A stretch of DNA of 64,000 bases from Amycolatopsis sp. WQ 127309 (lineage in GTDB: Bacteria > Actinomycetota > Actinomycetes > Mycobacteriales > Pseudonocardiaceae): assembly GCF_023023025.1 (NCBI RefSeq), contig NZ_CP095481.1:5717001-5781000 (forward strand), given 5' to 3'. The notes under the pieces were generated by a model that had not been told where the DNA came from, made no database searches, and worked only from the letters and a program-made list of their open reading frames with translations. Positions 1 to 64,000 of this stretch are shown in pieces. Positions within the stretch are counted from its first letter, which is position 1; the number at the start of each line of letters is the position of its first letter. Made by a program: the position numbers and the translations under genes.

Positions 1-129
1 CTTCCGGGCGTCGGCAAGGTCCGCGCTCAGCAGACCATGGAACGACTGGAGATCGCCCCCAGCCGTCGTCTCCGCGGCCTCGGCGACCGGCAGCGCAAGG
101 CGCTGCTGGCCGAGTTCAGCGGCGAGTGA
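1..129 (+). CDS. mihF: Integration host factor mIHF, 3' end only
   Basis: An open frame runs from the first base to a TGA at 127-129, so only about 42 C-terminal residues are inside the window. The segment [16 protein letters not shown] and the following [14 protein letters not shown] match the end of the actinobacterial integration host factor, a small nucleoid protein that binds DNA through a helix-two-turn-helix fold. The stop overlaps the gmk start in a GTGA, and mihF-gmk-rpoZ is the standard order in this phylum, so the three genes are very probably co-transcribed. The start and promoter lie outside the window. Confidence 0.9.
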
Positions 130-794
130 ACGGCGCCGGTCGTGACTACCCGGTGAGCCGGGACGCCGACCGCGGCAGTGAGCCGGTGGCGGGGGACATC
201 CCCCGGCACCGGCTCACCGTCGTATCGGGGCCGTCCGGGGTCGGGAAGTCGAGTGTGGTGGGCGAACTGCGGAAGCTGGAGCCCGACATCTACTTCAGCG
301 TTTCGGTCACCACGCGCAAGCCGCGTCCCGGCGAGATCGACGGGGCGCACTACCACTTCGTCGATCGCGTCGAATTCGACGCGATGGTCGCCGAGGGCCG
401 GCTGCTGGAATGGGCCGAGTTCGCGGGCAACTGCTACGGCACCCCGCGCGAGCCCGTCGAGAAGGCGCTCGCCGACGGCCGGCCGGCGATCCTGGAGATC
501 GAACTCCAGGGGGCCCGTCAGGTCCGCGTGGCGATGCCGGAGGCCCGGCTCGTGATGCTGATGCCGCCGTCGTGGGAGGAACTGGTCGGCCGGCTCACCG
601 GGCGCGGCACCGAGAGCGAGGCCGCGGTGCAGACCCGGCTGGCGGAAGCGGAGCGTGAGCTGGCCGCCGCCGGGGAGTTCGACGAGCGCCTCGTCAACGC
701 CGACGTGCGAGAGGCCGCTGAGCACTTGCTAAGCTTGATTACCGGTGCGCAGTTTGCCGCCGGTAGACCAGAGGATTCGGAGCACCACGAGTGA
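126..794 (+). CDS. gmk: Guanylate kinase
   Basis: This enzyme phosphorylates GMP to GDP with ATP in the cytoplasm. The P-loop [11 protein letters not shown] lies near residues 34-44, followed by the GMP-binding stretch [13 protein letters not shown] and then GAHYHFVDR, all diagnostic of guanylate kinase. The length of 222 aa is normal, with an N-terminal extension of about 30 residues in front of the P-loop strand, as often seen in actinobacteria. I use the GTG at 126 because it overlaps the mihF stop by four bases. A later start in the extension cannot be excluded. The stop overlaps the rpoZ start, again as GTGA. Confidence 0.96.
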
Positions 795-1060
795 CGACTC
801 AGGCGACCCTGCACGAAGAGCTCGAGGGCATCACCAACCCGCCGATCGACGACCTCCTCGAGAAGGTCAGCTCGAAGTACGCGCTGGTGATCTACTCGGC
901 CAAGCGTGCCCGCCAGATCAACGACTACTACGCCCAGCTGGGCGAGGGCCTGCTCGAGTACGTCGGCCCGCTCGTCGAGCCGGGCCCGCGCGAGAAGCCG
1001 CTCTCGATCGCGCTGCGCGAGATCCACGGTGGCCTGCTCGAGCACACCGAGGGTGAGTAA
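791..1060 (+). CDS. rpoZ: RNA polymerase omega subunit
   Basis: Omega is a small subunit that helps assemble RNA polymerase by holding the beta-prime C terminus. The 89-aa product shows the family core: [19 protein letters not shown], then [18 protein letters not shown] (the conserved AKRARQI block), with the acidic actinobacterial C terminus. The GTG at 791 overlaps the gmk stop by four bases, and the 3' end overlaps coaBC by eight bases, so the four genes form a tight operon. Identification is secure from the motif and the conserved context. Confidence 0.97.
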
Positions 1061-2273
1061 CCCCCGCGTCGTCCTGGGCGTGGGCGGCGGCATCGCCGCC
1101 TACAAGGCCTGTGAGGTCCTGCGCGGACTGACCGAATCCGGTCACGACGTCCGCGTGGTACCCACCGAAGCCGCGCTGAACTTCGTCGGCGCGGCCACCT
1201 TCGAAGCCCTCTCCGGCCACCCGGTGCACACCGGCGTGTTCACCGAGGTGCCCGAGGTGCAGCACGTCCGCGTCGGCAAGGAGGCCGACCTCGTCATCGT
1301 CGTCCCGGCCACCGCGAACCTGCTCGCGAAGGCCGCCCACGGCATCGCGGACGACCTGCTGACGAACACCCTGCTCACCGCCCGGTGCCCGATCGCCTTC
1401 TTCCCGGCGATGCACACCGAGATGTGGGAGCACCCGGCGACCCGCGACAACGTCGCGCTGCTGCGGTCCCGCGGCCTGGTGGTCGCCGAGCCCGACTCCG
1501 GCCGGCTGACCGGCGTCGACACCGGCAAGGGCCGGCTGGCGAACCCCGCCGAAATCGTCGATCTCGCCCGGCTGCTGCTGGCCAAACCCGGCGCCCTGCC
1601 GCGCGACCTCGAGGGCGTCCGCGTCGTCGTCTCAGCCGGTGGGACGCGGGAGCCGCTGGACCCGGTCCGCTACCTGGGCAACCGCTCGTCCGGCAAGCAG
1701 GGCTACGCGCTGGCCCGCGTCGCCGCGCAGCGCGGCGCCGAGGTCACCCTGGTCGCGGCGCACACGGTCGCGCTGCCGGACCCGGCGGGGAGCGCCGTGA
1801 AGCACGTGTCGACCGCCGAGGAGATGCGGGTCGCGGTGCACGAGGCGGCCGCTTCGGCCGACGTCGTCGTGATGGCCGCCGCCGTCGCCGACTTCCGGCC
1901 GGCGAACCGGGCCGAGGTCAAGATCAAGAAGTCCGACGACCGGCCGGACCCGGTCATCACCCTGGACCGCAACGCCGACATCCTCGCCGAGCTGGTGCGG
2001 AACCGGCGCCGCGGGCAGGTCGTCGTCGGCTTCGCCGCCGAGACCGGTGACGAGCACGGCAGCGTCCTCGACCACGCCCGCGTGAAGCTCAAGCGCAAGG
2101 GCGCCGACCTGCTGGTGGTCAACGCGGTCGGTGACGGCAAGGCGTTCGGCACCGAGGACAACTCGGGCTGGCTGCTGGCCGCCGACGGCACGGAAATCCC
2201 TATACCTCTGGCTCAGAAGTCGGAGCTCGCGTCCACCCTGTGGGACGCTGTGGTGGGCTTCATGAAGCATTGA
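1053..2273 (+). CDS. coaBC: Bifunctional phosphopantothenoylcysteine decarboxylase / phosphopantothenate-cysteine ligase
   Basis: CoaBC carries out two successive steps of coenzyme A synthesis: ligation of cysteine to 4'-phosphopantothenate (CoaB) and FMN-dependent decarboxylation (CoaC). The N-terminal half (about residues 1-180) is the HFCD flavoprotein domain with [33 protein letters not shown] and PAMHTEMW, the last being the actinobacterial form of the PxMNxxMW motif. The C-terminal half is the CoaB ligase with [14 protein letters not shown] and NRSSGKQG. The open frame extends further upstream, but GTG at 1053 ([12 protein letters not shown]) is the true start by homology. It overlaps rpoZ by eight bases. 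Length is 406 aa. Confidence 0.96.
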
Positions 2274-2354
2274 CTGTCCCCCGAGCGATAGTCAGTACGC
2301 TTGCACAGGTAAGGGGTGCCTAAGTTTCGGGGCATCCGACGACAAGGTGAGGAA

Positions 2355-3569
<1,215 letters not shown>

Positions 3570-3577
3570 TCCGTAGT

Positions 3578-3630
3578 GCCGTGAAGGGCACCTTCAGGGA
3601 CAGATAACCCCTGAAGGTGCCCTTCACGGC
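3578..3630. terminator. Perfect 22-bp stem hairpin behind metK
   Basis: Bases 3578-3599 and 3609-3630 form a perfect 22-bp inverted repeat around a 9-nt loop. The hairpin begins nine bases after the metK stop and should end that operon. There is no U-run, as usual in high-GC actinobacteria. The outer arm CCGTGAAGG is shared with hairpins at 47935 and 59082. Confidence 0.85.
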
Positions 3631-3685
3631 GTTCTGGCGTCGGGGCTGTCGGAGTCTGTCAGTGGGGTCTGGTAGAGATCTCCGG

Positions 3686-5803
3686 GTGAGCAGTTCCGAG
3701 CCCGCCGCCCTCTGGGAGCTCCCCGAGGGGCCGCCGCCCGCCGCCGCGAAAGCCGCGGTGCCGTCGCGTGCCCGGAAGAAGCCGGCCAAGGCGCTGAAGC
3801 CGGGGGAGAAGGCGAAGGGCGCCCAGCAGCCCGCGCCCGAACGGTCCGTGGCGCGGATCGTCGTCGACATCCCACTGGCCCACCTCGACCGCACCTTCGA
3901 CTACCGCGTGCCGGAGAAGCTGCACGAGACCGCGGTACCGGGCTGCCGGGTCCGCGTCCGGTTCGCCGGGCAGCTGGTCGACGGCTACCTCGTCGAACGC
4001 GCCGAAACGACCGACTACGGCAGCAAACTGGCCTTCCTCGACCGCGTCACCTCCGCCGAGCCGGTGCTGACGCCGTCGTTGCACGCCCTCTGCCGCGCGG
4101 TGGCCGACCGCTACGGCGGCACGCTCTCGGACGTCCTGCGGCTCGCGATCCCGCCACGGCACGCGAAAGTCGAAGGCGAGCCGCCCGCCCCGGCAGCCGC
4201 GTTCCCGGAGGCGCCCGACAGCACGGCCTGGGCGCGTTACCAGCGTGGCCCGGCGTTCCTGGAGGCGCTGGCCGAGGGGAAGCCCGCGAACGCCGTCTGG
4301 CAGGCCCTGCCGGGCGAAGACTGGCCGCGCCGGCTGGCCGAGGCCGCGGCGACCGCCGCCGCGGCCGGGCACGGCGCCGTGCTGGTCGTGCCGGACCACC
4401 GCGACCTGACGCGGGTGCACGAGGCGTGCGCGTCGCTCGTGGGCTCCGATGGCGTGGTCGCGCTGATCGCCGGGCTCGGCCCCGCCGAGCGGTACCGGCG
4501 CTGGCTCGCGGTGCTGCGCGGCGCGGTGCGGGTGGTGGTCGGTACGCGGGCGGCGATGTTCGCGCCGGTCGCCGAGCCCGGCCTGTTCGTGGTCTGGGAC
4601 GACGGCGACGACCTGCACCTGGACCAGCACGCGCCGTACCCGCACGTCCGCGACGTGCTGATGGACCGCGCGCACACGGCGAAGGCGTCCCTGCTGGTGG
4701 GCGGTTTCGCCCGGACGGCCGAGGCGCAGCTGCTCGTCGAGTCGGGCTGGGCGGCCCCGGTCCTGGCGGACCGCACGGACCTGCGCGCGGCGGCCCCCCG
4801 CGTCACCCCGGTCGGCGAGGACTTCGACGTCGCCCGCGACGAAGCGGCCCGCGTCGCCCGCCTCCCGGCCGTCGCGTTCGAAGCGGCCCGCCAGGCGTTC
4901 GCGGCGGGCGTCCCGACGCTGATCCAGGTCCCGAGGCGCGGCTACGTACCGGGCCTGGCCTGCGGAAACTGCCGCACATCGGCCCACTGCCGCCGCTGCG
5001 CCGGCCCGTTGGCGTTGCCGGGAGGTTCGATCGACGGCCAGCCGAAACCGCCCGCGTGCCGCTGGTGCGGCGTCCCGGAAACGGCGTTCCGCTGCTCGGC
5101 GTGCGGTTCGGTCCGCCTGCGAGCGGTGATCGTCGGCGCGAAGCGCACGGCGGAGGAACTGGGCCGGGCGTTCCCCGGCATCCCGGTCCGCACGTCGGGC
5201 GCGTCCGAGGTGCTCGCTTCGGTGCCGGGCAAACCCGCACTGGTGGTGTGCACACCAGGAGCGGAACCGGTGGCCGAAGGCGGCTACGGCGCGGCATTGC
5301 TGCTGGACGGCTGGGCATTGCTGGGCCGCCAGGACCTCCGAGCAGGCGAGGAAACCCTCCGCCGCTGGATGGCCGCGGCGGCCTTGGTCCGCCCTTCTGC
5401 CCAGGGCGGCCGGATCATAGTCGGAGCCGAGGCGGGCATGGCGGTGGTCCAGGCCCTGGTCCGCTGGGACCCGGCATGGCACGCATCGCAGGAACTGGCC
5501 GAGCGCCGGGAACTGGGCTTCCCCCCGGCAATGCGCATGGCCAGCGTCGAGGGCACCCCGGACGCGGTGGCAGGCGTCCTGGACGACCTCCCGTTACCTC
5601 CCTCCGGCGAAGTCTTGGGCCCGGTCCCGCTGGGCGAGGTGGACGAGGAGGGCAACGCGGAGCGAGAGCGAGCGCTGGTCCGGGTCTCCCGCAGCGAAGG
5701 CAAAGCCTTGGCCACGGCAATCCACGCAGCCGCAGCCCGGCGCGACGCGCGAAAGGCCACAGAACCGATCCGCATCCAGCTGGACCCGATGGAACTCATT
5801 TAG
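3686..5803 (+). CDS. priA: Primosomal protein N' (PriA-like), helicase motifs degenerate
   Basis: PriA restarts collapsed replication forks. This 705-aa protein has the PriA order: a Pro/Ala/Lys-rich N-terminal tail, the DNA-binding domain beginning RIVVDIPLAHLDRTFDYRVP, a degenerate helicase region, and a zinc-binding module with Cys pairs in CGNC, CRRC, CRWC and CSAC. Where a helicase has the Walker A GxxGxGKT, this protein reads GHGAVLVVPDHRDL, and the DEEH box reads WDDGDD. ATP-driven unwinding is therefore unlikely, as already known for actinobacterial PriA. Start GTG at 3686 fits the actinobacterial N terminus (a -10-like TAGAGA lies 7 nt upstream). The stop overlaps the convergent gene at 5800. 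Confidence 0.9.
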   Translation: MSSSEPAALWELPEGPPPAAAKAAVPSRARKKPAKALKPGEKAKGAQQPAPERSVARIVVDIPLAHLDRTFDYRVPEKLHETAVPGCRVRVRFAGQLVDGYLVERAETTDYGSKLAFLDRVTSAEPVLTPSLHALCRAVADRYGGTLSDVLRLAIPPRHAKVEGEPPAPAAAFPEAPDSTAWARYQRGPAFLEALAEGKPANAVWQALPGEDWPRRLAEAAATAAAAGHGAVLVVPDHRDLTRVHEACASLVGSDGVVALIAGLGPAERYRRWLAVLRGAVRVVVGTRAAMFAPVAEPGLFVVWDDGDDLHLDQHAPYPHVRDVLMDRAHTAKASLLVGGFARTAEAQLLVESGWAAPVLADRTDLRAAAPRVTPVGEDFDVARDEAARVARLPAVAFEAARQAFAAGVPTLIQVPRRGYVPGLACGNCRTSAHCRRCAGPLALPGGSIDGQPKPPACRWCGVPETAFRCSACGSVRLRAVIVGAKRTAEELGRAFPGIPVRTSGASEVLASVPGKPALVVCTPGAEPVAEGGYGAALLLDGWALLGRQDLRAGEETLRRWMAAAALVRPSAQGGRIIVGAEAGMAVVQALVRWDPAWHASQELAERRELGFPPAMRMASVEGTPDAVAGVLDDLPLPPSGEVLGPVPLGEVDEEGNAERERALVRVSRSEGKALATAIHAAAARRDARKATEPIRIQLDPMELI

Positions 5804-6969
5804 CCACCGGCGCCCCAGTCCCGGTTCTCGTTCGCGTCCGGATCGCCGTCGAAGAAAGCGCCTTGGGCGTGCGATGAGTTGGTTCCATTCTCCGGTTCGT
5901 CCGCGTCGATCGTCCGGTAGCTCTCGCGTACCCGCTGCGCCTTGTCGGAGTGGCCGTGCTGTTCGACGAGATCGGCGAGCTGGTGCCCGAACAAGCCGTT
6001 GTCGGCGTCCTCGGGATCAGGCAGCAGATCGGCGTGGACGGCCGGGGGTTCGGTCATCTGCTCGGCGTCTTCGACCGTGAAAGCCGGTTCTGGCGGGCTG
6101 AACGGCGGCGTGAAGAACGCCGGTGCAGGGGCCGGCTCACGCAGGTGTTCCGGCAGCAGGTGCCGGAACAGCTCGTCCACCTCGGCATTGTTGGCGGCCG
6201 CGGACAACCGCGCCAAGGTTCCGATGAGGTCGACCGTCTCGCGCACGTTCTCGTCGGTGCGCGCGAGCCACCACACCACGGTGCTGCCGACGCTGGTCAG
6301 CACCTCGTCGCCCAGATAGGCACGCATCATCCGCTGGTGCTCGATCTGCCGCTCCTGCACCTGCTGCTGCCGGCGCAGCGCGTCCAGTGTCCGGAGATGT
6401 TCGCGATGCTCTTGGCCGACACCGGCCTTCACGTCGGTCGCCCAGACGGACAGCAGCCCGTCGGGACTGGTGGCGGGCTGCCCGAGCGAAGCCGCCAGTG
6501 CATGGAGGACGGTGTCGTCTTCCGGGTGGTGCATTCGGCTGATCTGCTGGGCTCGCTGCACCACCGCTGCCGCGGCTATCGCAGCCTGGTCGGTGTGGCT
6601 GTCGAATGGCCGGGCAGTGGCCGGGCCCCAGTGCACTGTGCAGCCGAACCTGAACGGGATGCCGTCCAGCGAACTGGGCAGCGATCCGGAGGATACCTCG
6701 TGACTCGGTGGCGCCACAGGGGCCGGAGGCGGCGGTGGCGGGGGCGCTTGTTGAGCTGCCATCTGCCGCCGGTACTCGGTTTCGGCGCGGAGCTCCGCTT
6801 GCTCGCGGTGGTCGTACCAACCGCGCAGCACGAGCAGCGTGATGACGAGCGCGCCCGTCATCAGCACTATGGTCAGCCACAAAGGCCAGTCGGCGGCGAG
6901 GCCGGCGCCCAGCGGCACGAGCAGAGCGCCGGCAATGACGGCGATCGCACCGGTGGTGTTCTTGTTCAT
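5800..6969 (-). CDS. Two-helix membrane protein of the cyclase-like/NTPase operon (unknown function)
   Basis: I do not recognise a named family. The 389-aa product starts with two membrane helices (about residues 7-26 and 28-48). A charged segment and a run of seven prolines (about 76-82) follow, then a cytoplasmic domain with FRFGCTVHWGPATARPF. Next comes a long Gln/Arg/Glu-rich helix (EHREHLRTLDALRRQQQ) and the conserved-looking block AYLGDEVLTSVGSTVVWWLA. The last third is acidic and Pro-rich, probably disordered. The ATG at 6969 overlaps the NTPase stop as ATGA, so it is the last gene of the operon. The layout (short membrane anchor plus coiled cytoplasmic part) suggests a membrane-bound scaffold or effector; that is inference. 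Its stop overlaps the priA stop by four bases with no terminator between. Confidence 0.75.
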   Translation of the reverse strand: MNKNTTGAIAVIAGALLVPLGAGLAADWPLWLTIVLMTGALVITLLVLRGWYDHREQAELRAETEYRRQMAAQQAPPPPPPPAPVAPPSHEVSSGSLPSSLDGIPFRFGCTVHWGPATARPFDSHTDQAAIAAAAVVQRAQQISRMHHPEDDTVLHALAASLGQPATSPDGLLSVWATDVKAGVGQEHREHLRTLDALRRQQQVQERQIEHQRMMRAYLGDEVLTSVGSTVVWWLARTDENVRETVDLIGTLARLSAAANNAEVDELFRHLLPEHLREPAPAPAFFTPPFSPPEPAFTVEDAEQMTEPPAVHADLLPDPEDADNGLFGHQLADLVEQHGHSDKAQRVRESYRTIDADEPENGTNSSHAQGAFFDGDPDANENRDWGAGG

Positions 6970-8843
6970 GCTTCTCCTCGGCGTGCAGCGGTCATTCGAG
7001 TGTCGATGTGGTGCTGGAGGGCGAGTGCACTGCGCAGACGGGCTTCGCGGGACTCTTCGTCCGCGGTCCGAACCTGGTCGCGAGCGAACGCGTAGAGCCG
7101 GCTGAGCAAGCGAACTTGTTGGTCGCAGGCCTCGACGAGCAGAAGTGGGTGTTCGGCAAGCCAGGCCCGGACCGGCTCCTCGGGCAGCGTTCCGATGCCT
7201 TCGGCCATCAAGGGCCGCCAGAGCGACAGCAGGTGGTTTCTCGTTCTGTCACCCGCTGCCACCCAGCCGGGGACGCGCAGTCCCAGCAGGATCGCCCGGT
7301 CGGGCGGATGCGGAACGACAGTGGCCAATCGGTGGATCAGCCAACGTTCGAAGTTTCGCCGGTAGACCAGTTCGAGCAGGCGTTCGCGCGCGAGGTCTCG
7401 CACCGACGCGTCGTCGCTGCGGGTGAAGTAGTGCAGCCGCACCATCGCCTGGATCGGCCGTGCCGGGGCGATCGTCACGGTGCACGCTTCGATCATCACC
7501 GTGGCGAATCCGGCCGGTGTATGGGATTTCCGCGCCCAGTCGTAGACGAACCGCCGGAACTCCGGCGCCCGGGTGTCGTCGCGCAAGCCGGCGTCGAGCA
7601 CCTGGAGCGCGAGGGGTTTCGGACCGGCGCCCTCCGACCAGCGACGAGCCAGTGCATACAGGGGCTCGATCGGTCCGGTCGCCAGGGCATGCTCGGCGAA
7701 GTATTCAACGAGGCCCGTGGCGGATCCCATGTCGAGCCGGGGCGCCACATGCGCTACCCAATCGGACACCTGGCCGCGCAGATCGGGGAAGTACGTCCAG
7801 AAGTGCGCTCGGACCGCCTTGTCCAGAGCCAGCTCCGTGAACGCGACATCCCTGCGCCCGTCCACGTGGAGCTTGACCTTCTCCATTCGCTCCGCGAGGT
7901 AGCTGCCACCGAGGCTGTGCCGTTCCTCTCGAGGAGGTTTCACGATCGTCGTGAAGGCGCTTTCGGCTGCCACCATGTCGTCCAGGGACGCCCCGGGAAG
8001 GAACGCCGCGACCACCAGCAACGCGCGCAGCGTGGGATCCTGGTGTTCGCGGAACAGCAAAGCGGCTTGGTGCCCGCGCCCGACATGGGCCGCGACTGCT
8101 TCGCGCATCCAATCGGCGAGCGTGTCGCGGGCGCCGCGTCGAGCCGCCTCGGCGGTCAGGAAAGCGAGGTCGGCCACCTCTCGCACCGGAGACCCGGCCA
8201 AGTACGGCTCGAGGTTGTCGGGTACCTGGAACGTGGTGGGCAGCGGGATGGCTTCCGCCGACAGGCAGGCCTCGAATACGTCCCTGCCGGGCGGACGCCC
8301 GATGGACTTGACCATGGCCGCGTTCCACTCGGGCAGCAGCGCGCGTTGCTCACCCCGGACTACGACGGCGAACCGGGCGTCCTGATGGTCGACAGCATGC
8401 CGGAAAGCCTCCAGATCGCGGCGGAGGTCGCGGACGTGCTGGTCGTCCGTACGAGTCAAGTCGAGCAACAGCCGCTCGCCCGGCCTGATCTCGGCCGGGT
8501 CGAGGGGACGCTCGTCGTCCTCGGCGCGGTCGGGCAGTTCGCGGAGCCGTCCGGCGTCCAAGGTCGCGTTGTCGGTGAGGGCCATCAGCGCGGCAGTCCG
8601 GCGCCCGGCACCGTCGGGGCCGGTGACGACGATCGTGCGGTGCTCGCCGAACAGCGGTCCGTGCGGCGCTTCCGGGCTGACGTAACGCGCGGCGAGCCAG
8701 GCGATGTGTTCGTCCGACACGAACCGGTCGGCGCGCCGGCGCCGGAATCCCGCTGCGTAAAAGGTGATGTGCTGATCCCCGGAGCCGCCGTGCAGGAACC
8801 CCGGACCACCGCCGGTGTCGACGGTGTTCCGCGGGGCGGTCAT
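6966..8843 (-). CDS. Large P-loop NTPase-like protein with N-terminal GGPGFLHGG tag (unknown function)
   Basis: The 625-aa protein begins with a Gly-rich tag NTVDTGGGPGFLHGGSGDQ (residues 6-24). A P-loop-like element GPDGAGRRT follows (residues 75-83), in which the usual GK[ST] is replaced by Arg-Arg-Thr, then a hydrophobic strand ending in Asp (RLLLDLT, Asp about 128) that could be Walker B. The remaining 450 residues look like helical repeats, as in the arms of STAND-type or other conflict-system ATPases. No nuclease, protease or TIR motif is visible. The ATG at 8843 overlaps the cyclase-like stop (ATGA), and its own stop overlaps the membrane gene, so the three proteins are made together. 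Role unknown; a signal-dependent switch is the best inference. Confidence 0.75.
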   Translation of the reverse strand: MTAPRNTVDTGGGPGFLHGGSGDQHITFYAAGFRRRRADRFVSDEHIAWLAARYVSPEAPHGPLFGEHRTIVVTGPDGAGRRTAALMALTDNATLDAGRLRELPDRAEDDERPLDPAEIRPGERLLLDLTRTDDQHVRDLRRDLEAFRHAVDHQDARFAVVVRGEQRALLPEWNAAMVKSIGRPPGRDVFEACLSAEAIPLPTTFQVPDNLEPYLAGSPVREVADLAFLTAEAARRGARDTLADWMREAVAAHVGRGHQAALLFREHQDPTLRALLVVAAFLPGASLDDMVAAESAFTTIVKPPREERHSLGGSYLAERMEKVKLHVDGRRDVAFTELALDKAVRAHFWTYFPDLRGQVSDWVAHVAPRLDMGSATGLVEYFAEHALATGPIEPLYALARRWSEGAGPKPLALQVLDAGLRDDTRAPEFRRFVYDWARKSHTPAGFATVMIEACTVTIAPARPIQAMVRLHYFTRSDDASVRDLARERLLELVYRRNFERWLIHRLATVVPHPPDRAILLGLRVPGWVAAGDRTRNHLLSLWRPLMAEGIGTLPEEPVRAWLAEHPLLLVEACDQQVRLLSRLYAFARDQVRTADEESREARLRSALALQHHIDTRMTAARRGEA

Positions 8844-9664
8844 GGCCGGTGGTGGTCGTCGCGGGGCGCGGGGGCGTGGTAGTTCTGGTCGCCGGTGCCG
8901 CCGTGGAGGAACCCGGGCCCTCCGTGGGTGTTGACCGTGTTCTGCGGTCCGGAGCCGGTCGAAGTTGCTTCGCCGTTCTGCTGGTCGTGGGCCACCGCCC
9001 CCGTGTCCGCCGGGTCGGAGACTCGCGGGAGGAAGCCGTCGCGGAGCAGGTCGCCGCTGGGGGAGGGCACGCGGAGGTAGCCGATGCCCCGGTGCTTCTT
9101 GACCTCGACCGGTGCGGGGACGTAGTGCTCGGGCGCGTCCGCGGCGTACCCCGACAGCACCGCGTCGTGGTACGCCTGTTCCGAGACGATGGCCGCCACG
9201 CGGGTCATCGGCCCGGAGCGGTTGAGGAGCTCGCGGACCGGTCCGGCGTCGAGCAGCCGGTGCGTTTCGATGCGCGCCGTCCCGCTTCCTTCGCTGAGCA
9301 GATCGGCTCCCGAGTCGGTGACCGGTCCGATGTGGACGCTGACGCGCATCCGCAGCGGGACCGGGTCGGCGTGCACTTCGCTGCGGTAGACGAGTTCTTC
9401 CTGCAGTGCCGCGAGGAAGGGGTTCAGCAGGAACGGGAGCATCGTGGACGGGAGGCCGAGCGCGTAGCCGTCGCCGGTGCCGAAACCGAATCGCTGTCGG
9501 TGCCAGATCTCGCTGAGCCCGCAACGCTGGAACGCCGAACAGAGGATCGTGGGTATCGCGTCGGTGATCCGGGCGTGGTCCTTGGCCAGTACACCGCTGA
9601 AGTCGCGGATGTCGACGGCGAGCAGGGCTCGGTAGGGCGGTAGTTCTGCGGCTGCTGGCGTCAC
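8840..9664 (-). CDS. Class III nucleotide cyclase-like protein with C-terminal GGPGFLHGG tag
   Basis: The first 190 residues have the class III cyclase fold order: strand with first metal site AVDIRDFS (Asp18), second metal site FGTGDGYALGL (Asp65), RMRVSVHIGP, then VAAIVSEQAYHDAV and KKHRGIGYLRVP. The position that should carry the transition-state Asn reads RIETHRLLD, so catalytic activity is doubtful. After a polar linker the C terminus carries NTVNTHGGPGFLHGGTGDQ, almost identical to the tag at the start of the next protein. I choose GTG at 9664 because GAGGAG precedes it at proper spacing; a TTG at 9709 is the only upstream alternative. It is the first of three genes joined by ATGA overlaps. 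Length is 274 aa. Confidence 0.82.
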   Translation of the reverse strand: MTPAAAELPPYRALLAVDIRDFSGVLAKDHARITDAIPTILCSAFQRCGLSEIWHRQRFGFGTGDGYALGLPSTMLPFLLNPFLAALQEELVYRSEVHADPVPLRMRVSVHIGPVTDSGADLLSEGSGTARIETHRLLDAGPVRELLNRSGPMTRVAAIVSEQAYHDAVLSGYAADAPEHYVPAPVEVKKHRGIGYLRVPSPSGDLLRDGFLPRVSDPADTGAVAHDQQNGEATSTGSGPQNTVNTHGGPGFLHGGTGDQNYHAPAPRDDHHRP

Positions 9665-9723
9665 GGCGAACTCCTCGTAGTCGGGCTGCGAACACGAGGG
9701 TGCCGACAAACGGGAGGCGGGGT

Positions 9724-9739
9724 TGTCCGGCGCCGGACA
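9724..9739. promoter_or_regulatory. 16-bp perfect palindrome in front of the cyclase-like gene
   Basis: TGTCCGGCGCCGGACA is self-complementary over its whole length. It lies in the 93-bp gap between the Crp-type gene and the cyclase-like gene. Its outline, 5-bp arms TGTCC/GGACA around six bases, is that of a Crp/Fnr site (TGTGA-N6-TCACA), so autoregulation by the adjacent regulator is plausible. A small attenuator hairpin is the alternative. Confidence 0.5.
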
Positions 9740-9757
9740 GTCTGAAAGTGGCGCGCG

Positions 9758-10408
9758 TCACACTCCTGCGGAAGTCTTCAGCGTTTCGAGATTCGATACC
9801 TCGAGTCGTCGCCCAGGCCGTAGCGCGCCGAGTTTGCGGAGGTGCTGGAGGTGAAGCGCGACGGTGCTGCGGGCGAGCCCCAAGGCTTCGGCGATGTCCT
9901 GCTGGGAGAACGGCACCTGATCCGGGTTCGTAGCGGCTCGGTCGGCGAGAGCCACGACTTCGAGCAGCAGCCGCGCGATCTTCCGTTCGGGACTGAAGTG
10001 CACGAGTTCGACTTGGTACGGGACCGTCTGGGAAAGCTTCGTCACCAGATAGTCGGTCAGGACCGAGTGTCCGTCGTGTTCGCTGAGGAAGGCGTTGAAT
10101 CGATCGCCGGAGAGCACGCGGACCGTGCACGTATCGATCGTTTCGACGGTGGCCGTCCGCGCTGACAGTCGCCGCGCGGCGACTTCGCCGATGAGATCGC
10201 CGGCACCGCGCAAGGTGATCAGCAGCTGCCCGCCGTCACGTTCTCCGCCGAGCACCTTCACCCGGCCGGAGATGAGCGCGAGGACGGTTGACCCGGGTTC
10301 CCCTTGCCGGAAGACGCGACTCCCGGGTGGGTATACGCGGTTGGCGCCGGACTCCAGCAATGAGCTCCACCGGCTCTCTCCGAGGAGTGCGCGAAATCCA
10401 CGTGTCAC
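9758..10408 (-). CDS. Crp/Fnr-family transcriptional regulator
   Basis: The 216-aa protein has an N-terminal cyclic-nucleotide-binding beta-roll (YPPGSRVFRQGEPGSTVLAL, SGRVKVLG, GDLIGEVAA, DTCTVRVLSG) and a C-terminal winged helix (PFSQQDIAEALGLARSTVAL). The phosphate-binding cassette reads GEVAARRLSARTATV, where a cAMP binder normally has GExxLxxxxxRxA(T/S)V, so ligand binding is possible and the ligand is unknown. I use GTG at 10408; GTG at 10429 is in frame too. It lies 93 bp upstream of the cyclase-like gene on the same strand, which suggests it controls or senses that system. The upstream region contains GTGA-N8-TCAC, a possible own operator. Confidence 0.85.
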   Translation of the reverse strand: MTRGFRALLGESRWSSLLESGANRVYPPGSRVFRQGEPGSTVLALISGRVKVLGGERDGGQLLITLRGAGDLIGEVAARRLSARTATVETIDTCTVRVLSGDRFNAFLSEHDGHSVLTDYLVTKLSQTVPYQVELVHFSPERKIARLLLEVVALADRAATNPDQVPFSQQDIAEALGLARSTVALHLQHLRKLGALRPGRRLEVSNLETLKTSAGV

Positions 10409-10480
10409 GAAAGGTGATATACCGCTCACGTGCCGTATGCACAATGGGATCCAGGTGTTTGTCCCGGAGAAGGCTCCGAA

Positions 10481-10512
10481 CGGGAGCACGCCCGGCGCGT
10501 GGCGTGCTCCCG
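10481..10512. terminator. Hairpin terminator behind the GH25 gene
   Basis: CGGGAGCACGCC at 10481-10492 pairs perfectly with GGCGTGCTCCCG at 10501-10512 around an 8-nt loop. It starts ten bases beyond the stop of the minus-strand muramidase gene and separates it from the Crp-type gene. Confidence 0.8.
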
Positions 10513-10521
10513 ACCCGGGTG

Positions 10522-11346
10522 TCAGCCGGTGGCCAGGACCTTCAAGCGCGAGATGTCCGCGCTGAACTGGTCCTGGTCGAGCGGCGTGGAGCTGTACTGC
10601 CAGAACGTATAGAAGCCCCACTTGTACGGCAGCGTCCCCACCGACGACGCATACCGGGCCACCCACAGCGGGTTCGTCGAGCTGAAGTCGCCCGTGTTGC
10701 CGGTGCACTGGCTCCACCAGCTCGTCGCCGTGTAGATGACCGGCCAGCGGGTGGTCTTCTTGTGGTACTCGTCGCTGAAGGCCTTGATCCACGCGACCAT
10801 CTGCGCCGCGGTCTTTCCATAACACGCGTTGTTCGGGCCCCACTCGATGTCGAGTGTGCCCGGCAGCGTCCTGCCGTCCTTCGACCAGCCGCCGCCGTGG
10901 GCGACGAAGTAGTCGGCCTGGGCCGCGCCGCCCGCCAAGTCCGGGCGGCCGTAGTGGTAGGCGCCGTGGATCATGCCGACGTTGTAGGAACCGGTGTACT
11001 GCTGGCTGAAGTACGCGTTGACGTAGCCGGTGCCCTCGGTCGCCTTGACGTAGGCGAACTTCTTGCCCGCGCTCCAGTACGACGCCCAGTTGACGTTGCC
11101 CTGGTACGAGCTGACGTCGATGCCGGGGACGCTCGCGTCCACCGACGCCGGGGCCAAGCCGGCCGGGGCGACGCCGACGCCGTCGTGGGCGCGGATCGCG
11201 GCGCCCATCTCGTGGTTGCCGGTGGCGTCCTGGTCCGGGAGGCCCGGCGCCGCGTTCGCGCCGGTGGCGGTCACGACCAGCAGGGAGGTCGAGACCGCGA
11301 GTGCGGCGCCGAACAGGCGTCGCCACCCCCGTCGTTGTGCTGTCAT
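10522..11346 (-). CDS. Secreted GH25 muramidase (lysozyme M1 type)
   Basis: This 274-aa exported enzyme should cut the beta-1,4 bond between N-acetylmuramic acid and N-acetylglucosamine in peptidoglycan. A signal peptide (MTAQRRGWRRLFGAALAVS, then a hydrophobic core to ATGANA) precedes the catalytic domain. GH25 signatures are GIDVSSYQGNVNW, FAYVKATEGTGY and the acidic pair in GTLDIEW; IYTATSWWSQC and FWQYSS are also typical. Start ATG at 11346 is preceded by AAAGGAA; the open frame runs further upstream without support. It is a single gene with its own terminator. Roles in cell-wall turnover or in attacking other bacteria are both possible. Confidence 0.9.
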   Translation of the reverse strand: MTAQRRGWRRLFGAALAVSTSLLVVTATGANAAPGLPDQDATGNHEMGAAIRAHDGVGVAPAGLAPASVDASVPGIDVSSYQGNVNWASYWSAGKKFAYVKATEGTGYVNAYFSQQYTGSYNVGMIHGAYHYGRPDLAGGAAQADYFVAHGGGWSKDGRTLPGTLDIEWGPNNACYGKTAAQMVAWIKAFSDEYHKKTTRWPVIYTATSWWSQCTGNTGDFSSTNPLWVARYASSVGTLPYKWGFYTFWQYSSTPLDQDQFSADISRLKVLATG

Positions 11347-11558
11347 CGTGCGTTCCTTTCGGGTTGCCCTCGCTGTGCGCGGCTGTGCAGGGCCGCGCGG
11401 CATGAGTCTGTTACATCTTCGTAGGCGATGTCACTGCTCCATGTGATTCAATTTCCCGCTGCGGCCGAGCCCGTGAATCGGCAACGGACCGGACGAAAGG
11501 GATTCCGGGGTCCCTTTGGCGCTTGAAGCGGCCTGGCGCAGGGGGCAGACTCGCCCGC
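11347..11558. promoter_or_regulatory. Divergent promoter region between GH25 gene and ggt
   Basis: This 212-bp gap separates two secreted-protein genes read in opposite directions. A 7-bp inverted repeat AAAGGGA/TCCCTTT (11496-11502 and 11511-11517) lies in front of ggt. CAGACT at 11546-11551 sits seven bases before the ggt ATG, as expected for a leaderless -10 box. Confidence 0.45.
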
Positions 11559-13358
11559 ATGCCCGCGCTCCGGAGTCGCCGAACCCTCGTCATCGCCGCC
11601 ACGGCCGCGCTCCTCACGACCGTCGCGACCGGACCCGCCACCGCCGCCACGCCCACCCCGAAGACACCGGTCGCCACCGGCTTCGGCGGCGCCGTGGCCA
11701 GCATCGACGCCGACGCCACCGCGATCGGCACCCAGGTCCTGCGCGACGGCGGGAACGCCGTCGACGCGGCCGTCGCCGTCGCCGCCGCGCTCGGGGTCAC
11801 CGACCCGTTCTCCGCCGGGGTCGGCGGGGGCGGGTTCTTCGTCTACTACGACGCCAGGACCGGCCGCGTCCACACCTTGGACGGCCGCGAGACCGCGCCG
11901 AAGTCCGCCGACGCGAACCTCTTCGTCGAGAACGGCCAGCCGCTGCCGTTCAACGACGCCGTCACGAGCGGGCTGAGCGTCGGCGTCCCCGGCACGCCCG
12001 CGACGTGGTCCGAGGCCCTCCGCAAGTGGGGGACGCGGTCGCTGGCGAAGACCCTGAAGCCCGCGGAGAACCTGGCGCGCAAGGGATTCGTCGTCGACCC
12101 GACGTTCCAGACGCAGATCGCGAACAACGCCGCGCGGTTCGCCGCGTTCCCGTCGACGCGCTCGCTGTACCTGCCGGACGGCGCGCCGCCCGCGCCCGGC
12201 ACCGTCTTCCGGAACCCGGACCTCGCCGCGACGTACGCGCAGCTGGAGCGCGGCGGCGTCGACGCGCTGTACCGGGGCCCGATCGGCGCGGACATCGCGA
12301 AGACCGTGCAGAATCCGCCGAAGGATCCCGCCTCGACGCTGAACGTGCGGCCCGGCAAGCTGACCGCCCGGGACATCGCCGACTACCGGGCGATCGAGCG
12401 CACGCCGACCCACGCCGAGTACCGCGGGCTGGACGTCTACGGCATGCCGGCGCCGTCGTCGGGCGGGCTGACCGTCGGCGAGGCGCTCAACATCCTCGAG
12501 AACTACGACCTCAAGCACGCGAGCAAGGCCGACTACCTGCAGTACTTCCTGGAGTCGACGCGGTTCGCCTTCGCCGACCGCAACCGCTGGATCGGCGACC
12601 CGGCCGTGATCGACGTCCCGGCCAAGCAGCTGCTGAGCCAGCGCTTCGCCGACTCGCGGGCCTGCCTGATCTCGAAGGACAAGGCCGCGACCAGCCCGGT
12701 CGCCCCGGCCGACCCGAAGCACCCGACCCCGTGTCAGGCGGGGACCACCGGCGCCCCGACACCGTACGAGGGCGAGAACACCACCCACCTCACGGTCGCC
12801 GACAAGTGGGGCAACGTCGTCGCCTACACGCTGACGATCGAGCAGGAGGGCGGCAGCGGGATCGTCGTGCCGGGCCGCGGGTTCCTGCTCAACAACGAGC
12901 TGACCGACTTCTCGTTCACCCCGGTGACGCCGGGGGTGCCCGACCCGAACCTGCCCGGCCCCGGCAAGCGGCCGCGCTCGTCGATGGCGCCGACGATCGT
13001 GCTCAAGGACGGCCGCCCGTTCTTCGCGACGGGTTCGCCGGGCGGGGCGTCGATCATCACGACGGTGCTGCAGGTGCTGACCGGCCGGATCGACCGCGGC
13101 CTCTCGCTGGAGGACGCCATCGCGGCGCCGCGCGCGTCGCAGCGGAACTCGGCGCAGGCCCAGGTCGAGCAGGAGTTCCTGAACCTGCCCGAGACGGCGG
13201 CGCTCAGGGCCCGCGGCCAGGGCTTCTCGACGGCACCCGCGGAGATCGGCGCGGCCACCGGAGTCGAGAGGCTGCGCGACGGCCGCTGGCTGGCGGCGGC
13301 GGAACCGGTCCGCCGCGGCATCGGCTCGGCCCAGGTGGTGTGGCCCACGCACTGGTGA
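11559..13358 (+). CDS. ggt: Gamma-glutamyltransferase, exported
   Basis: The 599-aa precursor of gamma-glutamyltranspeptidase has a signal peptide (MPALRSRRTLVIAATAALLT to ATAA) followed by GGNAVDAAVAVAAALGVTDP and GVGGGGFFVYYDARTG of the large subunit. The cleavage site is ENTTHLTVADKWGN: the first Thr of TTH, about residue 408, should be the new N-terminal nucleophile of the small subunit. Downstream, GKRPRSSMAPTI and GSPGGASIITTVLQ form the gamma-glutamyl pocket. It hydrolyses glutathione and other gamma-glutamyl compounds outside the membrane. Start ATG at 11559 follows GGGGGCAG and a -10-like CAGACT. Confidence 0.93.
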   Translation: MPALRSRRTLVIAATAALLTTVATGPATAATPTPKTPVATGFGGAVASIDADATAIGTQVLRDGGNAVDAAVAVAAALGVTDPFSAGVGGGGFFVYYDARTGRVHTLDGRETAPKSADANLFVENGQPLPFNDAVTSGLSVGVPGTPATWSEALRKWGTRSLAKTLKPAENLARKGFVVDPTFQTQIANNAARFAAFPSTRSLYLPDGAPPAPGTVFRNPDLAATYAQLERGGVDALYRGPIGADIAKTVQNPPKDPASTLNVRPGKLTARDIADYRAIERTPTHAEYRGLDVYGMPAPSSGGLTVGEALNILENYDLKHASKADYLQYFLESTRFAFADRNRWIGDPAVIDVPAKQLLSQRFADSRACLISKDKAATSPVAPADPKHPTPCQAGTTGAPTPYEGENTTHLTVADKWGNVVAYTLTIEQEGGSGIVVPGRGFLLNNELTDFSFTPVTPGVPDPNLPGPGKRPRSSMAPTIVLKDGRPFFATGSPGGASIITTVLQVLTGRIDRGLSLEDAIAAPRASQRNSAQAQVEQEFLNLPETAALRARGQGFSTAPAEIGAATGVERLRDGRWLAAAEPVRRGIGSAQVVWPTHW

Positions 13359-13383
13359 CGGTACGTCCGCTGGGCACTCCGGT

Positions 13384-14343
13384 TCAGGCTTCGAGCGCCC
13401 AGCGGACGTAGCGCGTCTTCGGCTCGAACCCGGCCTTCGCGAAGACGCCCGACGCCCCGGACGGGCTCGCCGAGTCGACGACGAGGCTCGCTTGGTCGTA
13501 CCCCTGCTCGGCCGCCGCGCGCAACGCGTGCGCGAGCAGTGCCGTCGCGACGCCCCGGCGCCGGCGCTCGGGCCGCGTCCCGACGACCATGAAGTGCGCG
13601 TCGCGGAGGCCGGTCGCCTCGGTGTCGGCGTCCCAGGACAGGGTCACCAGCAGGCCGGCCGGTGCCCCGTCCGGGTCCCGGAAAAGGAAGCTGGCGTCCG
13701 GCCGGAACGTCTGGTTGGTGATCTTGTTCCGCCACATGTCCGCGGGCATCGGCACCGCGCCCCAGTGGTCCGCGAACGCCGCGTTGCGGGTCCGCCGGAA
13801 GTCCTCGTCGGTCGCCGCCGACCACGGCCCGATCCGTGGCTCGTCCACCGGCGCCAGGTCGTCGAGCCGGTGTTCCATGCGCCGGAAGTACCGGACCGGC
13901 GTGAAGCTCCGTGACCGCATCAGCTCGGCCAGGCCGGCGATGTGCCCGGGCCGGTGGACGTCGACCATGAGCTTCGCGCCCGGGTGGTGCAGCTCGTGGA
14001 GCACCTTCGCCGCCGCCACCCCGGCCTCCACGAGCGTGGTGCCGATTCCACGGCGGCGGCAGGCCGGGTGGACTCCGCCGTCCAGGAATACCCGGTGGAC
14101 CTCGTCGGCGGTCGGCTTGAAGCGGATCTTGACGTAGCCGATCATCGTGTCGCCGTCGAAGGCCGCGAGGCTGCCGCGCTCCAGATCCGCGTAGGGGTCG
14201 GCCAGCTCGGTGCGGGTGTCGTCGGCGGTGTAGTGCTCGCCGATCCGGTCTGCGGTTTCCATGGCGTTGAGGAGGTCGGCCGACGCCCGCGCGTCCTCGC
14301 GGGTCAGCGGGCGCCACGTCGGTGCGGAAGATCGTCCGGGCAT
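13384..14343 (-). CDS. Tandem GNAT-domain N-acetyltransferase
   Basis: The 319-aa protein contains two GNAT folds, as in mycothiol synthase and related actinobacterial enzymes. The first has the acetyl-CoA loop VHPACRRRGIGTTLVEAGVA (about residues 92-111). The second has MVVGTRPERRRRGVATALLA followed by VVDSASPSGASGVFAKAGF near the C terminus. The substrate is not evident; it lacks enough recognisable MshD signature to call it mycothiol synthase. The ATG at 14343 is chosen because the in-frame extension upstream looks like non-coding read-through. It is a lone gene convergent with ggt and divergent from the fmt operon. Confidence 0.85.
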   Translation of the reverse strand: MPGRSSAPTWRPLTREDARASADLLNAMETADRIGEHYTADDTRTELADPYADLERGSLAAFDGDTMIGYVKIRFKPTADEVHRVFLDGGVHPACRRRGIGTTLVEAGVAAAKVLHELHHPGAKLMVDVHRPGHIAGLAELMRSRSFTPVRYFRRMEHRLDDLAPVDEPRIGPWSAATDEDFRRTRNAAFADHWGAVPMPADMWRNKITNQTFRPDASFLFRDPDGAPAGLLVTLSWDADTEATGLRDAHFMVVGTRPERRRRGVATALLAHALRAAAEQGYDQASLVVDSASPSGASGVFAKAGFEPKTRYVRWALEA

Positions 14344-14425
14344 GCGGGTGACGCTAGCCGGGCCTGTCCGGGCTGTCGCCGGGGTTTCCGGCGGGCGCGG
14401 GCGCGCCACGATCACCGGGGCCTTC

Positions 14426-14431
14426 TAGACT
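14426..14431 (+). promoter_or_regulatory. -10 box of the fmt operon (leaderless)
   Basis: TAGACT stands eight bases before an ATG at 14440. This spacing is the leaderless arrangement seen at several other genes here, and it puts the predicted transcript start on that ATG rather than on fmt. Confidence 0.55.
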
Positions 14432-14439
14432 CAGGCCCG

Positions 14440-14487
14440 ATGTTCCAGCCACTTGAATCCCTGCTCCCGCCGGTGGTGGGCCGATGA
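14440..14487 (+). CDS. Putative leaderless 15-aa upstream ORF coupled to fmt
   Basis: A short frame encodes [15 protein letters not shown] and its TGA overlaps the fmt start in ATGA. It begins eight bases after a TAGACT -10 box, so the mRNA would start on its ATG. The fmt start has the weak site GGTGGTGGG upstream, so translation could depend on ribosomes finishing this ORF. The Pro-Pro pair near the end could slow ribosomes. It may instead be a non-functional remnant. Confidence 0.45.
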
Positions 14488-15410
14488 AGCTCGTCTTCGC
14501 CGGCACCCCCGAACCGGCGGTCCCCGCCCTGCGCGCTCTGCTCGACTCCGGCCGGCACGAGGTCGTCGCCGTCGTGACCCGGCCCGATGCCCAGGCCGGG
14601 CGCGGCCGTCACGTCGTCCGCTCGCCTGTCGGCGCCCTCGCCGACGAGCACGGCATCGAGGTGCTGACGCCCGCCCGCGCCGGTGACCCGGCCTTCCTCG
14701 CGCGCCTCGCCGAGCTCGCGCCGGACGCCTGCCCGGTCGTCGCCTACGGGGCGTTGCTGCCGCAGTCCGCGCTCGACATCCCGTCGCTCGGCTGGGTGAA
14801 CCTGCACTTCTCGCTGCTGCCCGCCTGGCGCGGGGCCGCGCCGGTGCAGGCCGCGATCCGCGCCGGCGACGAGATCACCGGCGCCTCGACCTTCCGGATC
14901 GTCAAGGAGCTGGACGCGGGCCCGGTCTTCGGCGTGGTCACCGAGACCATCGCCGCGACCGACACCGCGGGCGAACTGCTCGGCCGGCTGTCGGAGTCCG
15001 GGGCCAAGCTGCTCCTGTCCACCATGGACGGTCTCGCCGACGGCACCCTGCGCGCGCAGGAGCAGCCCGCCGAGGGGCTCAGCTACGCGCCGAAGGTGAC
15101 GGTCGACGACGCCCGCGTGTCGTTCGCCGACCCGGCCGCGGCGGTCGACCGGCAGATCCGGTCGGTCACCCCGGAGCCGGGCGCGTGGGCGGAGTTCCGC
15201 GGGGAACGGCTGAAGCTCGGCCCGGTCACGGTGGTCGACGAACCCGGCCCGCCGCCGGGCGAGATCGTGCTGGAACGCAAGCGGGTGCTGGTCGGGACGG
15301 CGACGAAGCCGTTGCGGCTCGGCGAAGTGCAGGCACCCGGCAAGAAACGGATGGCGGCCACCGACTGGGCTCGCGGAACACGGATCGAGCAGGGAGAACG
15401 CCTCCGATGA
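14484..15410 (+). CDS. fmt: Methionyl-tRNA formyltransferase
   Basis: Fmt formylates the initiator Met-tRNA with 10-formyl-tetrahydrofolate. The N terminus [20 protein letters not shown], the catalytic block [20 protein letters not shown] (Asn-His pair) and the downstream [16 protein letters not shown] are diagnostic. The C-terminal OB-like tRNA-binding domain runs from about residue 205. Length is 308 aa, normal. The stop overlaps rsmB as ATGA. In related genomes def or priA stands directly upstream; here an 8.6-kb accessory block separates priA from fmt, and no peptide deformylase gene is seen. Confidence 0.96.
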
Positions 15411-16831
15411 ACGACAACAGGGAACGCCGGCCGTCACGGCCGCAGCGGAGCCACCCGGCCCCGCGCAAGGAAAGCCCGCGCCGCCCGCCGGAGGTGGACG
15501 CCGCCCGCCAGGCCGCGTTCGACGTCCTGCGCGCCGTGCGCGAGAAGGACGCCTACGCCAACCTCGTCCTGCCGGACCTGCTGCGCGAGCGGCGGATCAG
15601 CGGCCGGGACGCCGCGCTGGCCACCGAGCTGGCGTACGGCACGTCGCGGGCGCAGGGCCTGCTCGACGCCGTCATCGAGGCCAACGCCGAGCGGCCGCTG
15701 GCCAAGACCGACCCCACGGTGCTGGACGCGCTGCGCCTCGGCGTCTACCAGCTGCTGCGCACGCGCATCCCGGAGCACGCCGCGGTGACGTCCACTGTGG
15801 ACCTCGTGCGCGCCGAAGCCGGTTCGTGGGCCACGGGGTTCGCGAACGCCATCATGCGCAAGGTGTCCGAAAAGGACGAAGCCGCCTGGCTCGACGAGCT
15901 GGCGCCGGACGACTCGACCGACCCGATCGGCGCGTACGCGCTGCGCACCGCGCACCCGCGCTGGATCGCCCGCTCGTTCGCCGAAGCGCTGGGGGACAAG
16001 GGTGCCGGCCTCAAGGCCGCGCTCGAAGCCGACGACGCGCGGCCCGAAGTGCACCTGGTCGCCCGCCCCGGCGAGATCACCGCCGACGAGCTGGCCGCGA
16101 TCACCGGCGGCGACCCGGCGCCGTACTCGCCCTACGGCGTGCGCCTGCCCGCGGGCGCCGGCGACCCGGCCGACGCCGAGCCGATCCGCGAACGGCTCGC
16201 CGCGGTGCAGGACGAGGGCAGCCAGCTCTGCGCGATCGCCGCGACGAAGGTGCCGGTCGAGGGCTCGGACGAGCGCTGGCTCGACCTCTGCGCCGGTCCC
16301 GGCGGCAAGGCGGTCATGCTCGGCTCCCTCGCGGCGTTGAGCGGCGCGACCGTGGACGCCGTCGAGAAAGCGCCGCACCGCGCGAAGCTGGTCGAGAAGG
16401 CCACGATCGGCCTGCCGGTGAAGGTGCACGTCGCCGACGGCCGCGAAAGCGGCTTGGAACCGGGCTACGACCGGATCCTCGTCGACGCGCCCTGCAGCGG
16501 CCTCGGCGCGCTGCGACGGCGGCCGGAGGCGCGCTGGCGGCGTCAGCCCTCCGACGTCGCGGACCTGACGAAGCTGCAGGGCGAGCTGATCACCGCGGCC
16601 TACGCCCTGCTGCGGCCCGGCGGCGCGCTCACCTACGTCGTCTGCTCGCCGCACCTGGCCGAGACCGAGGGCGTGGTGGGCGAGACGGCACGGCGGCTGA
16701 AGGCCGAAGTGCTGGACTCGCGGGAGTTCTTCCCCGGCGTGCCCGAGCTCGGTGACGGACCGTACGTGCAGCTGTGGCCGCACCGCCACGGCACCGACGC
16801 GATGTTCTGCGCCGTGCTGCGCAAACCGTGA
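15407..16831 (+). CDS. rsmB: 16S rRNA (cytosine-967-C5)-methyltransferase
   Basis: RsmB (Fmu/Sun) methylates C967 of 16S rRNA using SAM. The 474-aa protein has an Arg/Pro-rich N-terminal tail and a NusB-like RNA-binding domain ([35 protein letters not shown]). The methyltransferase domain has the SAM loop [18 protein letters not shown], the Pro-Cys motif [16 protein letters not shown] and the nucleophile site YVVCSPH. ATG at 15407 overlaps the fmt stop (ATGA), and the stop overlaps the following flavoprotein gene (GTGA). Confidence 0.95.
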
Positions 16832-17325
16832 CCGATCTCGGGCTGGTCGCCGGCTCGTGCGGCGGGCTGGACGTCCGGTTCGCCGCCGAGCTGGCCCGGC
16901 CCGCCGCCGCCCGCGGCTGGCGGACGGCGATCACCCTGACGCCGACGGCGATGCGCTGGCTCGAGTCGACCGGCGCCCTGGCGGAGGTCGAGTCGGCGAC
17001 CGACCTGCCGGTGCGCAGCGCATCCCGGCTGCCGGGGGAGCCCCGGCCGCACCCGGACCCGTCGGTGTTCCTGTTCGCGCCCGCGTCGGCCAATTCGGTG
17101 GCGAAGCTGGCGCTCGGGATCGCGGACAACCAGGCGCTGACCGTGCTCGGTGACGTCCTCGGCGCGCCCGGGATCACGATCGTCGTGGCCTACCAGATCC
17201 AGGACACCCGGGTGCACCACCCGGCGTGGCGGCGCCACCTCGGCACCCTCGCGGAGGCCGGGGTGACGCTGCACCGCCTGGACGCCGGGCGGCCGTGGAC
17301 CGAGGCGCTGGACCTGCTGCCCTGA
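16828..17325 (+). CDS. Small HFCD-family flavoprotein
   Basis: The 165-aa product resembles the CoaC/UbiX (HFCD) flavoprotein fold. It has an N-terminal strand LGLVAGSCGGLDVRFAAEL, then TPTAMRWLESTGAL, and the FMN-contacting APASANSVAKLALGIADNQ, equivalent to [16 protein letters not shown] in CoaBC of this window. It lacks the PxMNxxMW motif needed for peptidyl-cysteine or phosphopantothenoylcysteine decarboxylation. The substrate is unknown. GTG at 16828 overlaps the rsmB stop by four bases, so it is the last gene of the fmt-rsmB operon. Confidence 0.8.
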   Translation: MTDLGLVAGSCGGLDVRFAAELARPAAARGWRTAITLTPTAMRWLESTGALAEVESATDLPVRSASRLPGEPRPHPDPSVFLFAPASANSVAKLALGIADNQALTVLGDVLGAPGITIVVAYQIQDTRVHHPAWRRHLGTLAEAGVTLHRLDAGRPWTEALDLLP

Positions 17326-17376
17326 GCCGGTCACTGCCCTGAACAAGCCGTTTCGCCGAACAGCGCATGGGGCGCC

Positions 17377-17418
17377 GCCCCCGATTTCCACGCTACCGGG
17401 TGGCACCGACAGTTCCGG
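17377..17418 (+). repeat. Copy 1 of a dispersed about 41-bp repeat
   Basis: This sequence begins GCCCCCGATTTCCACGCTAC and ends CACCGACAGTTCCGG. Three further copies lie at 54668, 54781 (inverted) and 58944. It fills the gap between the convergent flavoprotein and serine-hydrolase genes, immediately next to the latter's stop codon. Confidence 0.7.
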
Positions 17419-18543
17419 CTACCTGCGGGCCAGCGCGACCTCGAACGCCGTCTGGGTGTTCTGCTGCACGCCGTCTGGCGCGGGGAGCTCGTTGACCGAC
17501 ACGGCGGCGGCCCGGCCGCCGTCGAGGGCGCCGGCCAAGGTGGCGAAGCCGAAGATGCCTCCGTCGTGGCCCCAGTACGGCGTGCCGTCCGGCAGTGTGC
17601 GGCGGATCAGGCCGAGGCCGTAGTCGGCACCGGGTTCGGTCGGTGCCGGGACGGTGCGCCGCATCTGCGCGAGCTGCGCGGCGGGCAGCAGCCGGCCGGC
17701 CAGCAACGCGCTGAAGAACGTGTCCAGGTCCCGGCCGGACGACACGAGCCCGCCCGCGGCACCGGCGATCGACGGGTCGAAGTCGGTGAAGTCGGCCGGG
17801 GGCCCGCCGAGCGACAGGTAGCCGCGCGGGTGCGGCGCCGGCAGGTGTTCGTCGCCGCGGCCGGGCAGTGCCGTGTCGCGCAGGCCGAGCGGCCGGGCGA
17901 TCCGGCGGTCGATCTCCGTGGCGAGACTGCGGCCGGTGACCTTCTCGACGAGCATCCCGGCGACGATGTAATCGGTGTTCGAATAGGACCAGCCACGGCC
18001 GGGCGCGAACAGCGGCGGGTGCCGCAGCGCGATCGCGACCAGTTCGCCGGGCTCGGCACCGCGGTGGCGCAGGGACTCGGGGTCCGCCGTCAGCACGTCG
18101 TCGGTGTAGTTGTAGAGCCCGCTGGTGTGCTGCAACAGGTTCCGCACGGTGATCTGCCGGCCGTCGTTCCCGTTGCCGGCGACGAGGCCGGGCAGGTAGC
18201 GCTCGATCGGCGCGTCGAGCTGCACTTTCCCGTCGGCGACGAGCTGCAGCACCACGGTCGCGACGAACGTCTTGGTGACGCTGCCGACGCGGAACTTCGC
18301 GTCGTGCGGGTACGGCTTCCCCGTGGTCAGGTCGCCGGTCCCGCTGCGCGTCTCGGTGACGCGGCCGTGGTCGGTGACGACGGCTTCGGCGCCGGGCGCG
18401 CCGCCCTGGGCGGTGACGCGGTCGAGCGCCCGCTGCAGCGGATTCGTGGTGACGGCGAGCGCCGGTGCCGCGGTGGTCGCCGCGAGGAGCGCGACGAGCG
18501 TGCCGCACGCGACGATCTGCTTGCCGCGCAAGGATTTCCGCAT
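17419..18543 (-). CDS. Secreted serine hydrolase, class C beta-lactamase/DD-peptidase fold
   Basis: The 374-aa protein has a signal peptide (MRKSLRGKQIVACGTLVALL to PALA). The class C beta-lactamase/DD-carboxypeptidase catalytic triad motifs are all present: the SxxK box in GSVTKTF, the Tyr-Ser-Asn box in WSYSNTDYIVAG, and HDGG near the C terminus in place of KTG. In Streptomyces R61-like enzymes the last motif is HTG, so a D-alanyl-D-alanine carboxypeptidase or esterase role is more likely than beta-lactam resistance. It stands alone, divergent from nothing and upstream of a terminator-poor gap. Start ATG at 18543 is clear. Confidence 0.88.
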   Translation of the reverse strand: MRKSLRGKQIVACGTLVALLAATTAAPALAVTTNPLQRALDRVTAQGGAPGAEAVVTDHGRVTETRSGTGDLTTGKPYPHDAKFRVGSVTKTFVATVVLQLVADGKVQLDAPIERYLPGLVAGNGNDGRQITVRNLLQHTSGLYNYTDDVLTADPESLRHRGAEPGELVAIALRHPPLFAPGRGWSYSNTDYIVAGMLVEKVTGRSLATEIDRRIARPLGLRDTALPGRGDEHLPAPHPRGYLSLGGPPADFTDFDPSIAGAAGGLVSSGRDLDTFFSALLAGRLLPAAQLAQMRRTVPAPTEPGADYGLGLIRRTLPDGTPYWGHDGGIFGFATLAGALDGGRAAAVSVNELPAPDGVQQNTQTAFEVALARR

Positions 18544-18649
18544 GAAATGACTCCCTGTGTCTCGGTCTCCCCAACCTAGGGAGCACCGGCGTCAGGGGCA
18601 TTGGGGCAGGCCGCCCGATGGATCCGGGGGCCTGCCCCACCATGAAGCG

Positions 18650-20041
18650 TCAGCGCAGGCGCAGGGCCCGCTTCAGCGTGCCGAACAGGTCGGTCTGGTT
18701 GGTCAGGCCGACGATGTTGGCCGCCTGCGGGCCGAGGCCCGCGATGCGCACCTGGGTGCCGGTGTGCGACTGCGAGCCGCCTGTCTCCGCGGTGCCGTAG
18801 GCCAGGGTCATGTTCGCGCCCTCGTTGGTGACGAGCGTCGCGGTCAGGCCCGGGGTGGCCGTCGGCTCGACGATCTGGCTGCTGTGGCCGTGGTCGGCGG
18901 TCACCAGCACCAGGGTGTCGGGGTGGCTGCGGGCGTACGCCGTGCCCGCCGCGATCGCCGCGTCGAAGTCGACCGTCTCGCCGATCTGGCCGCACGGGTC
19001 GGCCGCGTGGTCCTGCTTGTCGATGCTCGCGCCCTCGACCTGCAGGAAGAAACCCTTGTCGCTGCGACGGTCCTCGAGCAGCTCGATCGCCTTGCGGGTC
19101 TGCTCGGCCAGCTTCGGCTGGGCCTTCGGCAGGGCCGCGTTCGGGGTGCAGCGGGCCGGCGCGGTGCCGCCGTGCACCGCCGCCGGGCCGGTCCAGTTCA
19201 CCGGCAGGTTGTTCTTGGCGAACAGGCCGAGGACCGGCTTGCCCTTCTTCGCCGCCGCCAGGTCGGCCGCGGTGCTGACGACGTTGTAGCCGGCCGCCTT
19301 GGCCTGCTCCAGCACCGTCTTGCCCTTGAACTTGCCGGCCGTCACCTTCTGGTCGAAGTACGCCGCGCCGCCGCCCAGCAGGACGTCGGGGCGGGTCTGC
19401 ACCAGCTGCTCGGAGATCGAGCCGAGGCCGCCGTTCTCCTTGGCGTTCTTGGCGCACTTGGCGGTCGTCTCGACCGGGCCCTTGCAGTCGCGGCTGACGA
19501 CGTGCGAGCCGAGCACGGCCGGGGTGGCGTCCTGGACCTCGGCGGTCGTGACGTCGCCCGTGCGCAGGCCGTTGCGCTTGGCGATCTCGAGGATCGTCGG
19601 CACGTCGTTGCCGTAGGCGTCGACCGAGATCGCGCCGTTGTAGGACTTGGTGCCGGTGGCCCAGCCGGTGCCGGACGCGGCCGAGTCGGTCACGTAGTTC
19701 GGCTTGCCGGGGTTGTTCTGCTCGACGGCGTAGGTCGTGTAGTCGCCGGTCAGGGGCAGCTCGTCCATCGCGAGCCGGCCCGCGGCGCCGCGCTCGTAGT
19801 TGCGGGCGGCGGTGATCTCCGACTGGCCCATGCCGTCACCGATGAACAGGATGACGTTGCGGGCGCTGCCGCCCTGGATCGCGGAGCGGACGTCATTGGT
19901 GCGGTCACCGGTGCCGGCCGAGCGCGCGTCGGCGGGGCCGGAGCCGGTGGCGGCCAGGGCGACCGGGGCGGCGGCGACCAGTGCGGCGCCGAGCGCGCCC
20001 GCGACCAGCCAGCGGCGGCGGCCGGTGAGCAGCGAAGCCAT
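18650..20041 (-). CDS. phoA: Secreted alkaline phosphatase, PhoA type
   Basis: The 463-aa precursor has an N-terminal Arg-rich signal with a twin-arginine-like [14 protein letters not shown] stretch. The alkaline phosphatase domain follows: [20 protein letters not shown] (metal site), [13 protein letters not shown] with the nucleophilic Ser, [15 protein letters not shown] and [10 protein letters not shown], both metal ligands. It releases inorganic phosphate from phosphomonoesters outside the cell. ATG at 20041 is preceded by GAGGAGA. An 11-bp periodic series resembling a PHO box lies 90-140 bp upstream, consistent with phosphate-starvation control. The adjacent two-component genes are read in the same direction but are of the NarL type, not PhoR-PhoP. 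Confidence 0.94.
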
Positions 20042-20122
20042 GTTTCTCCTCTTCGGGGACTTCGGGAAGTAAAGGTCCGGATTCCGGACACGGGTCATTA
20101 GTCCGGTTGCACGTGTGCCGTG

Positions 20123-20184
20123 CACGGACGCGAGGTGAGCGGCAGGTGGCGGCTGGCCGAACACCTGGCTTCCCGCGGGTGACC
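20123..20184 (-). promoter_or_regulatory. Candidate PHO box upstream of phoA
   Basis: Read on the minus strand from 20184, heptamers GGTCACC, GGAAGCC, GTTCGGC, CGCCACC, GCTCACC and GTCCGTG follow each other at exact 11-bp spacing. Three or four resemble the Streptomyces PhoP unit GTTCACC. The phoA start lies about 80 bp further on. The two outer units are weak. Confidence 0.45.
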
Positions 20185-20197
20185 GGGAGCACGTCGG

Positions 20198-20857
20198 TTA
20201 TTGACCGGCGAGGTGTCCCGGCCGGACGACGCCCGCTTCGTAGGCGATGACCACGGCCTGGCTGCGGTTGCCCGCGCCGAGCTTCCCGAAGATGTTGCCC
20301 ACGTGCGTCTTCACGGTCTCGAGGCTGATCACGAGCGCGGCGGCGATGTCCTGGTTGGACAGTCCGGTGGCGATCAGCCGCAGCACCTCGGCTTCGCGCC
20401 GGGTCAGCTTCTTCGCCGCCCGCGCGTGCGCCCCGCCGGGCGTCCGCGCGCTCACCAGCCGCCGGATCGCCTCCGGGAACAGCAGCGACTCCCCGGCGGC
20501 GACGGTCCGCACGGCGTGCGCGATCTCCTCCTTGCGCGCCCGCTTCAGCAGGAACCCGCTGGCCCCGGCCAGCAGCGCCTCGTGCACGTAGTCGTCGTTG
20601 TCGAACGTCGTGACGACGAGGACTTTCGGCGGCTCGGCCAGCGCGCCGAGGAGCTGCCGGGTGGCCTCGATGCCGTCGGTGCCGGGCATCCGGACGTCCA
20701 TCAGCACGACGTCGGGCGTGGTCCGGCGCACGGCGGGCAGCACCTCGGCACCGTCGGCCGCCTCGCCGACGACCGTCAGGCCCTGCTGCTCCAGCAGGGC
20801 CCGCAGACCGGCGCGGACCAGGGGTTCGTCGTCGGCCAGCAGGACGGTCGGGCTCAC
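20198..20857 (-). CDS. NarL/LuxR-type response regulator
   Basis: The 219-aa protein has a receiver domain (VLLADDEPLVRAGLRALLEQ, phosphorylated Asp in VVLMDVRMPGTDG, then Thr-Thr-Phe switch and Lys in FLLKRARKEE). The C-terminal LuxR helix-turn-helix reads LTRREAEVLRLIATGLSNQ and ISLETVKTHVGNIFGKLG. It is the partner of the kinase just upstream: its GTG at 20857 overlaps the kinase stop as GTGA. Target genes are unknown; neighbouring phoA is a possible but unproven target. Confidence 0.93.
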   Translation of the reverse strand: MSPTVLLADDEPLVRAGLRALLEQQGLTVVGEAADGAEVLPAVRRTTPDVVLMDVRMPGTDGIEATRQLLGALAEPPKVLVVTTFDNDDYVHEALLAGASGFLLKRARKEEIAHAVRTVAAGESLLFPEAIRRLVSARTPGGAHARAAKKLTRREAEVLRLIATGLSNQDIAAALVISLETVKTHVGNIFGKLGAGNRSQAVVIAYEAGVVRPGHLAGQ

Positions 20858-22053
20858 GTGCCCGCCCGCAGCGGGATGGTCGCGCTCAGCCGCCACCGCT
20901 CGCCGTCCGGTCCGGCGGCCAGCTCGCCGCGCAGGGCCTCGACGCGCTCCGCGAGCCCCTCCAGCCCGTGCCGTCCCGAGCGTGCGCGTTCCCCGTCCAG
21001 GGGGTTGACGACCGCGATCTCCAGGCGGTCCGGCCCGGCTTCGACACGGACGTCCACCCGGCCCGGCCCGGCGTGCCGCAGCGCGTTGGTCAGGCCCTCC
21101 TGGACGATCCGGTAGCCCTCGCGCGACACCGTGGCGGGCAGCGCGGCGACCGGGCCGCGGACGGTCAGCCGGACGTCGAGCCCGGCGTCGCGGGCGCGGA
21201 CGGCGAGGACGTCCACCTCGGTCAACGTGCGTGTCGGCTCCTTCGCGGCCGGCTCGTCGCGCAACAGGCCGAGGACGTGGTCGAGGTCTTCGAGGGCGCT
21301 GCGCGAGGCTTCTTCGATCGTGCCGAGGGCGCGCCGGACCTGGGCCGGATCCGCCTCGACCAGGTCGGCGGCCGCCGCCGCGTGCAGCGTCGACGTCGTC
21401 AGCGTGTGCCCGATCGAGTCGTGCAGCTCGCGGGCCAGCCGGTTGCGCTGGGCGAGCATGGCGGCGCGGCGTTCGGCGAGCGCCGCGCGCTCGGCCGCGG
21501 ACGGCCCCAGCAGCGCGGCCGCGCCGACGCGGAGGCCGAGGGTGGTGGCCGCCGTCAGCACCAGCGCCGCGACGACCGCCACCAGCCCGAACGGGAGCGT
21601 CCACGCCCCGAGCGGGACGTCGGACCAGAACAGCGAGATCCGGTCCTGGCCACCCGCCAGCCACACCGCGGGCACGAGCACCCCGAGCCCCAGGAAGGCC
21701 AGCACGGTGAACAGGATGCCGCCGGCCGCGGTGTGCAGCGCGAGCCACAGGCCCGAGCGCAGCCGCGCCCCGGCACCCGGGTGCCGCTCGGGCGTGGGGA
21801 CGCCGGTGCCGAGCAGCGTGTTCGCCAGGCCGACGCCGAGGCGCCGCACCGGTCCCAGCAGGCCCAGCAGCCCCATCAGCACGGCCAGGGCGAGCAGGGC
21901 GATGAGCGCGCGGAGCCGGGAGTCGACGTCGACCGACACCGCCACGGCGAGGGCGAAGGGGGCCACCGGCACCGCGATGGCGGCGCCCGCGGCGGCGTGG
22001 AGCAGGCTGCGGTAGCTGCCGATCCGCGTCAGGGACAGGAGGAATCCGGACAT
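20854..22053 (-). CDS. Two-component sensor histidine kinase (HisKA_3 type)
   Basis: The 399-aa membrane kinase has six or so hydrophobic helices in the first 190 residues. The dimerisation/phosphoacceptor helix RNRLARELHDSIGHTLTTST carries the His; the ATPase domain has VQEGLTNALRHAGP and HGLEGLAERVEAL. This is the NarL-partner family common in actinobacteria. The ATG at 22053 is chosen because the upstream extension (Arg/Pro-rich) lacks support; the site AGGGACAGGAGG lies inside the coding start region on the other strand and is not relevant. It is co-transcribed with the regulator at 20198. Confidence 0.92.
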   Translation of the reverse strand: MSGFLLSLTRIGSYRSLLHAAAGAAIAVPVAPFALAVAVSVDVDSRLRALIALLALAVLMGLLGLLGPVRRLGVGLANTLLGTGVPTPERHPGAGARLRSGLWLALHTAAGGILFTVLAFLGLGVLVPAVWLAGGQDRISLFWSDVPLGAWTLPFGLVAVVAALVLTAATTLGLRVGAAALLGPSAAERAALAERRAAMLAQRNRLARELHDSIGHTLTTSTLHAAAAADLVEADPAQVRRALGTIEEASRSALEDLDHVLGLLRDEPAAKEPTRTLTEVDVLAVRARDAGLDVRLTVRGPVAALPATVSREGYRIVQEGLTNALRHAGPGRVDVRVEAGPDRLEIAVVNPLDGERARSGRHGLEGLAERVEALRGELAAGPDGERWRLSATIPLRAGT

Positions 22054-22147
22054 GCGGCGAGCGTAGGGCGGCCGGTGGCGGGGTGACCTCCCTCTCGGGA
22101 GCCAGATTCTGGTCACAACCGGTTAGCGACCGTTAGCGCGAGCCTCC

Positions 22148-22153
22148 TACACT
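22148..22153 (+). promoter_or_regulatory. -10 box of rpe (leaderless)
   Basis: TACACT ends six bases before the rpe GTG, so the predicted transcript begins at or next to the start codon. No Shine-Dalgarno sequence is visible between the box and the GTG. Confidence 0.5.
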
Positions 22154-22159
22154 CGGGAT

Positions 22160-22846
22160 GTGGCAGACCGACCCCTGATCGCCCCCAGCATCCTCTCCGC
22201 GGACTTCGCCCGGCTCGGCGAGGAGATCGCCGCCGTGGCCGGCCCCGGCGACCACCGCGCCGACTGGGTGCACGTCGACGTCATGGACGCGCACTTCGTG
22301 CCCAACCTGACCCTGGGCCTGCCCGTGGTCAAGGCGCTGCTCAAGAGCACGGACGTGCCGATCGACTGCCACCTGATGATCGACGACCCGGACCGCTGGG
22401 CGATCGGGTACGCCGAGGCCGGCGCCTACAACGTCACGGTGCACGCCGAGGCCGCGAAGGACCCGGTCGCGCTGGCGAAGAACCTGCGCGCCGCGGGCGC
22501 GAAGGCCGGCCTGTCGATCAAGCCGGGCACCGCGCTCGAGCCGTGGCTAGACGCGCTCAAGCACTACGACACGCTGCTGGTGATGTCGGTCGAGCCGGGC
22601 TTCGGCGGGCAGTCGTTCATCGCGGACGTCCTGGAGAAGGTCCGCACCGCGCGGCGGCTGGTCGACACCGGGCACCTGAAGCTGGTCGTCGAGATCGACG
22701 GCGGGATCAACGCCGAGACCATCGAGCAGGCCGCCGAAGCGGGCGTCGACTGCTTCGTCGCCGGGTCCGCCGTCTACGGCGCCGGCGACCCCGGGAAGGC
22801 CGTCGCCGCCCTGCGCGAGCAGGCCGCGCGCTTCCGAGCGGGCTGA
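22160..22846 (+). CDS. rpe: Ribulose-phosphate 3-epimerase
   Basis: Rpe interconverts ribulose 5-phosphate and xylulose 5-phosphate in the pentose phosphate pathway. The 228-aa TIM barrel has [17 protein letters not shown] at the start, [18 protein letters not shown] with metal-binding His and Asp, the catalytic-region [19 protein letters not shown] and [11 protein letters not shown]. The GTG at 22160 is preceded by a leaderless-type promoter. In M. tuberculosis rpe is followed by ribG (ribD); here the next gene is ribE. Confidence 0.96.
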
Positions 22847-22853
22847 ATCCCCG

Positions 22854-22892
22854 CCCGAGGCGCGGGCGGAGAAGCCCTTCGAGCGCCTCGGG
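22854..22892. terminator. Hairpin between rpe and ribE
   Basis: CCCGAGGCGC at 22854-22863 pairs with GCGCCTCGGG at 22883-22892 across a 19-nt loop. It lies eight bases after the rpe stop and 41 bases before ribE. It may terminate or modulate read-through into the riboflavin genes. No FMN riboswitch consensus is seen here. Confidence 0.5.
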
Positions 22893-22933
22893 TGTTGGAT
22901 GGAGAGGGACCCGGCTACGAGGAGGCAGCGGAC

Positions 22934-23567
22934 GTGTTCACCGGCATAGTCGAGGAGATCGGCGAGGTCGTCGCGGTCGAGCAGGTGACGAACGCGGCGC
23001 GCCTGCGGGTGCGCGGGCCGCTGGTGACGAGCGACGCCGGGCACGGCGACTCGATCGCGGTCAGCGGCGTCTGCCTGACGGTGGTCGACGTCGCCGGCGG
23101 CGAGTTCACCGTGGACGTCGTCGATGAGACGCTCCAGCGCTCCAGCCTGGCGAAGGTCGCGGTCGGCGACCGCGTCAACCTGGAGCGCGCCACCCCGGCC
23201 GGCGGCCGGCTCGGCGGGCACATCATGCAGGGCCACGTCGACGGGACGGGCGTGTTCCTCTCGCGCGACGAGAACGGCGTCACGACGTTCGCGCTGCCGG
23301 AGCACCTGGCGCGCTACGTGGTCGAGAAGGGCTCGATCGCGGTGGACGGCATTTCGCTGACCGTCGCCGCGATCACCGGCGACCGGTTCGCGGTGGCGCT
23401 GATCCCGACCACCCTGGAGGTGACCACGCTCGGCGGCCGCGAGGCCGGCGACCTGGTCAACCTGGAGGTCGACGTGGTCGCGAAGTACGTCGAAAAGCTG
23501 GCCGAGGCACACATCCGCGACCAGGTGCAGAATCGGGACGGCGGCGGCACAGAGGAGCGGAGCGGTC

Positions 23568-23575
<8 letters not shown>
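22934..23575 (+). CDS. ribE: Riboflavin synthase alpha subunit
   Basis: RibE joins two molecules of 6,7-dimethyl-8-ribityllumazine to give riboflavin. The 213-aa protein consists of two homologous lumazine-binding barrels: the first begins [12 protein letters not shown] and has [12 protein letters not shown]; the second has [12 protein letters not shown] and [16 protein letters not shown] at 22934, which gives the invariant MFTGIVEE start, is preceded by GAGGAGG. Its last codons overlap the ribBA start by eight bases. Confidence 0.96.
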
Positions 23576-25860
<2,285 letters not shown>

Positions 25861-25881
25861 CCACCGGTCCCAAGCACCGGC

Positions 25882-25900
25882 CCCCAACGCCACATTGGGG
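25882..25900. terminator. Small hairpin between convergent genes
   Basis: CCCCAA at 25882-25887 pairs with TTGGGG at 25895-25900 around CGCCACA. It lies between the riboflavin operon and the minus-strand exonuclease gene and could serve both directions. The stem is short. Confidence 0.4.
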
Positions 25901-25917
25901 CGCAAGGGCGGCGTGGG

Positions 25918-26697
25918 TCAGAGGGTCAGGTCCACCACGATGGGTGCGTGGTCCGACGGGAGCTTGCCCTTGCGGGCGTCGCGGTCCACGTAGGAGTCCG
26001 TGACCGCGCTCGTGAACGCTTCGTTCCCGTACACCAGGTCGATGCGCATGCCCTTGTTGTTGGGGAAGTTGCCCCCGCGGTAGTCCCAGTACGTGAACGG
26101 GTGGTCGTACTTCAGCGGCCTCGGGAAGACGTCCGTCAGGCCCAGCTTCCGCAGCCGCGCCAGGGCCTCGCGCTCCGGGGGCGTCACGTGTGTCGACTCC
26201 GCGAAGAGCGTGATGTCCCAGACGTCGGCGTCCGTCGGGGCGACGTTGAAGTCGCCCAGCACCGCGAACGACCCTTCGGACGACAGCTCCGACGCCGCCA
26301 GCGACCGCAGGGACTCCAGCCACTCCAGCTTGTACGCGTAGTGCGGGTTGTCCGGCTCGCGCCCGTTGGGCACGTACACCGACCACACCCGCACGCCGCC
26401 ACACGTCGCGCCGATCGCTCGGGCCTCGGCGGCGCCGTCGTACTCCGGCTCGTCCGGCAGCCCGCGCACCACGTCCGACAGGCCCACGCGCGAGACGATC
26501 CCGACGCCGTTCCACTGGCCCAGCCCGTACGCGGCCACCTCGTACCCGAGTGCCTCGACCTCGGCCGCCGGGAACTTCTCCGTCGTGTTCTTCAGCTCCT
26601 GCAGGCACAGCACGTCCGGTGCGGTCTTCTCCAGGAAGTCCAGGACGCGCGGCAGCCGCGGGAGGATGGAGTTCACGTTCCAGGTGGCGATCCGCAT
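25918..26697 (-). CDS. xth: Exodeoxyribonuclease III (AP endonuclease)
   Basis: This 259-aa EEP-fold nuclease cleaves abasic sites and resects 3' ends in base excision repair. Motifs in order: MRIATWNVNSILPRL, VLCLQELKNTTEKFP (metal Glu), VYVPNGREPDNPHYAYKLEW, VLGDFNVAPTDADVWD, and the C-terminal SDHAPIVVDL. The ATG at 26697 directly starts the RIATWNVN strand; the short in-frame extension upstream is not needed. It is a monocistronic gene next to a protease gene read in the same direction. Confidence 0.94.
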   Translation of the reverse strand: MRIATWNVNSILPRLPRVLDFLEKTAPDVLCLQELKNTTEKFPAAEVEALGYEVAAYGLGQWNGVGIVSRVGLSDVVRGLPDEPEYDGAAEARAIGATCGGVRVWSVYVPNGREPDNPHYAYKLEWLESLRSLAASELSSEGSFAVLGDFNVAPTDADVWDITLFAESTHVTPPEREALARLRKLGLTDVFPRPLKYDHPFTYWDYRGGNFPNNKGMRIDLVYGNEAFTSAVTDSYVDRDARKGKLPSDHAPIVVDLTL

Positions 26698-26726
26698 GCC
26701 GCGAGCATCCCACACAGCACCGACAA

Positions 26727-26757
26727 GAAAGGGGCGGCACGAGCGGCCGCCCCTTTC
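26727..26757. terminator. Hairpin terminator of the trypsin-like gene
   Basis: GAAAGGGGCGGC at 26727-26738 and GCCGCCCCTTTC at 26746-26757 form a perfect 12-bp stem with a 7-nt loop. It lies 12 bases beyond the protease stop on the minus strand and is followed by a short T-rich stretch in that direction. Confidence 0.85.
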
Positions 26758-26769
26758 GAGTAAAGAACC

Positions 26770-27501
26770 TCAGACGCCGGCCGTCGTCCGGATCCAGGAC
26801 CGGCTCGACGCCACGCTCGCGTAGTTGTTCGTGCCGCGCGTGTTGGTCCCGCTCTGGTTCTGCACCGTCGAGGCGACGCCGACCTGGACGCCGTTCGAGA
26901 CCTCGGGGCCGCCCGAGTCGCCCTTCCAGGCCGAGCCGTTGATGCCGACGCTCTGGATCGCGCGGCCGCCGTAGGCGTCCGACGACCGGCCGGTCACCTG
27001 GACGTTCGCCACCTTCAGCGCCGACGCCGGCGGGCCGGTCGGCGTGGTGCGGCCCCAGCCGTAGAGCTGGTTGGTGCTGCCGGTCGACGGGTCGGCGCTG
27101 CCCAGCGAGATCGGGCCGGCGCTGGTCGCCGAGGCCAGGTGCAGCAGCGCGATGTCGCCGTTCGGGGACTCGTACTTGCCGTCGACGGCGATCTGCGTGC
27201 CGGAGAAGAGCGTGTTGGTGCCAACCTTGACGTGCATGCCCGAGCCGTCCTCGTCGAGGCAGTGCACCGCGGTCATCACCCAGCGCGACGCGATGACCGT
27301 GCCGGAGCAGTTGAAGCCCTGGAAGTCGCGCCCGGGCGTGTTGACGTACACCTGGGCGCCCCAGGAGACCGTCGGGGCGGTGCCGCCGCCGACGATGTTC
27401 GGCTGGACGCCGGCCGAAGCGGCGGCGCCACCGGCGAGCGTCAAGGCGACGGCGGCCATCGAGAGCGCTGAAGCGGCACCAAGGACACGGAGAAAGCTCA
27501 C
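26770..27501 (-). CDS. Secreted trypsin-like serine protease
   Basis: The 243-aa precursor has a signal peptide (MSFLRVLGAASALSMAAVAL to ASA) followed by the S1 chymotrypsin fold. The mature-type N terminus is IVGGGTAPTVSWGAQVYVN. The catalytic His is in WVMTAVHC, Asp in SPNGDIALLHL and Ser in WKGDSGGPE. The residue six before the Ser region is compatible with a Gly/Ala pocket, so specificity is not assigned. GTG at 27501 is preceded by AAAGGA at good spacing. It is a single gene with its own terminator, probably involved in extracellular protein breakdown. Confidence 0.92.
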   Translation of the reverse strand: MSFLRVLGAASALSMAAVALTLAGGAAASAGVQPNIVGGGTAPTVSWGAQVYVNTPGRDFQGFNCSGTVIASRWVMTAVHCLDEDGSGMHVKVGTNTLFSGTQIAVDGKYESPNGDIALLHLASATSAGPISLGSADPSTGSTNQLYGWGRTTPTGPPASALKVANVQVTGRSSDAYGGRAIQSVGINGSAWKGDSGGPEVSNGVQVGVASTVQNQSGTNTRGTNNYASVASSRSWIRTTAGV

Positions 27502-27654
27502 GGCGGTGATCCTTTCGGATGGGACCCGAACCTGCTGGGTCGGAAAGTAACCACCGCGTCACGCCGGGGTACACCGACGAAGGTCGGAAGGCGGCGATCA
27601 CCCTACTTCCGGCGGGCGAACCGGGGGCGTGCGAGAACTGTCGGTGGCGAGCCA

Positions 27655-27660
27655 TAGTCT
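27655..27660 (+). promoter_or_regulatory. -10 box of uvrC (leaderless)
   Basis: TAGTCT ends seven bases before the uvrC GTG. The intervening bases TGGGGGC provide no correctly spaced ribosome site, so a leaderless transcript is likely. Confidence 0.5.
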
Positions 27661-27667
27661 TGGGGGC

Positions 27668-29641
27668 GTGGCTGACCCGACCACCTACCGTCCCTCGCCG
27701 GGGAGCATCCCGGATGCCCCCGGCGTGTACAAGTTCCGCGACGCGACCAGGCGGGTCATCTACGTCGGCAAGGCGAAAAGCCTGCGCAGCAGACTGAACT
27801 CCTACTTCGCCGACCTCTCGGGCCTGCACCCGCGCACCCGGCAGATGGTGACCACGGCCGCGAGCGTCGAGTGGACCGTCGTCACCACCGAGGTCGAGGC
27901 GCTCCAGCTCGAGTACAACTGGATCAAGGAGTTCGACCCGCGGTTCAACGTCCGCTACCGCGACGACAAGAGCTACCCGGTCCTGGCGGTCACGCTCAAC
28001 GAGGAGTTCCCGCGCCTGTTCGTCTACCGCGGCGCGCGCAAGAAGGGTGTCCGGTACTTCGGGCCGTACTCGCACGCGTGGGCCATCCGCGAGACGCTCG
28101 ACCTGCTGCTGCGGGTGTTCCCGGCGCGCACCTGCTCGGCCGGGGTGTTCCGGCGCCACGGCCAGATCGGCCGCCCCTGCCTGCTCGGCTACATCGAGAA
28201 GTGCTCGGCGCCGTGCGTCGGGCGGGTCTCGGCCGATGAGCACCGCGACATCGTCGAAGACTTCTGCGACTTCCTCGCCGGCAAGACCGACGGCATGATC
28301 AAGCGCCTCGAAGCCGAGATGGCGGCCGCGTCCGGGGAGCTCGAGTTCGAGCGCGCGGCCCGGCTGCGCGACGACCTCGGCGCGCTGCGCCGCGCCATGG
28401 AGAAGCAGGCCGTGGTGTTCGGCGACGGCACGGACGCCGACGTCGTGGCGTTCGCCCACGACGACCTCGAGGCCGCCGTCCAGGTCTTCCACGTGCGCGG
28501 CGGCCGGGTCCGCGGCCAGCGTGGCTGGGTCATCGACAAGGCCGAGGAGATGGACGTCCCGGCGCTGGTCGACCACTTCATCACGCAGTTCTACGGCGAG
28601 CAGGCCGAGCTCGAGGCCGGCGACAACGTCGACGCCGGGCCGGCGGTCCCGCGCGAGGTCCTGGTCCCGGAGCTGCCCGCGGACGCGGACGCGCTGGCGG
28701 AGTGGCTCACCGGGCTGCGCGGCTCGCGGGTGCAGGTGCGGGTGCCGCAGCGCGGCGACAAGAAGGCCCTCGCCGAGACGGTGCAGCGCAACGCGGGGGA
28801 GGCGTTCACCCAGCACAAGCTGCGGCGCGCGGGCGACCTCACGGCGCGGTCGGCGGCGCTCACCGAGCTGCAGGACTTCCTGGCCCTCGACACCGCGCCG
28901 CTGCGCATCGAGTGCATCGACATCAGCCACATCCAGGGCAGTGACGTCGTGGCGTCGCTCGTCGTCTTCGAAGACGGGCTGGCGCGCAAGTCCGAGTACC
29001 GGCGCTTCGCGTTGCGCGAGGCGGCCGAAGAGGGCGACGTCGCGTCGATCGCCGAGGTCGTCCGGCGGCGGTTCAACCGCTACCTCAAGGAAACGGCCGA
29101 GGGCGCCGACGTCCCGATCGACTCGTCGAAGCCGGGCCTCGACCCGGAGACCGGCCGGCCGCGCAAGTTCGCCTACCCGCCGAACCTGCTGGTCGTCGAC
29201 GGCGCGGGTCCGCAGGCCACGGCGGCCGCGGACGTCCTGGCCGAACTGGGCATCACCGACATTTCCGTGGTGGGGCTGGCGAAGCGGCTCGAAGAGGTGT
29301 GGCTGCCCGCCGACCCCGATCCGGTGATCCTGCCCCGGACGTCGGAGGGGCTGTTCCTGCTGCAGCGGCTGCGTGACGAGGCGCATCGCTTCGCCATCAC
29401 CTACCACCGCGAGAAGCGCTCCAAGCGGCTGCAGGCGTCCGAATTGGACAGTGTGCCCGGGCTGGGGCAGGCTCGCCGCACCGCGCTGATCAAGCACTTC
29501 GGCTCGGTCAAGAAGCTCAAGCAGGCCCGGATCGAAGAGATCGAGGCGGTGCCCGGCTTCGGCAGGCGCACCGCGGAGGCCGTGGTCGCCGCGCTGGCCG
29601 GGGAGTCCGGCGTGGGCCAGGGCACGAAGACAGGGGAGTAG
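27668..29641 (+). CDS. uvrC: Excinuclease ABC subunit C
   Basis: UvrC makes the dual incision in nucleotide excision repair. The 657-aa protein has the N-terminal GIY-YIG nuclease ([29 protein letters not shown]), the Cys-rich linker [20 protein letters not shown], the UVR helix pair ([20 protein letters not shown]), the RNase H-like C-terminal nuclease ([26 protein letters not shown]) and the terminal double HhH ([38 protein letters not shown]). GTG at 27668 is chosen over the in-frame upstream GTG because of the homologous N terminus and the -10 box. It heads the uvrC-rapZ-yvcK-whiA operon. Confidence 0.97.
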
Positions 29642-29649
29642 GAAAGACA

Positions 29650-30540
29650 GTGAGTGCGCAAGAAGATGTCCGCGGCTCCGGCATGGAGGTCGCGGTCGTG
29701 TCCGGGCTGTCGGGGGCGGGCCGCAGCACCGCGGCCAAGTGCCTGGAGGACCTGGGCTGGTTCGTCGTGGACAACCTGCCCCCGGAGCTGATCGCCACGA
29801 TGGTCGAGCTGGGCGCGCAGGCGCGCGGCGCGATCACCAAGGTGGCCGTCGTCATGGACGTGCGCTCGCGCGCCTTCACCGACGACCTCGCCTCGGTGAT
29901 CAAGGACCTGGACGCGCGGGGGTACAAGCCGCGCGTGCTGTTCCTGGAGGCGACCGACGCCGTGCTGGTGCGGCGCTTCGAGGCCGTCCGGCGCGGCCAC
30001 CCGATGCAGGGTGACGGCCGGCTCGCCGACGGCATCACGGCGGAGCGCGTGCTGCTGGAGCCGCTGCGCGAAGAGGCCGACCTGGTGCTCGACACGTCGT
30101 CGCTGTCGGTGCACGACCTGCGCGCCAAGATCGAGGACGCGTTCGGCTCCGAGGCGAGCACGCAGACCCGCGTCACCGTGCTGTCGTTCGGGTACAAGTA
30201 CGGCCTGCCGATGGACGCGGACCTGGTGATGGACGTCCGCTTCCTGCCGAACCCGTTCTGGATCCCGGAGCTGCGCGAGCACACGGGCCTCGACGGCGAG
30301 GTCCGCAACTACGTGCTCTCGCAGGAAGGCGCCGAGGAGTTCCTCGACCGCTACCACCAGCTGCTGCGGCTCATCGGCGCCGGCTACAAGCGCGAGGGCA
30401 AGCGGTACCTGACCCTCGCCGTGGGCTGCACCGGTGGCAAGCACCGCAGTGTGGCGCTGTCCGTCGAGCTCGCCCAGCGTCTGTCCAAAGAGGACGGAAT
30501 GGCCGTGAAGGTGGTGCACCGCGACCTTGGTCGTGAATAA
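29650..30540 (+). CDS. rapZ: RapZ-family nucleotide-binding protein
   Basis: The 296-aa protein belongs to the RapZ/YvcJ family of P-loop proteins that act on small RNAs or on cell-wall precursor control. The P-loop reads VSGLSGAGRSTAAKCL, with Arg instead of Lys as in other actinobacterial members. FVVDNLPPELI, DVRSRAF and the C-terminal LTLAVGCTGGKHRSVAL (binding site for the metabolite in RapZ) are typical. GTG at 29650 is preceded by AGGAAAG. It lies nine bases after uvrC and directly before yvcK and whiA, the conserved sporulation/division-associated order. Confidence 0.95.
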   Translation: MSAQEDVRGSGMEVAVVSGLSGAGRSTAAKCLEDLGWFVVDNLPPELIATMVELGAQARGAITKVAVVMDVRSRAFTDDLASVIKDLDARGYKPRVLFLEATDAVLVRRFEAVRRGHPMQGDGRLADGITAERVLLEPLREEADLVLDTSSLSVHDLRAKIEDAFGSEASTQTRVTVLSFGYKYGLPMDADLVMDVRFLPNPFWIPELREHTGLDGEVRNYVLSQEGAEEFLDRYHQLLRLIGAGYKREGKRYLTLAVGCTGGKHRSVALSVELAQRLSKEDGMAVKVVHRDLGRE

Positions 30541-31534
30541 CGTGCGGGCGGTCGCCCTCGGGGGCGGCCACGGACTGCACGCCACGTTGTCCGCGGTGCG
30601 GCGGGTGACTCCCGACGTCACCGCGATCGTCACCGTGGCCGACGACGGCGGCTCGTCCGGCCGGCTGCGGCGCGAGCTCGGGCTGCTGCCGCCGGGCGAC
30701 CTCCGGCAGGCGTTCGCCGCCTTCGCCGCGGAAGACGGCGGCACGCTCTGGGCCGAGGTGTTCCAGCACCGCTTCGGCGGCGACGGCGCGCTGGCCGGGC
30801 ACGCGGTGGGGAACCTGCTGCTGGCCGGGTTGTTCGAGGTGCTCGGCGACCCGGTGGCGGCGCTCGACGAGGCGTGCCGGCTGATCGGCGTCTCCGGCCG
30901 GGTGCTGCCGATGTCGCCGGAGCCGCTGGAGATCGTGGGGGAGGTCAGCGGCCTCGACAGCGAGGACCCGGCGGCGCTGCGCACGATCCGCGGTCAGGTC
31001 GCGGTGGCCTCGACGCCGGGGCAGGTGCAGCGCGTGAGCCTGCACACGCCGGGCCGGTCGGGGCGGCCGCCGCAGGCGTGCGCCGAAGCGGTGGACGCGG
31101 TGCTGGCGGCCGACGTCGTGTTCCTCGGTCCCGGCTCGTGGTTCACGAGCGTGCTGCCGCACCTGCTCGTACCGGGGCTGCACGACGCGCTCGTCAAGAC
31201 CACCGCGACGAAGGTGCTCGTGCTCAACCTTGTCCCCCAGCCGGGGGAAACCGCGGGGTTCTCCCCGGAGCGGCACCTGGACGTCCTGTCCGAGCACGCG
31301 CCCGATCTGCGGGTGGACGCGGTGATCGCGGACCGCGATTCGGTCCCCGACCCGGCGAATCTCCGGCGCGCGGCCGAGCGGCTCGGCGGCCGGGCGCACC
31401 TGGGGGCGGTGGCCGACCCGGAAGTGGCGGGACGGCATGATCCTGATGCGCTCGCGAGGTGTATGCGGGAGGCTCTCGGTCTCGGCAGGGGCGGGGAGCA
31501 CGGGGGAGGAGCACAAGGCAGGGAGGGGCAGTAA
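30533..31534 (+). CDS. yvcK: YvcK/CofD-like protein
   Basis: YvcK-family proteins bind UDP-sugars and adjust peptidoglycan synthesis; the fold is shared with the F420 enzyme CofD. The N terminus [46 protein letters not shown] and the later [22 protein letters not shown] are family signatures. Length is about 333 aa. The start could be GTG 30533 (used here, overlapping rapZ by eight bases), GTG 30542 or TTG 30527; none has a good ribosome site. Its TAA shares one base with the whiA ATG. Confidence 0.92.
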
Positions 31535-32529
31535 TGGCGATGACCGCCGCGGTGAAGGACGAACTGAGCCGGCTGGAGATCACGAAGATCGGGCCGCGCC
31601 GGGCGGAGGTCGCGTCGCTGCTTCGCTTCGCCGGCGGGCTGCACATCGTGGCCGGCCGGGTGGTCGTCGAAGCGGAGCTGGACACGGGCTCGGTCGCGCG
31701 ACGGCTGCGCAAGGAGATCCACGAGCTCTACGGCCACCATTCCGACGTCCACGTCATCACCGCCAGCGGCGGGCTGCGCAAGGGCACCCGGTACGTGGTG
31801 CGCGTGGTCAAGGACGGCGAGGGGCTGGCCCGGCAGACCGGGCTGATCGACCAGCGCGGCCGGCCGGTGCGCGGGCTGCCCGCGGCCGTGGTGTCCGGCG
31901 GCGTGGCCGACGCCGAAGCGGCGTGGCGCGGGGCGTTCCTCGCCCACGGTTCCCTGACGGAGCCGGGCCGTTCGTCGTCACTGGAAGTGACGTGCCCCGG
32001 CCCGGAGGCGGCGCTGGCTCTGGTGGGTGCCGCGCGCCGGATGGGCATCCAGGCGAAGTCGCGCGAGGTCCGCGGCGCCGACCGCGTCGTGGTCCGCGAC
32101 GGTGACGCGATCGGCGCGCTGCTGACGCGCCTCGGCGCGCACACGAGCGTGCTGCAGTGGGAGGAACGCCGGATGCGCCGCGAGGTGCGGGCGACGGCGA
32201 ACCGGCTGGCCAACTTCGACGACGCGAACCTCCGCCGCTCGGCCCGCGCGGCCGTCGCGGCGGCGGCCCGGGTCGAGCGCGCCCTGGAGATCCTCGGCGA
32301 CACGGCCCCGGACCACCTGCTGGCCGCGGGCAAGCTCCGGCTGTCCAACCGGCAGGCGTCCCTGGAGGAACTGGGCCAGCTGTCGGACCCGCAGATGACG
32401 AAGGACGCGGTCGCCGGCCGCATCCGCCGCCTGCTGGCGATGGCGGACAAGCGGGCGAAGGACCTGAGCATCCCGGACACCGAGTCCGCGGTCACCCCGG
32501 AGATGCTCGAGGAAGAGGAAGACGCCTGA
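31534..32529 (+). CDS. whiA: Sporulation/division regulator WhiA
   Basis: WhiA is a DNA-binding protein needed for sporulation septation in Streptomyces and for division in other Gram-positives. The 331-aa protein has the LAGLIDADG-like domain ([60 protein letters not shown]) and the C-terminal helix-turn-helix ([19 protein letters not shown], then [16 protein letters not shown]). ATG at 31534 follows GGGAGGGG and overlaps the yvcK stop by one base. The acidic tail MLEEEEDA is common in actinobacteria. Confidence 0.97.
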
Positions 32530-32697
32530 CCCGGCGCCGCCGCGCTGGTCAGGTCGTTTTCCGTCCGTGCGGTTAACGGGATCGGTGCCGCGGCGCCGAA
32601 CTCGTAACACCGCGGTAGCACGGGGGAGTGGTCGCCGAAACGCGCCGCGTCGAACCTCGGTCGGGAGGGAGTACGCCGAACGAGGGAAGGGGAACGC
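32530..32697. promoter_or_regulatory. Gap between whiA and gpgS
   Basis: This 168-bp stretch has CGGCGCCGC at 32532 and its complement at 32590, a 9-bp stem with a long loop that may end the whiA transcript. TAACAC near 32607 could be a -10 element for gpgS. The gpgS ribosome site GAGGGAAGGGG is just upstream of its ATG. Confidence 0.3.
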
Positions 32698-33741
32698 ATG
32701 CGCACGAGCCGGAACAGCAATGACCGCGCGCAGCTGCAGGTGTCGCCGGAGGTCGGCACCTGGCTCGCCCGGCGCAGCAGCAGGGCCGACGACTGGACGG
32801 CGGACCAGCTGGTCGAGGCCAAACGCGGCACGACCGTCTCGGTGGTCATCCCCGCGCGCAACGAGGAAGCGACGGTCGGCGCGATCGTCACCGCCATCCG
32901 CGAGGAACTCTGCGAGCACCACCGGCTCGTCGACGAGATCCTGGTCGTCGACAGCCACTCGACCGACGCCACCGCCGAGGTGGCCGCGGCGGCCGGCGCA
33001 CGCGTCGTCGCGCAGGACGCCGTGTTCCCGGCCCTCGACGGGCTGCAGGGCAAGGGCGAGGCCCTCTGGAAGGGCGTCGCCGCGACGACCGGAGACCTCG
33101 TGGTCTTCGTCGACGGCGATCTCTACGACTTCACCACCGACTACGTCACGGGCCTGCTGGGCCCGCTGCTCACCGACCCGTCGGTGGCCTACGTCAAGGG
33201 CTTTTACCACCGCCCGCTCAACGGCGCGGCGGGCAGCGAGCCGGAAGGCGGCGGCCGGGTCACCGAGCTCGTCGCGCGGCCGCTGATCAACATGTTCTGG
33301 CCCGAGCTGTCCGGCTTCGTCCAGCCCCTCGCGGGCGAGTACGCGGGCCGGCGCGAGGTGCTGGAGAGCATCCCGTTCGTCGTCAACTACGGCGTCGAGA
33401 TCGGCCACCTGATCGACCTGCTCGAACTGCGCGGGCTCGACTCGCTGGCCCAGGTCGACCTCGGCCACCGCGTGCACCGCCACCAGAGCACCCAGGCGCT
33501 GGGCCGCATGTCGGGCCAGATCATGCAGACGCTGTTCGACCGCCTGGAGCGCTACGGCAGGCTGGTGACGGCCATCCCGCCGGCCACGATGCTGGCCCAG
33601 TTCCAGCGAGGCGCGTCTTCCGGCGGCGTCGAGCGGGAACTGGTGCTGACGGACCTGACGTCCCCGCAGCGCCCGCCACTGGCGAGCCTGCCGGTGACGC
33701 TGCGCCCGGAGAACGAGCTGGACCTGCAGGACACCGCTTAG
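32698..33741 (+). CDS. gpgS: Glucosyl-3-phosphoglycerate synthase
   Basis: GpgS transfers glucose from a nucleotide sugar to 3-phosphoglycerate, the first step to glucosylglycerate and, in mycobacteria, methylglucose lipopolysaccharides. The 347-aa enzyme shows the GT-A fold: SVVIPARNEEATVGAIVTAI, EILVVDSHSTDATAEVA, the DxD motif in VFVDGDLYDF, then GFYHRPLNG and the acceptor-site region PLAGEYAGRREVLESIPFV. ATG at 32698 has a strong upstream purine-rich site. The gene ends at the same base pair where the convergent desaturase gene ends, with no spacer. Confidence 0.93.
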   Translation: MRTSRNSNDRAQLQVSPEVGTWLARRSSRADDWTADQLVEAKRGTTVSVVIPARNEEATVGAIVTAIREELCEHHRLVDEILVVDSHSTDATAEVAAAAGARVVAQDAVFPALDGLQGKGEALWKGVAATTGDLVVFVDGDLYDFTTDYVTGLLGPLLTDPSVAYVKGFYHRPLNGAAGSEPEGGGRVTELVARPLINMFWPELSGFVQPLAGEYAGRREVLESIPFVVNYGVEIGHLIDLLELRGLDSLAQVDLGHRVHRHQSTQALGRMSGQIMQTLFDRLERYGRLVTAIPPATMLAQFQRGASSGGVERELVLTDLTSPQRPPLASLPVTLRPENELDLQDTA

Positions 33742-34617
33742 TCACTCGGCGGTCGCGAGCGCGCGGGTTTCGGTGGGCTGCCAACCAGGTGGTCCGAACA
33801 CGAAACCCGCGCGCTCGCGCCACGTCCGGGCGCGGCGCAGGTCGCGCAGGATCGAGCCGTACTCGTGGAAGCCGACCTTCAGCAGGTTGTACGTGGTGAT
33901 GTTCTTCGTCAGGCCGTACGTCGGGCGCTTGCCCTCCGGGACGAAACTGCGGAACAGCCGGTCCCACACGATGAAGATGCCGCCGTAGTTGGCGTCGAGG
34001 TATTCGGCGTCGCTGCCGTGGTGGACGCGGTGGTGTGACGGTGTGTTGAAGACGTACTCGAACCAGCGTGGCAGCTTGCCGATCTTCTCGGTGTGCACGA
34101 AGAACTGGTAGACGAGGTCGATCGACAGGCCGGTCAGGATCATCCACGGCGGGATGCCGCACAGCGCCAGCACCGACCAGAACGGCAGCTGGAAGTACGG
34201 GGTCCACTTCTGGCGCAGCGCCGTCGAGAAGTTGTAGTGCTCGCTCGAGTGGTGCACCTGGTGCCCGGCCCACAGCAGCCGGACGCGGTGGCTCGCCCGG
34301 TGGTAGGCGTAGAACACCAGCTCCTGGCCGAGCAGCATGAGCACCCACGTCCACCAGTCGCGCGGGTCGAACCTCACCGGCGCCAGCTCGAACAACGCCG
34401 CGAAGACGACCAGCATCACCAGCCGGAACAGCGCGTTGACGCCGACCGAGACGGTGCCCATCAGCATGCTCGTGCGGGTGTCGGCGGGGCTGTAGCCGAG
34501 CACGTTGTCGTCGTGGCCGAGCACGTGCACGGCGACGATCTCGATCGTCACGAACAGCAGGAACACCGGGATCGCGAACAGCACGGGGTCGCGCAGGTGC
34601 GCCAGGAACTCGGCCAC
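33742..34617 (-). CDS. Sterol desaturase/fatty-acid hydroxylase family membrane protein
   Basis: This 291-aa integral membrane protein carries the di-iron histidine boxes of the fatty acid hydroxylase superfamily: HRASH, HQVHH, and HHRVHH near residue 200. There are about five membrane helices (e.g. PVLFAIPVFLLFVTIEIVAV and LFRLVMLVVFAALFE). Similar bacterial proteins hydroxylate or desaturate lipids or carotenoids; the substrate cannot be told here. GTG at 34617 follows TAGGAGG. It is divergent from a TetR gene across an 83-bp region with an inverted repeat, the usual layout of a repressor and its target. Confidence 0.9.
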   Translation of the reverse strand: MAEFLAHLRDPVLFAIPVFLLFVTIEIVAVHVLGHDDNVLGYSPADTRTSMLMGTVSVGVNALFRLVMLVVFAALFELAPVRFDPRDWWTWVLMLLGQELVFYAYHRASHRVRLLWAGHQVHHSSEHYNFSTALRQKWTPYFQLPFWSVLALCGIPPWMILTGLSIDLVYQFFVHTEKIGKLPRWFEYVFNTPSHHRVHHGSDAEYLDANYGGIFIVWDRLFRSFVPEGKRPTYGLTKNITTYNLLKVGFHEYGSILRDLRRARTWRERAGFVFGPPGWQPTETRALATAE

Positions 34618-34628
34618 ATCGCCTCCTA

Positions 34629-34693
34629 AGATCCAGCCCTGGGATCTGACCTGACGGTAACTTACCCTCGGGTCACTTTACGCACGGTAGGGT
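34629..34693. promoter_or_regulatory. Shared operator/promoter region of desaturase and TetR genes
   Basis: Two inverted repeats lie here: AGATCC/GGATCT (34629-34634 and 34642-34647) and GGTAA-C-TTACC (34656-34666). TAGGGT at 34688-34693 stands seven bases before the TetR GTG and looks like a leaderless -10 box. Either repeat could be the TetR operator. Confidence 0.45.
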
Positions 34694-34700
34694 CTCGGAC

Positions 34701-35309
34701 GTGACGGAGTCAAGACCGGTCGGGACCAAGGGGATGCCCCGCGGGGAGCGCGAGGCGCAGCTCGTCGTCGCCGGTACCGAGGAGTTCGGCCGGGCCGGGT
34801 ACGCGGGCGCGTCGATGGTCGAGATCGCGCGCCGGGTCGGCGTCACGAAACCGTTGCTGTACCAGTACTTCGGCTCGAAGGACGGCCTGTACCTCGCCTG
34901 CCTGCACCGCGCGGGCGACCGGCTGACCGAGGGTGTCGCGACGACCATGGCGGCCGGCGGCGAGCCCGACCGGATGCCGCTGAAGGTGCTCTCGGCGATC
35001 TTCGCGACGTTCGACCACGACCGCTACGCGTGGCGCCTCCTGCGCGACGCGACGGTGCCCGCCAGCGGCGACATCGCCACGGCGGCCGCCGGCTACCGGC
35101 ACCGCCTGGACGCCTTCGCGGTGGTGGGCGCGACGCAGCTGATGACGTCGCGCGGGCTGGCCGACCCGGTCGACATCGAGGCCGTCGCGCAGGTCTGGAC
35201 CGGCGTGGTCGACTCGCTGATCAGCTGGTGGATCGACCGCCCGGACGAGGACGCGGCCGCGATGACCGACCGCTGCGCGCGGATCATGGACCGCCTGTTC
35301 GGCTGGTGA
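34701..35309 (+). CDS. TetR-family regulator
   Basis: The 202-aa protein has an N-terminal TetR helix-turn-helix (REAQLVVAGTEEFGRAGYAG, then SMVEIARRVGVTKPLLYQYF, GSKDGLYLAC) and a ligand-binding C terminus without recognised specificity. GTG at 34701 lies seven bases behind a -10 box and has no ribosome site. Its divergent partner is the fatty-acid hydroxylase-like gene at 33742, the likely target. Membrane-lipid or small-lipid ligands are plausible but unproven. Confidence 0.92.
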   Translation: MTESRPVGTKGMPRGEREAQLVVAGTEEFGRAGYAGASMVEIARRVGVTKPLLYQYFGSKDGLYLACLHRAGDRLTEGVATTMAAGGEPDRMPLKVLSAIFATFDHDRYAWRLLRDATVPASGDIATAAAGYRHRLDAFAVVGATQLMTSRGLADPVDIEAVAQVWTGVVDSLISWWIDRPDEDAAAMTDRCARIMDRLFGW

Positions 35310-35328
35310 CGTCAGCCGCCGAGGCCGG

Positions 35329-35781
35329 TTACTCGCGCTCTTCCCGGCGGTCGGGAGCCGGCTGCACCCGGGCGAAACCGTGCCAGTACCCGGGATCGCG
35401 CTGCCTTGCCGGATAACGATGTCAGGCGCCAGTGGTGCGAGCCAGAACTGCAGCAGACAACGGTCCAGCGCGGGTTCGCCGTCGAACCGGGTGTCGCGCT
35501 CGCGTCCCGCGTCCATCCTGGACCCGCTGTAGCGCACGCGGTAGTCGCCCGGTGACAGTTCGAGGTGGCACGGTGTCGTGGACTTCGGCGGTGAAGCCGA
35601 CGTTTCCGGTGTGCAGGCCGGTGATCAGGAACAACGTGCCCGGGAAGGCAGCGCCGCACAACCCGTTGCGCTGCCCGGCGAATCACGCCGTCAGGTCGCC
35701 TTCGAACGGATCACCTCCTTCGCTGTGCACGTAGATCTGTCCATAGTGGACATGGGCTTCGCCGTCGACCGCGGTGCGCAT
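35329..35781 (-). pseudogene. Decayed gene for an actinobacterial protein of unknown function
   Basis: Three consecutive pieces of one protein-like sequence read on the minus strand but cannot be translated as one frame. From ATG 35781 (after AAGGTGG) the frame gives AHVHYGQIYVHSEGGDPFEG, then hits TGA at 35685-35683. The same frame continues as FAGQRNGLCGAAFPGTLFLI and TGLHTGNVGFTAEVHD. Near 35565-35572 the frame changes, probably with loss of an internal segment, to ELSPGDYRVRYSGSRMDAG and DTRFDGEPALDRCLLQFW. Near 35390 it changes again to YWHGFARVQPAPDRREERE before TAA at 35331-35329. I recall intact relatives in actinomycetes only as unnamed proteins of about 160-170 aa. A premature stop plus two phase changes make a functional product very unlikely. 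Confidence 0.75.
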
Positions 35782-35886
35782 GGGGCCACCTTTGCAGAAG
35801 GGACCGACAGTTTTCGCCCTCGCGACGTAGCGAAACGGGGGTCCCGTGCGACTCAAAGGGATAGGTGTCCCGTCGAGAGGTGTCGA

Positions 35887-36261
35887 ATGTCCGACTTGCC
35901 CGAAACCATCCCCGTCGCGGATCGGCGGCTGGCCCGGCGGTTCACGGATGACCTGCTCGACGGCTGCCGGGTCCTCGCCACCGACTACGGCTATCGGCCG
36001 CTCCAGTTCGAACGAATGGTCCGCGAGCACGGCGGCGTCGAGGCCGCGCGCCGGCTGCTGCGCGGGGCCGGGACCGCCGGCGGGTTCGCCTTGCTCTGGG
36101 AGAAGAACCAGCTCGCCCGCAGCTCCGAGGCGACGATGCTCCGGCCGGAGTACGAAGCGCTGTTCACCGCCGACGAACGCCTGCTCGCCCGGCGCCGGCT
36201 GGAGGAACACGGCTTCGACGTGGACGCCCACCTCGTGCAGGTCACTGCCGAGCCGGTGTGA
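35887..36261 (+). CDS. Small protein of unknown function (124 aa)
   Basis: I do not recognise a named family. The 124-aa product is mostly helical, with ARRFTDDLLDGCRVLATDYG, the block GGFALLWEKNQLARSSEATM and a C-terminal LFTADERLLARRRLEEHGFD, in which LFT-x-E/D-x-x-x-A-R-x-R-L looks like a conserved motif of small helical domains. ATG at 35887 follows GAGAGG at good spacing, and codon use is typical of the window. It stands alone between the pseudogene and the sugar dehydrogenase gene. No membrane segment or signal peptide is present. Confidence 0.65.
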   Translation: MSDLPETIPVADRRLARRFTDDLLDGCRVLATDYGYRPLQFERMVREHGGVEAARRLLRGAGTAGGFALLWEKNQLARSSEATMLRPEYEALFTADERLLARRRLEEHGFDVDAHLVQVTAEPV

Positions 36262-36307
36262 AGCGCGGCTGAGGTGACCGGCGCCGCTCCGGTCACCCCA
36301 GCCGCGG

Positions 36308-38383
36308 TCAGTGGGCGGCGGGGAACTTCAGCCGGACGATCACGTTGTCCAGGACGCTCGGCGTGCCGCCGTTCATGTCGTTGTTAGTGGACGTCAGCCA
36401 GAGCCCGCCGTCGGGCGTCTTCGTCACTGAGCGCAGCCGGCCCCAGCGGCCGGAGAACAACGTCGACACCGTGCCGACGCCGGTGCCCGCCGCGGTGATC
36501 TGCGTGGCGAACAGCTGCTTGCCCGTGACGCCGGCGATGTAGATCCAGTCGTTGACGATCTCCACGCCGGACGGCCCGGCCTGCGACGTCGGCCAGGTCT
36601 TCTTCGGTGCGATGAAGCCGCTGCAGCTGCCCTGCGTGCCTTCGCAGCTGGGCCAGCCGAAGTTGCCGCCCTTCTGGATCAGGTTGAGCTCGTCGAGGCT
36701 GCTCTCGCCGAACTCCGCCGCCCACAGCTGGCCGCGCGAGTCCCAGGCCAGGCCCTGCGGGTTGCGGTGGCCGTAGCTCCAGACGTACCGCGCGTTGCCG
36801 CCGGTGGCGTAGAACGGGTTGTCGCTCGGCGCGGTTCCGTCGGCGTTGAGCCGCAGGATCTTCCCGTTGAGCGAGCTCTTGTTCTGCGCGTTGTCACTGT
36901 TCTTCGCGTCGCCCACGGTGGCGTAGAGCTTGCCGTCCGGGCCGAACTTGATCCGGCCGCCGTTGTGGTAGCGGTTCTTCGCGATCCCGGTGAGCACCGG
37001 CGTCGACGTCGAGGACAGCGTGGTGCCGTCGTAGGTCATCTTCACGATCCGGTTGTCGCCGGAAGCCGTGTGGTAGACGTAGATCGCGTGGTCGCTCGCC
37101 CAGTTCGGCGAGATCGCCAGGCCGAGGACGCCGCCTTCGCCGGTGGTGGTCACCGCGCCCGGCACCGTGCCCAGCGTGGTCTTCTGACCGGCCGGCGTCA
37201 CGAGCAGGATCTCGAACCGGTCCCGCTCGGTCACCAGCGCGTTGCCGTTCGGCAGGAAGTCCACCGCCCAGCCGAGATCGACCTTCGTGATGTCCTTGTC
37301 GTACTCCGGGATGCCGCCGGCGCCGCCCGGCGCGCTCGTCTTCACGGTCACCGCGTTGCTCGCGGCGGAGCTGTTCCCGTTGGGGTCCCGCGCCTTGACC
37401 GTGAACGTGTAGGACGTGTTCGGGTTCAGGTTCGTCACCGTCGAGGTGAGCGACGTCGTGGACGCGACCTTCGTGGCGCCCTGGAAGACGTCGTAGGCCG
37501 AGATCGTGCCGCCGTTGTCCGTGGAAGCGTTCCACGCCAGGGAAACGCTGTTCGCGGTGACGCCGGTGGAGCGCAGGTTCCCCGGCACGCTCGGCGGGGT
37601 CGTGTCGGTGCTCGGCGGTGTCGTGAAGGCGACGACGTTGCTCTGCTGCGACGGGTTGCCCGCGGCGTCGTACGCGCCCACCGAGATGTCGTAGGCGGTG
37701 TTCGGCGTCAGGTTGTCCACGGTCGCCGAAGTCGTGGTCCCGCCGACGGTCTTGAGGATGTTGCCGCCGCGGTTGATCTCGTAGCGCACGATGCCGACGT
37801 TGTCGGTCGCGGCGGTCCAGGAGAACGTCGCGGCGGTCGGCAGGATGTTCGAGGCGGCCAGGTTCGACGGCGGCGACGGCGGTTCGCTGTCGCTCGGCGC
37901 GGTGAAGGTGTCGGTGAGCTTGTCCGCGTTCGGCCCGCCGTTGGCGGTGGTCGCGGTGGTCCGGACCTTGTTGACCCCGGCGGTCAGCTGCACGGTCGCG
38001 GTGACGGTCTGCCACGTCGTCCACGCGCCGGTGGCGGGGAAGTCGACGGTGCCCTTGTCACCGCCGTCGACGATCAGCTTCACCGGCCGGTTGTCGGCGG
38101 TTCCGTTGGCGTAGCGGAAGGTCAGCGTGTGCGTCCCGGCTTGTGCCGCGTTCACCGAGTACTCGACGTAGCTCCCGGCGACGTTGTCGAAGTTGACGAA
38201 CCCGGTGCCGGAGTAGCCGGCGTGGTTCGACTCGACGACGCCCTGGGAGATCACGGCGTTCTCGGACTCGTAGTCCGTCGCCGCGGCGGTGGCCGCTGAA
38301 GCGAAGGGGCTGAACGCGCTGAAGCCGAGCGCCGCGACGGCGGTACCGGCCACAGCCACGCGCCACGGGGGGCGGGGTGCCAC
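36308..38383 (-). CDS. Secreted PQQ-type sugar dehydrogenase with CBM35 and two FN3 domains
   Basis: This 691-aa exported protein has a signal peptide (to about residue 30). A CBM35-like carbohydrate-binding module (YESENAVISQGVVESNHAGY to about 165) and two fibronectin III domains follow (PPSPPSNLAASNILPTAATF and PPSVPGNLRSTGVTANSVSL). The catalytic glucose/sorbosone dehydrogenase propeller begins near residue 365 (GWAVDFLPNGNALVTERD), with GEGGVLGLAISPNWASDHAI, YHNGGRIKFGPDGKLYATVG and YGHRNPQGLAWDSRGQLWAA. It probably oxidises sugars or oligosaccharides on a polysaccharide surface with a quinone cofactor. GTG at 38383 follows GGAGGT. An extended palindrome precedes the gene. Confidence 0.92.
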   Translation of the reverse strand: MAPRPPWRVAVAGTAVAALGFSAFSPFASAATAAATDYESENAVISQGVVESNHAGYSGTGFVNFDNVAGSYVEYSVNAAQAGTHTLTFRYANGTADNRPVKLIVDGGDKGTVDFPATGAWTTWQTVTATVQLTAGVNKVRTTATTANGGPNADKLTDTFTAPSDSEPPSPPSNLAASNILPTAATFSWTAATDNVGIVRYEINRGGNILKTVGGTTTSATVDNLTPNTAYDISVGAYDAAGNPSQQSNVVAFTTPPSTDTTPPSVPGNLRSTGVTANSVSLAWNASTDNGGTISAYDVFQGATKVASTTSLTSTVTNLNPNTSYTFTVKARDPNGNSSAASNAVTVKTSAPGGAGGIPEYDKDITKVDLGWAVDFLPNGNALVTERDRFEILLVTPAGQKTTLGTVPGAVTTTGEGGVLGLAISPNWASDHAIYVYHTASGDNRIVKMTYDGTTLSSTSTPVLTGIAKNRYHNGGRIKFGPDGKLYATVGDAKNSDNAQNKSSLNGKILRLNADGTAPSDNPFYATGGNARYVWSYGHRNPQGLAWDSRGQLWAAEFGESSLDELNLIQKGGNFGWPSCEGTQGSCSGFIAPKKTWPTSQAGPSGVEIVNDWIYIAGVTGKQLFATQITAAGTGVGTVSTLFSGRWGRLRSVTKTPDGGLWLTSTNNDMNGGTPSVLDNVIVRLKFPAAH

Positions 38384-38398
38384 GGGGACCTCCAGAAA

Positions 38399-38421
38399 TA
38401 GTTAGGAAAGTTTCCTATCTA
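38399..38421. promoter_or_regulatory. Palindromic operator candidate of the sugar dehydrogenase gene
   Basis: TAGGAAAGTTTCCTA at 38403-38417 is a perfect 7+1+7 palindrome, extended by TAG/CTA to 23 bp with one mismatched pair. It lies 16 bases upstream of the start codon, around the ribosome site and expected promoter. Similar TTAGGAAAGTTTCCTAA boxes are, from memory, common before actinobacterial carbohydrate-enzyme genes; ROK-family repressors are a possible binder. Confidence 0.6.
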
Positions 38422-38547
38422 TGGAGGAGATCACACACTGTCCGAGCGGGTCGTGTCAATACCGGACACCCGCCCTCACCCACGGTGAAAACCGGCGTCC
38501 CGCTCAGCGGGGCGGATGCGCCCGGACGGCCCAGCGCGAACCCCTTG

Positions 38548-39492
38548 TCAGCCTGCCACCCGGGTCTCCGGGAGGGCCTCTTCACCCGCCCAGTCGCGCG
38601 GCACGAGGAACTCCGCGAGCGCCGCTTCGGGGCTGCCCGGCTCCGGCGTCAGCTCGAACTCCCAGCGCGCCAACGGCGGCAGCGCCATCAGGACCGCCTC
38701 GACGTACCCGCCGGTCTGCAGCCCGAACCGGGTGCCGCGGTCGTGGACCAGGTTGAACTCGACGTACCGGCCGCGGCGGTAGAGCTGCCACTGCCGCTCA
38801 CGGTCGCCGTGGGGGAGGTCCTTGCGGCGCCGCACGATCGGCAGGTACGCGGGCGCGATCGTGGCGATGCCGGCCGCGGCGAAGGCGGCCGCGCGGTGCC
38901 AGCCGTCCGGGCCCTCGGGGTGCAGGTGGTCGAAGAAGATGCCGCCGACCCCGCGCGTCTCGTCGCGGTGCGGCAGCGTGAAGTACTCGTCGCAGGCGCG
39001 CTTGGCCTGCGCGTGGAACGCCGGGTCGAAGGTGTCGCAGTACGTCTTCAGCGTGCGGTGGAAGTGCGTCGCGTCGGCCGCGAAGCCGTAGCACGGCGTC
39101 AGGTCCGCGCCGCCGCCGAACCACCACGTGTCACCGGACTCGAAGTACCGGAAGCTGGCGTGGAACGCCGGCACGTACGGGTTGCGCGGGTGGATCACCA
39201 CCGACAGCCCGGTCGCGAAGAACGCGCTGCCCGGATCCAGCCCGTGCTGCCGCGCGACCGCCTCGGGCAGGCGGGCGCCGTGCACCGCCGAGCAGTTGAC
39301 GCCGGCCCGCTCGAAGACGTCCCCGTTCTCCAGCAGCCGCGCCTGCCCGCCGCCACCGCCGGGCCGCTCCCAGCCGGACCGGCCGAAGCGGGCCCCGCGG
39401 TCCAGCCGTTCGAGCTCGGCGACCAGTTCGCGCTGCCCGGCGTTCACCATCGCCGTCACGGCTTCGCGCCTGCTGTTCCCACCTGAAAGCAT
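38548..39492 (-). CDS. hemF: Oxygen-dependent coproporphyrinogen III oxidase
   Basis: HemF converts coproporphyrinogen III to protoporphyrinogen IX with oxygen. The 314-aa protein shows family blocks FFATGLSVVIHPRNPYVPAF, TWWFGGGADLTPCYGF, HFHRTLKTYCD, YFTLPHRDETRGVGGIFFDH and YVEFNLVHDRGTRFGLQTGG. All regions needed for the dimeric enzyme are present. This is unusual in actinobacteria, which mostly run the coproporphyrin-dependent route. I use ATG at 39492; a later start at the MVNAGQREL position would also keep the fold. It lies 53 bp behind the PPOX gene on the same strand. Confidence 0.92.
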   Translation of the reverse strand: MLSGGNSRREAVTAMVNAGQRELVAELERLDRGARFGRSGWERPGGGGGQARLLENGDVFERAGVNCSAVHGARLPEAVARQHGLDPGSAFFATGLSVVIHPRNPYVPAFHASFRYFESGDTWWFGGGADLTPCYGFAADATHFHRTLKTYCDTFDPAFHAQAKRACDEYFTLPHRDETRGVGGIFFDHLHPEGPDGWHRAAAFAAAGIATIAPAYLPIVRRRKDLPHGDRERQWQLYRRGRYVEFNLVHDRGTRFGLQTGGYVEAVLMALPPLARWEFELTPEPGSPEAALAEFLVPRDWAGEEALPETRVAG

Positions 39493-39545
39493 GAACCCCC
39501 ACCCCCACCGCGAGATTAGCAGCGATCCGCAGGTGGGCGGCGGGT

Positions 39546-39980
39546 TCAGCCGGCGATGTCCGCGCGGGCGATCACCTTCGTGAGTTTCGCCCGGACGAGT
39601 GACTCTTCGGGGACGGCGTTGCGCTTGCCGTACGCCTCGCCCTGCTCGGCGCCCATGTACCGGCTGCCCAGCCGCGTCGCCCAGGCCAGCATGTCGTCGT
39701 CCTGGGTCAGCCGCGCCTCGGCGGTGAACTGCACGTAGGAGAACGGCGGGCGCTGGTCGTCGACGGCCAGCGAGATCCGCCCGTCGCGCGCGATGGCCTT
39801 GCCCTTGAGGGTCTCGGTGCCGGTGGTGAAGATCAGCTCGTCGCCGTCCGGGCCCTCGTTCAGGAGGAACCAGATCGGCGTCACGATCGGTGAGCCGTCC
39901 TTCCTGACCAGGCCGAGCATGCCCGTCCGGGTGCCTTCGGACGCGAACTGCCACCACTCGTCACGGCTCATCTCACGCAT
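39546..39980 (-). CDS. PPOX-class (F420- or FMN-dependent) split-barrel oxidoreductase
   Basis: The 144-aa split-barrel protein resembles the F420-dependent PPOX-class enzymes: GMLGLVRKDGSPIVTPIWFL, FTTGTETLKGKAIARDGRIS, LAVDDQRPPFSYVQFTAEA. It may reduce biliverdin-like or other substrates with F420H2, or bind heme or FMN; the sequence does not decide this. ATG at 39980 or the one at 39971 could be the start. Its placement 53 bp upstream of hemF suggests a shared transcript and possibly tetrapyrrole metabolism. Confidence 0.82.
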   Translation of the reverse strand: MREMSRDEWWQFASEGTRTGMLGLVRKDGSPIVTPIWFLLNEGPDGDELIFTTGTETLKGKAIARDGRISLAVDDQRPPFSYVQFTAEARLTQDDDMLAWATRLGSRYMGAEQGEAYGKRNAVPEESLVRAKLTKVIARADIAG

Positions 39981-40028
39981 GAGAGCGACGTTAACCTGTC
40001 ACCCGCGCGTGTGCAGAGGGTGGCCGAC

Positions 40029-40034
40029 TAGCCT
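40029..40034 (+). promoter_or_regulatory. -10 box of the SMC operon (leaderless)
   Basis: TAGCCT stands eight bases in front of GTG 40043. No ribosome site precedes that GTG, which fits a leaderless transcript. If translation starts at ATG 40067 instead, AGGG at 40057 would serve as ribosome site. Confidence 0.45.
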
Positions 40035-40042
40035 GGCCTGCT

Positions 40043-41518
40043 GTGCGAGACGACGACAGGGCCGCGATGGGACTGGCCGACGAGGGGCTGACCCGCCGGC
40101 TGAAGGCGCTCGCCTGCACCGCGCCGTTGCACGACCTGGACGCGCGGAAGGCGAAGCTCGACTGGGCCGACGCCACGGTCTACCAGATGGCCGAGATCGC
40201 GCTGCACACGATCGACCAGGTCACCATCGCGATGGACTTCGACACCGGCGCCGGCCACGACGAGGTCATCGACCGGCTGCTGCCGTTCATCGCGCAGCAG
40301 GCGCCGTCGCGGATGCCGGAGGAGCACGTCCGCGTCGCGAAGTGGGTCCTGGACAACCTGATCAACGTGGGCACCACCGACCGCGGTTTCCGGCGCGTCT
40401 ACGGCTCGATGGGGCCGGGCGGCTACCAGCGCCGCCAGTTCGACTTCAAGCTGCTGGTCGAGCTGGCCGCCCGGGACGGCGAGGTCTACCTGCGCGCCAC
40501 CGACGAGGCGATCAACGTGCTCGTCGGCGCCCTCGACACCGACGTCGAGTCGGCGCAGATCGCGGCCGAGGTGAAGCTCGAGAACCTGATCGCGCGGGGC
40601 CGGCTGGCCGACGCGAAGCTGGCCGCCGAACAGGCCCGCTACCGGACCGTCCAGTACGGCGAGGTGCTGCGCGCGAAGCTCGACGCGACCCGCCGCGACG
40701 TCCGGTCGGTCGACTGGGAACGCGAGGTCCCGGAGCTGCTCGACACCGCGCTCGGGCACATCGAAGCCCGCTTCCGCGCCGAGAACGCGATCCTCAAGAA
40801 CATCACCACCGCCCGCGACGAGACCGAGGACCTCGACCGCAAGCGCCGCGCGGCCGAGCTCGTCGACATCGTCGGCGACTGCATCCGCCGGCACACGCGC
40901 CTGCAGTCGCGGCTGGCCGACGCGGGCGCGGTGTTCCGCGCCGAGCAGGACCGCCAGCAGTTCTCCGGCCCGCCCCAGCGCGCGACGCTCGACCTGTTCG
41001 GCCAGCTCCTGGTGCCGGCCCTCGGGCTGCCGCTGGCCGACGCCGTCACCCCGGCCGAGCACTTCTTCCACGCCGTCGCGGGCATCTCCGCGCCGGTCGT
41101 GCCGTCGCTGTCGGCCCTGGTCTCGCTGCTGCTGCGGCCCGCGCCCGAGCGCGACCAGCTCGTCGGCGAGATCCCGGAACCGGAGCTGATGCCCGCCGAC
41201 GTCACCGACAAGTTCGGCGACGACGTCTGGCGCCGCGCCGACGAGCTGCTCCACCTGCCCGAGGTGCCGCGGCGGCTGTCCGGCCTGCTCGAGGAGGCCC
41301 GCCGCAGCCGCCAGCCCGGCCTCGCGGCCCTGGTCGCGCTGCGCGCCGTCCACGCATACAGTCCCGGGATCGGCGCCGCGCGGCGCCAGGGGGACCGCTC
41401 GGTGCTGCTCGCCGTCGACGACGGCACGCTGCTCGACGACCCGGACTTCGGCGGCGCCGACCTGCTCCTGTCCACCGCCGCTGTAGAGCGTGCCGACGAA
41501 GAAGAGGAAGTCGCGTAA
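40043..41518 (+). CDS. Kleisin-like subunit of an SMC operon (JetA/MksF-like)
   Basis: The 491-aa product has no signal peptide or membrane segment. The N-terminal 130 residues look like a winged-helix dimerisation domain (LTRRLKALACTAPLHDLDAR, YQMAEIALHTIDQVTIAMDF). A long helical centre follows (VESAQIAAEVKLENLIARGR, FRAENAILKNITTARDETED), then a C-terminal helix-rich winged-helix part (DKFGDDVWRRADELLHLPEV). This layout, and the position before a KITE-like gene and an SMC-like gene, matches the kleisin JetA/MksF of Wadjet and MksBEF. The assignment rests on gene order and size, not on a recognised signature. The TAA overlaps the next ATG by one base. Confidence 0.7.
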   Translation: MRDDDRAAMGLADEGLTRRLKALACTAPLHDLDARKAKLDWADATVYQMAEIALHTIDQVTIAMDFDTGAGHDEVIDRLLPFIAQQAPSRMPEEHVRVAKWVLDNLINVGTTDRGFRRVYGSMGPGGYQRRQFDFKLLVELAARDGEVYLRATDEAINVLVGALDTDVESAQIAAEVKLENLIARGRLADAKLAAEQARYRTVQYGEVLRAKLDATRRDVRSVDWEREVPELLDTALGHIEARFRAENAILKNITTARDETEDLDRKRRAAELVDIVGDCIRRHTRLQSRLADAGAVFRAEQDRQQFSGPPQRATLDLFGQLLVPALGLPLADAVTPAEHFFHAVAGISAPVVPSLSALVSLLLRPAPERDQLVGEIPEPELMPADVTDKFGDDVWRRADELLHLPEVPRRLSGLLEEARRSRQPGLAALVALRAVHAYSPGIGAARRQGDRSVLLAVDDGTLLDDPDFGGADLLLSTAAVERADEEEEVA

Positions 41519-42318
41519 TGGCGCTGTCCCACAGCAGCGTGGACGCCGAGGCCGCGGCCCGGCTGGTCGCCTTCGGCATGCGGCCCAAGCAGCTGCCCGC
41601 CCGCGACGTCGTCTACGGCGACCTCGTGCGCCGCTACGGCGAGGACAACGCGTTCAAGGCGCTCACCCACGCCGTCGCCTCCGGGCTCGGGCTGATGGTC
41701 CTCGAAGTCAACCAGCAGGCCGGCGCGGTGCTCGCGGCCACCGACGAGTCCGTGTTCGAGATCAAGATGGACTCCTACGCCCGCCAGGCCAAGATCCGCG
41801 AGCGCCGTGACACCGAGAAGGTGCTGCACGGCCTGATCCACCTCGCCGCCGCCGCGCTCGGCTACCCGCGCCCGGACGACCTCGCCAACGACACCTACAT
41901 CGGCCGCGTCAGCGTCGAACAGGTCGACGCGATGGTCCGCGAAGCCGCCCGCATGCTCGACGAACGCGCCGCCCAGGCCGAGGCCAACAACGACCCGCTG
42001 GCCGACGCGCCCGAGCTGGAGCAGGCCTGGCGCGCGTACACGAGGCGTCCCGCCGCGGCGGCCACCAAGGACGGCCGCCTCGCCGCCGACACCACCCGCG
42101 GCATGGTCTCGCGCGCCCTCCGTTTCCTGGCCGACCAGGGCTTCCTGGTCCCGGTCAGCGACGAACAGGGCGGCACCTACCGCACCACACCGCGCTACCA
42201 GATCCAGGTCCGCGAACTCGCCGCCGACGCCGCCTTCGACGACCTGCTCGCGCTGGACGTCGTGGCCGTCGCGAACGACGGGGGCACGCTGCGCGCGACG
42301 TCCTCCGACACGCTCTAA
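41518..42318 (+). CDS. KITE-like subunit of an SMC operon (JetB/MksE-like)
   Basis: The 266-aa protein is helical with winged-helix character: DVVYGDLVRRYGEDNAFKAL, LEVNQQAGAVLAATDESVFE, then RRDTEKVLHGLIHLAAAALG and a C-terminal TTRGMVSRALRFLADQGFLV followed by a wing (YRTTPRYQIQVREL). Two such domains are expected for KITE proteins that bind the kleisin centre in JetB/MksE complexes. ATG at 41518 overlaps the upstream TAA, and the SMC gene starts nine bases after the stop. Identification is by context and fold impression. Confidence 0.7.
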   Translation: MALSHSSVDAEAAARLVAFGMRPKQLPARDVVYGDLVRRYGEDNAFKALTHAVASGLGLMVLEVNQQAGAVLAATDESVFEIKMDSYARQAKIRERRDTEKVLHGLIHLAAAALGYPRPDDLANDTYIGRVSVEQVDAMVREAARMLDERAAQAEANNDPLADAPELEQAWRAYTRRPAAAATKDGRLAADTTRGMVSRALRFLADQGFLVPVSDEQGGTYRTTPRYQIQVRELAADAAFDDLLALDVVAVANDGGTLRATSSDTL

Positions 42319-42327
42319 GGGGAGTAG

Positions 42328-45300
42328 ATGTACGAGCTTTCGCGGGTCCGCCTGCATTCCGTGGGCCCGGCGGGCGCCCGCTACCAGGACGTCGTGCTCG
42401 ACTTCAGCGGCGTCGGCGCCAAGATCACCGCACCCCAGCAGGACGCGCTGTTCAGCGCCGGCATCCACGCCACCGGGCCGGCCGAGCTGCGCCGCCCGTC
42501 CCCGGCGAGCGTGCTGTTCCTGGAGAACGGCGGCGGCAAGTCCGTCCTCATCAAGCTGATCTTCTCGGTGATGCTGCCCGGCCGCCGACAGGTCGTCGGC
42601 ACCACGAGCACGAAGGTGCTCGAGAAGTTCGTCGCCGCCAAGGACGTCTCGCACGTCGTGCTGGAGTGGCTGCACGTCGAGACCGGTCACCGGATCATCA
42701 CCGGCAAGGTCTCCGAGTGGCGCGGGCACGTCGTCTCCTCGGACTCGGAGAACCTGGCCGACTCCTGGTACTGCTTCCGCCCGACGTCGGCGCTGGCCCT
42801 CGACTCGCTGCCGATGACGCAGGACGGCCGGCTGCTCACGATGTCCGGCTTCCACGACAAGCTCGCCGCGGCCCAGCTGGCCGAGCCCGAGCTGGAGCTG
42901 TCCTGGACCCGGCGCCACCACGAGTGGACCGGCCGGCTCGACACCCTCGGCCTCGACACCGAGCTGTTCCGCTACCAGCGCGCGATGAACGCCGGCGAAG
43001 GTGAAGCGGCGGACGCGTTCGCGTTCGGCACCGACGAGGCGTTCGTCGACTTCCTGCTGCGCGCCGTCGTCTCCGAGGACGAGCCGAAGGACCTCGCCGA
43101 GGTCGTCTCGACCTACTCGCACAACCTCGCCCAGCGCGGGGACCTGTTGTCGGAACGCGATTTCGTCGCCGGCGCGCTCGACCTGCTGGGTCCGCTGGCC
43201 ACCGAAGAAGGCGTGGCGGCGGCGTCGCGGAAGATCGCAGGCGCCGCGCGGGCCGACATGGCCGCGCTGGCCGGGCGCGTCGTCGCGCGCAACGAGCTGG
43301 AGAACGCCCGGCTGTCGGGCCTCGAAGACCACGTCGATGAGGTCAAGACCGCGGAGAAGCTCGCCGAGGGCGACCACCGGCGGCTGGCGGCCGGCGTCAC
43401 CGAGCTGCGGCGCCTCGTCGCCGTGCTGCGCCTGGACGAGGCCCAGGAGGCCCGCAAGCGCGTCGACGCCGAACTGGGCGAGGCGAAGACGGCGGCCGAG
43501 GCCTGGCGTGAGACGGCGACCGTGCTCAACCAGCTCAACGCCGCCCGCAAGGCCAAGGACCTGCGTGAGCTCGTCGGCAACCGCGAGGAAAAGGCCCGTC
43601 CGGCCCTGCAGGCGCGCAACACCGCCGCGGCCGCGCTGGCCCGGGGGCTGCAGTCGCTGGCGCAGGACGCCCAGCGCCAGGCCGACAAGGCCGAGGCGCA
43701 CGCGGGCGCGTTGCGCGCCGAAGCCGAGAAGGCGCAGACCGAACGTGACGAGGCCGCGAACCTCGCGGCCGGCCGGCGTGCCGAGGCCCGCGGGCTGACC
43801 ACCCGGATCACCGAGCTGCGCGAAGAGGTCCAGAACGCCGTCCGCGGCGGGCTGCTGCCGTCGGGCGCCGACGTCGCCGACGCGTCCCGGGCGGCGCGTT
43901 CGGCGGCCGAAGCCGCGGCCGCCGAGCTGACCCGCCGCGAGCAGGAGCTGGACCGCGTCGCGGCGGATCTCCAAGCGGCGCAACGGAACGTGAACGAGGC
44001 CCACCAGCTCGCCGGCACCACCCTGGACCGCTTCGAGCGCGCCACCGAGGACCTCGACCGGGCCCACCGCCGCACCGACGCGCTCGCCGCCGAGGGCCGG
44101 CTGGTCGAGCTGCTCGGCGCGGACGACGTCGCCCTCGAAAGCGATCTTCCGGTGCTGCTGGAACGGTTGCGCGAAGCGAGCGCGTCCGTCGAGAAGGAGC
44201 AGACGACGCTGCGGATGGAAGAGTCCGCCGACGAGCGGGCCCTGACCGCGCTCGGCTCCGGCGGGCTGCTGCCGCCCCCGCAGGACGTCCAAGCCGCGCT
44301 GGACGCCCTGGAAGAAGCCGGGATCACCGCGTGGTCCGGCTGGCGTTATCTGTCCAAACTGGACGCCGGGCGGCGCGCCGAGGTCCTGGAAAGCCTGCCG
44401 CAGCTCGTTTCCGGCGTCCTGCTCAACGACGCCGCCCACGCGGACCGCGCCCGCGAGGTGCTGACGTCACGGCGGCTGCTGCCGTCCGCGATCATCGCCG
44501 TCGGCACCACCGAGGCCCTGCTGGCCGACGCGGCGGCCGCGCCCGGCGTCGAGTTCCTCGTGCCGCCGAACCCCGCGATGTACGACGAGGAAGCCGCGGA
44601 CGCCGAGCGCGAAGCCGTCGCCCGGCGCAACACCGAGCGGCAGCGGCGGCTGGAAGCGTTGTCCGCCAAGCTGTCCGCCGACGGCGCCCTCACCTGGAAG
44701 CTCACCACCTGGCGCGAGGACTACCCGCCCGGCGCCGTCGCGACGCTCGCCGAGCAGGCCCAGGCGGCCCGGACCGCGCGCGAGACCGCGCGCACGGCCC
44801 TGCAGCAGGCCGACGCGGAGTTCACCCGGTTGAGCGAAAAGACGGCGTCGCTGCGCGAGCGCGTCCCGGAGCTGCGGGCCGCGGCGGCCGAGACCGAGGA
44901 GCGGGCGCGGAAGCTCGGCGAGCTGGGCACGAGGAGCGCCCGGATCGCGGAGTGGACCGAGGACGTCGAGCGCGCCACCGAGGTCGCCGAGCGCGCCGAC
45001 CTGCAGGCCTCCGACGCCGCGGGCAAGGCCGCGCGGCTGCGGGAGCAGGCGGGGGAGGAGCAGCGCACCGCCGACGGCCACCGCCGGACCGCGACCACCG
45101 CCCGCGCGGAACTCGCCGAGGTACCAGGTGCGGCCGATGCGGGTGACGGCCCGGTGCCGGCCGAGCCGGTGGACGCCCTGCGCCGGACCTACCTGTCGGC
45201 GTCCGAGTCGTACGCGAAGGTCGAGGTCGGCAGCGACCTGCGGGCCGAGCTGGAGCAGGCCGAGTCGGCCGAAGCAGCTGCGGGTTCGGCCGTGGAGTCG

Positions 45301-46785
45301 CTGGACGAGGCCGTCCGCTCGACCGCCGCCGAGCTGCTGGAGACGCCCGACGGCTCCGACGCGTCCGCCCGCGCGGCGGCCCTCGCGCGCGCCCGCCGCG
45401 TCGTCGACGGCCTGGAGGACGAGCGGACCGAGGCCATCGGGCTGGTCTCGACGCGGCGCGCCGAGCTGGACGTGCTGCCGCTGCAGAACGGCGTCTCCGG
45501 CGACAAGCCGCGCGACATCGAGCACGGCCTGGAGCTGATCGACGCCGCCGGGCTGGAGATGTCCGTGGCCGCGCGGAAGTGGGAGGAGCTGCAGGAACGC
45601 CGGGCGGCGGCCGAGGAGACCCTGGACTCCGCGCGCAGCTCCGCGTCCGGGTTCTCGCTGCTCGCCGACTCCCTGGCCCACCTCGTCACCGACAAGGACG
45701 CGGACGCCTACGACGGTGACGTCGACACCGCGCGCGCCCAGCACACGCGGCTCAACGCGACGCTCACCGAGGCCCAGGACGCCGCCGACGCGGGCGACCG
45801 GCGGGTGCGCGAGGCCGCGGACCAGCTGGCCCAATACGCGACGGAGAAGCGCTTCGAGAAGCTGAGCACGCCGGTGCGGCAGCAGGTCATCTCGGTCAAG
45901 CGCGACCAGCTGCCCGCGCACGCCGCCGAGTGGGCGGAGGCGCTGCGGCCGCGGCTGCGCTCGCTCACCGACGACCTCGCCCAGATCGACCGGCACCGCG
46001 GCGGCATCATCACCCGCCTGCAGGGCATGGTCGACGGCGCGCTCCGGACGTTGCGCTCGGCCCAGCGCGTCTCGCGGCTGCCGGACGGCCTCGGCGACTG
46101 GTCCGGGCAGGAGTTCCTGCGCATCCGGTTCCACGAGCTGGAGGACAACGCGCTCACCGAGAAGCTCGGCGAGGTCGTCGACGAGGCCGCCGTCGGCAAG
46201 ACCGCGGACGGCCGCGACGTCAAGCGCGACGGGCTTTCCCTGGTCCTGCGCGGCGTCCGGGCCGCGGCGCCCAAGGGCTTCCGCGTCGACATGCTCAAGC
46301 CGGACTCGGTGCTGCGGACCGAACGCCAGCGCGTCTCGGAGATCCGCGACGTCTTCTCGGGCGGCCAGCAGCTGACCGCGGCGATCATCCTCTACTGCAC
46401 CCTCGCGGCGTTGCGCGCCAACAACCGCGGCAAGGCCCGCAACCGCCACTCCGGCGTGCTGTTCCTGGACAACCCGATCGGCCGCGCGTCCGCCGGGTAC
46501 CTGCTGGAGCTGCAGCGGGCGGTGGCCGAGGCGCTGGGCGTCCAGCTGATCTACACGACGGGCCTGTTCGACGCGGGCGCGCTCTCGGAGTTCCCGCTGA
46601 TCGTCCGGCTGCGCAACGACGCCGACCTGCGCGCGGGCCGGAAGTACCTGTCGGTGGACTCGACGGTCCGCAACTCCCTCGACGACCTGGGCGACCCGGA
46701 CGGCGTCGCGCGGCTCTCGGCGACGCGGATGTTCACCCGCGTCGAGGACGCGCCGGATTCCGCTGAGGACGAACAGCCGGCGTGA
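42328..46785 (+). CDS. SMC-like ATPase (JetC/MksB-like), 1485 aa
   Basis: This large protein has an SMC layout: N-terminal ATPase half with Walker A SVLFLENGGGKSVLIKLIF (Lys about residue 71), about 900 residues of Ala/Glu/Arg-rich coiled coil interrupted by a hinge-like globular region near residues 640-760, and the C-terminal half with signature VFSGGQQLTAAIILY (about 1343) and Walker B GVLFLDNPIGRAS (about 1380). The Walker B reads Asp-Asn where Rad50/SMC proteins have Asp-Glu, so hydrolysis may be slow or need another base. The ATG follows AGGGGAG. It is longer than typical JetC (about 1100 aa). No topoisomerase-like JetD/MksG gene follows; the next gene is an F420 enzyme. It likely loads on DNA with the two upstream proteins, for chromosome organisation or plasmid restriction. 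Confidence 0.85.
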   Translation: MYELSRVRLHSVGPAGARYQDVVLDFSGVGAKITAPQQDALFSAGIHATGPAELRRPSPASVLFLENGGGKSVLIKLIFSVMLPGRRQVVGTTSTKVLEKFVAAKDVSHVVLEWLHVETGHRIITGKVSEWRGHVVSSDSENLADSWYCFRPTSALALDSLPMTQDGRLLTMSGFHDKLAAAQLAEPELELSWTRRHHEWTGRLDTLGLDTELFRYQRAMNAGEGEAADAFAFGTDEAFVDFLLRAVVSEDEPKDLAEVVSTYSHNLAQRGDLLSERDFVAGALDLLGPLATEEGVAAASRKIAGAARADMAALAGRVVARNELENARLSGLEDHVDEVKTAEKLAEGDHRRLAAGVTELRRLVAVLRLDEAQEARKRVDAELGEAKTAAEAWRETATVLNQLNAARKAKDLRELVGNREEKARPALQARNTAAAALARGLQSLAQDAQRQADKAEAHAGALRAEAEKAQTERDEAANLAAGRRAEARGLTTRITELREEVQNAVRGGLLPSGADVADASRAARSAAEAAAAELTRREQELDRVAADLQAAQRNVNEAHQLAGTTLDRFERATEDLDRAHRRTDALAAEGRLVELLGADDVALESDLPVLLERLREASASVEKEQTTLRMEESADERALTALGSGGLLPPPQDVQAALDALEEAGITAWSGWRYLSKLDAGRRAEVLESLPQLVSGVLLNDAAHADRAREVLTSRRLLPSAIIAVGTTEALLADAAAAPGVEFLVPPNPAMYDEEAADAEREAVARRNTERQRRLEALSAKLSADGALTWKLTTWREDYPPGAVATLAEQAQAARTARETARTALQQADAEFTRLSEKTASLRERVPELRAAAAETEERARKLGELGTRSARIAEWTEDVERATEVAERADLQASDAAGKAARLREQAGEEQRTADGHRRTATTARAELAEVPGAADAGDGPVPAEPVDALRRTYLSASESYAKVEVGSDLRAELEQAESAEAAAGSAVESLDEAVRSTAAELLETPDGSDASARAAALARARRVVDGLEDERTEAIGLVSTRRAELDVLPLQNGVSGDKPRDIEHGLELIDAAGLEMSVAARKWEELQERRAAAEETLDSARSSASGFSLLADSLAHLVTDKDADAYDGDVDTARAQHTRLNATLTEAQDAADAGDRRVREAADQLAQYATEKRFEKLSTPVRQQVISVKRDQLPAHAAEWAEALRPRLRSLTDDLAQIDRHRGGIITRLQGMVDGALRTLRSAQRVSRLPDGLGDWSGQEFLRIRFHELEDNALTEKLGEVVDEAAVGKTADGRDVKRDGLSLVLRGVRAAAPKGFRVDMLKPDSVLRTERQRVSEIRDVFSGGQQLTAAIILYCTLAALRANNRGKARNRHSGVLFLDNPIGRASAGYLLELQRAVAEALGVQLIYTTGLFDAGALSEFPLIVRLRNDADLRAGRKYLSVDSTVRNSLDDLGDPDGVARLSATRMFTRVEDAPDSAEDEQPA

Positions 46786-46822
46786 CGGGAACATCGGGCG
46801 GCGGCCGGAGGTTCACCCGCGC

Positions 46823-47614
46823 ATGACGAAGCTGGGGGCGCTGGGCGCCGCGCTGAACACCGCCGAGACCGACGTCGCCCTCGCGACCGCCGTCGAACTG
46901 GAAGAACTGGGCTACGACACGCTGTGGCTGCCCGGCGGGCAGGGGAACTCGCTGCCGCTGATCGCCGGGGTCGTCCACGGGACGCAGCGGATCCCGGTGG
47001 CCAGCGGGATCCTCTCGGTCGACCGGGTCCCGGCCGCCGAGGTGGCCCAGGCCTACCTCGACCTGCCCGCCGGCCGGTTCATCGCCGGGCTGGGCGGGGC
47101 GCACGGCCCGCGTCCGCTGGCCGCGCTGAACGACTACCTCGACGAGATCGAGGACGTCGTGCCCGCGTCCGCGCGGATCCTGTCGGCGCTGGGGCCGAAG
47201 ATGCTGGAGCTGTCGCGGGCTCGCGCGGCGGGCGCGTACCCGTTCCTGGTGACGACGGACTACGTCGCGTCGGCGCGGGAGCTCCTCGGGCCGGACGCGC
47301 AGCTGGCGGTGCTGCTCACCGTCGTCGCCGAGACCGACGCCGCCGCGGCGCGGGAGGCCGTCCGAGGCGGTTCGCTGCGGTTCCTGGCCGGGGTGCCCGG
47401 GTACGCGAACAACTTCCGCCGGATGGGCTTCACCGACGCCGACGTCGCGGACCTGTCGGACCGGCTCGTCGACGGCGTCACCGTGTGGGGTGACTTCGAC
47501 GCCGTCGTGGCGCGGCTGCGGGAGTACCGGGCCGCGGGCGCCGACCAGGTCGTCGTCCAGCTCGACGGGCTGCCCCGCGAGTGGCGGGCGCGGCTGGCCG
47601 AGGCCCTGCGGTGA
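46823..47614 (+). CDS. LLM-class F420-dependent oxidoreductase
   Basis: The 263-aa TIM-barrel protein belongs to the luciferase-like monooxygenase group that uses F420. Visible blocks are ATAVELEELGYDTLWLPGGQ, VASGILSVDRVPAAEVAQAY, GRFIAGLGGAHGPRPLAALN and VTVWGDFDAVVARLREYRAA. It matches the short actinobacterial subfamily with a TIGR-type F420 annotation; the substrate is unknown. The ATG at 46823 is 37 bases after the SMC gene. Its stop overlaps the ArsR gene in GTGA, so these two are co-translated and might respond to a common signal. Confidence 0.88.
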   Translation: MTKLGALGAALNTAETDVALATAVELEELGYDTLWLPGGQGNSLPLIAGVVHGTQRIPVASGILSVDRVPAAEVAQAYLDLPAGRFIAGLGGAHGPRPLAALNDYLDEIEDVVPASARILSALGPKMLELSRARAAGAYPFLVTTDYVASARELLGPDAQLAVLLTVVAETDAAAAREAVRGGSLRFLAGVPGYANNFRRMGFTDADVADLSDRLVDGVTVWGDFDAVVARLREYRAAGADQVVVQLDGLPREWRARLAEALR

Positions 47615-47940
47615 CCGCGCGGGCGCGCGGGCTGACCCACGTGCTCCCCGGCGACGTCCCGCTGCAGGACGCGCTGGCCGCCGTCGCCGACCCGGTCCGC
47701 CGCAGCATCCTGCGCGAGCTGGCGGCCGTGCCGGAGTGGACGAAGGCGTGCGGCACGTTCGACCTCCCGGTGGCGAAGGCGACGCTCAGCCACCACTTCG
47801 GCGTGCTGCGCGCGGCGGGCCTGATCGAGCAGCGCGACGAAGGCCCGCGACGCCTGAACCGCCTGCGCCGCCCGGAATTCGACGCGGCCTTCCCCGGCCT
47901 GCTCGCCCTGGTACTCCGCGACCCGGCCGCAAAGCCGTGA
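47611..47940 (+). CDS. ArsR-family transcriptional regulator
   Basis: The 109-aa winged-helix protein shows LQDALAAVADPVRRSILREL, then KATLSHHFGVLRAAGLIEQR and RRLNRLRRPEFDAAFPGL. Metal-binding Cys pairs of classic ArsR are absent (one Cys only, in KACGTF), so a different ligand or redox control is likely. GTG at 47611 overlaps the upstream stop (GTGA). Its last codons and TGA are inside the left arm of the following hairpin. It may control the F420 gene with which it is coupled. Confidence 0.88.
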   Translation: MTARARGLTHVLPGDVPLQDALAAVADPVRRSILRELAAVPEWTKACGTFDLPVAKATLSHHFGVLRAAGLIEQRDEGPRRLNRLRRPEFDAAFPGLLALVLRDPAAKP

Positions 47941-47985
47941 AGGCCTCCTTACCGGCCATAAGAGCCGGTAAGGAGGCCTTCACGG
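47935..47985. terminator. Perfect 22-bp stem hairpin overlapping the ArsR stop
   Basis: Bases 47935-47956 and 47964-47985 are perfectly complementary around the loop CATAAGA. The ArsR stop codon 47938-47940 lies inside the left arm. It separates convergent genes and can act in both directions. The outer arm CCGTGAAGG is shared with hairpins at 3578 and 59082. Confidence 0.85.
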
Positions 47986-47995
47986 ACATCCGCGG

Positions 47996-48640
47996 TCAGT
48001 CGCCGCGGCCGGTGAACGCCAGCGTCGTGCCCAGGCCGATCATCACCAGGCCGCCCGTGCCGCCGACCGCCTCCAGCCGCCGCGGCGAGCGGGCGAACCA
48101 CGTCCGCGCCGTGCCCGCGACCAGCGCCCACGCGCTGTCGGTGGCCAGCGCGATGGCGGGCAGGCACAGGCCGAGCACCAGCATCTGGGCCGGCACCGAG
48201 CCGGCGGCGGGGTCGACGAACTGGGGGAGCAGCGCCGCCAGGAACACGATCGACTTCGGGTTCGCGAAGCCGACGACGAAGCCGTCACGCAGCACGGTGA
48301 CCACCCGGCCGGGCGCCGAGCCGGCCCGCGCGGCCATCGCGTCGGTGAGCCGGCGGCGGTGGCGCACCGCCTGGATCCCCAGGTACACCAGGTAGACCGC
48401 GCCGGCGATCTTGATCGCGGTGAACACCGCGGCCGACGTCGTCACGAGCGCGCCGAGGCCGAACGCGACCGCGACGACCTGCGTGTACACCCCGAAGGAG
48501 TTGCCGACGACGGTGAGGAGCGCGTCGCGCCGCCCGACGGTCAGCGCGCGGCTGATCGTGAACAGCACGCTCGGCCCGGGGACCACGACCATCAGGAACG
48601 TCAGTGCGGCGAAGGCCGCGAGGTGCGCGCTGGAGACCAT
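47996..48640 (-). CDS. LysE/RhtB-family amino-acid exporter
   Basis: The 214-aa protein has about six membrane helices. The first has the family pattern AALTFLMVVVPGPSVLFTIS followed by RALTVGRRDALLTVVGNSFG; VYLVYLGIQAVRHRRRLTDA and the FANPKSIVFLAALLPQFVDP motif are also characteristic. Members export amino acids such as lysine, threonine or homoserine lactone; the substrate is not evident. It faces the ArsR gene across the hairpin and is divergent from the winged-helix gene. Confidence 0.93.
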   Translation of the reverse strand: MVSSAHLAAFAALTFLMVVVPGPSVLFTISRALTVGRRDALLTVVGNSFGVYTQVVAVAFGLGALVTTSAAVFTAIKIAGAVYLVYLGIQAVRHRRRLTDAMAARAGSAPGRVVTVLRDGFVVGFANPKSIVFLAALLPQFVDPAAGSVPAQMLVLGLCLPAIALATDSAWALVAGTARTWFARSPRRLEAVGGTGGLVMIGLGTTLAFTGRGD

Positions 48641-48712
48641 GCCGCGAGGTTAACGCCGGGGGCGCCGGACCGACCACGCGTTTTCGTCGGTGCCGGGTGG
48701 TAGGAATTCCGG

Positions 48713-49894
48713 GTGCCTCCGACCATCTCCACCGCCCAGCGCCGGGCTCGCCTCGGCACCCGCCACCACCTTGCCGCGCCCGCGGCCACGGTCGAAGACG
48801 CCGTCGCGGGCGTCGTCGCCCTGCACGCCACCGATCCGGCGACCGTCCACCTCTCGGCGGCCGCCCGGCTCGACGGCGCCGCGGTCGCCGACGTCGAGCG
48901 CGCGCTGTACGACGACCGCACGGTGCTGCGGCTGCTCGGCATGCGCCGCACGGTGTTCGTCACCGGCCTGGAGACCGCGGCCCTCGTGCAGGCCGGCTGT
49001 TCGGCGGACATCGCGGCGAAACAGCGGAAGCTGCTGGAGCAGCACCTCGGCCAGCAGGGCTACCCGGAGAACGTGCCGGAGCCCGGAAAGTGGCTGGCCG
49101 ACGTCGAAACGGCGGTCGAAGCCGCGTTGCGCGGCCTCGGCTCGGCGACCGCGCAGCAGCTCAGCGAGGCCGAACCCCGGCTGCGGCAACGGCTGCAGAT
49201 GTCGAAGGGCAAGCCGTACGAGGCGATCGGCAACGTCACCAGCCGGGTGCTGTTCCAGCTGGCGGTCGACGGCCGGATCGTCCGCGGCCGCCCGCGCGGC
49301 ACCTGGCTCAGCACCCAGTACGTCTGGCACCCGCTGGAGGACTGGGTGGGCGAGGGCCTCGCGGCCTGGGAGGCGGACGAGGCCCGCGTCGAGCTGGCGC
49401 GGCGCTGGCTGCGCGCGTACGGCCCGGCCCCGCTGACGGACCTGCGCTGGTGGGCGGGCTGGACGCTCGGCCAGACGCGGAAGGCCCTGGCCAAGCTCGA
49501 CACCGTGGACGTCGACCTCGGCGGCGTCCCGGGGGTGGCGCTGGCCGACGACCTCGAGCCGGTGCCCGAGCCGCCGACGTGGGCGGCGTTCCTCCCGTGC
49601 CTCGACCCGACCCCGATGGGCTGGCAGGACCGCGACTGGTTCCTCGGCCCGCACAAGGCGGCCCTGTTCGACCGCTTCGGCAACGTCGGCCCGACGGTCT
49701 GGGCCAACGGCCGCATCGTCGGCGGCTGGGCCCAGCGCGAATCGGGCGAGGTGGTGTTCCGGCTGCTGGAGGAGGTCGGCGCGGAGGAGAAGTCGGCGAT
49801 CGAGGCGGCGGCGGACCGCAGCGCGAAGTGGTTCGGCGTGGTCCGGGTGATCCCTCGGTTCCGGACGCCGCTGGAGCGGGAGCTGGCGGAGTGA
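48713..49894 (+). CDS. Winged helix DNA-binding domain protein (AlkX/YcaQ-like superfamily)
   Basis: The 393-aa product belongs to the PF06224-type winged-helix proteins (YcaQ/AlkZ relatives): RRARLGTRHHLAAPAATVED, VVALHATDPATVHLSAAARL, DRTVLRLLGMRRTVFVTGLE and the C-terminal FDRFGNVGPTVWANGRIVGG. Family members include glycosylases that unhook DNA crosslinks (AlkZ with a catalytic QxQ motif); this protein lacks a clear QxQ at the N-terminal site (it reads LHATD), which places it in the HTQ/other class with less defined activity. The GTG at 48713 has TAGGAA six bases upstream. A repair or regulatory role is possible. Confidence 0.8.
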   Translation: MPPTISTAQRRARLGTRHHLAAPAATVEDAVAGVVALHATDPATVHLSAAARLDGAAVADVERALYDDRTVLRLLGMRRTVFVTGLETAALVQAGCSADIAAKQRKLLEQHLGQQGYPENVPEPGKWLADVETAVEAALRGLGSATAQQLSEAEPRLRQRLQMSKGKPYEAIGNVTSRVLFQLAVDGRIVRGRPRGTWLSTQYVWHPLEDWVGEGLAAWEADEARVELARRWLRAYGPAPLTDLRWWAGWTLGQTRKALAKLDTVDVDLGGVPGVALADDLEPVPEPPTWAAFLPCLDPTPMGWQDRDWFLGPHKAALFDRFGNVGPTVWANGRIVGGWAQRESGEVVFRLLEEVGAEEKSAIEAAADRSAKWFGVVRVIPRFRTPLERELAE

Positions 49895-51284
<1,390 letters not shown>

Positions 51285-51289
51285 GCCGG

Positions 51290-52504
51290 ATGACCGTCAA
51301 GAACCTCGACGACCTGCTGGGCGAGGGCGTTCAGGGCCGGTACGTACTCGTGCGGTCCGACCTGAACGTCCCGCTCGACGGGGATCGCATCACCGACGAC
51401 GGCCGCGTCCGCGCGGCGCTGCCGACGATCAAGAAGCTCGCCGACGCGGGCGCGAAGGTCGTCGTCACCGCGCACCTCGGCCGCCCCAAGGGCGAGCCGG
51501 ACCCCAAGTACACCCTCGCGCCCGTCGCCAAGCGGCTCTCCGAGCTGCTCGGCGCCGAGGCCACGCTGGCCGGCGACCTCGTCGGCGAGTCCGCCAAGAC
51601 GCTGACCGCCGGCCTGGCCGACGGCGGCGTCGTCCTGCTGGAGAACGTGCGCTTCGACGCGCGCGAGACCAGCAAGGACGCCGTGGACCGCTCCGAGCTG
51701 GCCGCCGAGCTGGGCGCGCTCGTCCCGGGCGGCGCGTTCGTCTCCGACGGCTTCGGCGTCGTGCACCGCAAGCAGGCCTCGGTCTACGAGGTCGCCTCGG
51801 TGCTCCCGGCCTACGCGGGCGGCCTCGTGCTGGCCGAGCTGGACGTGCTGAAGAAGCTCACCGACGACGTCCAGCGGCCCTACGTGGTCGTGCTCGGCGG
51901 TGCGAAGGTGTCCGACAAGCTCGGCGTCATCGCGAACCTGCTGACCAAGGTCGACCGGCTGCTCGTCGGCGGCGGCATGGCGTACACCTTCCTCAAGGCC
52001 CAGGGCCACGAGGTCGGCAACTCGCTGCTGCAGGCCGACCAGCTCGACCAGGTGAAGGGCTTCCTCGCCGAGGCCGAGAAGCGCGGCGTCGAACTGGTGC
52101 TGCCGGTCGACGTCCTCGCCGCGACCGGGTTCTCGGCCGACGCCGAGCACGAGGTCGTCGAGGCCACGGCCATCCCGGCCGACCGCGAAGGCCTGGACAT
52201 CGGCCCGAAGACGCGTGAGCTGTTCGCCGGCAAGCTGGCCGACGCCAAGACCGTGTTCTGGAACGGCCCGATGGGCGTGTTCGAGTTCGAGGCCTTCTCC
52301 GGCGGCACCCGTGCCGTCGCCGAAGCCCTGGTCGAGAGCGACGCGTTCACCGTCGTCGGCGGCGGCGACTCCGCGGCCGCGGTGCGTCAGCTGGGTCTGC
52401 CCGAAGACGGCTTCTCGCACATCTCCACCGGCGGCGGTGCCTCGCTGGAGTACCTCGAAGGCAAGGAACTGCCGGGCGTGACCGCCCTGGAGGAGAAGAA
52501 CTAG
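51290..52504 (+). CDS. pgk: Phosphoglycerate kinase
   Basis: Pgk makes ATP from 1,3-bisphosphoglycerate. The 404-aa protein has [60 protein letters not shown] and the nucleotide-binding [19 protein letters not shown] and [18 protein letters not shown] at 51290 follows shortly after the gap stop (TGAGCCGG). Its TAG shares the last base with the tpiA GTG, so translation is coupled. Confidence 0.98.
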
Positions 52505-53289
52505 TGGCACGCAAGCCGTTCATCGCCGGCAACTGGAAGATGAACCAGAACCACCTCGAGGCGATCGCGCTGGTGCAGAAGATCGCCTTCGCGCTGCCGG
52601 AGAAGTACTACGCGAAGGTCGACGTGGCGGTGCTGCCGCCGTTCACCGACATCCGCAGCGTGCAGACCCTGATCGACGGCGACAAGCTGTCGCTGACGTA
52701 CGGCGCGCAGGACATCTCCTCGCACGACTCCGGTGCCTACACCGGCGAGGTGTCGGGCGTGATGCTGGCCAAGCTGGGCTGCAGCTTCGTCACCGTCGGG
52801 CACTCGGAGCGGCGTGAGTACCACGCCGAGACCGACGAGCTGGTCAACAAGAAGGTCAAGGCCGCGCTCAAGCACGGCATCACGCCGATCCTCTGCATCG
52901 GGGAGAAGCTCGAGGTCCGCGAGGCCGGCGAGCACATCCACCACACCACGACGCAGCTGATCGACGGACTGAAGGGCCTCAAGCCCGAGCAGGTCGGCGG
53001 CGTGGTCGTGGCGTACGAGCCGGTCTGGGCGATCGGCACCGGCAAGGTCGCCACCCCCGCGGACGCCGAAGAGGTCTGCAAGGCCATCCGCGCCACCCTC
53101 CAGGAGAAGTACGGCGACGAGGTCGCTTCGTCCGTCCGGGTGCTTTACGGGGGATCTGCGAAGGCGAACAACATCAGTGACCTGGTGGCCTGCGAAAACG
53201 TCGATGGTGCCCTGGTCGGCGGAGCGAGCCTCGACGGCGAGGAGTTCACGAAACTCTGCGCACTCGCCGCGGGCGGGCCGCTGCCCTGA
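52504..53289 (+). CDS. tpiA: Triose-phosphate isomerase
   Basis: TpiA interconverts the triose phosphates. The 261-aa barrel has [20 protein letters not shown] (catalytic Lys), [20 protein letters not shown] (catalytic His), [20 protein letters not shown] (catalytic Glu and loop 6) and [18 protein letters not shown] at 52504 overlaps the pgk stop by one base. It is slightly longer than average because of a terminal GGPLP extension. Confidence 0.98.
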
Positions 53290-53348
53290 TCGAGGCCACG
53301 ACCGGGTAACCTGTGTATCCGGTCCGTCACACAGCAGTGGACGAGTCC

Positions 53349-53388
53349 AGGGGTACGGTGGTGGTCGTCACGACCATGCCGTGCCCCT
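53349..53388. terminator. Imperfect hairpin between tpiA and secG
   Basis: AGGGGTACGG and further bases at 53349-53367 pair, with a few mismatches, with CGACCATGCCGTGCCCCT at 53371-53388. It lies about 60 bases after tpiA and 28 bases before secG. It may weaken read-through rather than block it. Confidence 0.45.
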
Positions 53389-53415
53389 GCATTCTCCTAG
53401 AGCCCAGAGGATGAC

Positions 53416-53646
53416 ATGAAGCTGTTCCTGCAAATCCTGTTGATCGTCACCAGCGTCTTCCTCGTGGTGGCGGTTCTCCTGCACCGCGGGCGCGGTGGCG
53501 GCCTGTCGTCGCTGTTCGGTGGCGGGATGCAGTCGAGCCTGGCCGGGTCGAGCGTGGCCGAGAAGAACCTCGACCGGATCACTCTGCTGCTGGGCGCGGT
53601 GTGGCTGATCAGCATCATCGGGCTGGGCCTGCTGCTCAAGGTGTGA
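53416..53646 (+). CDS. secG: Preprotein translocase subunit SecG
   Basis: SecG is the small subunit of the SecYEG protein-export channel in the membrane. The 76-aa product has two helices (LFLQILLIVTSVFLVVAVLL and ITLLLGAVWLISIIGLGLLL) separated by the Gly-rich loop GGGLSSLFGGGMQSSLAGSS, the SecG signature. ATG at 53416 follows AGAGGATG. The position after tpiA is conserved in actinobacteria. Confidence 0.95.
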   Translation: MKLFLQILLIVTSVFLVVAVLLHRGRGGGLSSLFGGGMQSSLAGSSVAEKNLDRITLLLGAVWLISIIGLGLLLKV

Positions 53647-53755
53647 CGTCCGGCGCCCCCGCCGGCGATCGAGACCGGGTCACACCAGCGGGGTGCGCAG
53701 CGATTCGGCGTGCCTATTGGGGGGCGCGCCGCCGATTCCATAGGTGTGAGGATTC

Positions 53756-54100
53756 ATGGTTGGCGGTAACGCGATTCGGGGCACCCGGGTGGGTGCCGGA
53801 CCTACGGGCGAATCGGAACGAGGTGAGTCGGCGCCACGGCGCCGGGTCGGCTACTGGTGCGCCAACGGGCACGAAGCCCGTCCGTCGTTCGCCCTGGAGG
53901 CGGAGATCCCGGACGAGTGGGACTGCCCCCGCTGCGGGCTCCCCGGCGGGCAGGACGAGAAGAACCCCCCGGCCGCACCCCGGACCGAGCCCTACAAGAC
54001 CCACCTGGCGTACGTGAAGGAGCGGCGCAGCGACGCCGACGGCGAGGCCATCCTCGCCGAGGCCCTGGAACGCCTGCGCCAGCGCCGGGAGATCATCTAA
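53756..54100 (+). CDS. rbpA: RNA polymerase-binding protein RbpA
   Basis: RbpA binds RNA polymerase and the principal sigma factor and stimulates open-complex formation; it is restricted to actinobacteria. The 114-aa protein begins with the conserved NAIRGTRVGAGPTGESERG, then RRRVGYWCANGHEARPSFAL (RbpA core with zinc-type Cys pair in WCANGH and CPRCG), and the sigma-interacting C-terminal helix HLAYVKERRSDADGEAILAE. ATG at 53756 is the likely start. A short 6-bp hairpin (53650-53665) behind secG separates it from that gene. Confidence 0.96.
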   Translation: MVGGNAIRGTRVGAGPTGESERGESAPRRRVGYWCANGHEARPSFALEAEIPDEWDCPRCGLPGGQDEKNPPAAPRTEPYKTHLAYVKERRSDADGEAILAEALERLRQRREII

Positions 54101-54112
54101 GCGCCACCGCCG

Positions 54113-54150
54113 GAAGCCACCCCGAGGAGCAACCCCCTCGAGGTGGCTTC
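54113..54150. terminator. Hairpin terminator behind rbpA
   Basis: GAAGCCACC at 54113-54121 pairs with GGTGGCTTC at 54142-54150; an inner CGAGG/CCTCG extends the stem. It starts 12 bases after the rbpA stop. Confidence 0.75.
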
Positions 54151-54189
54151 TCGCGCGCCCAGGGCCCTGCCCAACCCTCCAGGCCAGCT

Positions 54190-54655
54190 CGACCCACGTG
54201 CCTGGCAGCCGCCTCACGTGCCTGGCAGACGACACGGCCCTCACGTCGTGTCGACTCTCTAATCACGCGAGCCGGCGCCCCAATCACGCGAGTCGCCCCT
54301 TCAGACACTTAGTCGACTTCCCAATCGCGCGAGTCGACCCTTCAGACACGCGAGTCGACTCCCAATCGCGCGAGTCGACCCTTCAAACACGCGAGTTGAC
54401 TTCTCAATCACGCGAGCTGGCGTCCCGATCACGCGAGCCAGCCTCCTGATCACGTGAGCTGACTTCCCAAAGCACATGAGCCGACCCCCAGACCCGCGAG
54501 CCGACTCTAGGTACGTGAACCGATCTTCCTGTATGCGACCCGACCGTCCAGGTACGTGACCCGACTGCCTGGGTACGCACCTCGACCACCTGGGTACGCG
54601 AGCCGACTCTCCAGGTACGCGAGCCGACTCTCCGAGTACGTGCGTCGGCCGCCGG
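54190..54655. repeat. Degenerate tandem array of about 20-bp units
   Basis: About 20 imperfect units of 19-22 bp follow each other without spacers. The common core is CACGCGAGTCGACCCTTC, with variants such as CACGTGCCTGGCAG at the left and TACGCGAGCCGACTCTCC at the right. Copies at 54319-54400 are most alike; both ends are more diverged. Unit length is not a multiple of three, stop codons appear in all frames and no start with a ribosome site is seen, so it is non-coding. It is not a CRISPR array because there are no unique spacers. Confidence 0.75.
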
Positions 54656-54663
54656 GCCGCCCG

Positions 54664-54825
54664 AGCAGCCCCCGATTCCACGCTACCGGCGAGCACCGAC
54701 AACCCCGGAAACCGGAAAGCCGCGAGCGGCGCACTCAGGCCTTCAACGACCTGAATGCGCCGCTCGCGGCTTCGTCGGATCCGGAGTTGTCGGCCCCCGC
54801 CCGTAGGCTGGAATCGGGGGCTGCT
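54664..54825. repeat. Inverted-repeat element (two 41-bp repeat copies around a 23-bp palindrome arm pair)
   Basis: Copies of the dispersed repeat lie in opposite orientation at 54668-54708 and 54781-54821, flanked by GAGCAG and CTGCTC. Between them, 54717-54739 and 54750-54772 form a 23-bp stem with one G-T type mismatch. The whole unit of about 160 bp can fold on itself and looks like a small non-autonomous mobile element, or a bidirectional terminator between rbpA and the convergent kinase gene. No target-site duplication is evident. Confidence 0.6.
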
Positions 54826-54893
54826 CAGCGCCGGGTGGGTCAGCATCGCCGGATCGACAGTGCCGGGTCAGCAGCGCCGGCCGGGCCAGTCGT

Positions 54894-56093
54894 TCAGTGG
54901 CTCAGCGGATACCGGGCCCGGACCCGGAAACCGCCGTCCTCCGTTCCGGACGTCTCGAAGCTGCCGCCCAGCAGGCGGGCGCGCTCGGCCAGTCCCGTCA
55001 GGCCGTGGCCGCCCGAGGGCAGACCCTCGCCGGCCCGGCGGGCGCGCTCGTTGCGCACCTCGATCTTGAGCGCGCCGTGCTCACCCTGGATGCGGATGGT
55101 CGCCGTCGCGCCCGGGGCGTGCTTGTGGACGTTGGTCAGGCACTCCTGCACCGTGCGGTACGCCGCCGCCGACACCTGGTTCGGCAGGGCCTCCGGCAGG
55201 TGCTCCACGGACAGGTGCACCGGGACCTCCGACGTCCGGATCAGCCGGTCGAGGTCGTTGATCCCGGGGCGCGGGCCGTCGTCGTCGGCGTCCGCGCGCA
55301 GCACGCTCAGCAGCGACCGCAGCTCCTCGAGGGTCCGCTTGCTCAGGCCGCGGATGACCTGCGCGGTCTCCATCGCCCGGGCGTCGGTCGTCTGGGCCTG
55401 CAGCGCGCCGGCCTGCATCGCGATCAGCGTGATCTGGTGCGACACGACGTCGTGCATCTCGCGGGCCAGCCGGGCGCGCTCCTCGGCGCGGACGGCGTCG
55501 GCGTGGAAGCGGCGCTCGCGGTCCCGGCTCGTGGCCAGCTCGGCGAGCTTGTTCGCGACCTCGGTGCGGGCGCCGATGAGCATGCCGATCGCGATCGGCA
55601 TGCCGGCGACGAGGACGCCGTAGATGCCGTCGAGGATGTGCTCGCGCCAGCTCAGCTGGACGAAGTCCTCCAGCGGCCACTGCACGAACCGGCACGTCCA
55701 CACCAGCCCGGCGCCGACCCAGGTCTGCCAGTGCAGCTGACGGCGGGTGGCGAGCATGCCGAGCGTGATCATGCTCGCCAGCTGCGCCCAGCCGGCCAGG
55801 AAGCCGGGGACGGCGACGAGCACGGCGAGGAACGGGAACTTGCGGCGGAACACCACGGCGAGGCAGGCCGCGCCGGACAGGTAGATCGAGTAGGGCTGGG
55901 CCTTCTCGGGGATCACCAGCCAGACGTCGAGCACGGCCAGGATGACCGCGGCCGCCTCGATGGCGAACATGACCACAGCGGGGCGGGGGAACGAGCCGAA
56001 CGCGCTCAGACCACGCCTTCGCACCCGCTCGGCGGCCGATGGCCCCGAGCCGGCGATCGAGATGCCTGGAATCGAGAGTCCCTCTGTACTCAT
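54894..56093 (-). CDS. Orphan sensor histidine kinase (HisKA_3 type)
   Basis: The 399-aa protein has about five membrane helices in the first 190 residues (e.g. AVVMFAIEAAAVILAVLDVW) and a kinase core: the phosphoacceptor helix ERARLAREMHDVVSHQITLI with the His, and the ATPase domain TVQECLTNVHKHAPGATATI with GGHGLTGLAERARLLGGSF. I use ATG at 56093; ATG at 56108 is in frame. There is no response-regulator gene next to it; both sides are repeat-rich or unrelated, so the partner must be elsewhere in the genome or has been lost. Confidence 0.9.
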   Translation of the reverse strand: MSTEGLSIPGISIAGSGPSAAERVRRRGLSAFGSFPRPAVVMFAIEAAAVILAVLDVWLVIPEKAQPYSIYLSGAACLAVVFRRKFPFLAVLVAVPGFLAGWAQLASMITLGMLATRRQLHWQTWVGAGLVWTCRFVQWPLEDFVQLSWREHILDGIYGVLVAGMPIAIGMLIGARTEVANKLAELATSRDRERRFHADAVRAEERARLAREMHDVVSHQITLIAMQAGALQAQTTDARAMETAQVIRGLSKRTLEELRSLLSVLRADADDDGPRPGINDLDRLIRTSEVPVHLSVEHLPEALPNQVSAAAYRTVQECLTNVHKHAPGATATIRIQGEHGALKIEVRNERARRAGEGLPSGGHGLTGLAERARLLGGSFETSGTEDGGFRVRARYPLSH

Positions 56094-56383
56094 CGCTGGC
56101 GACCCCATTCGTCTTGTGGACTTGATGGTGAGAGGTGCTCAGGGCCCGATCGGGACGCGCAGCAGAGAACAAATGTGCGGATGCTAACGAGGTTGCGTGG
56201 GAAGACGGTAAGTTTCACGCGCCGTTGGCGGATTGACGTCCGGATTCCGCATTTGATTGCGCCGTTCGGGCGATGGCGTCGTCGGCGCACTACTGACAGT
56301 GGATCTGTCACTGCCTAGCGTGCACCGGGATGACCACATCGTGGGAATCACGTTACCTCTCCGTGGGCGCCCGGCATAGGTCG
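56094..56383. promoter_or_regulatory. Intergenic region with an apparently orphan plus-strand promoter
   Basis: The palindrome TGACAG-N5-CTGTCA (56294-56310) overlaps CTGACA (56293-56298), which lies 17 bp before TAGCGT (56316-56321). Eight bases later an ATG (56330) starts a frame that is antisense to the monooxygenase gene and has no protein-like character. The region is less GC-rich than its surroundings. This could be a promoter whose gene was replaced. Confidence 0.4.
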
Positions 56384-57517
56384 TCAGGCCGCTGCCGTCC
56401 GGATGCCGTCACTCAGAAGGTGGACGAGCCCCTCCTGGCAGGCCTTCGCCGTCTCGATCGAGCGCGGCAGCATCCGCGCCTCGTAGGTCCGGACGGCTTC
56501 GCCGACGGTCGGCGACGTCGCCAGCGCGGTCGCGAGCTCGGTGCCGTCCAGCATCGCGAGATTCGCGCCGACCCCGAGCGGCGGCATCAGGTGCGCGGCG
56601 TCGCCGAGCAGGGTGAGGCCGGGCGTCGACGTCCAGGCGTGCGGCACCGGCAGCACGTACAACGGCCGGTGCGTGAACGCGCCGTCGTTGTCGCGCAGGA
56701 ACCCGAGCAGCTCCGGGTGCCAGCCGGCGTAGCGCTGCAGCAGCGTCGCGCGCACCGCGTTCGTGTCGGCGAAGGCGAAGCCGGCGTGCCAGTCCTCCGG
56801 CGCGTGGAACACGGCGTACCCGCGGATGTGGCCGTTGCTGTTGCGCTGGGCGAAGATCGCGTTCCCGCCGGTCTTCGCCACCATCGTGCCCTGGCCGGTC
56901 AACGCGGCCAGCGCGGCGTGCCGGCGGTCGGCGTCGTCGAGCCCGAACTCGACGAACGCGACGCCGCTGTACTCCGGCCGGACGCCGGTCAGGGCGCGGC
57001 GGACGCGGGACCACGCGCCATCGGCGCCGATGACCAGGTCGAAGTCCTCGGTGGTGCCGTCGGCGAAGCGCAGCCGGGCGGTGCCGTCCGGCAGCAGCGT
57101 GACGTCGTCGGTGGCGCGGCCCCAGCGGACGGTGCCGGGGGAGAGGGAGTCCAGCAGGAGGCCGCGGAGCTGGCCGCGGTCGATCTCGGGCTTGAACTCG
57201 TCGTCCTCGGCGGGGATTTCGTCCACGAGGACGTTCGTGGTGTGCGGGTCGACCGCGCGCATCTGCTGGCCTTCGGGCCGGGCGAGTGCACGCCACGTCT
57301 CGTGCAGGCCGGCCGTGCGGAGGGCGACCTGGCCGGTGTCGCCGTGCATGTCGAGCGTGCCGCCCTGGGGTCGCGCGTCGGCCGAGGCCTCCTGCTCGAA
57401 GACGGTGACGGTGTGGCCGTGCAGCTGCAGGACGCGAGCGCAGGCGAGTCCGCCGAGGCCGGCGCCGACGATCGCGATCTTGGTGGTGGCAGTGGTGCTG
57501 CTGGTGGTGGTGTTCAT
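56384..57517 (-). CDS. FAD-dependent monooxygenase (TetX/PHBH-like)
   Basis: The 377-aa flavoprotein has the N-terminal FAD-binding Rossmann motif KIAIVGAGLGGLACARVLQL, the DG motif in VIGADGAWSRVRRAL and the third FAD motif LTLLGDAAHLMPPLGVGANL. The overall pattern is that of aromatic hydroxylases and TetX-type enzymes that inactivate antibiotics; substrate unknown. ATG at 57517 follows CAGGGGGAAG; the first ten residues are a Thr/Ser-rich tail. An 8-bp stem GCCGCCGG/CCGGCGGC (57539-57560) lies in its 5' region. It is divergent from a TetR gene, so drug- or aromatic-inducible expression is likely. Confidence 0.9.
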   Translation of the reverse strand: MNTTTSSTTATTKIAIVGAGLGGLACARVLQLHGHTVTVFEQEASADARPQGGTLDMHGDTGQVALRTAGLHETWRALARPEGQQMRAVDPHTTNVLVDEIPAEDDEFKPEIDRGQLRGLLLDSLSPGTVRWGRATDDVTLLPDGTARLRFADGTTEDFDLVIGADGAWSRVRRALTGVRPEYSGVAFVEFGLDDADRRHAALAALTGQGTMVAKTGGNAIFAQRNSNGHIRGYAVFHAPEDWHAGFAFADTNAVRATLLQRYAGWHPELLGFLRDNDGAFTHRPLYVLPVPHAWTSTPGLTLLGDAAHLMPPLGVGANLAMLDGTELATALATSPTVGEAVRTYEARMLPRSIETAKACQEGLVHLLSDGIRTAAA

Positions 57518-57580
57518 GGCTTCCCCCTGGAAGTTCGGGCCGCCGGTTCGTTCCGGCGGCGATGAACTCAGGAAAGCAGA

Positions 57581-57619
57581 TTCACTACGAAAGTGCAATG
57601 ACTACACTTTTGAAGTGAG
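57581..57619. promoter_or_regulatory. TetR operator candidate between monooxygenase and TetR genes
   Basis: Arms 57581-57595 and 57605-57619 match in 12 of 15 positions as an inverted repeat, with the core AAAGTG-N9-CACTTT. The right arm overlaps TTGAAG (57610-57615), which is 16 bp before TAGACT (57632-57637), the -10 box of the TetR gene. A repressor bound here would block the TetR promoter and could affect the divergent one. Confidence 0.6.
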
Positions 57620-57644
57620 TCCACCATCACGTAGACTGGCGGAC

Positions 57645-58205
57645 ATGACGGAAGTGATCGGGCGCCGTGAGCGCAAGAAGGCGCAGACCCGCAAGGCACT
57701 GGCCGACGCGGCGCTCGAACTGTTCCTCGAGCGCGGCTTCGACCAGGTCGGGGTGAAGGAGGTCGCGGACGCCGCCGACGTCTCCGTGACGACGCTCTTC
57801 AAGCACTTCCCCAGCAAGGAAGCCCTGGTGTTCGACCAGGAGGCCGACATCGAGACGGCGCTGGTCGACGCGGTCCGCGGCCGGCCGCCGGCGCACACGA
57901 TCGTGGACGCGCTGCGCAAGCACATCCTGGTCGACGTGGCCGCCGCCCCGGGCGACGCGTTCCTCCGCCTCACGGAGAGCACCCCGGCCCTGCGCGAGTA
58001 CGGCAGGCGGATGTGGATGCGCCACGAGACGGCGCTGGCCCGCGCGATCGCGGCGGAGTCGGGCGCCCCGGAGAACGACGTGGCGTGCGCGGCACTGGCC
58101 CGCTTCGCGCTGGCATCGCGGGACTTGATCGCGGGCCACGAGAACCCCCGCCGGGCGGCAGAGGAGATCTTCGCCCGCCTGGAACGCGGCTGGCGGACGG
58201 AGTGA
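57645..58205 (+). CDS. TetR-family regulator
   Basis: The 186-aa protein has the TetR helix-turn-helix (KKAQTRKALADAALELFLER, GFDQVGVKEVADAADVSVTT, LFKHFPSKEALVFDQEA) and a helical ligand domain (FLRLTESTPALREYGRRMWM). ATG at 57645 is seven bases behind TAGACT and has no ribosome site, so it is probably leaderless. Its divergent neighbour is the FAD monooxygenase, the likely target. Confidence 0.93.
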   Translation: MTEVIGRRERKKAQTRKALADAALELFLERGFDQVGVKEVADAADVSVTTLFKHFPSKEALVFDQEADIETALVDAVRGRPPAHTIVDALRKHILVDVAAAPGDAFLRLTESTPALREYGRRMWMRHETALARAIAAESGAPENDVACAALARFALASRDLIAGHENPRRAAEEIFARLERGWRTE

Positions 58206-58936
58206 GCGGGCCAGGGCAGGCGAGACCGCTCGGATCGCGACGAGGTCACCGACGCCCGGCCGGCGGGTGAAGTGAGTAGCCGACCGGGGCGACGAATCCC
58301 GCTTGGATCACGGCGAGTTGGCGAGAGAGGCCTGAGCAGCCGAGAGTGCGGGGGAGTGAGCAGCCGATCGGGGCGGGGAGTTCCGCTCGGACCGAGGTGG
58401 GTTGGCGAGCAGGGCTTGGCCGGTCGAGGGTGCGGGCCGGAGTGAGCGGACGATCGGGGCGGCGAGTTCCGCTCGGATCGCGGCAGATTGGTGAGCAGGG
58501 TTTGGCTGGCAGGGGTGCAGACCGGAGTGAGTGGGCCGCTGATCGGGGTGGCGAGTTCCGCTTGGATCGCAGTGGATTGGTGGGCAGGGTTTGGCCGGCG
58601 GGGGTGCAGGCCGGAGTGGCCGATCAGGCGGCGAGTTCCGCTCGGATCGCGGTGAGTTGGCGAGCAAGGCCTGGGTGGTCGAGGGTGCGGGCGAAGTGAG
58701 CAGCCGACCGGGGCGCGAGATTCGCTTGGATCGCGGCGGGCTGGGTGAGTAAGGCCTGGTGACCGAGTGAGCGACCAATCGGGACGGCGAGTTCCGCTGG
58801 GACCGCAGCTGATTGGTGAGAAAGGCTTGGCCGACCGAGGGCGCGGGCGGAGTGAGCAGCCGATCGAGGTGGCGGGTTCCGCTTGCACCGCGGTGGGTTG
58901 GCGAGCAAAGTCTGGCCCGCCGAGGGCGCGGGCGGA
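58206..58936. repeat. Tandem array of about eight 71-89-bp degenerate units
   Basis: Units start at 58272, 58356, 58442, 58527, 58616, 58696, 58767 and 58852, most of them 84-89 bp, each opening with a GTGAGCAGCCGATCGGGGCG-like block followed by a GAGTTCCGCTCGGATCGCGG-like block and a TTGGCGAGCAGGGCTTGGCC-like block. A degraded unit precedes 58272. No frame has consistent protein character and no start with a ribosome site is seen. The last partial unit at 58937 runs straight into the dispersed 41-bp repeat. Confidence 0.75.
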
Positions 58937-58943
58937 GTGAGCA

Positions 58944-58985
58944 GCCCCCGTTTCCCACGCTACCCGGGAGCCACGACAGTTTCGG
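58944..58985 (+). repeat. Copy 4 of the dispersed 41-bp repeat
   Basis: It begins GCCCCCGTTTCCCACGCTAC and ends CACGACAGTTTCGG, and is preceded by GAGCA as at 54664. It directly follows the 85-bp array, just as the 54668 copy directly follows the 20-bp array. Confidence 0.65.
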
Positions 58986-58990
58986 TGCCC

Positions 58991-59060
58991 TGAACGCCGC
59001 GAACGGTCGCTGAACACCGCGAACGGTCGCTGAACACCGCGAACGGCCGCTGAACGCCGT
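58991..59060. repeat. Three and a half 20-bp tandem repeats
   Basis: The unit TGAACACCGCGAACGGTCGC occurs at 58991, 59011 and 59031, followed by a half copy at 59051. Copies differ at one to two positions. It lies between the dispersed repeat and the terminator of the pentose-phosphate operon. It is not coding. Confidence 0.75.
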
Positions 59061-59081
59061 ACTGCACCGCGCCCCCAGACG

Positions 59082-59121
59082 CCGTGAAGGCCCCCTCCCA
59101 AGGGGGAGGAGGCCTTCACGG
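59082..59121. terminator. Hairpin terminator behind pgl
   Basis: Bases 59082-59099 and 59104-59121 form an 18-bp stem with one mismatch. It is 12 bases beyond the pgl stop in the direction of transcription and should end the pgi-zwf-opcA-pgl operon. Outer arm CCGTGAAGG is shared with the hairpins at 3578 and 47935. Confidence 0.8.
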
Positions 59122-59133
59122 AACCTACGACCG

Positions 59134-59910
59134 TCAAGCCGTCGGTGGTTGGTCCACCTTCGTGAGCTTGCCCGCCGCCGTGCGGTCCAGTAGCCAGAGC
59201 GTCCGTCGGTGTCCTCGGGCGCCCGCTACCGGGAGCTGGGCTTCGTCCGCTCCCGACAGTGCCAGCGCTACCGCGTCGGCCTTGGCTTCGCCCGCTGTCA
59301 TCAGCCAGACGTCCTGGGCTCGGCGGATTGCCGGCAGCGTCAGGGAAACGCGCGTCGGCGGGGGTTTGGGGCAGTTGCGCACCGCCACCACCGAACGCTC
59401 CTTCTCGTACACCGCCGGGGACTCCGGGAACACCGATGCGGTGTGGCCCTCGCCGCCCAGGCCGAGCAGCATGATGTCGAACGTCGGGACGTCACCCTCG
59501 TCCGGGCCCGCGTTGTCCGCCAGCACCCGCGCGTACGCCTCGGCGGCGGCGTCCGGGTCGTCGCCGAACTCGCCGTCCGATGCCGCTACCGCGTGGACCC
59601 GCTTCGGGTCGAGCGGGACGTGGTCCAGCAGGGCCTCGCGGGCCTGCTTCTCGTTCCGCTCGTCCGAGTCGGCCGGGACGAACCGCTCGTCGCCCCAGTA
59701 GATGTCCAGGCGTGACCAGTCGATCGCGTCGCGCGCGCTCGAGTTTCGCAGCTCGGTCAGCACCGCGATGCCGGTGCCGCCGCCGGTGAGCACCAGCGAC
59801 GCCGAGCCCTTGGCCGCCTGGACGTCCACGAGCCGCGTGACCAGCCGGGCCGCCGCGGCGGCGGCCAGCAGGTCCTGGTTCGCGTGGACGACGACCTCGG
59901 TCTTGCTCAT
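59134..59910 (-). CDS. pgl: 6-phosphogluconolactonase
   Basis: Pgl (DevB) hydrolyses 6-phosphogluconolactone in the oxidative pentose phosphate pathway. The 258-aa protein has SLVLTGGGTGIAVLTEL, the substrate-site block IYWGDERFVPADSDERNEKQ, FDIMLLGLGGEGHTASVFPE and RVSLTLPAIRRAQDVWLMTA, all typical. ATG at 59910 overlaps the opcA stop (ATGA). It is the last gene of the operon before the hairpin at 59082. Confidence 0.96.
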   Translation of the reverse strand: MSKTEVVVHANQDLLAAAAAARLVTRLVDVQAAKGSASLVLTGGGTGIAVLTELRNSSARDAIDWSRLDIYWGDERFVPADSDERNEKQAREALLDHVPLDPKRVHAVAASDGEFGDDPDAAAEAYARVLADNAGPDEGDVPTFDIMLLGLGGEGHTASVFPESPAVYEKERSVVAVRNCPKPPPTRVSLTLPAIRRAQDVWLMTAGEAKADAVALALSGADEAQLPVAGARGHRRTLWLLDRTAAGKLTKVDQPPTA

Positions 59911-60974
59911 GAAGCGCTCTTCTTGCCGTTGGCACCCGCCTTGGCCGGAGCCTTGGGCTTAGCCGGTGCAGGCGCAGGATCCGGCGAAGCACCAGCGCCC
60001 GCCGCGGCCGGCGAGGTGACGTCCGCCTTGGCCGGCGCGCCCGTCTTGCCGTTCGTGCCGGACGTGATCTTGCCCAGGCCGTGCAGCGCCGCCTCGTAGA
60101 CCTCGTCCGGGTCGAGCCGCCGCAGCTCCTCGACCAGGCAGTCCTGCGTGCTGCGCCGCTGCAGGGCGATCCGCCGGGTCGGCTGGCCCGGCTGGGTCAG
60201 CGTGCCGACGCGCCCGTCCGGCCGGTGCAGCTCCACCGCGCCCGACCGCCGCTCCAGGGTGACCGAGGTGATCCCGGCCGCGCCCGAGCTCTTGACCCGC
60301 TTGACCGGCACCTTCAGGTACTCGGCCAGCCACGCGGCCAGCAGCTCGGTCGACGGCGAGTCGGCCTCGCCGGTCACCGTCGCGGCGGTGATCTTCTCGT
60401 ACGGCGGCAGGTCCAGCGCGGAAACGAGCTGGGCGCGCCAGTGCGTCAGCCGCGTCCAGGCCAGGTCCGTGTCACCCGCGGTGTACGCCTTCGCCCGCGT
60501 GGTCAGCGACTTGACGGGGCTCTTCTCCGCGGCCGAGTCGGTGATCCGGCGCTGGGCCAGCTCGCCGAGCGGGTCCTTGTCCGGGTCCTTCGGGCCGGCG
60601 CCGGGCCACCAGCAGACGATCGGCGCGTCCGGCAGCAGCAGCGGGACGACCGCGCTCTGGCCCTGGGCGGCCAGCGGGCCGTAGAGCCGCAGCACGATGA
60701 CCTCGCTCGCGCCGGCGTCGCCGCCGACGCGGATCTGGCCGTCGATGCGCGGCGACGCGGTGCGCGCGCCCTTGGCGACCACGATCACCCGTGACGGGTG
60801 CTCGCGGCTCGCGCCGTTGGCCGCTTCGATCGCCGCTTCGAGGTGGCTGTCGTCGTCGGCCACGATGACCAGCGTGAGCACCCGGCCGAGCGCTACTTGC
60901 CCGCCTTGTTCGCGGATCTCCACCAGCTTCTTGTTGAGCAGCGAAGTCGTGGTGGACGGCAGGTCGATGATCAC
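59907..60974 (-). CDS. opcA: Glucose-6-phosphate dehydrogenase assembly protein OpcA
   Basis: OpcA is needed for full activity of actinobacterial glucose-6-phosphate dehydrogenase. The 355-aa protein starts MIIDLPSTTTSLLNKKLVEI, has GRVLTLVIVADDDSHLEAAI, EHPSRVIVV, and the central PLLLPDAPIVCWWPG block. The C-terminal 50 residues are a Pro/Ala/Lys-rich tail, probably disordered. I place the start at GTG 60974, which overlaps the zwf stop (GTGA) and gives the conserved N terminus; ATG 60986 is in frame but less likely. Confidence 0.95.
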   Translation of the reverse strand: MIIDLPSTTTSLLNKKLVEIREQGGQVALGRVLTLVIVADDDSHLEAAIEAANGASREHPSRVIVVAKGARTASPRIDGQIRVGGDAGASEVIVLRLYGPLAAQGQSAVVPLLLPDAPIVCWWPGAGPKDPDKDPLGELAQRRITDSAAEKSPVKSLTTRAKAYTAGDTDLAWTRLTHWRAQLVSALDLPPYEKITAATVTGEADSPSTELLAAWLAEYLKVPVKRVKSSGAAGITSVTLERRSGAVELHRPDGRVGTLTQPGQPTRRIALQRRSTQDCLVEELRRLDPDEVYEAALHGLGKITSGTNGKTGAPAKADVTSPAAAGAGASPDPAPAPAKPKAPAKAGANGKKSAS

Positions 60975-62494
60975 GGGCGCCTCCATTTCCGGCCGGTGCG
61001 CTCCAGCATTTCGTCGGCGGACGGCGGGCCCCAGGTGCCCGGCGGGTACTGCTCCGGCGCCCCCTCCTTGGCCCAGTGCTCGATGACCGGGTCGAGGATC
61101 TTCCAGGACAGCTCGACCTCTTCGTTGACCGGGAACAGCGACGGCTCGCCGAGCAGGACGTCGAGGATCAGGCGCTCGTAGGCCTCGGGGGAGGACTCGG
61201 TGAAGGCGTGCCCGTACCCGAAGTCCATGGTGACGTCGCGGACCTCCATCGTGGTCCCCGGCACCTTCGAGCCGAACCGCAGCGTGATGCCCTCGTCCGG
61301 CTGGACCCGGATGACCAGGGCGTTCTGCCCCAGCTCCTCGGTCGACGTCGAATCGAACGGCAGGTGCGGCGCCCGCTTGAACACCACGGCGATCTCGGTG
61401 ACGCGACGGCCGAGCCGCTTGCCGGTGCGCAGGTAGAACGGCACCCCGGCCCACCGGCGGCTCTGCACTTCGAGGGTCACCGCGGCGAAGGTCTCGGTCT
61501 TCGAGTCCTTCGCGAAGCCCTCTTCCTGCAGCAGGCCGGGCACCTTCGTGCCGCCCTGCCAGCCGCCCGCGTACTGGCCGCGCGCGGTGGTCTTGCCCAG
61601 CGGCCCGATCGGGTGGGTACCCGAGAGCACCTTGATCTTCTCCGCGCGCAGGGCCCGCGGGTCGAACGACAGCGGCTCCTCCATCGCGGTGAAGGCGAGC
61701 AGCTGCAGCAGGTGGTTCTGGATGACGTCGCGGGCCGCGCCGATGCCGTCGTAGTACCCCGCGCGGCCGCCGAGGCCGATGTCCTCGGCCATGGTGATCT
61801 GCACGTGGTCGACGTAGTTGGCGTTCCAGATCGGCTCGAACAGCTGGTTCGCGAAGCGCAGCGCCAGGATGTTCTGGACCGTCTCCTTGCCGAGGTAGTG
61901 GTCGATGCGGAACACCGACTCCTCGGGGAAGACGTCGTTGACGATCGCGTTGAGCTCTTCGGCGCTCTTCAGGTCGTGGCCGAACGGCTTCTCGATGACG
62001 ACGCGGCGCCAGGTGTTCTCGTCCGCGTTGGCCAGCCCGGAGCGGGCCAGCTGCTTGGTCACCACCGGGAACGCGCCGGGCGGGATCGACAGGTAGAACG
62101 CCGTGTTGCCGCCGGTGCCGCGTTCCTTGTCGAGGTCCTTGACCGTCTGCGCGAGCCGGTCGAAGGCGTCGTCGTCGTCGAAGGTGCCCTGCACGAACCG
62201 GATGCCCTCGGCGAGCCGGTTCCAGACCGACTCCTTGAACGGCGTGCGCGCGTGCGCCTTGACCGAGTCGTGCACGAGCTCGCCGAAGTCCTGGTGCTCC
62301 CAGTCGCGGCGGGCGAACCCGACGAGCGAGAAGCCGGCGGGCAGCAGCCCGCGGTTGGCCAGGTCGTAGATGGCGGGCATCAGCTTCTTGCGGGCCAGGT
62401 CGCCGGTGACCCCGAAGATCACCAGGCTGGACGGCCCGGCGATGCGCGGGAGCCGCTTGTCCCGCTCGTCCCGCAGCGGGTTGCTCCAGGTCAT
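60971..62494 (-). CDS. zwf: Glucose-6-phosphate dehydrogenase
   Basis: Zwf oxidises glucose 6-phosphate with NADP. The 507-aa enzyme has the nucleotide-binding LVIFGVTGDLARKKLMPAIY, the catalytic block RIDHYLGKETVQNILALRFA, VIEKPFGHDLKSA and GVPFYLRTGKRLGRRVTEIA. ATG at 62494 follows AGGAGGGGGGAAG and overlaps the pgi stop (ATGA). With opcA and pgl it forms the oxidative pentose phosphate branch; rpe at 22160 belongs to the same pathway but is separate. Confidence 0.97.
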   Translation of the reverse strand: MTWSNPLRDERDKRLPRIAGPSSLVIFGVTGDLARKKLMPAIYDLANRGLLPAGFSLVGFARRDWEHQDFGELVHDSVKAHARTPFKESVWNRLAEGIRFVQGTFDDDDAFDRLAQTVKDLDKERGTGGNTAFYLSIPPGAFPVVTKQLARSGLANADENTWRRVVIEKPFGHDLKSAEELNAIVNDVFPEESVFRIDHYLGKETVQNILALRFANQLFEPIWNANYVDHVQITMAEDIGLGGRAGYYDGIGAARDVIQNHLLQLLAFTAMEEPLSFDPRALRAEKIKVLSGTHPIGPLGKTTARGQYAGGWQGGTKVPGLLQEEGFAKDSKTETFAAVTLEVQSRRWAGVPFYLRTGKRLGRRVTEIAVVFKRAPHLPFDSTSTEELGQNALVIRVQPDEGITLRFGSKVPGTTMEVRDVTMDFGYGHAFTESSPEAYERLILDVLLGEPSLFPVNEEVELSWKILDPVIEHWAKEGAPEQYPPGTWGPPSADEMLERTGRKWRRP

Positions 62495-64000
62495 GCTTCC
62501 CCCTCCTGAACCGCGACCTCCTGCACCGCGCGGACAACGGCCGCGAGGCCCGCGGCGCGGTCGGTCAGGTGCAGGCGCAGCACCGGGCGGCCGTGCTCGG
62601 CGAGCACCTGCCCGTCGCCCAGGGCCTGGGCGTGCTGCAGCTGCCCCAGCGTGTACGGCCGGTCCGGCACGTCGAGGTCCCGCTCCACCGCGCCGGTGAG
62701 CTGCAGGAAGACGCCGTTCTGATGGCCGCCCTTGTGGTACTGCCCGGTGGAGTGCAGGAACCGGGGACCCCAGCCGAACGTGGTCTGCAGGCCGGTGCGC
62801 TGGGCGATCTCGCCGCGCAGCAGCGCCGTCGACGCGTCGTCGAGCCGGTCCAGGTAGGCCTGCACCGCGACGTAGCCGGCGTCCGGCGCGGAAGCGAAGA
62901 ACGCGCGGAGCACGTCGACGAGCTTCCCGTCGGTCGAAACGCCTTCGCTGCCGAAGATCTCGACCGGTCCGTCCACAGTGGACGCCGTCTCGCCGCCCTT
63001 GAGCTTCTCCGGGTCGTCCAGCAGCGCGCGCGCCGCCTTCTTCGCGGTCTCGACGTCGGGCTGGTCGAACGGGTTGATCCCGAGCAGCCGCCCGGCGAGC
63101 GCGGTGGCGAACTCCCAGAGCAGCAGCTGCGCGCCGAGCGAGCCGGTGACGCCGATCTTCGCCGCGCCCTTCGGGCTGCCGACGGAGACCGCGGTGGCGT
63201 CGGCCTTCGCGTCGGCGAAGCCGGGTGCCTCCGTGCCTTCGACCGCGACCGGCAGCAGGCCGGTGCCCTCCTTGCCGGTGGACTCGGCGATCAGCTGCTC
63301 GGCCCAGTCCGGGAACCCCTTGATACCGGAACCGGAGTCGGCCAGCACGACCTTCTCGGCGCCCTGCTCGTGCGCGGCGGCCCACGCGGCGGCCAGCTTG
63401 ACCGCCGGGTTGTCCACCGAGTCCGAAGCCAGCTCTTCGGCCGCCGAAGCGGCCTGGTCGAGCAGCCGCGCGACGTCCGCGCCGGCCAGCCCGGCCGGGA
63501 CGAGCCCGAACGCGGTCAGCGCGGAGTAGCGGCCGCCGACGTGCGGGTCGGCGAGGAAGGTCTTGCGGTAACCCTCCTTTTCGGACAGTGCCTGGAACGG
63601 CGAGCCCGGGTCGGTGACGACCACGATCCGCCGCGCGGCGTCGATCCCCGCGTCGGTGAACGCCTTCGCGAAGATCCGCCGGTGGCTGTCGGTCTCGACG
63701 GTGCCGCCCGACTTCGACGACACCACGATCACCGTGCGCTCGAGGTCACCGGCGAGCGCGTCGGCGACCTGGCCCGGGTCGGTCGTGTCGAGCACGGTCA
63801 GCGCGACGTCGTCGGTCCCGGTGATCAGCTCCGGCGCGAGCGACGAGCCGCCCATGCCGGCGAGCACCACGCGGTCGACGCCCTCGGACCGCAGTTCGGT
63901 GCGCAGCGCCTCGATCTCGCCGATCAGCGGCCGGGACGACTTGTGCAGCGTCGTCCACGACAGCCGGATCGACGCTTCGGATTCGGCGTCCGGTCCCCAG
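62491..64000 (-). CDS. pgi: Glucose-6-phosphate isomerase, 5' truncated by window end
   Basis: Pgi interconverts glucose 6-phosphate and fructose 6-phosphate. The visible 502 residues start WGPDAESEASIRLSWTTLHK and run in frame to the stop at 62491. Recognisable parts are VVLAGMGGSSLAPELITGTD, the sugar-binding VIVVSSKSGGTVETDSHRRI, VVVTDPGSPFQALSEKEGYR and YSALTAFGLVPAGLAG. It belongs to the long bacterial type often fused or paired with transaldolase; the N terminus is beyond base 64000. The stop overlaps zwf in ATGA. Confidence 0.93.
   Translation of the reverse strand, partial: WGPDAESEASIRLSWTTLHKSSRPLIGEIEALRTELRSEGVDRVVLAGMGGSSLAPELITGTDDVALTVLDTTDPGQVADALAGDLERTVIVVSSKSGGTVETDSHRRIFAKAFTDAGIDAARRIVVVTDPGSPFQALSEKEGYRKTFLADPHVGGRYSALTAFGLVPAGLAGADVARLLDQAASAAEELASDSVDNPAVKLAAAWAAAHEQGAEKVVLADSGSGIKGFPDWAEQLIAESTGKEGTGLLPVAVEGTEAPGFADAKADATAVSVGSPKGAAKIGVTGSLGAQLLLWEFATALAGRLLGINPFDQPDVETAKKAARALLDDPEKLKGGETASTVDGPVEIFGSEGVSTDGKLVDVLRAFFASAPDAGYVAVQAYLDRLDDASTALLRGEIAQRTGLQTTFGWGPRFLHSTGQYHKGGHQNGVFLQLTGAVERDLDVPDRPYTLGQLQHAQALGDGQVLAEHGRPVLRLHLTDRAAGLAAVVRAVQEVAVQEGEA

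Follow-up and report, generated by a model that had tools for sequence, protein, structure and literature searches.

Results

A four-gene cassette on the minus strand

The window, a stretch of 64,000 nucleotides from Amycolatopsis sp. WQ 127309, contains four genes on the minus strand that are transcribed in the order Crp regulator, class III cyclase, nSTAND3-like NTPase and a two-transmembrane protein with a predicted SPFH fold (Table 1). The arrangement described in the original prediction, namely three minus-strand genes joined by two ATGA overlaps with the Crp gene 93 bp upstream on the same strand, was confirmed, with the genes at the same coordinates. Predicted structures also bore out the class III cyclase fold that had been proposed for the product of the first overlapping gene, as well as the two-helix membrane protein, which shows an N-terminal hydrophobic helical hairpin and, additionally, an SPFH-like domain. 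Its neighbours are metK and priA at one end and genes for GH25-like and GGT-like products at the opposite end, and the nearest database relatives of the window proteins come from Amycolatopsis.

Table 1. Genes and features of the cassette in the window
Feature	Position	Strand	Basis
Crp/Fnr-family regulator with cyclic-nucleotide-binding domain	9758..10408	-	Pfam; homologue in 33/33 named cyclase loci
Class III nucleotidyl-cyclase-fold protein, effector slot	8840..9664	-	predicted structure, alignment
Cyclase core, residues 11-200	9065..9634	-	alignment, predicted structure
Candidate metal Asp D18	9611-9613	-	alignment, class III motif
Candidate metal Asp D65	9470-9472	-	alignment, class III motif
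Arg131	9272-9274	-	alignment, class III motif
Cyclase C-terminal motif NTVNTHGGPGFLHGGTGDQNY, residues 242-262	8879..8941	-	sequence comparison
ATGA overlap, cyclase/NTPase	8840..8843	-	sequence
nSTAND3-like NTPase, receptor candidate	6966..8843	-	family alignment, Pfam on relatives
NTPase N-terminal motif NTVDTGGGPGFLHGGSGDQHI, residues 6-26	8766..8828	-	sequence comparison
P-loop region VTGPDGAGRRTAAL, Walker-A Lys replaced	8586..8627	-	alignment
ATGA overlap, NTPase/membrane gene	6966..6969	-	sequence
Membrane protein, two N-terminal helices and SPFH domain	5800..6969	-	predicted structure
N-terminal hydrophobic helical hairpin, residues 4-50	6820..6960	-	predicted structure
SPFH-like domain, residues 85-226	6292..6717	-	predicted structure

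General profile scans with Pfam, NCBIfam and PADLOC assigned no family to the cyclase and no defence-system name to the cyclase, the NTPase or the membrane protein, and found no CATRA or caspase domain in the four window proteins; in agreement with the original prediction, we thus found no named system of this composition. Weak Pfam matches, among them VIR_N, DUF3701 and SLATT_1, fell below the cutoff and were set aside. The NTPase is tentatively assigned through its relatives, 11 of the 22 aligned family members matching PF20720 (nSTAND3) at E <=0.1 (best 1.1e-7), with no match for the window NTPase itself, and a sequence search of solved structures returned nothing useful for it. Of 22 aligned members, 21 lack the Walker-A Lys and one has it.

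The cassette has a fixed gene order and a patchy distribution

Scanning a single genome for each species, we obtained a named set of 33 cyclase loci. The NTPase gene lies directly downstream of the cyclase gene in 31 of them, and the SPFH/membrane gene follows the NTPase in 30; a Frankia locus (L031) gave no membrane-gene match, and two others (L026 and L027) gave neither an NTPase nor a membrane match. The nearest NTPase start codon overlaps the cyclase stop by 4 bp in 20 of the 31 loci. In this named set, homologues of these proteins are therefore not usually found apart, and the idea of a fixed nucleotide-signalling module made of a cyclase, a STAND-like NTPase, a membrane protein and a linked Crp stands, with 30 of the 33 named loci complete.

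In a sample of 150 genomes of the family, searched at E 1e-10, we retrieved the NTPase from 63 genomes, the membrane protein from 75 and a cyclase-family match from 82, a count that takes in distant relatives. At the same threshold, the NTPase was matched in 28 of the 345 genomes of the class sample. Among the matches listed for the family genomes (67 strong NTPase matches, 63 of the cyclase and 92 of the 93 listed of the membrane protein), a cyclase gene is adjacent to at least 42 of the 67 NTPases and a membrane gene to at least 45; of the 67, at least 32 have both neighbours, 10 only the cyclase, 13 only the membrane gene and 12 neither. The NTPase was found in none of the six other sampled genomes of the same genus, indicating that the cassette is patchy.

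A terminal motif is shared by most cyclases and the NTPases of their own loci

The cyclase and the NTPase are linked by a feature that had been overlooked in the original prediction, a Gly/Asn-rich motif of about 21 residues (NTVxTxGGPGFLHGGxGDQ) common to the C-terminus of the former and the N-terminus of the latter. In a search of its own genome, the only non-self match of the window NTPase was that of its residues 3-26 to the cyclase C-terminus (E 3.2e-4). Elsewhere, both ends have changed together: L011 carries WNSVGTVQGDVHQSRDHI with WNTVGDVEGDVHQSRDHI, and L024 carries NTMNFSGASGTFVGVNQNSTNHGKQNY with GTMDFSSASGMFSGINQNSPNHGTQNY.

We compared tails and heads, cut by regular expression (with a fallback cut for L025, L030 and L032), in 32 pairs. 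The mean score was 82.1 in cis versus 33.1 in trans, and the cis head ranked first for 20 of the 32 tails. The summed cis score of 2627 was reached in none of 20,000 permutations (maximum 1535), and composition shuffles gave at most 905. Compared with the nearest relative, the cis score exceeds both trans scores in 20 of the 32 loci and fails to do so in 12, as shared ancestry would give, so relatedness contributes to the pairing. For the 13 loci with an NTPase less than 50% identical to its nearest relative, the scores were 70.4 in cis versus 29.9 in trans, and the cis head was first in nine. Likewise, among all open reading frames of its own locus, the NTPase head finds its best match in the cyclase in 29 of 32 cases, the exceptions being L023 and L031, with no match, and L022, with a weak one.

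Identical motif residues are encoded by identical codons at 338 of 514 positions, versus 292 expected by chance. This codon usage indicates that the two copies are old, and we rejected a recent DNA duplication as their origin. Once the sequences had been seen, we wrote a pattern of the GPVHTGSGNQ type; it occurs in 79 of 120 cyclase tails and in none of the 120 cyclase cores, in 13/32 and 16/27 NTPase heads and in 13/27 TIR tails, and shuffles give at most three.

Orphan relatives of the cyclase carry RHIM-like tails

Another 21 cyclase matches had no listed adjacent NTPase, and 13 of them are orphans with a tail. The remaining eight, either tail-less (L047, L122 and L125) or accompanied by an NTPase open reading frame (L119-L121, L123 and L124), were left out of the tetrad count; together with L026 and L027, the three former make up the tail-less cyclases that lack an NTPase. 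A RHIM-like tetrad, [VIL]Q[VIL]G, is present in 11 of the 13 orphan tails (for example, GTAIQVGHVHGS; shuffles, mean 0.26 and maximum 2/13), and we take this tetrad to be BASS3-like. Ten genomes searched with one such orphan tail gave, apart from the cyclases, matches that are individually weak (E 0.04-2.9): NB-ARC-like open reading frames that begin with a similar motif (L135, L140 and L144) and small proteins that end with one (L137 and L145). There are also distant cyclase relatives that are fused to NB-ARC, one of them (L043) with TPRs as well. Amyloid formation has been reported for bacterial motifs of the RHIM-like type, BASS3 (PMC8086366, PMC9815663, in part).

The tetrad occurs in none of the 32 NTPase heads and in only one of the 120 listed cyclase tails, and it is absent from the window pair, so we rejected a RHIM/BASS3 identity for the window motif. 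Pfam matched nothing in the window motif either, a weak NACHT_sigma match in 1 of 41 cyclases (E 0.0021) being the sole one. Alternatively, the motif could be a species-specific docking strand, or a small fold, through which the NTPase would bind the cyclase by homotypic contact, with no prion-like templating and no amyloid. Such docking would agree with the lack of the tetrad, and of any Pfam match, in the window motif, it would produce the same cis pairing as templating, and it has a precedent in the coupling by shared domains in adjacent genes that is described in part of PMC7159879. Nevertheless, we consider it somewhat unlikely, because the motif is short and Gly/Asn-rich and is predicted to be unstructured in the cyclase model (pLDDT about 46-55 for the tail), and because orphan relatives of the cyclase carry the RHIM-like tetrad.

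TIR proteins replace the cyclase in the effector slot

Among the matches listed, 25 NTPases from the family had no cyclase neighbour; we fetched 20 of these loci and eight more from the class sample. In 26 of the 28, all except L052 and L096, a TIR protein with a Gly/Asn-rich tail is encoded upstream of the NTPase, as judged by regular expression, and Pfam recovered TIR_2 in all six of the slot proteins on which it was run. The sequence W-x-[RHK]-x-E, presumably near the expected catalytic Glu, is present in 25 of 27 TIR proteins, L042 included. TIR tails also match their own heads, with scores of 58.9 in cis versus 38.5 in trans (0/20,000 permutations), the cis head being first in only 7 of 27 cases with heads that were cut differently, and less cleanly, than those of the cyclase loci. 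The membrane gene also follows TIR-type NTPases. The effector slot is thus exchangeable, with a cyclase or a TIR protein on one receptor chassis.

The genome that contains the window also has a TIR cassette of its own (L042), about 450 kb away. By eye, a degenerate cyclase-like region seemingly follows the TIR domain in this locus.

The Crp regulator goes with the cyclase

A Crp homologue is present in all 33 named cyclase loci, directly upstream on the same strand in 28 of them, 573-900 bp upstream in L026 and L027 and on the opposite strand in L032-L034. Conversely, none of 29 TIR-type or related loci contains one, indicating that the Crp goes with the cyclase; an HTH_31/XRE-type regulator was found in 22 of these 29 loci (one match is partial, and the domain is known from one protein). 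On the other hand, no Crp homologue was seen in nine of the 21 additional cyclase loci that had no NTPase match next to them. PADLOC matched the Crp to helix-turn-helix regions and to the cyclic-nucleotide domains that Pycsar effectors carry, and its phosphate cassette, GE...R-x-A-x-V, is invariant in the 18 aligned sequences. The Crp is the likely reader of a cyclic nucleotide, its putative ligand.

A constant link to a transcription factor would also suit a developmental or stress module of filamentous actinobacteria, in which the NTPase senses the internal state and the cyclase and Crp adjust expression. The housekeeping neighbours metK and priA, and the lack of PADLOC system matches for the cyclase, NTPase and membrane protein, are compatible with this role. 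We regard it as doubtful, given the patchy occurrence of the NTPase in the family and class samples, the TIR enzymes found in the same slot and the presence of nSTAND3 as a domain of the defence protein Avs5, as described in part of PMC12931631. A conflict role of the cassette is plausible.

The cyclase core is conserved

The predicted structure of the cyclase shows a full class III fold. Sequence searches of solved structures gave no match for the single protein, and its profile retrieved class III cyclases only weakly (E 0.05-0.4). Residues D18, D65, R131 and K189 are invariant in the 41 aligned cyclases. Following the class III motif, we take D18 and D65 to be the two metal-binding Asp and R131 to be the transition-state Arg; the class III Asn would be expected four residues before this Arg. 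At that position, the 41 cyclases have a nearly invariant Ser127, which makes the activity and the product uncertain.

With the Asn missing from the cyclase and the P-loop Lys from the NTPase, the former may be inactive or the latter may not hydrolyse nucleotide. The cyclase could be catalytically dead, a subunit that only binds nucleotide or serves as a scaffold, with the Crp acting just as a local regulator. Besides Ser127, the apparently degenerate cyclase-like region seen by eye in L042 would fit this possibility. We consider it improbable, since D18, D65, R131 and K189 are invariant, the full fold is predicted and the phosphate cassette of the Crp is equally unchanged.

The membrane protein resembles a scaffold

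The membrane protein is predicted to have the SPFH fold and has the look of a scaffold of this type, not of an evident effector. Pfam Band_7 gave no match for the window protein, nor does it appear among the 25 families listed for 35 members, the only match being that of the L042 relative, below the cutoff (E 0.016). Calmodulin-type matches of the membrane profile in solved structures were judged to be due to chance. The original prediction, a nucleotide module that controls a membrane effector, is therefore supported as to the module; as to the effector, the slot is filled by the cyclase, or by TIR proteins elsewhere.

Having a cyclase and a membrane protein in one operon, and a SLATT_1 match of the latter (E 4.9e-4, below the cutoff), the cassette might recall a Pycsar- or CBASS-like system with the membrane protein as a nucleotide-gated pore. 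We find this highly improbable and did not keep either system: the membrane protein models as SPFH and its gene also follows TIR-type NTPases, the cyclic-nucleotide domain sits on the Crp regulator, and PADLOC gave no PycC match for the window cyclase and no system match for the cyclase, NTPase or membrane protein.

Discussion

The anatomy of the cassette is closest to that of the bacterial amyloid signalling (BASS) pairs. Matching short tails of this kind connect immune receptors with their effectors in fungi and in some bacteria. In the parts of the literature used here, these consist of receptor and effector genes coupled by a common motif, the effectors being BELL proteins or, less often, CHAT or TIR proteins (PMC7889193). 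As in the NLR/effector pairs, the window genes are adjacent and overlapping, and the same short motif lies at the C-terminus of the effector and the N-terminus of the receptor (PMC7889193, PMC8086366, PMC9815663, PMC12261475, in part); the occurrence in filamentous actinobacteria, and TIR as a less frequent effector, are further points in common (PMC7889193, in part). The window differs from the BASS pairs described in these sources in that a class III cyclase, to which a Crp is linked, takes the place of a BELL, CHAT or TIR effector, the receptor is nSTAND3-like and an SPFH gene comes third. The word cyclase is absent from the main text of PMC7889193, PMC8086366, PMC9815663 and PMC12261475, and we found no description of a cyclase as an amyloid-coupled effector in the literature searched, which was largely open-access. 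Nor did that literature describe a receptor/effector layout of this kind in which a cyclase serves as effector and a Crp probably reads its product.

Several components recur in other conflict systems. As far as the parts used of PMC7159879 and PMC8195603 describe them, MoxR/vWA/VMAP and EAD-coupled systems also combine cNMP cyclases, Band-7, TIR and CRP-like factors, and have adjacent genes coupled by a common domain in multicellular bacteria. In particular, PMC7159879, in part, reports the coupling of cNMP cyclases with Band-7 domains, the presence of CRP-like factors close to other conflict systems and the coupling of adjacent genes through shared effector-associated domains. Pfam found no vWA, MoxR, VMAP or EAD domain in the four window proteins and, unlike in the EAD-coupled systems so described, the coupling here is through a short tail motif. 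Pycsar, as described in part of PMC11224242, likewise has a cyclase of the class III fold and a protein that carries a cyclic-nucleotide domain of the CRP type, whereas in the window the reader is a transcription factor and an NTPase with the paired motif stands in between. Finally, Avs5 ties an nSTAND3 NTPase to an effector enzyme, an N-terminal Sir2, which is fused in Avs5, whereas that of the cassette is separate and motif-coupled (PMC12931631, in part).

This anatomy leads us to infer that the NTPase would act as receptor and the cyclase as the enzyme that is switched, with the motif coupling the two, the Crp as reader and the SPFH protein as a membrane platform. An NLR-like receptor/effector pair, in which a motif that is probably of amyloid type couples the NTPase to the cyclase and the Crp acts as reader, is the reading that we favour, with about even confidence. 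Class III cyclases work as dimers. The NTPase may sense an invader or a stress signal and then oligomerise, so that its N-terminal motifs would template or nucleate the assembly of the matching cyclase C-terminal tails. This assembly would bring cyclase protomers together and switch on the synthesis of a cyclic mononucleotide, which the adjacent Crp would read to change transcription, while the two-transmembrane SPFH protein might anchor or scaffold the complex at the membrane. The stricter version, a prion-like relay that would run from an NLR-type receptor, by templating of an amyloid tail on the cyclase, to the Crp as reader of the nucleotide, with a TIR enzyme instead in sister loci, is put forward only tentatively.

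Bacterial amyloid signalling is described, in part of PMC7889193, as acting mainly through membrane-targeting BELL effectors, with an outcome that this source calls unexplored. If true, the relay would extend the reach of an immune amyloid beyond membrane killing to transcription. With a cyclase as effector, prion-like assembly would be linked to a transcription factor and to a second messenger that diffuses and can be measured, so that output, threshold and reversibility would be testable in living cells. Useful comparisons are already at hand in the exchange of TIR and cyclase on a single receptor chassis and in the orphan cyclases whose tails are RHIM-like, and the cassette is small enough for transfer into laboratory actinomycetes. 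In all, the cassette points to what may be a novel kind of immune or stress signalling in bacteria.

Variants of the cassette in related loci

Across the NTPase family the P-loop has the sequence GxGRRT, in which the Walker-A lysine is missing. The source genome carries a second cassette (locus L042), which encodes a TIR protein, an nSTAND3-like NTPase and a Band_7 protein, the last with a weak match; ahead of its C-terminal tail, the TIR protein seems to contain a degenerate cyclase-like stretch. In some TIR loci (L053, L055 and L092) the third gene encodes only ca. 108–124 aa, and these short products have the membrane helices and no SPFH domain.

Positions of the features discussed
Feature	Location	Coordinates
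NTPase P-loop	window	8586-8627
Second cassette, L042	contig 1, same genome	5268000-5275500
Effector-slot protein, 167 aa	L096	3816-4319

In L112, L113 and L115–L117, a large ORF (at least 887 aa) adjoins a Crp regulator and an orphan cyclase whose tail is RHIM-like; the one such ORF tested gave a weak Lipase_3 match.

In L096, the NTPase head is matched by the tail of the effector-slot protein, for which a Pfam search retrieved no match, and which possibly represents a third effector type. Cassettes L119 and L123 each contain two cyclases, a tail-less copy lying immediately upstream of the tailed one. Because class III enzymes form dimers, the tail-less cyclase could be a partner subunit of the tailed cyclase.
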